Positions 1 through 25,700 of a stretch of 25,700 bases of DNA are shown piece by piece (the stretch's first letter is position 1; each line of letters opens with the position of its first letter). This DNA comes from a virus: IMG/VR virus record IMGVR_UViG_3300013104_000070, positions 1 to 25,700 of that record; one strand, given 5' to 3'. Position numbers and translations under genes: made by a program. The notes under the pieces are model-generated. The model had not been told where the DNA came from and ran no database searches. It saw only the letters and a program-made list of their open reading frames with translations.

Positions 1-202
1 AGTCGTACGCCGTGACCGTCGCCGAGTCGTACGCCGTGACCGTCGCCGAGTCGTACGCCGTGACCGTCGCCGAGTCGTACGCCGTGACCGTCGCCGAGTC
101 GTACGCCCTGACCGTCGCCGAGCCGGACGCCGTGACCGTCGCCGAGCCGTACGCCGTGACCGTCGCCGAGCCGTACGCCCTGACCGTCGCCGAGCCGTAC
201 GC
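1..202. repeat. 24-bp tandem repeat array within a gene
   Basis: More than eight head-to-tail 24-bp units run from the window edge to 202 (plus-strand core CGTGACCGTCGCCGAGTCGT). Units nearest the edge are essentially identical. Those from about 120 onward differ by single changes (GAGCCG for GAGTCG, CTGACC for GTGACC). The 24-bp period equals eight codons, so copy-number changes keep the frame. The array continues outside the window. Confidence 0.95.
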
Positions 203-328
203 ATCCACGTACTTGCCGTTTTCGCCGTCGATGGTCAGCCAGACTCCAGCCGGCGAAATGATGATGATCTCCGAAACGCTCTCATCCGCGAGGGCCGCGT
301 CGAGCTCGGACTGGGTTGTTACCTTCAT
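1..328 (-). CDS. Octapeptide-repeat protein, C-terminus beyond window
   Basis: The ATG at 326-328 follows a good ribosome site (AAAGGAAG) and overlaps the preceding stop as ATGA. The frame stays open to the window edge, so the gene is partial. The first ~41 residues (start MKVTTQSELDAAL, then EIIIISPAGVWLTI) form a small head. From about residue 43 the protein is a tandem octapeptide, consensus AY(G/D)SATV(T/R), at least eight copies, written in 24-bp DNA repeats. Alternating small/polar and Val/Thr residues with a regular Tyr suggest a beta-solenoid. Similar 'head plus GSATV-type repeat' proteins occur in actinobacterial phages and genomes, but I know of no proven function. The octads loosely resemble ice-nucleation repeats (GYGSTxTA). 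It is the last gene seen in the early operon. Confidence 0.8.
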   Translation of the reverse strand, partial: MKVTTQSELDAALADESVSEIIIISPAGVWLTIDGENGKYVDAYGSATVRAYGSATVTAYGSATVTASGSATVRAYDSATVTAYDSATVTAYDSATVTAYDSATVTAYD

Positions 329-486
329 GAAGGCTTCCTTTCGTGGTGCGCTTTTGCACCGAGGTAGAGGACGGTCACCATGACGGCGAAACCGGCGAGG
401 ATGGGGAGCGCGGGCCACACGAACAGGCAGCCGGCGAGAACGGTCAGGAAACCGATTGGGAAGGCGACGTGGAATGCGAGGTTCAT
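325..486 (-). CDS. Small two-helix membrane protein
   Basis: 53 aa, start MNLAFHVAFPIGF at 484-486, ending TGA at 325-327 inside the start codon of the repeat-protein gene. Nearly the whole chain is hydrophobic: helix one about residues 4-24, helix two about 26-44, then a charged tail (KAHHERKPS). The start overlaps the upstream stop by four bases (ATGA), indicating translational coupling. No family recognised. It may support the neighbouring small membrane protein at 647-883, but nothing in the sequence proves this. Confidence 0.7.
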   Translation of the reverse strand: MNLAFHVAFPIGFLTVLAGCLFVWPALPILAGFAVMVTVLYLGAKAHHERKPS

Positions 487-650
487 CCCGCATCCTCCAC
501 GTGTTCTGTTTTGCAGCGCGGGCATTCCCACGTCAGCTCGGTGAGTGATAGTTCCGGGTCGTAGTACAGTTCGGCTTCGTCGTGGTGGCCGCATGATGGG
601 CAGGTGCGCTCCCGGTAGAAGACCTGCTCCCGTTGGCCTGACGAGATCAC
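483..650 (-). CDS. Small zinc-ribbon protein
   Basis: 55 aa if the GTG at 648-650 is used. That start makes a GTGA overlap with the upstream stop, matching every junction in this operon; an in-frame ATG at 663-665 would give 60 aa but lacks a ribosome site. Two CxxC knuckles (CPSC and CPRC) are separated by about 30 residues, a rubredoxin/zinc-ribbon layout expected to bind one zinc. The segment between is acidic. Such proteins are frequent among actinophage early genes; the role (nucleic-acid or protein contact) is unknown. Confidence 0.7.
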   Translation of the reverse strand: MISSGQREQVFYRERTCPSCGHHDEAELYYDPELSLTELTWECPRCKTEHVEDAG

Positions 651-883
651 CGCGACCACACCCATGCCGCTGTGAGGCCGAACGGGACCGCGATGATGAC
701 GATGTGGAAGATGACTTCCCGCCATGACATGAACGGTTCACGTCTGCGCTGGTGACGTGCGACCGGGCGAACCTCAACCAGCGCCCGGTACGTTTCGGGG
801 CACTCGCACTGACCAACGCCGTCCCACCTGTCGAGCTGGGACAGGTCGGTGCCGGGGCGGATGTAGGTTGCGCGGCGGGTCAT
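647..883 (-). CDS. Small protein with C-terminal membrane helix
   Basis: 78 aa from the ATG at 881-883, which overlaps the preceding stop as ATGA. The N-terminal ~50 residues are soluble and contain a CEC motif and a basic stretch (RHQRRREPF). The last ~25 residues (IFHIVIIAVPFGLTAAWVW) form one transmembrane helix, so it is probably a tail-anchored inner-membrane protein. An internal ATG (MSWREV, 728-730) could give a 27-aa helix-only product but has no ribosome site. No family recognised. Confidence 0.6.
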   Translation of the reverse strand: MTRRATYIRPGTDLSQLDRWDGVGQCECPETYRALVEVRPVARHQRRREPFMSWREVIFHIVIIAVPFGLTAAWVWSR

Positions 884-1371
884 GACTCGACCCCGAACTC
901 AGCGAATAGTGCACGCAACTGCTTGCCCGTGTATCGGTGGTCGTAATAGCCGCCGTCACCCGTGTTGTCTGAGCGGATGCGGTCGAGAATCCGCCTGGCA
1001 GTCTCGGCTGCCGGTTCGAGCTTGGTGAATGGAAGCAAGGAGCGGTAGATGCCTGACATGTCGTCCGCGTCGAACGAGACCGCCACTGAACCGTCACCGT
1101 TGTTGATCCATTCGCCGTTCTTGTGGAGCGTCCACATACCCCCGTGCTGGTCGGCGTAAATCCCCGGATCTTCCGGCAGCTTCGGCTTGGCCTTCTCGAT
1201 GACGGTGAGCGTGAAGCCCTCGCGCTCAAGCACCTCGATGGGCATGTCGAAGGTGACGCACGGCACGACCAACCGAGATGTGATCTCGGACACCTTTAGC
1301 CGCCCACGAATCACCGTCTCGCCCCCGACCGCTTCCACAAGGTCGCCTTCGTTGAACTCGGCCCCGTTCAT
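880..1371 (-). CDS. Phage early protein of unknown function
   Basis: 163 aa. The start chosen is the ATG at 1369-1371 (MNGAEFNEGDLVEAV), whose ATGA overlap with the upstream stop outweighs the ATG 12 nt further upstream. The N-terminal part (GDLVEAVGGETVIRGRLKV) looks like a small beta-barrel such as those in phage 'beta barrel' proteins. The middle (about residues 70-105) is rich in Trp, Gly and Asp (GGMWTLHKNGEWINN) and shares its 'WTLHKNGEW' style with the plus-strand protein at 6821-7006. The C-terminus is a helical segment ending LRALFAEFGV. No catalytic motif seen. Confidence 0.75.
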   Translation of the reverse strand: MNGAEFNEGDLVEAVGGETVIRGRLKVSEITSRLVVPCVTFDMPIEVLEREGFTLTVIEKAKPKLPEDPGIYADQHGGMWTLHKNGEWINNGDGSVAVSFDADDMSGIYRSLLPFTKLEPAAETARRILDRIRSDNTGDGGYYDHRYTGKQLRALFAEFGVES

Positions 1372-1685
1372 GCGAGCGCCCAAACCGTTGACGCGCGACC
1401 CGACACTGTGGGGCGCACCTCATCAGACGCAACCAGCACACCCTTCTTCGCCAAATCACTTCGGCGCTTGCGAGGCGAATCAGGGTGCGTGTCATAACCG
1501 AAGAACTGCCGGTAAGCGCGCGACAACTCCTCATCCGTCATGCCACCCAAACGGGCGAACAGGAAATGCACCTGCTCTTCCACGGCAGCTCGGGTCGTGT
1601 TCGAGTCCGCCGCATCATGTGACGTTTGCGGATCGGACAAGCGCGCTCTTGCCGTGTCATCTGGCAGAATGGTTCGTGTAGACAT
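1368..1685 (-). CDS. Winged-helix-like phage DNA-binding protein
   Basis: 105 aa from the ATG at 1683-1685, preceded by a strong ribosome site (GGAAGGGAAAG). The N-terminal DPQTSHDAA motif followed by a helical region (MTDEELSRAYRQFFG...PRKRRSDLAKKGVLV) and a short C-terminal beta strand (RASTVWALA) is the layout of a family of small actinophage proteins thought to fold as winged helices: helix, recognition helix with Arg/Lys, then a wing. Likely a DNA-binding accessory or regulator of early gene expression; the target is unknown. A 7-bp hairpin sits just upstream of its ribosome site. Confidence 0.7.
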   Translation of the reverse strand: MSTRTILPDDTARARLSDPQTSHDAADSNTTRAAVEEQVHFLFARLGGMTDEELSRAYRQFFGYDTHPDSPRKRRSDLAKKGVLVASDEVRPTVSGRASTVWALA

Positions 1686-1701
1686 TTGCTTTCCCTTCCG
1701 A

Positions 1702-1722
1702 CCCCCGACTTGCACTCGGGGG
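1702..1722. other. Hairpin in the 5' leader of the winged-helix gene
   Basis: Perfect 7-bp stem CCCCCGA/TCGGGGG with a 7-nt loop, 16 nt upstream of the start codon at 1685 and just outside its ribosome site. On the plus strand it is followed by a T-rich run (GTTTGTTTTG), so it could stop antisense transcripts. On the minus strand no T run follows, so there it may only shape the leader or the 3' end of the preceding mRNA. Confidence 0.55.
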
Positions 1723-1739
1723 CCGTTTGTTTTGTGGTG

Positions 1740-2078
1740 TTAGGACTGATCTGAGCCAGCGAGGATGTCGGTGATGGCGGATAGCTGCGCGATCGAGATG
1801 TCCCGTGCGTTGCGTAGCTCGACACCGAGGGCACGAAGCGTGGCCAGTAGTGCGGTTCGCGCCTCCCGGTCCGCCCACTCATCGGGCCTGTAAATCGCCC
1901 CGCCGATGTAGCCGCCCGCATCCTCTGCGCCGCTCTCCGCGAAGAACTTCCGCTCCCGCCCGTACTGCTCGATGTAGACGAACTTGCGACCGACGCGGGA
2001 GATAACCGTCGAGAACGGCTCGCCCACGCGGTTCGGCGTGGTCACTATGACTTCCTGCCCCAGCGTGTATTTCGCCAT
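1740..2078 (-). CDS. Beta-barrel domain phage protein
   Basis: 112 aa from the ATG at 2076-2078 with ribosome site AGAAGGG. Residues 1-50 (KYTLGQEVIVTT...FSTVISRVGRKFVYIEQYGRERKFF) have the pattern of the small SH3/KOW-like beta-barrel found in actinophage 'beta barrel' proteins. Residues 75-110 form two helices (ARTALLATLRALGVEL, SIAQLSAITDIL). The same barrel-plus-helices layout recurs in many phages of this kind; the role is unproven, plausibly nucleic-acid contact. The leader resembles that of the 74-aa gene upstream (AGAAGGGnATGCC). Confidence 0.7.
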   Translation of the reverse strand: MAKYTLGQEVIVTTPNRVGEPFSTVISRVGRKFVYIEQYGRERKFFAESGAEDAGGYIGGAIYRPDEWADREARTALLATLRALGVELRNARDISIAQLSAITDILAGSDQS

Positions 2079-2180
2079 TCGGCATGCCCTTCTCTCTCTG
2101 TTGTTGTTGGTGGTTGACGCCTGGCCGGTGAGATTTGCTTGCCCCACCCATGTAGGTGAGATGAGCCCGACCAGGCTTGT

Positions 2181-2227
2181 GCCAGCGGGAGGATTCGGAC
2201 CTCCACAACCCCTTACGGCTCGCTGGC
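2181..2227 (-). ncRNA. tRNA-like acceptor/T-arm element (no D or anticodon arm)
   Basis: Read on the minus strand: GCCAGCG (2227-2221), 16 nt, a T-arm GGAGG-TCCGAAT-CCTCC (2204-2188), then CGCTGGC (2187-2181) followed by A. The 7-bp acceptor and 5-bp T-stem are perfectly paired and directly abut as in a tRNA. The T-loop has seven bases and keeps C56, A58 and the G53-C61 pair; only T55 is changed to C. The D and anticodon arms are missing and the 3' end reads ACAA, not ACCA. It may be a tRNA remnant (the 16-nt stretch resembles a class II variable arm) or a deliberate tRNA mimic. It lies 8 nt downstream of the stop at 2235. Confidence 0.45.
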
Positions 2228-2234
2228 TGCGGTG

Positions 2235-2459
2235 TTAGAAGCCGCTTGTGTAGGTGAACCCAGCGGCGTACTTGCCGATGTCGATTCCCCAGACGTTCGC
2301 GCTCTGCTTTCGCGCCTTCTCTTCTTCCGCCTTGAGCAGCTTCCTCAGCTCCCGCGATTCCTCGACGGTCAGCGACTGCTTGACGTTGACCGTGATCTTC
2401 TTCGACGCCGACGAAACCTCGGCGACGGTCTCTTCCTTGGTGCGGATGATCTTTGCCAT
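2235..2459 (-). CDS. Small charged early protein
   Basis: 74 aa, first gene after the long leader; ATG at 2457-2459 with ribosome site AGAAGGG. Residues 1-30 are Lys/Thr/Ser/Val-rich with alternating hydrophobics (KKITVNVKQSL), suggesting beta strands. Residues 31-52 (VEESRELRKLLKAEEEKARKQ) are a highly charged amphipathic helix. The C-terminus (VWGIDIGKYAAGFTYTSGF) is aromatic. No family recognised. Being first behind the boxA-bearing leader, it is likely among the most highly expressed products of this operon. Confidence 0.65.
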   Translation of the reverse strand: MAKIIRTKEETVAEVSSASKKITVNVKQSLTVEESRELRKLLKAEEEKARKQSANVWGIDIGKYAAGFTYTSGF

Positions 2460-2664
2460 GTGGCATTCCCTTCTGTTGTGCGAATCTCGCGTGCCAGTGC
2501 GCCGATCTGTGAGCGCACGCCCTGGCTGGTCAGCCCGTCCTAGTCACCCGCGGCCCCTCTAGACCCGACATGTGACCGTGTAGCAGCGCGACCGGACATG
2601 AAGCCCATGAGGAAGTCGCGCCCCCGTAAATAACTGACCCGTGATGTTGCTTGCACCCCGAGCA

Positions 2665-2690
2665 GTTCGCCCCCGCATTGCCGGGCGAAC
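2665..2690. other. Strong hairpin downstream of boxA
   Basis: Perfect 8-bp stem GTTCGCCC (2665-2672) with GGGCGAAC (2683-2690) and a 10-nt loop. No T run on either side, so it is not a classical intrinsic terminator. Its position downstream of boxA on the minus-strand transcript makes it a possible pause or processing structure. Confidence 0.5.
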
Positions 2691-2728
2691 CACCAGCCGA
2701 AGCTTGTGGGGTGTGTACTGCACGCTGT

Positions 2729-2745
2729 GGAGTTCTCAAAGAGCA
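2729..2745 (-). promoter_or_regulatory. rRNA-operon-like boxA antitermination element
   Basis: Minus-strand sequence TGCTCTTTGAGAACTCC, followed by ACAGCGTGC. Its first eight bases equal the E. coli rrn boxA core TGCTCTTT. The longer form matches, from memory, the boxA of actinobacterial rRNA leaders (TTTGAGAACTC, usually followed by AACAG). BoxA RNA is bound by NusB-NusE(S10), which helps RNA polymerase pass terminators. Placed about 270 nt before the first of eight genes, it probably supports processive transcription of the early operon. Confidence 0.6.
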
Positions 2746-2816
2746 GTCGCCCCCTTCCGTGTGGACCGGGGCCGTGGTGCGAATCGACGTGTTTTGGGTA
2801 CGCCGATTAGTGCTGG

Positions 2817-2840
2817 GGTGACCGGACTGTGAGGGTCACC
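2817..2840 (-). terminator. Hairpin after the GIY-YIG gene
   Basis: GGTGACC (2817-2823) pairs with GGTCACC (2834-2840), extendable by CTG/CAG across a mismatch, starting 14 nt past the TAA at 2855-2857. No T run follows on the minus strand, so it is at best a weak or factor-assisted terminator separating the switch genes from the boxA leader. Confidence 0.35.
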
Positions 2841-2854
2841 GCAGCTGGGGTGTG

Positions 2855-3199
2855 TTAGTAGTGCGCGCCTGTGCTGTAATCCGGCTGGGGGGTGCCGTCC
2901 AGGGAAGCGCCGAACTGCGCGCCACGGTCGCGGACAAGCTGCACGAACGGCTCGAAGTCTGCGAAGAAATACTCATTGCCCCATGCGGGGATCGACTGGT
3001 ATTTGCCGATCCAGCGCATGACCTGCTCCATATGTGGCGCGTCGGGGTGTTCCACGATGAGACTTTCCGTCATCTCCGCACCTCGATTGCGAGCCTGACC
3101 AGCAAGAGCGCGCATGCGCCGCTCGGGTGAACCGGTCATGCCGATCTTCACTACGCGGTCGGAGAATGCGACGATGTAGACGTGAGTCGGGGCGCTCAT
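2855..3199 (-). CDS. GIY-YIG (T5orf172-type) domain protein
   Basis: 114 aa; start ATGA-coupled to the upstream gene. The N-terminus VYIVAF...VVKIGMTGSPERRMRAL is a GIY-YIG signature: strand VYIV, strand VKIG, then a helix with the conserved Arg (SPERRM). A conserved-type acidic/aromatic NEYFF follows near residue 75. The size and motif spacing fit the T5orf172/Mug113-like subgroup, which is common in phages and usually stands alone. Family members are presumed nucleases, but activity is rarely shown. A role in early DNA metabolism or host DNA attack is inference. Confidence 0.8.
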   Translation of the reverse strand: MSAPTHVYIVAFSDRVVKIGMTGSPERRMRALAGQARNRGAEMTESLIVEHPDAPHMEQVMRWIGKYQSIPAWGNEYFFADFEPFVQLVRDRGAQFGASLDGTPQPDYSTGAHY

Positions 3200-3396
3200 C
3201 GTTCCTCCCGCGAGTAGGGGAGTGTTTCGAGCCAGGCGTTCAGCTCGGCTGCGAGGATGAGGCGTTTGCGGCCCGAGTAGCGGGCGGTCAGCTTCTCGTC
3301 TTTGATGGCCTGTTCAAGTGTCGGCACGGAGAGGCCAACAGCGGCGGCGGCATCCTTGATCGGATACGCGAGCGGGGCCTGGGTGGGGGAGGCCAT
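3196..3396 (-). CDS. Excisionase-like helix-turn-helix protein
   Basis: 66 aa. The sequence YPIKDAAAAVGLSVPTLEQAIKDEKLTARYSGRKRLI followed by AAELNAWLETLP has the AlpA/excisionase layout: helix-turn-helix, a two-strand wing with Arg/Lys, and a C-terminal helix containing WL. It starts at ATG 3394-3396, sharing one base with the preceding TGA (TGATG), so it is coupled to the Cro-like gene. This is one of two such proteins in the window; the other (3993-4178) lies beside the integrase. This one is probably an early regulator or a second directionality factor. Confidence 0.75.
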   Translation of the reverse strand: MASPTQAPLAYPIKDAAAAVGLSVPTLEQAIKDEKLTARYSGRKRLILAAELNAWLETLPYSREER

Positions 3397-3644
3397 CAGC
3401 CTTCAACCCCTACGCGGTTCTTCGCCCGCTTGGTCAGTTCGTAGTCGGGGACTCCCAAGAATCTGCCGATGGCTTCAAGCTCTTCCACGTAGAAAGGGCG
3501 CGTGCCTTCGAGCCTTCTGTAGAGTGTCGATGCGGAAATGCCGGTGCCGGCAGATAGCTTCTGAATGGAAACCCTCTGCCGGCCCAGCTCTGCGCGAATC
3601 TCAGCAGCGAGGCTGATTCTTCTTAGGGGGCGGTGTTGACTCAT
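3396..3644 (-). CDS. Cro-like XRE helix-turn-helix regulator
   Basis: 82 aa. Residues 10-60 carry an XRE-type HTH (AEIRAELGRQRVSIQKLSAGTGISASTLYRRLEG): helix 2 KLSAGTG, turn, recognition helix SASTLYRRL. It is divergently transcribed from the HTH gene at 3721, across a region with three operator-like sites, one covering this gene's own start codon. It heads the minus-strand early operon, which makes it the likelier Cro (lytic) partner, but the two roles could be reversed. No ribosome site is visible; a CATACT box seven nt before the ATG suggests a leaderless transcript. Confidence 0.8.
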   Translation of the reverse strand: MSQHRPLRRISLAAEIRAELGRQRVSIQKLSAGTGISASTLYRRLEGTRPFYVEELEAIGRFLGVPDYELTKRAKNRVGVEG

Positions 3645-3710
3645 GTAAGTCAGTATGACCGGTATAGGTCAACTTTGCAAGTCTTTATGAAAATTGACCT
3701 ATATGTGTCA
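3637..3710. promoter_or_regulatory. Immunity operator region with three 16-bp sites
   Basis: Three copies of an inverted-repeat site with pattern TGAC-N8-GTCA: TGACTCATGTAAGTCA (3637-3652), TGACCGGTATAGGTCA (3656-3671) and TGACCTATATGTGTCA (3695-3710). The first overlaps the start codon of the minus-strand HTH gene; the last lies just before the plus-strand HTH gene at 3721. TATAGGTCAA and TTGACCTATA also form a perfect 10-bp inverted pair across the centre. TTGCAA boxes on both strands are candidate -35 elements for the divergent promoters. The spacings of 19 and 39 bp fit dimers on one helix face or a DNA loop. Confidence 0.8.
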
Positions 3711-3720
3711 GGATGTGTGC

Positions 3721-4011
3721 ATGCCTAAAGGGACGAACACCGCGCCCGGCCCACTGACCGAGGCGATAGCTGACATCATCAACGCCCGCATGGGCGAGCT
3801 ACGCACCAACAAGTCGAGGGTCGCCGCCGCAACCGGCATCCCCCGAACCACACTGGGCCACATCATCGATGGCACCGCCGTCTACGACGTCGAGCAGCTA
3901 GACAAGGTGTGCCAGGCGTTGGGCCTCGAGATCGAGGACGTTCTGAAGCTGGGAGCGGACAGGACGCAGCACCGGGTCATTGACTCAGGCGTTCATCCCA
4001 TCACCCGGTAG
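3721..4011 (+). CDS. XRE-family HTH, probable immunity repressor
   Basis: 96 aa from ATG 3721 with ribosome site AGGA ten nt upstream. Residues 31-57 (KSRVAAATGIPRTTLGHIIDG) are a clear HTH, followed by a helical region (DVEQLDKVCQALGLEIEDVLKL) typical of short XRE repressors. There is no peptidase/dimer domain, so induction by self-cleavage is not expected. It is transcribed alone, away from the lytic operon and toward xis/int, which favours the repressor role. Its last 19 bases overlap the 3' end of the convergent xis gene, so the two transcripts are antisense to each other there. Confidence 0.8.
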   Translation: MPKGTNTAPGPLTEAIADIINARMGELRTNKSRVAAATGIPRTTLGHIIDGTAVYDVEQLDKVCQALGLEIEDVLKLGADRTQHRVIDSGVHPITR

Positions 4012-4178
4012 ATCGGGAGGCTGCCCAGCCACGTCTCGATGTCGGTTCTGAGGACAATGGCGGTGCCGTTGATGGCCCGCGCAATCAATCGCCCCTCCTG
4101 GATCGCGAGGACCACCGTTGACTTGTCAACCGAAGCCACTTCGGCTGTTTCTTTGATGGTGTATGCGACCTTGCTCAA
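3993..4178 (-). CDS. Excisionase-like HTH (probable Xis)
   Basis: 61 aa from a TTG at 4176-4178 with GGGGG upstream. The sequence YTIKETAEVASVDKSTVVLAIQEGRL, a short wing (AINGTAIVLR) and TDIETWLGSLP match the AlpA/excisionase DNA-binding fold. It lies downstream of the integrase on the same strand, the usual place for a recombination directionality factor, which would bend attP arm DNA and promote excision. A fourth operator-type site (4200-4215) sits 22 bp before its start, suggesting repression in the lysogen. It is convergent with the repressor gene. Confidence 0.75.
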   Translation of the reverse strand: MSKVAYTIKETAEVASVDKSTVVLAIQEGRLIARAINGTAIVLRTDIETWLGSLPIYRVMG

Positions 4179-4399
4179 ATCGTGCCCCCGTTAGGTATCT
4201 GACTTATGTTCGTCATTCCGTTGCTATGACCATAAGCGAAGCCACAGACAACGAAAGACCCGCCCGGCGTGACCGTGAAGGCCAGCCGGGCGGGTGAGTT
4301 CCGCGTCATTTCGCGGATGAGAGATGTTATTCTGTCGGGGTTAATGGGGACATCCGGAACTTGTTGACGTGCCCCGTAGTGGGGGTCAGTGAGCTTCAA
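4175..4399 (-). CDS. Doubtful small ORF between int and xis
   Basis: 74 codons from a TTG at 4397-4399 inside the end of the integrase gene; its TGA overlaps the xis start as TTGA. That coupling is the only argument for it. Against it: no ribosome site, no recognised motif, and a very stable 11-bp inverted repeat plus an operator and the xis promoter region all lie within it. A shorter ATG start would give 44 aa. I consider non-coding leader/terminator DNA the more likely reading. Confidence 0.3.
   Translation of the reverse strand: MKLTDPHYGARQQVPDVPINPDRITSLIREMTRNSPARLAFTVTPGGSFVVCGFAYGHSNGMTNISQIPNGGTI
4200..4215. promoter_or_regulatory. Operator-type site upstream of xis
   Basis: TGACTTATGTTCGTCA has the TGAC-N8-GTCA pattern of the three sites in the immunity region and the same length of 16 bp. 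It ends 22 bp upstream of the xis start codon on the minus strand, where a bound repressor would block transcription. About 0.4 such sites are expected by chance in the whole window at equal base use; this is the fourth within 580 bp. Confidence 0.65.
4258..4295 (-). terminator. Long hairpin between int and xis
   Basis: Perfect 11-bp inverted repeat ACCCGCCCGGC (4258-4268) / GCCGGGCGGGT (4285-4295); the 16-nt interior adds a further 5-bp stem (TGGCC/GGTCA). On the minus strand CTTTCGTTGT follows, a moderate T-rich tail typical of high-GC terminators. It would end the integrase transcript before xis, letting int be expressed without xis unless polymerase reads through or xis has its own start. 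Confidence 0.55.
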
Positions 4400-5651
4400 T
4401 CATTAGTGCAGACATGCGCTTCATCGCGTCTTGCAATTGCGCATGGTTTCCCCGCGACTTGTAGCCACGCGTCACCGACACAACGGAATGCCCCACGATT
4501 TCCTGAATGATCGCCTCGGGGACTTCCGCCTGATAGAGCAGGTCAACGGTCGTATGACGGGCATCATGCAATCGCGCATCCTGCACGCCGGCCAACTTCA
4601 ACACGTCATGCCATGCGGCGTTGTCGCGGGACGGGTCGATGGGGGAGCCGTTCGGTTGCGTCCACACCAGCTTGTGCGGGTTGTCCTCCTGCACTGATTG
4701 TTTCTGCCGGGCCTCGAGGATCCCGTAGAGTGGCTGCACGAGGGGGATGAGGCGCACGCTCCGGTGCGACTTGGGGCGCGACCACCACAGGCCGCCCGTG
4801 ATGTGCTTGTGCTCCCAGTCGGCGGGCGCATCAATACGGCGCTTCGGGCACTCGGCGGCGCGTTTCCGGTTGCATGTGCCACCGCACCCGTGCTGCCACG
4901 CCACCCGCTGTAACTGCCACGACAGGTCGATGGTGCCGTTCAGGAAGTCAACGCGGTCCCACGTCAGGCCGAGCAGTTCACCCTGTCGCGCTCCTGTCAG
5001 CAGGGCAGCAGCCCAGCGCGACCTCAAGCGGTCAACAGCGAGCGGGGGAGGCCACCCGGAGACAGCCTGAAGCACTTTTATCCCGTCATCGGCGGAGAGT
5101 ACGGTTAGCTCCGTTTTCTTCGTCCTGGGGCGGTTTACGAGGTCGGTGACGATGCGCGTCACCTTGCCCTCCCGGTAGGCGGCTTTGAGCCCGAGCGCGA
5201 GAACCTGGTAGGTGAGCGCGGCGGATCGCGAGCTGAGCCCCTTTTCGGTCACGTACTTGATGCATGTGCGCACGTCATCGGGGGTGAGCTTCTTCAGCTG
5301 CTTCCTGCCAATCGACGGCACGATGTACTGCTCAACGGTCGTCCGGTAGCTCGCGGCAGTCTTCGGGCGTGCTTCTGGGCCTGCAACGTCTCGCAGCCAT
5401 TTGCGCATCCATGTGGCGACGTTCAGGGTCGCCGTTTCGATGTCGCCGCCGTTCTTGTCCCGTTCCCGTCGAAGCTCAATCAACTTCGCCTTCGCGGCGG
5501 CTTCCTGCTGCTTCCCGGTGCCCTTCGCTGGCACGGTCCGGGTGACGCGGCGTTGTTTCCCGTCCGGAGACGGAAGTGAAAGGGTGGCGCACCATCGCTG
5601 GTCCGAGGCGCGGAAGTACACGCTGCCGTCGCCGTTTGAGCGCTTGACCAT
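4386..5651 (-). CDS. int: Tyrosine integrase
   Basis: 421 aa from ATG 5649-5651 with ribosome site GGAAAGG; an upstream in-frame ATG (5735) has none. Residues 1-65 are an arm-binding N-terminal domain (GDGSVYFRASDQRWCATLSL). Residues 75-180 form the core-binding helical domain. The catalytic domain has R222 (TGARQGE), K294 (RPKSHRS), H362 and R365 (LHDARHT), H388 (GHSV) and nucleophile Y397 (RGYKS), so it is complete. A Cys-rich insert (C256, C260, C268) between R222 and K294 may bind zinc and is seen in other actinophage integrases. It should recombine the attP at 6253 with the host tRNA-Lys gene. The leader contains two hairpins. Confidence 0.95.
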   Translation of the reverse strand: MVKRSNGDGSVYFRASDQRWCATLSLPSPDGKQRRVTRTVPAKGTGKQQEAAAKAKLIELRRERDKNGGDIETATLNVATWMRKWLRDVAGPEARPKTAASYRTTVEQYIVPSIGRKQLKKLTPDDVRTCIKYVTEKGLSSRSAALTYQVLALGLKAAYREGKVTRIVTDLVNRPRTKKTELTVLSADDGIKVLQAVSGWPPPLAVDRLRSRWAAALLTGARQGELLGLTWDRVDFLNGTIDLSWQLQRVAWQHGCGGTCNRKRAAECPKRRIDAPADWEHKHITGGLWWSRPKSHRSVRLIPLVQPLYGILEARQKQSVQEDNPHKLVWTQPNGSPIDPSRDNAAWHDVLKLAGVQDARLHDARHTTVDLLYQAEVPEAIIQEIVGHSVVSVTRGYKSRGNHAQLQDAMKRMSALMIEAH

Positions 5652-5676
5652 CAGTCGCCTTTCCGCGCAGGAAGAC

Positions 5677-5700
5677 GCGGGGACCATTTCGCGTCCCCGC
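5677..5700 (-). other. Hairpin before the integrase ribosome site
   Basis: Perfect 8-bp stem GCGGGGAC (5677-5684) / GTCCCCGC (5693-5700), 8-nt loop, 26 nt upstream of the int start. On the minus strand the sequence after it (GTCTTCCTGCGCGG) is not T-only, so it may act as a leader structure affecting int translation or as part of an attenuator. Confidence 0.5.
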
Positions 5701-5742
5701 GCCTGCTCTTTGCAATGTTCAATTGATTCCCCCATCGGGCGA

Positions 5743-5763
5743 GGGGAGTCCCGAAAACTCCCC
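5743..5763 (-). other. Hairpin right after the small leader ORF
   Basis: 7-bp stem GGGGAGT (5743-5749) / ACTCCCC (5757-5763) with a 7-nt loop. On the minus strand it begins at the last base of the TAG of the 29-aa ORF. No T run follows. Together with the ORF it resembles a leader-peptide/attenuator arrangement ahead of int. Confidence 0.45.
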
Positions 5764-5852
5764 TACATTCTTCTGCCATGGGCGGACCATGCCGCCCCGT
5801 TAATCACTCCCGTGTGGATCGGTCTTCTGAATGAGCGTCGGGTACACTTCAT
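5763..5852 (-). CDS. Candidate 29-aa leader ORF upstream of int
   Basis: ATG at 5850-5852 with a good ribosome site (AAGGAAG, 8 nt upstream), reading MKCTRRSFRRPIHTG and ending VINGAAWSAHGRRM before TAG at 5763-5765. It is basic (several Arg/His), with no recognised family. The strong ribosome site, the position ahead of int and the hairpin touching its stop make a regulatory leader peptide or a tiny DNA-binding protein plausible. It is short enough to be chance. Confidence 0.35.
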   Translation of the reverse strand: MKCTRRSFRRPIHTGVINGAAWSAHGRRM

Positions 5853-5887
5853 GCTGTCACTTCCTTATCTGTCGTTTGGTTGTGGCT

Positions 5888-5926
5888 GAGGGCTTCGGAG
5901 TTTGCAGACTCCGGGCCCTCGTTTTT
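5888..5926 (+). terminator. Rho-independent terminator (plus strand)
   Basis: GAGGGC (5888-5893) and CGGAGT (5896-5901) pair with ACTCCG (5908-5913) and GCCCTC (5915-5920), a 12-bp stem with small bulges and a 6-nt loop, followed by GTTTTT. The T run is on the plus strand. It would stop transcripts running from the repressor side, antisense through int, before they reach attP. On the minus strand the hairpin lies just behind the stop of the 66-aa gene and may also help end that message. Confidence 0.75.
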
Positions 5927-5927
5927 G

Positions 5928-6128
5928 TTACTGCTGGACGGTCAGTTCCCGCCACTGTTCGCGGAGGCGTTTGAACTCAGCGGCGTGCGCCGTTGCTTCC
6001 TCCACGAAACCTTCAGCGAGGAGGGTGGCGCAAGTGCCGGCGAGTCGTTCTGCCCGGCCCCATAGACCGTCCAGCTTCTCGCCGCGGGCCTTTGCTGCCT
6101 CCCACTCGGCTTCCTGTTCCTTCGTCAT
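5928..6128 (-). CDS. Small helical (coiled-coil-like) protein beside attP
   Basis: 66 aa, almost entirely charged helix: KEQEAEWEAAKARGEKLDGLW, a short break, then EEATAHAAEFKRLREQWRELT. The heptad-like spacing of Leu/Ala/Trp suggests a helical hairpin or dimer. No family recognised. It has no ribosome site; TACAGT lies exactly six nt before the ATG and TTGCTA 18 bp further upstream, a promoter suited to a leaderless mRNA. The -35 region coincides with one of the GTTGCTAT repeats flanking attP, so integrase or a regulator bound there could affect it. Confidence 0.55.
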   Translation of the reverse strand: MTKEQEAEWEAAKARGEKLDGLWGRAERLAGTCATLLAEGFVEEATAHAAEFKRLREQWRELTVQQ

Positions 6129-6165
6129 AGCGACACTGTATAGCTATAGCAACACAAATAGCAAC
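6127..6165 (+). repeat. Left-side paired repeats (candidate integrase arm sites)
   Basis: ATAGCAAC at 6146-6153 and again at 6158-6165, a 12-bp step, plus a one-mismatch copy ATAGCGAC at 6127-6134. They lie about 90-110 bp left of the attP core and in the same orientation as the pair on the right. Tandem short repeats on both sides of a core are the usual layout for arm-binding tyrosine integrases. Confidence 0.55.
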
Positions 6166-6252
6166 GCCCATTGGCTTACACAAGTCATGGTTGGTAGTAG
6201 AAACCGCGTAATAACGCGGAAGTCCCGTATTTGTGCGGCCCAAAATGGGGCA

Positions 6253-6305
6253 AGCAACTGACTCTTAATCAGTGGGTTCCGGGTTCAAGTCCCGGGGGGT
6301 GCACC
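6253..6305 (+). other. attP: attP core: 3' half of tRNA-Lys(CTT)
   Basis: From AGCAACTGACT onward the sequence is the 3' part of a tRNA-Lys: anticodon stem ACTGA/TCAGT (6257-6273) with loop CTCTTAA (anticodon CTT at 6264-6266), T-arm CCGGG-TTCAAGT-CCCGG (6279-6295), acceptor 3' strand GGGGTGC (6296-6302), A73, CC. The 5' half is absent: upstream bases do not form a D-arm or a GCACCCC acceptor strand. Integration into the host gene would therefore rebuild a complete tRNA. Strand exchange would be expected in or near the anticodon region, as in other tRNA-targeting phages. Confidence 0.9.
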
Positions 6306-6344
6306 CTGAAACATTGGGAAGCAAGGTCAGGCGATCAAGGCCCC

Positions 6345-6364
6345 ATAGCAACCCCCACAGCAAC
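6345..6364 (+). repeat. Right-side paired repeats (candidate integrase arm sites)
   Basis: ATAGCAAC (6345-6352) and ACAGCAAC (6357-6364), again 12 bp apart and in the same orientation as the left pair, about 40 bp right of the attP core. They also lie 22-41 bp upstream of the plus-strand HTH gene, so they could instead be operator sites for its promoter. Confidence 0.5.
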
Positions 6365-6385
6365 CGTGCCCGATATGGTGGTCGA

Positions 6386-6613
6386 ATGGTGCAGTCAGAG
6401 TTGTCCAACGCCGCGGTAGCCGGGATCTTCGACACGCGGCGGCGAGACATGGGGATGATCTACGCCGAGCTTGCCGCGCTCACCCGCATGAGCCCCAGGT
6501 CGCTGATGCGCTATCTGTCAGCCGAGCGCGAGATGGACATTGGGCAGGCAATGGTCATTGCCGAAGCCCTGAAGCTCGACATGGCGGAAGTGATTCGGCA
6601 GCTAAACAACTAG
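6386..6613 (+). CDS. Small HTH protein beside attP
   Basis: 75 aa from ATG 6386. The segment RRRDMGMIYAELAALTRMSPRSLMRYLSAE contains an HTH (helix AELAALT, turn MS, recognition helix PRSLMRYL) followed by helices DIGQAMVIAEALKLDMAEVIRQL, as in small XRE/Cro-type proteins. First gene of a plus-strand cassette opposite to its neighbours, so likely a regulator expressed from the prophage. TATGGT lies exactly six nt before the ATG, suggesting a leaderless transcript, though TGGTGG could also serve as a weak ribosome site. Confidence 0.75.
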   Translation: MVQSELSNAAVAGIFDTRRRDMGMIYAELAALTRMSPRSLMRYLSAEREMDIGQAMVIAEALKLDMAEVIRQLNN

Positions 6614-6638
6614 CAGCAACCGGCGTACACTCCCCGTC

Positions 6639-6767
6639 ATGGTTGACCCGACTTCCATTGACCCGCCGTCTTGCCCGTCATGTTTGCGCCGGTGTGAGGC
6701 GGCGGGTTCTGTTGAGCGCCCTTTCTGGTTCTGTCCGTGGTGCAAGGTGGCTGTGCTGCACCGTTGA
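6639..6767 (+). CDS. 42-aa zinc-ribbon microprotein
   Basis: Starts ATG 6639 (MVDPTSIDPP), ends TGA 6765-6767. It has two CxxC knuckles, CPSC at residues 12-15 and CPWC at 32-35, with a further Cys at 19, a compact zinc-ribbon layout. No ribosome site, but TACACT ends exactly seven nt before the ATG, fitting a leaderless promoter. It lies in the plus-strand cassette, 26 nt after the HTH gene. No family recognised; function unknown. Confidence 0.6.
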   Translation: MVDPTSIDPPSCPSCLRRCEAAGSVERPFWFCPWCKVAVLHR

Positions 6768-6820
6768 CCTGTACGCATAAGCGTCTATACGATTGTCGCG
6801 ACATATGGCATGATTGAACC

Positions 6821-7006
6821 ATGACAGATAAGAGCGAGCGTCCCTGGGAGCCGGGCTTCTACACGGACGCGACAAATGGCGACGTGTGGATTCTCCGCAT
6901 TGTCGATGGGCAGGAAAAGTGGCGATGGGTGAACGGCAATCGTTGGTCGTTCGTCCCGCGTGACTCGCTCGTGAAATCCCCGAGCCAGTTCGGGTTTATC
7001 CAGTGA
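6821..7006 (+). CDS. Small Trp-rich protein
   Basis: 61 aa, beginning MTDKSERPWEPGFYTD. Strongly patterned with aromatic residues (GDVWILRIVDGQEKWRWVNGNRW), suggesting a small all-beta fold of three or four strands. Its style resembles the Trp/Gly-rich middle of the protein at 880-1371 (MWTLHKNGEW). No family recognised. No ribosome site; CATGAT lies six nt before the ATG, so this may be another leaderless gene. Its TGA overlaps the next start as GTGA. Confidence 0.65.
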   Translation: MTDKSERPWEPGFYTDATNGDVWILRIVDGQEKWRWVNGNRWSFVPRDSLVKSPSQFGFIQ

Positions 7007-7155
7007 GCCCGCGAACCCCCATGAAGGTGCGCGGCATCCGTATCCCGGAGCCCGTGTGGCGGGCCGCCATGCAAACGTCAATAGACCGCGGCGAGATCCT
7101 GTCCGAAGAGATCCGCAAGTTCCTGGAACGATACGCGAGGAAGGGTGCGAAGTGA
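7003..7155 (+). CDS. 50-aa ribbon-helix-helix-like protein
   Basis: GTG 7003-7005 overlaps the preceding TGA, and its own TGA overlaps the next GTG, so it is coupled on both sides. The core VRGIRIPEPVWRAAM followed by RGEILSEEIRKFLERYA has the ribbon-helix-helix layout: a basic beta strand, helix A, a Gly turn, then helix B. RHH proteins bind DNA as dimers and include Arc-like repressors and antitoxins. With the following gene it might form a regulated pair; that is inference only. Confidence 0.65.
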   Translation: MSPRTPMKVRGIRIPEPVWRAAMQTSIDRGEILSEEIRKFLERYARKGAK

Positions 7156-7505
7156 GCGACATGACCGAGTGGTACGAATATGGCTACAGGCTGGAAGATG
7201 GGACCGAGGTTTGGGCGGGCGACTATGGCACGGACGGATCATGGACGGCGCATGACCCGAAGCGCGGCATCCAAGCGATCGATATGTTCGACGGGCGCGA
7301 GGTGGAGGCCATCTATCGAGAGCTGGACCGGTCGGGTGTCGCGGGTGTTGCGATCCGGCGCAAGGTGACGCGCATCGAAGGCCCAACTGAGACGGTCACA
7401 CAGGCCGATCGCGGCACGTGCGCCGCTTGCGGTGAACGACCGTATGGGCACGACAACTTCGAGTGCGACGGACCGGGGCACGAGAAGGCGCGGTTGCTGC
7501 ACTAA
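7152..7505 (+). CDS. Protein with C-terminal zinc-knuckle motif, unknown
   Basis: 117 aa from GTG 7152 (VSDMTEWYEYGYRLEDG), coupled to the RHH gene by GTGA. The N-terminal ~70 residues look beta-rich with acidic/aromatic residues (TEVWAGDYGTDGSWTAHD). A short helix follows (REVEAIYRELDRSG), then strands. The C-terminus has C-x2-C ... H ... C ... H (CAACGERPYGHDNFECDGPGH), likely a zinc site. Last gene of the plus-strand cassette, ending just before the bidirectional hairpin. No family recognised. Confidence 0.65.
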   Translation: MSDMTEWYEYGYRLEDGTEVWAGDYGTDGSWTAHDPKRGIQAIDMFDGREVEAIYRELDRSGVAGVAIRRKVTRIEGPTETVTQADRGTCAACGERPYGHDNFECDGPGHEKARLLH

Positions 7506-7513
7506 CGACGAAT

Positions 7514-7555
7514 AGCCCCGCCCGACTCGCCCTCGTGGGGAAGTCGAGCGGGGCT
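7514..7555. terminator. Bidirectional terminator-like hairpin
   Basis: AGCCCCGC (7514-7521) pairs with GCGGGGCT (7548-7555), and an inner stem CGACT/AGTCG (7523-7527, 7542-7546) continues it. It lies between the ends of convergent genes (7505 plus, 7567 minus), the expected place for a shared terminator. Neither side has a real T run, as is common in high-GC genomes. Confidence 0.65.
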
Positions 7556-7566
7556 CGTTGCTGTGG

Positions 7567-7830
7567 CTAGTGCTTGGGTACGGCTACCTCGTTCGCCAGG
7601 GATGGCCCGTCGCCGCTGATCGGTGCGGAGATGATGCTGGTGAGGTAGGAGAGGATGAGCCCGCCAACGAATACGCCGCCGAGTGTGGGGTAGTCGAGCA
7701 GGAAAGCGTTGATCGCTTTGTCGCCGGTTGCGCCAGCGATTGCACCGCCGCCGATGGTGAGGACGACGAACTGTGCGCCGGACTTCACGGCGCGCTCAGT
7801 GGCGGCCTTCCAGAATGCGAGTGTGAACAT
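7567..7830 (-). CDS. Holin (r1t-type, small)
   Basis: 87 aa with ribosome site AAGGAG. The N-terminus FTLAFWKAATERAVKSGAQ is the entry motif of the phage r1t holin family. Two membrane helices follow (FVVLTIGGGAIAGA and GGVFVGGLILSYLTSII) with a short polar loop between, then a hydrophilic tail. It would form the membrane lesion that lets the endolysin reach the wall and sets lysis time. Last gene of the lysis cassette, 2 nt after the DUF2746 gene stop. Confidence 0.85.
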   Translation of the reverse strand: MFTLAFWKAATERAVKSGAQFVVLTIGGGAIAGATGDKAINAFLLDYPTLGGVFVGGLILSYLTSIISAPISGDGPSLANEVAVPKH

Positions 7831-7832
7831 GG

Positions 7833-8249
7833 TTACTCCTTGTTTGGTCGGGGTAGTTTGAGGTCGGGGCGGGTGGTCTCGATCTCTTTGCGGATGGCAA
7901 TGTCGGAGTCGGAAAGTTCGTCCACCCGGTCGTAGAGTCCTTTCACGCCGAGTTCGACACGGCTAACGGCGTCTTTCACGGATGAGCCGTTGTTGTAGTT
8001 GACTTCGTGGTGAATCTCCGCGATTTGCTCGTTCTGGTTTTGCAGTGTCTTCGTGGTTTGCGCCATGAACATGGGCAACTGTGCGAGCGCATCGGTCAGC
8101 GCCATTACCTTCTTCAGCCACGGCCAGAACTTGACTAGTAGGCGGATGACGACGTACGCGGCGACGATGACGATTGCCACTTGCAGAAGGTTGATCGAAG
8201 CTAACCAGGCGGGCCAGTCGAGTTGATTGTTGAGGTTGCCCGCGCCCAT
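7833..8249 (-). CDS. DUF2746-type lysis-cassette membrane protein
   Basis: 138 aa. One membrane helix at about residues 18-40 (INLLQVAIVIVAAYVVIRLL), then a short linker and a long helical region. EIHHEVNYNNGSSVKDAV is the hallmark motif of the actinophage DUF2746 family, followed by a coiled coil (VKGLYDRVDELSDSDIAI). These proteins regularly sit beside endolysin and holin and may be a second holin or lysis regulator; mechanism not established. Start ATG shares one base with the endolysin stop (TGATG). Confidence 0.85.
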   Translation of the reverse strand: MGAGNLNNQLDWPAWLASINLLQVAIVIVAAYVVIRLLVKFWPWLKKVMALTDALAQLPMFMAQTTKTLQNQNEQIAEIHHEVNYNNGSSVKDAVSRVELGVKGLYDRVDELSDSDIAIRKEIETTRPDLKLPRPNKE

Positions 8250-9217
8250 CAGCGGTGCGTGTTCAGTTCGTGCGCGCAGATCTTGTGTTCGGCCTTACGG
8301 GTTTCTGGTCCTGGCTCGCCGTCGATCTTGCACCATGACGGGTAGCCGAACTTCGCGCGTCCGACTTCCTGGACGGCGGTCCAATAGTTCACGCCGGGGT
8401 CGCCGTCTTTGTCGCTTGTGGTGTGCGGGCCGTATACCCAGCCGTTGAGCGCTTGCGCGGTGATCTTGACGCGGGCGATCTCCGTGTCGGGTCCGGTTTC
8501 GCCGTCGATGTCGTCGCCCTGTGGGTACACGCCGCGCTCTTTGCCGAGCGTCTGGATGCGCCCGTAGTAGATCTCGCCGGGGTCGCCGTCCTCTTCAGTG
8601 GACGTATATCGGTACTCGCCGGCTGATGGCTTGGCGGGCTTCGGTGCGGGCTTCGGCGCAACGTGGGCGGGGATCGACCCGCCAACGCTTGTGCCGCCAC
8701 CTTTGCCGCCTGTGGGTGCTGCGAGGATCGCTCGTGCCCGTGTGACGATCCAGTCGAGGTCGAGTCCACCGGGGCAGGCGGTCGCGTAGCTGTCACCGAA
8801 TCGCGTGTACACCTCACGGTGCCCGATGACGTGTTCCCGGTCGCAGGGGATGCCGTAGCGCTTGCACCAATCAGCGGTGACCTGAGCGGCGGCTTCCTGT
8901 GCCGCATCCGACACCGGCCATGATCCACCTGCAGACTGGTTCTCAATCTCCGTGGTGAGCGCTTGGCTGTCGAAGAACTGGCTCGAGAGTGACCACGCGC
9001 GCTTCTCTTCGGGGACGATGCCGACCTTTTCACCCTCGTTGCTGATGGTGATGTGGCAGGAGCCCTCTTTGCGTCCGGTGCGCCACGACTCAATGACGGC
9101 CTCAAACGACGTGCCCGCTTCGTGGTGGTGGACGATGTACTTGGGCTTCGCACCACCGGCTCGCACGTCCTGGTTGGGTGTGGGCACGATGCGGTCCACG
9201 AGTTTGCTGTACGTCAT
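8249..9217 (-). CDS. lysA: Endolysin, N-acetylmuramoyl-L-alanine amidase
   Basis: 322 aa, ribosome site AAAGGAG. Residues 25-165 are an Amidase_2 domain: zinc ligands expected from the His run at 30-32 (IVHHHEA), H133 (VIGHREVYTRF) and C148 (TACPGGLDLDW). It cuts the bond between muramic acid and L-Ala of the peptide stem. A Pro/Ala/Lys linker (about 165-207) leads to two similar ~55-residue C-terminal repeats, each with DGDPG, an aromatic-rich strand and a DGEPGP/DGETGP motif ending in an ALN/ELN helix, likely cell-wall binding. There is no signal peptide, consistent with holin-dependent release. A strong terminator lies 10 nt upstream of its ribosome site. Confidence 0.93.
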   Translation of the reverse strand: MTYSKLVDRIVPTPNQDVRAGGAKPKYIVHHHEAGTSFEAVIESWRTGRKEGSCHITISNEGEKVGIVPEEKRAWSLSSQFFDSQALTTEIENQSAGGSWPVSDAAQEAAAQVTADWCKRYGIPCDREHVIGHREVYTRFGDSYATACPGGLDLDWIVTRARAILAAPTGGKGGGTSVGGSIPAHVAPKPAPKPAKPSAGEYRYTSTEEDGDPGEIYYGRIQTLGKERGVYPQGDDIDGETGPDTEIARVKITAQALNGWVYGPHTTSDKDGDPGVNYWTAVQEVGRAKFGYPSWCKIDGEPGPETRKAEHKICAHELNTHR

Positions 9218-9237
9218 GGTGACTCCTTTGGGGCATG

Positions 9238-9261
9238 AAAAAAGCCCCGCGACAGCGAGGC
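9238..9261 (-). terminator. Rho-independent terminator before the lysis cassette
   Basis: On the minus strand GCCTCGC-TGTC-GCGGGGC (9261-9244), a 7-bp stem with one G-T pair, followed by six T. It lies 22 nt past the stop of the last tail gene and directly ahead of the endolysin ribosome site, leaving no room for a promoter between them. The lysis genes must therefore be transcribed by read-through. Confidence 0.85.
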
Positions 9262-9283
9262 AGGAAGATCGAGGGTTGTGGTG

Positions 9284-9691
9284 TTAGCCGGCGGCGCTTT
9301 CCACGCTCATCTGAACGGCGATCCAGCTCACGGTGACCGTCACGGCCTTGGGGATGCCGGTGTTGAAGTCGCCCGTGTACAGGCCGATTGTGCAGCCGTC
9401 TTTCGTCTGGCTGTACGTGCGCGGGCTGAGCTTCTGGGAGCCGTCCGGGGCGCTGGAGAGGGTGGCTGTGACGAGTGGCGGGACGGCGAAGCGTCCGGGC
9501 GGGAATGTGATGAGCTTGGATCCGAATGGGGCGTCGGCTGCGACGTTGATGGTTGCTGTGCCTGCCGCGAATACGGGTGCGTCTTCACGGATCGCTTCGA
9601 CTCGATCCGAGAGCCCGTTGAGGTCGGATGTGGTGGAGGGGGTGTTGTTGAAGTCGAGCTTGCCGGTGTCGGCGTTGACGGTGTAACCCAT
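9284..9691 (-). CDS. Minor tail protein, lectin-like beta domain
   Basis: 135 aa from ATG 9689-9691 with ribosome site AAGGAG. An N-terminal segment (YTVNADTGKLDFNNTPST) is followed by a helix (SDLNGLSDRVEAIRE) that could trimerise. Then comes a beta domain with ITFPPGRFAVPPLVTATLSSAP ... CTIGLYTG ... VTVSWIAVQM. That last pattern resembles H-type lectin-like C-terminal domains of phage tail fibres, which bind surface sugars. As the last structural gene before lysis it is probably a host-recognition tip or accessory fibre protein. Confidence 0.65.
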   Translation of the reverse strand: MGYTVNADTGKLDFNNTPSTTSDLNGLSDRVEAIREDAPVFAAGTATINVAADAPFGSKLITFPPGRFAVPPLVTATLSSAPDGSQKLSPRTYSQTKDGCTIGLYTGDFNTGIPKAVTVTVSWIAVQMSVESAAG

Positions 9692-9711
9692 TGGGTCTCC
9701 TTGATCTGTGG

Positions 9712-10443
9712 TTAGGCGTGGGCTTGGGCGAACGCGACGATCTGCGCCGTGTCGTAGTTGCCGACTGTGGCGAATGCGTGGCCGCCTGAGACTTGCGTGT
9801 AGCTCGCGGTTGGGCCGATGGCGTTCTTCAGTGCGGTCGTCTTCGCGGGCGGGCACACGGTGTCGCTTGACCCGCCCCAGCACATCCACGGCAGACCCGC
9901 GAACTTGGATGCCGCGTTTACGGTCGGGTTGTAGGTTGCACCTTGGGCGGCGTCCGTGTAGCTGCCGCCGTACGCCGAGTTGATCGACGCCGCGTAGCTG
10001 CTGTTGTTGTGGATGTCGTTCAGGTCCGCGACGCCCATGGACGAGAGGACGAACGCTGCCTTGGCGCGGTTCTGGGCCGCCCAGTTCATCACCGCCAGGT
10101 GCCCCATCGACTGCCCCATCAGCCCCACCCGGGTGGACGACGCGCCCACCCTTGATGCGAGGTACGCTGCGGCGGATGTCACCCGCGCGACCGCGGTGGC
10201 GTTGCCCCACTGGTTGCCGGCGTTGAAGCAGGAGATCACCGGGAACCCGGCCTCCGCGAGCGCCTGCACCAGGTTGAACATGTTGATGCGGGTGCTCGTG
10301 AGGTCACGGGGCTCCAGCGCGTCTTCCCCGTACCCGTGGCAGTAGACGATGCCGGTAGCGCCCGGGCGGACGAATTTGGGGACGATCAGGATCGACGGTT
10401 CGTTGTTGAGGGCCGTGGCCGAGTACTCGGTGTAGACGCTCAT
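9712..10443 (-). CDS. Tail-associated serine esterase (alpha/beta hydrolase)
   Basis: 243 aa. Alpha/beta-hydrolase features are complete: oxyanion loop HGYG (36-39), nucleophile S112 in GQSMG, acid D194 (GSSDTV), base H222 (SGGHAF). Central strands GIVYCHG and FVLSSMG frame the fold. No signal peptide. It is encoded among tail genes, with its start overlapping the collagen-like fibre stop as TGATG, so it is likely a virion-borne depolymerase/deacetylase acting on cell-envelope esters. It is less likely a LysB-type mycolate esterase, which would normally sit with lysis genes; the substrate cannot be read from sequence. Confidence 0.8.
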   Translation of the reverse strand: MSVYTEYSATALNNEPSILIVPKFVRPGATGIVYCHGYGEDALEPRDLTSTRINMFNLVQALAEAGFPVISCFNAGNQWGNATAVARVTSAAAYLASRVGASSTRVGLMGQSMGHLAVMNWAAQNRAKAAFVLSSMGVADLNDIHNNSSYAASINSAYGGSYTDAAQGATYNPTVNAASKFAGLPWMCWGGSSDTVCPPAKTTALKNAIGPTASYTQVSGGHAFATVGNYDTAQIVAFAQAHA

Positions 10444-11516
10444 CAGCAGGTGTACGCCGCGAGCGTCGCCGGGTAGAGCGTCCCGCCGGCGATCTTGTAC
10501 GCGACTGCCTCAGCGCCGATTGTCGCCTTCAGTGTCACCATTGAGCCCGCCGCGGCACCCGTGTACCGGAGGAACGCGGAGGCGATGGGGAACTGGGCGG
10601 TGTTCGGTGACGGCTGAGCGTGCACGTCGAGGACGATGGTTCCGCCCGGGTCTTGGATGTGCACGACGATGTCGCTGCTCGCGTAGACCATCTGCGTGTA
10701 CGCGAAGAACTCGATCCGCACCGGACGCTCGGGCATGCGGAACGAGATCGACAGGCCGGGGATGTCTACGAGCCCCGAGGTGCTTGTCGGGATGCTGAAG
10801 TCGCTGGTCATCTGCGCGTAGGCGAGCTCGTTACCCGCCGACTGGACAACGGACCATGCGGAACCATTCGAACGGTACGCTTCGGGGATGTCGCTGGCGT
10901 AGTAGATCGTCGCGGAAGGGACGCTGCTGGCCGCCGGGCGGGCCGCGTAGGTCCCGTACAGCGACGGCGGGCCACCGGGGAGCCCCTGGTCGCCTTTCGC
11001 TCCCTTCGGGATGCCGAAGGCGAACGTGCGGGCGGTGGGCGTGCCACCCAGCGTGACGGTCGGCTCCGCACCTTCCGCGAGGCCGGATGCTGTCGCCTCG
11101 GTGATCGTCCCCGCGGCACCTGCGTCTCCCTTGTCACCTTTCGGTATCCCGAACGCGAACGTCCGAGCGGCAGGAGTACCTCCGAGTGTGACGGTGGGCG
11201 TCGAGCCCGCTGCCAGTCCGTCTGCGGTCGCGCTCGTGATGGTGCCCGCCGGGCCCTGGTCGCCTTCGGGCCCGACGAGGGTGGCGAGCCACTCCTCCTC
11301 AGTGCCGGCGAACCCGGCCGCCACGGCGACCTCATAGGCGGAGGGGCCACGGCCGACCTCGCGGGTGTCGTCAAGGATCTGCTGTGCAGCGTCTCGTGCC
11401 TGCTCGGCGCCCAGCTGCGCGGCCTGCGCCGCCTCCCGGTCCTCCGTCGAGATCACTGTGACCACACCGGGCTGGGTGGCGGGCGAGTAGATGACCTGCA
11501 GTTCGCCGTCAGGCAT
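10443..11516 (-). CDS. Collagen-like tail fibre protein
   Basis: 357 aa, ribosome site AGGAG. The N-terminal helix (REAAQAAQLGAEQARDAAQQIL) is a probable trimeric coiled coil, then the phage-fibre motif GPSAYEVAVAAGFAGTEEEW. Three short Gly-X-Y stretches (GPEGDQGPAG, GDKGDAGAAG, GAKGDQGLPG) alternate with two near-identical ~40-residue repeats (TVTLGGTPAARTFAFGIPKG). The C-terminal ~150 residues form a beta-rich domain, probably the receptor-binding tip. Trimeric fibre at the tail end is the expected role. The DNA repeats inside it are possible recombination points. Confidence 0.85.
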   Translation of the reverse strand: MPDGELQVIYSPATQPGVVTVISTEDREAAQAAQLGAEQARDAAQQILDDTREVGRGPSAYEVAVAAGFAGTEEEWLATLVGPEGDQGPAGTITSATADGLAAGSTPTVTLGGTPAARTFAFGIPKGDKGDAGAAGTITEATASGLAEGAEPTVTLGGTPTARTFAFGIPKGAKGDQGLPGGPPSLYGTYAARPAASSVPSATIYYASDIPEAYRSNGSAWSVVQSAGNELAYAQMTSDFSIPTSTSGLVDIPGLSISFRMPERPVRIEFFAYTQMVYASSDIVVHIQDPGGTIVLDVHAQPSPNTAQFPIASAFLRYTGAAAGSMVTLKATIGAEAVAYKIAGGTLYPATLAAYTC

Positions 11517-11524
11517 GCGTTCTC

Positions 11525-12388
11525 CTAATGTGTCGTGATCCGCAGGGCGAATGACTGGCGGTCCTCGTTGATGGAGCGGAACTTGTTGTAGCCGCCGTGA
11601 TTCACGCCCAGCCCGCCGCCGTTATCTACGATTGCTTGCCCCATCGACTTCGGGAGCGTCACCCAACCGTTGCTCACGGGGACAGCGTTCGTGTTCGCCA
11701 CCGAAACGTTCCCCGATGGCTTACGCGCCGAGGTGTGAGTGATGAAGTTGGGCGCGCTGCCGAATATCTGGATCGCGGAAATGTAGACCTCGAACTTGTC
11801 AACCGTGCGACCCTTCAACGTGTCCGTGATCTTCGTCCCGTAGAACGCCGCACCCGTGTTGTTGTCGGATGCCCAGATCTCGTCCTGCCACCACCGCTGG
11901 TTGTAGGAGCCCGAGTCGATGGCGGTGAACGTGTCCACCCGCCTCATTGAATCCGACGAGGGCGGCGCGGAAGGGGCCACCGGGTCGGGCAGCTTCGTGG
12001 ACGGCACGCCCAACACAATGGGCATGTCGCCCCACGCGATCTTCACAACATCGCCCACCTGTGGCCCATACCAAGACAAGAACGGCAACGTAAAGGTGCC
12101 GACGACGGTGGAGACGGTGACAGTGAGTCCCGAGACGACGGTAACCGTCCCCGTGGTGGGGAGAAGCTTCGTCGGCCCCATGATGAACGGCTGCCCGTTC
12201 ACGAACCACACATGCACATCCGACGCGACTTCAGGCAACTGCCCGAGGAGCGCCGCTGGGAAGCGTCCGCCGCCCGCATCAACAAGAGCCTCACCGTTCT
12301 CTACGCCGACGAACTGCCCCACGAGCGTGGTCACCTTGGAAGCCTGAGCAAGCTTCTTCTTCAGGGCGAGGATCTGCGGATTATCCAC
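11525..12388 (-). CDS. Minor tail protein
   Basis: 287 aa from the GTG at 12386-12388, six nt after GAGG; the longer TTG start at 12400 lacks a ribosome site. Residues 20-80 (TLVGQFVGVENGEALVDAGGGRFPA...VHVWFVNGQPFIMG) look like an OB-fold barrel, common in phage hub/spike-associated proteins. A Pro/Ser linker (DPVAPSAPPSSDS) then leads to a beta-rich C-terminal domain with many Trp/Tyr/Asn, possibly carbohydrate-binding. It overlaps the preceding gene by 8 nt. Likely part of the tail tip. Confidence 0.75.
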   Translation of the reverse strand: MDNPQILALKKKLAQASKVTTLVGQFVGVENGEALVDAGGGRFPAALLGQLPEVASDVHVWFVNGQPFIMGPTKLLPTTGTVTVVSGLTVTVSTVVGTFTLPFLSWYGPQVGDVVKIAWGDMPIVLGVPSTKLPDPVAPSAPPSSDSMRRVDTFTAIDSGSYNQRWWQDEIWASDNNTGAAFYGTKITDTLKGRTVDKFEVYISAIQIFGSAPNFITHTSARKPSGNVSVANTNAVPVSNGWVTLPKSMGQAIVDNGGGLGVNHGGYNKFRSINEDRQSFALRITTH

Positions 12389-13499
12389 CAAGCACCTCAA
12401 GTTTCATAGGCATCCGACCCGACGAGGACCGACTGATGGACTTCACCCGACCGGTAATGGTGCGGTCGTACCGTTCCAGTTCCAGCACGTCCCCCAGCTC
12501 GAACAGCGGATTGAACAGAACATCGACAGGCACCTCCCGCGCACCCAAACGGGAAACGCGCGGCAACTCCCGGTCAACGTACGCCTGAGCCTGAATGCTG
12601 TTCGTCACATAGTCGGATGTGAGGAACGTCGTCGCGGTGCCATACGGCGACAATGTACCGTCATCGTTGCGCGTGCGAAGCGGCCCCGAGGTCACTTCCG
12701 ATGCGGCGAAAATCGCCGTCTTGTCATCGGTTTTCCCACGGAACGCGACCCGGTTGTACACGCCCTCCGAGGTCATCGACTGGCCCACGTTGAGGATCGT
12801 GCCATCCTCACCACGCACCAGCGTGGCGACCGGGCCGCCAGCGCTCTTAGGGCGCAGGGTGAGCGTGCCATCGGGCGTCAGGCAAGGTGTCGCATCCAGA
12901 ACCGCCGCGAGGTCATACACGGCCTGCAGGCGGTCCTCCTCGTACACCACCTTCCGGGTGATCGGACCATCCGGAATCGACTGAGTCATCTGCAACCCCG
13001 TCAGCCGCATCAGCTCCGCGTACACGGAATCAAGCGACGCCGGCACACCCGGCACATCGAAACGGTTCCGTTGCACGAGAAGGAAGCGGTCCTTGAACGA
13101 CAGCTCCACAACCGACCCAGCAACAACTTCATACCCGCGAAACAGTGCCGTCTCGTCACGCGCCGAGGGCACGTCGAAGATCGGGAAGATCCCCAACGGC
13201 ACCCGGTACGAAAAGGACGACCCAACCCCGACAATCGAGTAGATCGCCAACTCCGTGCCGAACGGAGAAAAAACGTCCCCGATCTCGCGCGGGGTCATCG
13301 ACTGCCCGTAATCGTCCTGCCACACCACCGTGACCGACCCAGACGTTTCGATGGCACCAGAAGCGTCATCGTTGATCTGCACGCCCGTGATCGGCACGTG
13401 CGACAACACCACCTCATTGTCGTACAGGACATCCATCTCAAAATGCGGAGTCTGAGACCCCGACAACACGGTCAGAATCTCCGCAGAACTGTCGCGCAT
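12381..13499 (-). CDS. Distal tail/hub protein (DUF5047-like)
   Basis: 372 aa starting directly after the TAG of the previous gene (no gap). The N-terminal domain (PHFEMDVLYDNEVVLSHVPI...SGSVTVVW) and later segments (YSYRVPLGIF-type strand, LSFKDRFLLVQRNRFDVP, AVYDLAAVLDATPCLTPDG, LFELGDVLELERYD) match the actinophage DUF5047/minor tail family, which resembles baseplate hub proteins. It follows the tape measure and first distal tail gene, the usual position for hub components that close the tail tube and hold fibres. Confidence 0.8.
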   Translation of the reverse strand: MRDSSAEILTVLSGSQTPHFEMDVLYDNEVVLSHVPITGVQINDDASGAIETSGSVTVVWQDDYGQSMTPREIGDVFSPFGTELAIYSIVGVGSSFSYRVPLGIFPIFDVPSARDETALFRGYEVVAGSVVELSFKDRFLLVQRNRFDVPGVPASLDSVYAELMRLTGLQMTQSIPDGPITRKVVYEEDRLQAVYDLAAVLDATPCLTPDGTLTLRPKSAGGPVATLVRGEDGTILNVGQSMTSEGVYNRVAFRGKTDDKTAIFAASEVTSGPLRTRNDDGTLSPYGTATTFLTSDYVTNSIQAQAYVDRELPRVSRLGAREVPVDVLFNPLFELGDVLELERYDRTITGRVKSISRSSSGRMPMKLEVLGG

Positions 13500-14900
13500 C
13501 TAGCCCGCCAATCCGGCCAGAGACCAGTCCGTGTCCTGCTCGAAGTACGACGCGTAATGCGCATCGCGCTCGGCGTACGTGGCGAACGCCGCATCGAGAT
13601 CGGCGTACGTCAACAACGGCACAATCAGGCCCGGTGCGGGCGGGGCAACCTGCGTGCCCTGCATCTGCCACCGGATCGTCTCGCCGCCCTGGAAACGATC
13701 GAAACCCATCTGATGCGGTTCCTCAACAACAGCAAACAGGGTCGGCGGCAAGTCCATGCCTGCGGTTCGGATGCACAGGATCGGCGTCTGCGGCTCATCC
13801 GGTGTCCCGAACATCGAATCGAGCTTCGCCGCATCCTCAAGAGTCAGCGTCGCACCGTCGAGGTTCACGCCCTGCAAGCCTCGTCGCTGGGAGCCGATCC
13901 ACACGGCCTCACCGCGACCCTCGGGGTAGAAAATCTCCCCAGGGGTCGGCTTCACAAGGTCTGCGGCAGCGCCCTGAACGAACCGGTAGGCCACGTTCCG
14001 CTTTGGATCGAGCGGCTGATGAATGCAGCTACCCTCGAAGTCGAGCGTGGCTGTCGCCGAGTCGGTATACCCGAGCGATAGGCCCGAACCGTCGAACTGC
14101 TCCGCCCGGTACGTGGACGGAACACCCTTCGGCGCTTCCGTGTCCAGAACCCCGAATCCGCCAACCGCATAACGGTCGATTGCCCCGCGTACGCGGAACC
14201 GCTTGTTGCCGACAGTCCGCTCAACCGTGATGGTCTCCGCGAACGGATGCAACGAAGCGAACAGCACCGACATGCGCGGAACCGGCGACCAATCGGGCAG
14301 CGGTGTCACGGTCGGTGCTGTGCTCACCAGGAACGTCGACGCCGAAGCGAACGCGGTTCCAAGCCACAAACTCTGCGGGTAAGACCCATCAAAGTACGGC
14401 GGCACCGACAGCGAGTTGGACACGATGACCCGCGACGTTTTGAGCTTGTCACCCACCTGCCACGGCGTGCCCTTATCCAACGACGTCGCACCACTGACCC
14501 ACGCCTGAGCAGCCCCAGCCGGGACCGTCAGGCCGCCAACACCAAGACGCGCGACCGCACCAGCATCAACCGACACATCCACGCCATACGCAGACTGCAA
14601 GATGTTATTCGACGCATCCACGAAAACGATCAGCGGCGTGAACACCTGCGCCCGCGACGGGATGACTTCGAGCGCGGCAGAGAACCGGTCACCCGGCGTC
14701 ACCGGCTGCGTGTACCGAACATGCCCGTCAGAGCCGCCCGTGACCGTCGACCAGCCCAGTTCAAGGAACGCGTCCGTCGACCCCGCGAACCCGCTACTAA
14801 AGCGGGTCCACGTCGTCGTCGCACCATTCCCCGAACTCGACCAGCCATCACCATTCAGCTTCGGCTGCGGATTCGTCGCAAGGTTAGTGAGGGTCGCCAT
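13500..14900 (-). CDS. Distal tail protein with N-terminal carbohydrate-binding-like domain
   Basis: 466 aa, beginning immediately after the tape measure TAG. The N-terminal ~170 residues open with NLATNPQPKLNGDGW and continue as a jelly-roll-like beta domain (aromatic, Gly and Ser rich), a layout seen in CBM-type domains added to phage tail proteins. The short YFDGSYPQSLWLGTAF linker is a common join in such proteins. The remainder (MSVLFASLHPF..., ERTVGNKRFRVRGAIDRY) resembles distal tail proteins. Directly downstream of the tape measure, as expected for Dit-like proteins. Confidence 0.8.
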   Translation of the reverse strand: MATLTNLATNPQPKLNGDGWSSSGNGATTTWTRFSSGFAGSTDAFLELGWSTVTGGSDGHVRYTQPVTPGDRFSAALEVIPSRAQVFTPLIVFVDASNNILQSAYGVDVSVDAGAVARLGVGGLTVPAGAAQAWVSGATSLDKGTPWQVGDKLKTSRVIVSNSLSVPPYFDGSYPQSLWLGTAFASASTFLVSTAPTVTPLPDWSPVPRMSVLFASLHPFAETITVERTVGNKRFRVRGAIDRYAVGGFGVLDTEAPKGVPSTYRAEQFDGSGLSLGYTDSATATLDFEGSCIHQPLDPKRNVAYRFVQGAAADLVKPTPGEIFYPEGRGEAVWIGSQRRGLQGVNLDGATLTLEDAAKLDSMFGTPDEPQTPILCIRTAGMDLPPTLFAVVEEPHQMGFDRFQGGETIRWQMQGTQVAPPAPGLIVPLLTYADLDAAFATYAERDAHYASYFEQDTDWSLAGLAG

Positions 14901-17231
14901 CTACGCCACCCCATTCCCAAGAGACAAATACTGTTCGCGGCCGTTTTGGCGAATGCGAACATCAATGAGGTCAGACAAGGCAACCCCCGTCTTGTTGACA
15001 ATCTGAACCAGCGGACTCGACGCGGAACTAGACCCGCCGACCGTCGCGTTGATCTGTGCCGATGCACTCGGAATAGTCACCTTCGACGCGAGGTCCACGA
15101 CGGGCAGGTTGCCGTTCAGGCCCGCGCCGAACTGGTCGCCAATCGCCGCTCCAGATTTCAGCAGTCCCGTCCAACCGGAACCCGAAAAGTAACCGCGCTT
15201 GGCGGGCGAATGCGGGAAAAAGCCGCCCACGAAATCCATGACCCCGCCGATGGCGTCACCGACGTTGCCGAGCATGCCCTTAATGCCGTCGATGAAGCCC
15301 TGGATCAAGTCAGACCCGGCATTGACGAGGAAAGACCCCATATCGCCAAGCGCCGTGAGGATCTTGCCAGGCAACCCCTCGACAAAGCCGACAACCGTTC
15401 CGATGCCGTCACTGAACGCAGTGGAAGCGTTCGACCACAGGTCCGAGAAGAACCCGCCGACAGTGCCGACGAGTCCACTCACGGCGTTCGCGACGTTGGT
15501 GCCGAAATCGCGGAACATGCCGAACGTGTTGCTGAAAAAGTCAGCGAACATTCCCATTGTGCGATCCCACGCAGCCTTCAGCTGCGCGCCGGCCTTGCCT
15601 GATCCGGTCACTAGATTCACGAACCAAGTGATGACCTTCGCCACCCACCCGATCACCGCGGAAAGCACAGTGATGACAAACCCCAGCACCGGCACGAGCA
15701 GGCTGATGATGATCGACGCCAACCCGATGATCGGGGTCAGGATCGCGACGAACAGCTGAATGAGCGGCGGCAGGATCGCCCCGATGAGCTGAGCCAGCGG
15801 CGCAATCAGCGCCAGGATCGGCGAAAGCAACGGCAGGACAGCCGCGAACAGTTGCAGGAACACGCCCTGCAGCTGCACGATTAGCGGCAGGATCGCCGCG
15901 ATGACGGTCCCGAGCAGCGGGCCAAGCATTCCGACGAGCTGCACAATTACCGGCAGCAGCGCCGAGATGAGGCCGCCTATCAGGCCGACGAGTAGCCCCG
16001 CCATCGTTGTGATATTCGGCATGACTGCCGTGAGCGCCTGACCAAGTGCGCCCGCAAGTGTTGCGGCCAGTTCACCGAATACCCCCACGATCTGAGGCAG
16101 CAGTGGCCCGATTGCCTTCAGTATTAGCGACAGTGGCGAGAACGCCTGCCACAGTTCAACGAGTTGAGGAATCAGGGCCCCGAAGACCGGTGCCAGCTGA
16201 TCGAACAACGGCCCTATCGACGCGAAAACCGGCTTGAACATGTCACCAAATGACTTGATCAGCGGCGATACCGTGTCGAACACCGTCCGCAACGTGGCAC
16301 CGAAATCGATCAGCGGGTTGGTCCACCCGCCAAGGTCGACGTCAGCGCCAGCACCAGTGAACGAACCAACAATCAAGTCGATCGCCGGGCCGATGTTGCT
16401 GAACGCTGGGAGGACAGACCTGTTCAGGAACCCGACAACTGCCACCATGATGGGCAACAGCAGCTGCCCGAATGACGTGGACAGGTTCTCGAGCTGAGCC
16501 GCCAAGATGCGCTGCTGGTTCGCAAGTCCACCCGACGTGCGCGCAAAATCGCCCTGCTGGGTGGATGTCTGCGCCAGAATCTCGGCCTGAGCGGCCAATA
16601 CCTTCTGCTGCTGGGTGAGCGCACCCGTCCCCGAGTAAATGCCAAGTTCCGTTGCGCGAGCCTTCAGTGCCGCGTCATCGAGCAGCACGCCGTACTGACG
16701 CAACGGCTCAGACTCGCCACGCAAACCAGCGCCAAGCGCCTCAATGGCCTGCTCCGGGGTCGTGTTATTGAAAGATGCCAAGTCGCCCGCGAGGGTCACA
16801 AAGTCCGTCGAGAACCCGGCGAGATCCTGCCCAGACAGCCCGGCAGCCTTACCGAAGATGCCGAATGTCTTAGCGGCATCCAGCGTCATGTTCTTCGACT
16901 GGCCCAAGGACGTTGCCGCGTTTGCGGCGAACGCCTGAATCGTCTTGTCCGCATCACCGAAGACAGCCGTGATAGCGGTAGCGGCTTCGTTCAGGTCCGA
17001 CGCGTTAGTGATCGAATCCTTGATGATCGACCCGATACCAACGGCAGCGAAAGCCGCGGCGAGGGGGGCGGCCAGTTTCCCGACCGACCCCAGCACGCCA
17101 CTCTTGATGCCGTCGCCGGCGGCTCGCCCAGCTTCCGGACCTGCACTCGCGAACTGCTTATTGAGAGACTTGCCGAGCTTGCTCCCGTCTGGAAGCACCT
17201 CGACATAGGCCTGGTAGAACGCATTTGCCAC
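14901..17231 (-). CDS. Tail tape measure protein
   Basis: 776 aa from the GTG at 17229-17231 with GGAGG six nt upstream. The N-terminus (ANAFYQAYVEVLPDGSKLGKSLNKQF) is the standard actinophage TMP opening. Ala/Gly-rich helices lead to a long hydrophobic region (about residues 370-545) with regular PLL/LLP spacing and several membrane-length helices. The last ~130 residues contain Gly/Asp-rich turns (GFIDGIKGMLG, SPAKRGYFSG). At about 1.5 A per residue it predicts a tail near 115 nm. There is no obvious lytic transglycosylase or peptidase motif. Confidence 0.95.
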   Translation of the reverse strand: MANAFYQAYVEVLPDGSKLGKSLNKQFASAGPEAGRAAGDGIKSGVLGSVGKLAAPLAAAFAAVGIGSIIKDSITNASDLNEAATAITAVFGDADKTIQAFAANAATSLGQSKNMTLDAAKTFGIFGKAAGLSGQDLAGFSTDFVTLAGDLASFNNTTPEQAIEALGAGLRGESEPLRQYGVLLDDAALKARATELGIYSGTGALTQQQKVLAAQAEILAQTSTQQGDFARTSGGLANQQRILAAQLENLSTSFGQLLLPIMVAVVGFLNRSVLPAFSNIGPAIDLIVGSFTGAGADVDLGGWTNPLIDFGATLRTVFDTVSPLIKSFGDMFKPVFASIGPLFDQLAPVFGALIPQLVELWQAFSPLSLILKAIGPLLPQIVGVFGELAATLAGALGQALTAVMPNITTMAGLLVGLIGGLISALLPVIVQLVGMLGPLLGTVIAAILPLIVQLQGVFLQLFAAVLPLLSPILALIAPLAQLIGAILPPLIQLFVAILTPIIGLASIIISLLVPVLGFVITVLSAVIGWVAKVITWFVNLVTGSGKAGAQLKAAWDRTMGMFADFFSNTFGMFRDFGTNVANAVSGLVGTVGGFFSDLWSNASTAFSDGIGTVVGFVEGLPGKILTALGDMGSFLVNAGSDLIQGFIDGIKGMLGNVGDAIGGVMDFVGGFFPHSPAKRGYFSGSGWTGLLKSGAAIGDQFGAGLNGNLPVVDLASKVTIPSASAQINATVGGSSSASSPLVQIVNKTGVALSDLIDVRIRQNGREQYLSLGNGVA

Positions 17232-17271
17232 TGGTGCCTCCCGGGCCGTAAAAGACCACCGGGAGAAGTGG

Positions 17272-17915
17272 TTACTGCTTTGCGATACGAGGGCGACTCA
17301 GAAGCGCCCTCAACTGTTCCGGCGTGTGCCGTGCGGACTTCTTGCCGCCGATGCGCGTCTTCGACTTATCGAACGGACGCGGGTACGGTTTCGGCTTCCG
17401 CCTAGATGCCTTCGCCTGCTGCAAATCGAACAGGTCAACGAGCGCCAACCACTCACGCGAAACCGGAAACTCCCAGCCCGCGACGGCCGCCTGCAATCGC
17501 GACGACGGATCGCGCAGAAGCGCGTCGACCAGATCCACAAGCTCGGCCATCGGCAGCGCTGGGGAACCAGCCCACCACGGCGAAACGCCGTAGGTGCTGC
17601 GAAGGTCTGCGGTTAGCTCGCGTCGGTGTTCTCGGAGGATTCCGGCGAGCTTGACGATTCCCCCGGTTCAACCCCCGCCCACTTGCGGAACAACTTTCCG
17701 AGGTCAGCGATCCCGAGAGACTTGATGCCGTCCTGAGTGCGCTTGTCCGAGCGAGAGAAGAGAATCTTTCGTGCCGCCTGCAGCTGCGCGCCAGTGTCGC
17801 CACTCATGGCCTCAGCCACAGCGTCAACGTCACCGAACGAAAGCCCGGGAAGAGTGTAGGGTTTGCCGTCGATCTCGAACGAGTACGGCTGTGCAGAAGT
17901 GAATGAATCGACCAT
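17272..17915 (-). CDS. Tail assembly chaperone G-T fusion (-1 frameshift)
   Basis: The G frame (17915-17613) and an overlapping -1 frame share the G-GGG-GAA heptamer at 17664-17658. The -1 frame is open from a TGA at 17670-17668 to 17272 and encodes a sensible continuation, GILREHRRELTADLRSTYG, then VSPWWAGSPALPMAELVDL, already conserved-looking before its first ATG (17550). Slippage would fuse 86 residues of G to 128 of T, a 214-aa product. G and G-T together guide tail tube assembly around the tape measure. The T tail is basic (KPKPYPRPFDKSKTRIGG). Confidence 0.85.
17613..17915 (-). CDS. Tail assembly chaperone G (unshifted product)
   Basis: 100 aa from ATG 17913-17915 with ribosome site GGAAGG. 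The compact domain TSAQPYSFEIDGKPYTLPGLSFGDVDAVAEAM has the strand-strand-helix start typical of siphophage G proteins. Helices follow (AQLQAARKILFSR, IADLGKLFRKWAG), then a short acidic, Ser-rich tail (SSSSPESSENTDAS) present only in the unshifted form. It lies between the major tail protein and the tape measure, the conserved position for this gene pair. Confidence 0.85.
   Translation of the reverse strand: MVDSFTSAQPYSFEIDGKPYTLPGLSFGDVDAVAEAMSGDTGAQLQAARKILFSRSDKRTQDGIKSLGIADLGKLFRKWAGVEPGESSSSPESSENTDAS
17658..17664 (-). promoter_or_regulatory. Slippery heptamer for -1 frameshift
   Basis: Minus strand G-GGG-GAA in the G reading frame (codons CCG GGG GAA). A -1 slip re-pairs GGG perfectly and brings the ribosome into the T frame, which is open only from six nt upstream of the heptamer. 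Slips at the corresponding place are conserved in siphophage G/T genes. Confidence 0.7.
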
Positions 17916-17950
17916 GATTGGCCTTCCTGTAGGAGTCAAGGGAGAGGGAG

Positions 17951-17986
17951 AAAAGGGGGCAGCAGGTCTCCCGCCCTACTGCCCCC
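17951..17986 (-). terminator. Strong terminator after the major tail gene
   Basis: Minus strand: GGGGGCAG (17986-17979) pairs with CTGCCCCC (17962-17955), with an inner AGG/CCT pairing, followed by TTTTCT. It lies 11 nt past the stop of the major tail protein and before the chaperone gene. It would keep tail-tube mRNA abundant while lowering transcription of the assembly genes behind it. Confidence 0.85.
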
Positions 17987-17997
17987 AGCTTGTGGGG

Positions 17998-18543
17998 TTA
18001 CGCCGCCGTATCCAGCGAGGCGTACCACTTCACCGCGACGCCACCAATCGAGGCGTTGTCGTAGGCGGTGATGGTGATTTCGTAACCAATCGGTGCGCCC
18101 GCCTGGTACACCTGATCGCCGACCTCAGTCACCTGACCGTCAGGGATGTAAGTGCGGATAACCTCGTCACCATCGAGCACGTCGATGATGTACGAGCGGT
18201 GCGGACGCTCACGGGCCGGGTCGATGACGATGGAGCCGTCAGCGCCGACCGCGGCACCGTAGTACTCCGCGAGGGTGTCGGCATTCGTCTGAATCAGGGT
18301 CAGCGCGAACGTCGTCTCACCCTCAGTGACCGTCGAGCGCACAACCGCGGACTTCTGCCACGCCTTCAGCTTCTCGATGGTCTGAGAGTTCGTCTCAGTG
18401 ACGCCATCCTCGGACACGTAGCCGAGATCGTTGAACCCGGTGGGCAGTGCAGTGACCGCATCAGTCGGTGCCGTCGCCGTGGTCAAACCCGAGGCAACGA
18501 CGCCATCGACAGCAACCCGAACTTCGGTGTTGTCTTTCGCCAT
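17998..18543 (-). CDS. Major tail (tube) protein
   Basis: 181 aa, ribosome site AAGGAG. The sequence AKDNTEVRVAVDGVV...PTGFNDLGYVSEDGVTETNSQTIEKLKAWQ is typical of actinophage tail tube proteins: a beta-sandwich with the DLGYVSEDGV motif. Strands follow (FALTLIQTNADTLAEYYG, RSYIIDVLDGDEVIRTYIP, YEITITAYDN). It has no C-terminal Ig-like decoration domain. A strong terminator follows directly, consistent with high expression. Multimers form the tail tube around the tape measure. Confidence 0.93.
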   Translation of the reverse strand: MAKDNTEVRVAVDGVVASGLTTATAPTDAVTALPTGFNDLGYVSEDGVTETNSQTIEKLKAWQKSAVVRSTVTEGETTFALTLIQTNADTLAEYYGAAVGADGSIVIDPARERPHRSYIIDVLDGDEVIRTYIPDGQVTEVGDQVYQAGAPIGYEITITAYDNASIGGVAVKWYASLDTAA

Positions 18544-18620
18544 TTCTGTTCTCCTTGATTGATAGATGAGGGCAGAGAGCGCCTCGGAATACCTGCCGGG
18601 AGAAACAGGGGAATGTGGGT

Positions 18621-19037
18621 TTAGAAGTTGCTGCCACGCACGGAAACGCGGCAGGTGAAGAAGTAATTGGTGAGGCTCTTGCCATTCACCGCGTACGGGG
18701 CATCAGTCGGCACCTTGTAAGGCCCGCTCAACTGATCCACCAACGTGATCGGCTTGCCGTCCGCCGCGTTCCGAAGAATCGCCATGCACAACAGCGCCAG
18801 ATTCTCGGCGTCAACCGAACTATCGGCCCACACGTTGAACCCGTACCGACGCCGTGACTGCACGCCATCGTCAGGGCCGGAATCGTCACGAACGGTCACC
18901 ATGCGCGCCGTCTTGGTCGCCGGAAGCTCAGGCAGCACCGTGACACCCGAGGAATAGGGCACAGCAGCCGCTGTGAGCCCAGCACGCAGCACCGCACAGA
19001 GCTTGCCGGTAGTTGGAGGGAAGATGATATTTCGCAC
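18621..19037 (-). CDS. Tail terminator-like protein
   Basis: 138 aa from the GTG at 19035-19037, one nt after the preceding TGA (TGACGTG). RNIIFPPTTGKLCAVLRAGL and later DSSVDAENLALLCMAILRN, then PYKVPTDAPYAVNGKSLTNYFFTCRVSVRG, form the alpha/beta pattern of siphophage tail terminator/completion proteins (gpU-like). It lies just before the major tail gene, the usual position. It would cap the tail tube and join it to the head. Confidence 0.75.
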   Translation of the reverse strand: MRNIIFPPTTGKLCAVLRAGLTAAAVPYSSGVTVLPELPATKTARMVTVRDDSGPDDGVQSRRRYGFNVWADSSVDAENLALLCMAILRNAADGKPITLVDQLSGPYKVPTDAPYAVNGKSLTNYFFTCRVSVRGSNF

Positions 19038-19038
19038 G

Positions 19039-19305
19039 TCAGCCGCCCACCGATCCCAAAGCGCGAGCAAGAGTGCCCCGCTTGGCCTCGACCGCAAGGC
19101 CGATGCCAGGAGCCGCACCAACCTGGACATGCACACGATCCCTCGTGCGGAACACGTGCGTCTCAAGCGTTTCCACGTATGCCGGATTCGGGTCCGTCGA
19201 CGCGGCCGCCTCGACCCGCTCGCCAAGCTTCAACAGCTCAGCCTCCATCTCAGAAGAAAGCATGATCTCGGACAGCGACCGAATCTGACGGATGCGTTTG
19301 CCCAT
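19039..19305 (-). CDS. Head-tail connector/neck protein
   Basis: 88 aa from ATG 19303-19305 (TGATG contact with the upstream stop); a GTG one codon earlier gives a GTGA overlap and is equally possible. A helical N-terminus (MLSSEMEAELLKLGERVEAAASTD) is followed by strands (HVFRTRDRVHVQVGAAPGIGLAVEAK). This fits small HK97 gp10-like neck proteins by size and place in the head-tail cluster, not by a diagnostic motif. Confidence 0.65.
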   Translation of the reverse strand: MGKRIRQIRSLSEIMLSSEMEAELLKLGERVEAAASTDPNPAYVETLETHVFRTRDRVHVQVGAAPGIGLAVEAKRGTLARALGSVGG

Positions 19306-19628
19306 CACGAACCCCGCTTCAAGTTCACAACCACCCCGTTATGCCAAGCCGCAACGTCACCGTCCACCGACCACGTTTCACCACGGGCAACGATGCGATC
19401 CGACGACAGAATGACCACCTGCGCTCGGTTGTAGATCGTCAAGCCAGTGACAACCGACATGCCAGACGCACCCGCCGACTCATCCGACGAACGCGGCGCA
19501 ATACGCCAACCAGCCGACACGATCTCGACGTCCGGGCCGATGACCGGGAAACCCTGCGAGTCGAACTCGCCGGGGATCTCCACACCGGGGCGCAGGATGG
19601 TTACGGGCTCAGTTGGTGCGGGCCTCAT
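19305..19628 (-). CDS. Head closure (stopper)-like protein
   Basis: 107 aa from ATG 19626-19628, ATGA-coupled to the adaptor gene. A beta-rich barrel: PVTILRPGVEIPGEFDSQGFPVIGPDVEI, then GWRIAPR, VTGLTIYNRAQVVILSSDRIVARGETWSVDGD. Repeated short strands with 'RIVARGETWSVDG' near the end are typical of siphophage head-tail stopper proteins, which plug the connector after packaging. Position between adaptor and neck protein supports this. Confidence 0.75.
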   Translation of the reverse strand: MRPAPTEPVTILRPGVEIPGEFDSQGFPVIGPDVEIVSAGWRIAPRSSDESAGASGMSVVTGLTIYNRAQVVILSSDRIVARGETWSVDGDVAAWHNGVVVNLKRGS

Positions 19629-20065
19629 GCGTAAGGCCACACGTAAGACGACGAGAACGGGGAAGTCGCCGGGATCATGTCGATAGTGAACGCCTGACCC
19701 TCCGCGACAACGCCGCGCAGCTTATCCATCTCATCGTCAGTCATCGCCAGCTCGCCCGGAGTGTTGCCGCCATACGTGCGCGACTCCGAAAACGGGCCCT
19801 CGCCGATGCTCGTCTGCCGGATGCCCTCAGGATTGCGGAACACGCGCGTGACCATCGCCACGATCACGTCTTTCGCGGTGTCCAGAAGATCCGTAACAGG
19901 CGGGTCTAGTTCAGCTTCAGCATCAAGCCTGGCCTGCAAGTCAGGGACGCGGAATCGCGCCTCACGCTCAGCTTTGCCAATCCACTTCCCGATCAGAACA
20001 GGGTCGGTAGGGGCGTCATCGCCAATCCATGCGCCGAGAACATCCTCAGCAGTCGTCCAAGCCAT
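19625..20065 (-). CDS. Head-tail adaptor (Gp19/Gp15-like)
   Basis: 146 aa. The pattern WTTAEDVLGAWIGDDAPTDPVLIGKWIGKAEREARFRVPDLQARL is the helical opening of actinophage head-tail adaptors. Then come TDLLDTAKDVIVAMVTRVFRNPEGIRQTSIGEGPF and a C-terminal flexible tail ending SSYVWPYA. Such proteins form a dodecameric ring below the portal and start the connector. It is separated from the 56-aa gene by 13 nt. Confidence 0.85.
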   Translation of the reverse strand: MAWTTAEDVLGAWIGDDAPTDPVLIGKWIGKAEREARFRVPDLQARLDAEAELDPPVTDLLDTAKDVIVAMVTRVFRNPEGIRQTSIGEGPFSESRTYGGNTPGELAMTDDEMDKLRGVVAEGQAFTIDMIPATSPFSSSYVWPYA

Positions 20066-20078
20066 GACGCCCCACCCT

Positions 20079-20249
20079 CTACTTCGTTTTCTTCGGACGC
20101 CCCGAAGAGCGCTTCACCGGCTCGGCCGTGGCATCCTCAGCAGGCTCGGGCTGGGCATCCGTAGACACCCAGCCCTGAGCCTTGAGGCGCTCGGCCAAGA
20201 CCCCATCAGCCGACACCAAAGTGCCCGCCGGCGATCTCAGCCCAGCCAT
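20079..20249 (-). CDS. 56-aa head-region protein
   Basis: ATG 20247-20249 shares a base with the capsid stop (TGATG); ends TAG at 20079-20081. It begins MAGLRSPAGTLVSADGVLAERLKAQGWVS, a short beta-hairpin plus helix seen in small actinophage proteins between capsid and adaptor (DUF7302-like from memory). The tail is acidic/Pro-rich, ending in a Lys/Arg cluster (RSSGRPKKTK). The role is unknown; possibly DNA- or capsid-associated in the virion. Confidence 0.75.
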   Translation of the reverse strand: MAGLRSPAGTLVSADGVLAERLKAQGWVSTDAQPEPAEDATAEPVKRSSGRPKKTK

Positions 20250-21157
20250 CAGACCGTGCCGGGCTCGTTGTACTTCACGAACGAGTCAACGTCGGCAACA
20301 TCCCACGCGTATTCGGCCTCAGCACGAATGGCGACGAGGTTGTTCTCGAACAGCGAAACGAGCTCGCCGTTGATCGTCACCGACGCCTGGGTGGAGATGT
20401 CGTAGCTGATGCCGCCGACAACGCCCCACACAGCCTTCGACCAGTTGCCACCGAAGCCGACAACGGTGCCGTTTCCGACACCATCACCGATGTACGACGG
20501 GCGACCCAGGACGCGACCGGCCCGAACGGCCTCAGCGGTCTCGACGGTCGGGCTGTCGATGAACAGCGGGCGACCGTTCGCATCCACTGCGCCGTTGAAG
20601 ATCGGCTCAGCGAGGGAATCGAACGCGAAACCGGTGAGGCGCTTGCCGTCGTTGACGAGCAGCGACAGGCCGGCGTTGATGTCCGCGAAGATGCCGCCGT
20701 TGGCGACCGTAGCTGTGCCCAGCGTCACGGCCTTGGTCGTCGCGTTCAGGTTGTTGCTCACGCCGAACGGGCTGTTCGTGCCGTAACCGGCTGCTGCGTC
20801 GAACGCGAGCGCGAACGCCTCCGCGAGGTCGAGGCGCAGGTCATCGATGTATCCGCCCGGGTTCGCGCGAACCGTCTCAGCCGAAACGACCGAGATCGCA
20901 GCGAGCTTCTTGGGGCTGATCTTGCGCAGCGCCTTGCCGCCCGACGTGGTGGGCTTCTGCCCACCTTCAGCGACCCACGCCGCAGTCGGCTTGGAGGTCG
21001 TGTAGGCGACCTCAACACCGTTCGCGCCGATGGGGATCTTGCGGGCGAGCTGCTGGAACACCGACGCGCGGCGAGCCTCAGCGAAGATGTCGCCCGCCTC
21101 CGTGGGCTTGATGAAACCAGCGAACTCGCTGGTGGTAGTTGCGGCAGTCTGTGCCAT
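20249..21157 (-). CDS. Major capsid protein (HK97 fold)
   Basis: 302 aa, ribosome site AGGAG. An N-arm (ATTTSEFAGFIKPTEAGDIFAEARRASVFQQLARKIPI) leads into the P-domain (AAWVAEGGQKPTTSGGKALRKISPKKLAAISVVSAE; the long helix GYIDDLRLDLAEAFALAFDAA) and A-domain (LTGFAFDSLA, GRPLFIDSP). The C-terminal strand pair WSKAVWGVVGGISYDIS...NLVAIRAEAEYAWDV is characteristic of the HK97 capsid family. There is no delta domain, consistent with the separate scaffold gene. Confidence 0.95.
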   Translation of the reverse strand: MAQTAATTTSEFAGFIKPTEAGDIFAEARRASVFQQLARKIPIGANGVEVAYTTSKPTAAWVAEGGQKPTTSGGKALRKISPKKLAAISVVSAETVRANPGGYIDDLRLDLAEAFALAFDAAAGYGTNSPFGVSNNLNATTKAVTLGTATVANGGIFADINAGLSLLVNDGKRLTGFAFDSLAEPIFNGAVDANGRPLFIDSPTVETAEAVRAGRVLGRPSYIGDGVGNGTVVGFGGNWSKAVWGVVGGISYDISTQASVTINGELVSLFENNLVAIRAEAEYAWDVADVDSFVKYNEPGTV

Positions 21158-21187
21158 GTGTGTCTCCTAAATGAATAGGGGCACCGC

Positions 21188-21670
21188 TTACGCGATACCC
21201 AGAGCTTTCTTCAGCGCGGCCTCAAGACCGTCACCGTTCAACGCGAGTGCGGGGCTTCCGCCCTCGTCAGGGATGACGAACGACGCCCGGTCCTTCGTGG
21301 CCGTCGAGTCGATCAGGGAACGAACCTTCTGCGCAGAGGCGGCGAGGGCTTCCTCGTCGTCACCCCACACGAGGTCGTGATATTCCTCGGGGACTTGATG
21401 CTTCGCGATGACAGCCAAGCGGGCGTTCTCTCGCTCCGCCTTGGCCGCTCGACCGGAAAGCTCAGCGAGCTGTTCCTTCAGCTTTTCCCCTTCGGACTTA
21501 TCGCGATCCTCGAAAGCCTTCACCTTCGCCGCGAGATCATCGAGAGCCTTCTCGGCGCTCTTGCGGGCGGCGCGCTCTGCTTTCAGCGCGGCCACACCCT
21601 TCTCTCCCAGCTCGGCAACCTCAGGCGTCGCGCCCTCGACTTCGACTGCTGCGGGTTCGTTCTCAGGCAT
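21188..21670 (-). CDS. Capsid scaffolding protein
   Basis: 160 aa from ATG 21668-21670 with ribosome site AAGGAGGG; longer in-frame starts lack one. An acidic N-terminus (PENEPAAVEVEGATPEV) is followed by a long coiled coil from about residue 25 to 90 (KGVAALKAERAARKSAEKAL, then KLKEQLAELSGRAAKAEREN). The short C-terminal helix (GLEAALKKALGIA) probably contacts capsid subunits. Position next to the capsid gene and this layout define siphophage scaffolds. Confidence 0.9.
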   Translation of the reverse strand: MPENEPAAVEVEGATPEVAELGEKGVAALKAERAARKSAEKALDDLAAKVKAFEDRDKSEGEKLKEQLAELSGRAAKAERENARLAVIAKHQVPEEYHDLVWGDDEEALAASAQKVRSLIDSTATKDRASFVIPDEGGSPALALNGDGLEAALKKALGIA

Positions 21671-21760
21671 AGTGCCCTCCTTGTGAAGCGGCATCGCGCC
21701 GCGCGTGAATCCCCGGCCATCGCGGCGGGGGAAGTATGGAAACGCCTTCATGGCGTGGAA

Positions 21761-22603
21761 TTACTTAGTGCCGAACTCTTCACGCCAGTTCGCCAGGGTC
21801 ACTTTCGCGCCGACCGACTGAAATTGCGGCCCATCCGGGTTGCGCTTCGAGTAGTCGGAAAGCTTCGTGCCCGACGCCTTCGCGTACATGCCCGCGTATT
21901 TGTCCTCGACCTCCTTGTGGAAGGTGTCACCGACGAATACGGGGGCGGGCAGGCAATGGCAGTAGTCGTGATACCTGTCGGACCCCAGTTCTCGAGAACC
22001 GCGCGCCTTGACGCCCTTGCCTTGGCCGCCCCTCCTGCCTGCGGTCACAGACGCGTCGACGCCGCGCCCCACAACGCGAACCGCGGCCTCCCGCGAGTTA
22101 TAGACAGCACCGCGGGAAGCGAGCATGCCGCAGAAGGCGCAACAACCGGAACGTGGAATACGCGCATAGCCGACACGCACACGATCCGCCATCACGTTCT
22201 GAATGATCGTGTCCCGCGCGCCATTCGCCACGATGCGCTGCAACCCACCGGCCAGCAGGCCGAGGACATCCGACGACGACCCTTGAAACAAGGGCGTCAC
22301 CGAATACCGCACCAATGAATCGATACGCTCCGGGTCAACATCCGACACCACCGAGGCGCTGAAAGATCCGCCCACCATGTCGGCGCGCAAATCCTCGTAC
22401 CATGCCGCCGACAACTCGCCGGCAGCCGTCGCGTATGGTGCGACCAATTGGGGGAACGCCTCAAGCAGTCGATCGCGGAACAGAATCGGGTTACTGTCGC
22501 CGACCTCGTTCAACAGCGCCTTCGTCTGCCCGAACGCGACAGTCGTCAGCTGCCCAATAGCCGAACGAAAGTCGTCAACCTCAGCCGCCGTTACCACGAG
22601 CAC
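21761..22603 (-). CDS. MuF-like capsid protein
   Basis: 280 aa. The start is taken as the GTG at 22601-22603, nine nt after GGAAG within the portal gene's end; a GTG two codons later is also possible. The helical N-terminal part (DDFRSAIGQLTTVAFGQTKALL...) binds the portal side in related proteins. The C-terminal half holds the MuF signature: a zinc-like cluster CCAFCGMLASRGAVY ... RYHDYCHCLPAPVF. No fused toxin domain follows; it ends in a short basic helix. MuF proteins are minor head components, in some phages ejected with DNA. Confidence 0.88.
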   Translation of the reverse strand: MLVVTAAEVDDFRSAIGQLTTVAFGQTKALLNEVGDSNPILFRDRLLEAFPQLVAPYATAAGELSAAWYEDLRADMVGGSFSASVVSDVDPERIDSLVRYSVTPLFQGSSSDVLGLLAGGLQRIVANGARDTIIQNVMADRVRVGYARIPRSGCCAFCGMLASRGAVYNSREAAVRVVGRGVDASVTAGRRGGQGKGVKARGSRELGSDRYHDYCHCLPAPVFVGDTFHKEVEDKYAGMYAKASGTKLSDYSKRNPDGPQFQSVGAKVTLANWREEFGTK

Positions 22604-23999
22604 CAGCCAGGGCTTCCACGGCAGGGTCAGCGGCCGCAGCAGCGGCATTAGCAGACAGGACGGACACCAGCGAGCCAACCTGACCGCGCCGTTGCTCCGC
22701 CTGGAAGCGGATAATCTGCTCCCGCGTCAACCCGGCGTACTCCATGCCAACCTCAGACGAACCAAAGCCCTCAATCGACGCCGTGAGCTTCGAGAACGCA
22801 TCAGCACGAGCGGACGGCGAAACAATCGCCGGATCGGTTGACTGAGCAGTAAGCCGCCGCAGTTCGTCCGGCACGGATGTGAGCCCATCCCGCAACATCA
22901 CCGCAAGGTGCATCGCATCAACAGCGCCCTGACCCCAAGAAGCGTTCGCATCACGAGTCGTCGTGATCAGCGTCTCCTTCGCCGCGAAAATCGCGTCCGC
23001 AGACGACGGGTTGGACGAATCAGCGAACTTCACCTCAAGATCCTGGTCATCCGCGAACTGGCTAGCCCACATCCGCAACTGGTCCGTGTGCGGCTGGGGG
23101 GAAGCGCCCGTGAACCGGTGCAGGTCCGGCTTGTCCTCGCCATCCTCGACATCTAGCGCCTTGATGCGGCCCATCAGCGCCGACCATTTGTCGTCACCAA
23201 CGAACTTCCGCACGTCAGCGCCGAACAAGTAATACTCGGGCGCGGAATAGAACTCCGCCGACACCTCAGAGCGAACAATCGTTCGCAAGCCGCCATCCGC
23301 GTAATACATCGCCGCCCGCGTGATCCGCGAGTGACCAAACGGGCGCTTCAGTTCAGGCTTGTAGACCAACGGGGCAACGGTCACAACGCCCAGCGGGTTT
23401 CGGCGGACATCAACAGTCCAGCCGCGGCCCGCCTTGCGAAGGGTCACCACCTTCTCCGGTGTCTGCATAATCAGCACAGTGGGAGAGTTCGTGTTCGCGT
23501 CAACGTCAACGACAGACAAGAACCCACGGATACGACGACGGCGACGATCCCACAACGCGGCCGAATCATCAGCCGCACGAGCAAGTACGAGAATGTCAGC
23601 CTCGCCGGCCTCCACGTCGCCCTGCGTCACCGTGAGGAACGAACAACCATGCACCGCAGAGGACACCTTCGCCTGCGGGAACTCCACACGGAACCGGTTG
23701 TCATAAAGGATCTGCTCAAGCTCGAACGGGTCATCGCTGCCAGTCGGGGAAACGAACGCCTCAAACTTCGAGCGGTCAGTTACCGCATTGACGCCCTTAG
23801 TCACCCAGCCGAGCGCAGCAGTGATATTCCGCATCTGCGGGGGGAGCGAGATCCCAAAGTCCTTGAGAACGGCCTCGCCGTCGTAATAGACGCTCCGCAC
23901 CAAGTTAGTTGGTCGCTTGGCTTCCCAAACCTGCAATAGTTCGGCCAGAAGGTTCGCGTCAGAATGATCCAAGACCAGATCAGCACCAGCAGCAATCAC
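22581..23999 (-). CDS. Portal protein
   Basis: 472 aa from the GTG at 23997-23999, overlapping the terminase stop as GTGA. SPP1/HK97-type portal features: helical wing (LLAELLQVWEAKRPTN), clip/stem strands with RRRRRIRGFLSVVDVD, PLVYKPELKRPFGHSRITRAAMYY (a strongly conserved actinophage portal segment), and a crown-side helix rich in Ala at the end. It forms the dodecameric DNA gate of the capsid and docks the terminase. The C-terminal codons overlap the MuF gene by 23 nt. Confidence 0.95.
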   Translation of the reverse strand: MIAAGADLVLDHSDANLLAELLQVWEAKRPTNLVRSVYYDGEAVLKDFGISLPPQMRNITAALGWVTKGVNAVTDRSKFEAFVSPTGSDDPFELEQILYDNRFRVEFPQAKVSSAVHGCSFLTVTQGDVEAGEADILVLARAADDSAALWDRRRRRIRGFLSVVDVDANTNSPTVLIMQTPEKVVTLRKAGRGWTVDVRRNPLGVVTVAPLVYKPELKRPFGHSRITRAAMYYADGGLRTIVRSEVSAEFYSAPEYYLFGADVRKFVGDDKWSALMGRIKALDVEDGEDKPDLHRFTGASPQPHTDQLRMWASQFADDQDLEVKFADSSNPSSADAIFAAKETLITTTRDANASWGQGAVDAMHLAVMLRDGLTSVPDELRRLTAQSTDPAIVSPSARADAFSKLTASIEGFGSSEVGMEYAGLTREQIIRFQAEQRRGQVGSLVSVLSANAAAAAADPAVEALAGARGNGG

Positions 24000-25501
24000 A
24001 GAATCACTCCTTCCCGTTCACTATCGCTGCGGGCTTTCCGCTTCGTCGTACGTGCGCCATATAGCGCCAAACTCACTGCTTCCATCGGCGTTTCGTCGCC
24101 GTCCGGGGTCGTCGCCATCCAGCCGCCCCGCCTGTCCTTGTCCACAACCGCCACCGAATCATCCAGAGCCGCCTGGCCCTCCGACTCAAGGTGAGTCGCC
24201 GTGCGTGCCTCAATCGCATCAGCGAACATCGCGCACGCCTGCAAATACTGGGGCGTAGACACAACCCTGATCCGCTTCACATTCACGCGTCGCTCAATGA
24301 GCAACTGCCGCAAAACGCCAGCACCAGCCGCCCCGCCAATCACGATGTCGCCACCAGCGCGCCGCCAACGAGCCTTGCCCTCGTCATCCTTCGCGCACAG
24401 CCAATCGGCCAACGGGGCCAGACCTCCGCGCTCCGAGGTCGCATCAATCAGCTCGACATGCGCCCGATCCTCGCCGCACCCAACCGCGCCACCCAGGGAA
24501 ACGCGACTACCATCCGGCGAGAATGCTACGCCGAACGACTTCACACCCCCATCAGGGGGAACCGTGACGGCAGTGTCCTTCCACTGGTCCGCAGAAATCG
24601 CACGAGTTCCACCGCCGAGCTCCGAAAGCCACACGCCAAGACGATCCTGTGCGAACTTGTCCGGCGCGTAAGTCTCAAACTCGCCGTCAATCACCTCGTG
24701 GTTCATGCGGGTATTCCACGCAGGGTTCGCAGACCACCGGGTGTACTCGCTTGCCGGGTCGTAGTCAGGGTCGGAAACATCCGCACCCCACTCGCACCAC
24801 GCCGCCGTTGAAGAGCGACCCTCAATCGCCGCCGAACGGATCGACTCAAAAACGCTCGAATCGTCCTCAGCCTGCGGCGACGTACCCAGCAACCAAACCT
24901 GCGGGTTCTGCATCGCGCTCATAGTCGAGTTGATCGACACCCACGCCCGCTGCGAAAGAATCTGCGCCTCGTCCAGCATCAAGCAATCAGAAGAGAAGCC
25001 CTTACCGGCCGCGCCAGAACGTGCCTTGAACTGGATCGTCGCACCATTGCGAAACTTCACCTGCTCGCGATTGATCGCATTCATGATGCCATTCGGCTTC
25101 ACGCGATCCATCAACCAACCGTTAGCGTCCGCCTCAAGGATCTCCACCAGCTTGTTGAACGCCTCGCGCGCCGTGTCCTGCTGATGCGCGGAGATAACAA
25201 TCTTCTTCTCGCCAAACAGCAGAGCGCCGGCCAAAGCCCGGGCGACCAGAAGCTGCGACTTACCGTTCTGCCGAGGAACCGTAACCCCGACGCGTTTCGC
25301 CGCCCAAGTGTTGTCCCGACGCTCACCCATCGCCGTCCGGAGAATGAGCTCCTGCCATCCGTCCAGAACGACGCCAGCACGAGCCGACAAGTCAGCGACA
25401 TCCTCCCAAGAGTTAGCCCGCGCCCCCACTGGCTCGACCAGGACGCGCGGTGGAGCCTCCCCTAGCAGAGCGACGGGCTGCGATTTCGTCAACCGGGTCA
25501 C
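23996..25501 (-). CDS. terL: Terminase large subunit
   Basis: 501 aa if the GTG at 25499-25501 is used (AGAAGG just upstream; a TTG three codons later is possible). ATPase domain: Q-motif region WQELILR (49-55), Walker A PRQNGKS (76-82), Walker B LMLDEAQ (174-180) with catalytic E178, coupling motif LLGTSPQ. The C-terminal nuclease domain starts near FGVAFSPDGSRVSLGGAV, whose Asp is a likely metal ligand. It packages DNA into the prohead with the small subunit. Overlaps the preceding gene by about 89 nt, unusually long for this genome. Confidence 0.95.
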   Translation of the reverse strand: MTRLTKSQPVALLGEAPPRVLVEPVGARANSWEDVADLSARAGVVLDGWQELILRTAMGERRDNTWAAKRVGVTVPRQNGKSQLLVARALAGALLFGEKKIVISAHQQDTAREAFNKLVEILEADANGWLMDRVKPNGIMNAINREQVKFRNGATIQFKARSGAAGKGFSSDCLMLDEAQILSQRAWVSINSTMSAMQNPQVWLLGTSPQAEDDSSVFESIRSAAIEGRSSTAAWCEWGADVSDPDYDPASEYTRWSANPAWNTRMNHEVIDGEFETYAPDKFAQDRLGVWLSELGGGTRAISADQWKDTAVTVPPDGGVKSFGVAFSPDGSRVSLGGAVGCGEDRAHVELIDATSERGGLAPLADWLCAKDDEGKARWRRAGGDIVIGGAAGAGVLRQLLIERRVNVKRIRVVSTPQYLQACAMFADAIEARTATHLESEGQAALDDSVAVVDKDRRGGWMATTPDGDETPMEAVSLALYGARTTKRKARSDSEREGVIL

Positions 25502-25652
25502 CTGCCTTCTCGGACTTCGACTCAAGCTCGGCAATGGTGGACTCGAGCGCACGCCACTGATTCATCAACGGGGCACGCTTGTCGGGATCAGCCTCAGAAA
25601 TGGACTCCCACATGAGGTCGCGGGCAAGCTTCAGATCATCCAGACGAGACAC
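25413..25652 (-). CDS. Probable terminase small subunit
   Basis: 79 aa if the GTG at 25650-25652 is used, eight nt after GGAGG; a GTG two codons earlier is too close to that site. The first ~50 residues are two helices (RLDDLKLARDLMWESI, LMNQWRALESTIAELESK), followed by a basic, disordered tail (IAARRSARGGSTARPGR). This layout is common for actinophage small terminases, which recognise packaging sites, but there is no diagnostic HTH, so the call rests mainly on position directly before terL. Confidence 0.65.
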   Translation of the reverse strand: MSRLDDLKLARDLMWESISEADPDKRAPLMNQWRALESTIAELESKSEKAGDPVDEIAARRSARGGSTARPGRASGGAG

Positions 25653-25700
25653 GAACACTCACCTCCAAGGGCTGACACTCTCTGTGTGTGAAAAGGCACT

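Follow-up and report, generated by a model that had tools for sequence, protein, structure and literature searches.

A host-like ribosomal RNA boxA in the presumed early leader of a temperate phage and its recurrence among actinophages

An rrn-type boxA lies in an untranslated leader of a temperate tailed phage, known from a 25.7-kb fragment that includes terminase and tape-measure genes (hereafter the window, meaning the whole stretch of DNA that was analyzed). Judging from sequence comparison, this boxA probably recruits the host factors NusB-S10 and NusA for rrn-like processive antitermination of the early operon, and the same solution appears to be used by many unrelated actinophages. Control of a phage early operon through boxA and Nus factors is of a known kind, and the putative rrn-type form in actinophages is a new variant of it. 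The original prediction had regarded such a form as undescribed for phages of this sort; this agrees with the open-access full-text literature, in which we found neither a description of boxA in actinophages nor an N analogue described for them, although agreement with open-access papers is not proof of novelty.

Results

The predicted 17-mer TGCTCTTTGAGAACTCC was confirmed by an exact-match search, which found it once in the window, on the minus strand at 2745-2729; no second site was present even when three mismatches were allowed (0.07 expected from shuffling). The eight bases that it was said to have in common with the E. coli rrn boxA were borne out against the gamma-proteobacterial consensus GYTCTTTAANA (PMC5725501), from which the window element departs past TTT, with GAGA in place of AANA. 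The element does resemble actinobacterial rRNA leaders, and over a longer stretch than had been noted: when aligned with the rrn leader of the predicted host family, CTTTGAGAACTCcACAGCGTGCA (2741-2719) is identical in 22 of 23 bases to the Microbacteriaceae 16S-leader boxA CTTTGAGAACTCAACAGCGTGCA, taken directly from genomes. At the base composition of the window, only 2e-8 matches to this 23-base boxA with at most one mismatch would be expected by chance. The complete element, TGCTCTTTGAGAACTCCACAGCGTGC, consists of boxA proper, TGCTCTTTGA, and the AGAACTC.ACAGCGTG part that is conserved in actinobacterial rrn leaders, and it fits the actinobacterial rrn-type sequence TGnTSTTTGAGAACTnMAYAGYG.

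The non-coding stretch that holds the boxA measures exactly 395 nt, as predicted, from the stop codon of the 114-aa ORF to the start codon of the 74-aa ORF (Table 1). The boxA lies in untranslated RNA, sense to the presumed transcript, and the ORFs overlapping it are short and spurious (no longer than 69 aa). These observations support a host-like boxA inside an untranslated leader ahead of the downstream gene run; the leader is presumably transcribed in this phage, and from their position we take the genes after it to be early genes. The description of these as eight coupled genes held in part, as there are overlaps at 1371/1368, 883/880, and 725/647, but the first two genes after the leader (end 2235, start 2078) are separated by 156 nt. 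Annotation of some short ORFs in the run is uncertain, and the run of short, partly overlapping genes extends to the end of the record. Between the first two genes, at 2181-2227 on the minus strand, is a 47-nt tRNA-like fold (fold z -2.8), in which a stem of 7 bp (GCCAGCG/CGCTGGC) resembles an acceptor stem and the hairpin GGAGG-TCCGAAT-CCTCC a T arm, with a short hairpin of 4 bp besides; the fold received no call from ARAGORN or Rfam; at the end of the run, positions 1-202 hold 8.4 copies of a 24-bp tandem repeat.

Table 1. Features of the window, with strand and the evidence for each.
Feature	Position	Strand	Evidence
rrn-type boxA element	2720-2745	-	exact match; 22/23 rrn identity
Untranslated leader bearing boxA, 395 nt	2460-2854	-	ORF table
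Structured RNA, three-way junction, just 3′ of boxA	2654-2713	-	fold z = -2.5
Genetic switch, three operator-like palindromes (3637-3652, 3656-3671, 3695-3710)	3637-3710	.	palindrome scan
Cro/C1-type HTH protein, 82 aa, gene 1 of the leftward transcript	3396-3644	-	PF13443 above cut-off; phrog_4583 2.4e-15
Excisionase-like HTH_17 protein, 66 aa	3196-3396	-	PF12728 5.9e-8; phrog_66 1.9e-5
T5orf172/GIY-YIG-like protein, 114 aa, last before leader	2855-3199	-	PF10544 E = 0.0013, just under cut-off
First gene past leader, 74 aa	2235-2459	-	no relatives found
Second early gene, 112 aa, phage ProQ C-terminal-like domain	1740-2078	-	PF24203 1.5e-18; phrog_3032 7.4e-15
Other overlapping short genes of the early run (1368-1685, 880-1371, 647-883, 483-725)	483-1685	-	ORF table; phrog_1123 for 1368-1685
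Integrase	4386-5735	-	
tRNA-derived attP, beside integrase	6235-6303	+	Rfam tRNA 31.8 bits

A consensus promoter scan found no promoter. The switch region, in which HTH genes diverge, contains a weak candidate for the early promoter on the minus strand, TTGCAA (3680-3675) and CATACT (3657-3652) with a spacing of 17; as no convincing promoter was seen between 2855 and 2746, some 900 nt separate the boxA from the presumed start, which is not the arrangement of rrn operons. The leader gave no Rfam match even at E ≤ 5, in a search with models other than a dedicated put model. Its three-way junction is made of a closing stem CACCCC/GGGGTG, an AGC-UUCG-GCU hairpin, and a long GUUCGCCC...GGGCGAAC hairpin without a U-tract. 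One viral contig, L040, shares both the boxA and a structured region about 10 nt downstream of it, with the UUCG hairpin and the junction; its closing stem (CCACCTC/GAGGTGG) differs in sequence from that of the window and also pairs, a covariation that is only suggestive because it involves two sequences. We also considered the hairpin pair AGCTTCGGCT...GGCAnTGC as a wider RNA family and rejected it: 63 contigs matched and only L040 had a good boxA just upstream, so the arrangement is common to two phages only.

Terminase comparison places the phage nearest to prophages of Curtobacterium (74%) and Microbacterium (72%), so its host is most likely one of the Microbacteriaceae. The integrase had no relatives among the genome contigs searched, nor did the first early protein (74 aa) among viral contigs and phages. 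A 40-bp stretch of the attP is 97.5% identical to one in Brevibacterium phages AGM1-16. The closest prophage by terminase, that of Curtobacterium, has a diverged boxA, CCTTCAGAACTCAACAGCG, at the corresponding position, where HTH and xis-like genes precede it; a match this good was reached in 0 of 200 simulations. It is the only one of the terminase-related prophages with a boxA; none was present in the stretch read of the Microbacterium and Cellulomonas prophages with related terminases, or in the other phages checked alongside them.

The ribosomal boxA itself was surveyed in host genomes. The pattern TTTGAGAACTnnACAG matched in 102 of 200 Microbacteriaceae genomes, and its reversed control had no match in these 200 genomes or in 149 Actinomycetota genomes. 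Nearly all genome matches that could be placed were in rrn leaders or 16S-23S spacers. In the Microbacteriaceae, the 16S-leader kind, CTTTGAGAACTCAACAGCGTGCAC, lies about 160-210 nt upstream of 16S, and the spacer kind is TTTGAGAACTACACAGTGGACGCGAGC; the boxA of the window phage is of the leader kind. Among 52 placed rrn sites, position -4 was G in all 52, position -3 was T, A, or C, and position -2 was T or A. The variants CAACAGCG, CAATAGTG, GCACAGTG, GAACAGTG, and AAATAGTG occurred in both genomes and phages.

We scanned IMG/VR contigs with the pattern TTTGAGAACTnnAYAGYG, using the same pattern read backwards as the control. Matches were found in 111 contigs compared with 62 for the control, and the excess was concentrated in high-GC contigs (74 vs. 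7; Fisher p 5e-13), or 42 vs. 2 once sites under an ORF of at least 100 aa were excluded. Many AT-rich matches of the first patterns, which were coding and chance matches or members of one-gene families, were left out. After removal of similar flanks, about 62 non-redundant flank classes remained, a few of them probably due to chance; the window is one of these classes. At positions that the pattern had not specified, G was found at -4 in 54 of the 62 classes (p 1e-20) and A or C at +12 in 60, while A or T was favored at -3, T at -2, and C or G at -1. There was no clear conservation past the motif, with information near zero on both sides. With constraint at -5 to -1 and at +12 and none beyond, the conserved unit ends where the rrn boxA ends; the phage motif thus covers the same bases as the rrn boxA and shares much of the variation tolerated there, in unrelated surroundings. 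The distance from boxA to start codon is about 261 nt in the window (2720 to 2459) and has a median of about 320 nt in the other contigs. In unannotated contigs, 38 of 51 sites were sense-oriented, a moderate bias to which we give little weight because the crude gene caller used cannot be relied on for high-GC DNA. C/T variation at position 14 of the motif seemed likely to follow the host, but Kumao and Manuel are exceptions, and we make no claim from it.

Two BLAST searches with short leader pieces gave 75 and 105 records; the two sets overlap in part, and some of the records are chance matches. Within unannotated stretches, boxA turned up in Likavirus and Beephvirinae of Streptomyces (Immanuel3, FlowerPower, Manuel), the Arthrobacter phage Amigo, the Gordonia phage Bantam, the Corynebacterium phage Stiles, and Mycobacterium cluster A-type phages, Kumao, and Pharaoh. 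A search with the element of the window itself also found weaker versions in RosePharie and Abafar. In all 11 annotated genera examined (Likavirus, Immanueltrevirus, Flowerpowervirus, Manuelvirus, Amigovirus, Bantamvirus, Fromanvirus, Gladiatorvirus, Pharaohvirus, Kumaovirus, and Samwavirus, with Streptomyces, Mycobacterium, Arthrobacter, Gordonia, and Corynebacterium as hosts), the boxA occupies a leader that has no annotation, in sense orientation and ahead of the first early gene annotated. Several have a TTGACA-17-nAnAGT promoter 10-120 nt upstream of the boxA, and in Adzzy, EricB, Lika, and FlowerPower this promoter ends 21-118 nt before it; Pharaoh (L447) has tandem TTGACA promoters with a separate boxA after each, at 732 and 1006, and in Immanuel3 (L193) a weaker additional box lies at 757. 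In most of the phages named here, the early transcript has no annotated gene ahead of boxA. Stiles is laid out like the window, with a repressor, an HTH gene, an antirepressor, and one more gene followed by a 546-nt non-coding gap with boxA and then the early genes. The run after boxA includes ArdA-type antirestriction genes in RosePharie and Bantam and an exonuclease in Stiles. The expectation that relatives would carry the element thus held for many unrelated actinophages, where it recurs in sense orientation and outside annotated genes, but not for D29, Bxb1, SWU1, RedRock, and Kampy, whose early leaders at the right ends have no boxA. The element is not universal among actinophages.

Discussion

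In the mechanism that we propose, polymerase would start at the operator-flanked switch promoter near 3650, pass the cro-like, xis-like, and T5orf172-like genes, and transcribe the 395-nt leader. The host NusB-S10 heterodimer would then bind boxA proper of the RNA UGCUCUUUGA-GAACUC-CACAG (2745-2720), while NusA, given the identity with the rrn boxA, would bind the AGAACUC-ACAG part. The structure of M. tuberculosis NusA with RNA reportedly used AGAACUCAAUAG, which is the second half of the phage motif. The Nus complex would travel with polymerase as it does in rrn operons, resisting Rho and possibly also U-less hairpin terminators in and beyond the untranslated leader, so that transcription would run through the full early operon and the phage would exploit the rRNA antitermination machinery of its host. 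In E. coli, NusB and NusE (S10) associate with boxA of the rrn operons, and the resulting complex is considered to block termination by Rho (PMC4807359, PMC5725501). In M. tuberculosis, NusA exerts its effect through an rrn nut site contained in the first 63 nt of the transcript (PMC12781872). The actinobacterial rrn boxA, which works with NusB, S10, NusA, and NusG, is among the closest known counterparts of the phage element, being likewise in an untranslated leader and having the same constrained positions in the phage set; the phage element differs in preceding protein-coding genes and, in the window, in its distance from the presumed promoter.

That a bare host boxA, with neither a phage antiterminator nor a boxB, is the sole antitermination signal in a large polyphyletic set of actinophages is a bolder proposition, which we hold tentatively and with slightly more doubt than belief. 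If true, it would make early expression directly dependent on the host rRNA transcription machinery. Among the scanned window proteins there was no N-like protein or family match, with the qualification that sequence comparison easily misses diverged N analogues, and it is possible that a phage factor is encoded further downstream on the early transcript. The phage element can also be compared with HK022 put, a two-stem RNA that acts directly on polymerase. Both are proposed to act in cis without a phage protein, but the boxA signal would be linear and based on host factors.

Other roles for the element have to be weighed. The window boxA resembles lambda nutL and nutR in lying in the early transcript after a cro-type gene and before early genes, and it may be a lambda-like nut site at which a phage RNA-binding antiterminator, an analogue of N, is needed on an adjacent phage-specific stem. 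The nutR geometry, the stable stems near boxA, and the ProQ-C-like domain encoded by the second early gene are consistent with this. We nevertheless think it quite unlikely, since the element is of the full rrn type with the actinobacterial AGAACTC.ACAG extension, no boxB-like conserved stem was seen and no N-like gene was recognized among the window proteins scanned, the 62 leaders have no conserved second motif beside boxA (although a phage-specific stem may vary in sequence), and no common small basic protein was seen near it. Nor would chance, or a functionless relic of an rrn leader acquired by recombination, readily explain the data. Some lineages can evidently do without the element, as the diverged Curtobacterium copy and the absence of boxA from other relatives show; against this, the flanks of the 62 classes share nothing while the motif stays, and the chance expectation in the window is minute, which makes this explanation extremely improbable.

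The Nus factors may instead be recruited to another end, either tuning or lowering expression as at E. coli suhB or assisting the folding or processing of leader RNA, and the phage leaders are indeed long, structured, and untranslated. In gamma-proteobacteria, boxA occurs outside rrn operons before prsA, rpsJ, and ParE-like toxin genes and can repress, suhB being such a target (PMC5725501). Those regulatory boxAs have the gamma-proteobacterial consensus and were looked for no more than 50 nt from a start codon, far closer than in the window or in the other contigs, and read-through accounts better for sites that follow early promoters and precede whole operons; we therefore regard a regulatory role as unlikely. 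A decoy, in which abundant boxA RNA titrates NusB-S10 and NusA and shuts down host rRNA synthesis, is suggested by the cluster A mycobacteriophages, whose Pleft yields a stable, extremely abundant, host-toxic non-coding RNA of about 500 nt (PMC5712189). The corresponding leader does contain boxA in some cluster A-type phages (Adzzy, EricB, Pharaoh). However, D29, SWU1, RedRock, and Kampy are reported makers of Pleft RNA and lack boxA there, and most leaders have a single boxA and no array, so that a decoy is very improbable. The cluster A leader is also instructive for antitermination, our preferred reading: it is likewise a long untranslated leader before leftward early genes and is strongly transcribed, and in L5 about 90% of transcripts end before gene 89 with no recognizable terminator (PMC5712189). 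It is on such a drop that an antitermination signal would act, although the phages of this type that carry boxA are others than those studied by RNA-seq, whose readable leaders are without it.

Little is known of how transcription in actinophages gets past untranslated leaders and along long early operons. A boxA of host origin, present in phages of Streptomyces, Mycobacterium, Arthrobacter, Gordonia, Corynebacterium, and, as we infer, Microbacteriaceae, would be a simple answer. NusB would become a candidate host factor for the phages that bear boxA, actinobacterial expression vectors would gain a ready-made element for read-through, and Nus-boxA regulation outside rRNA would reach beyond gamma-proteobacteria.

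Two minor observations concern the contigs. Five AT-rich ones (L216, L232, L269, L272, and L276; 26-27% GC) contain non-coding GGCTCTTTGAGAACTCTATAGCG, an rrn-type boxA, and are maybe from phages of low-GC hosts. In five others (L020, L030, L032, L041, and L048), boxA follows soon after the 3′ end of an apparent tRNA gene, and here a tRNA and the early mRNA may be on one boxA-bearing transcript.
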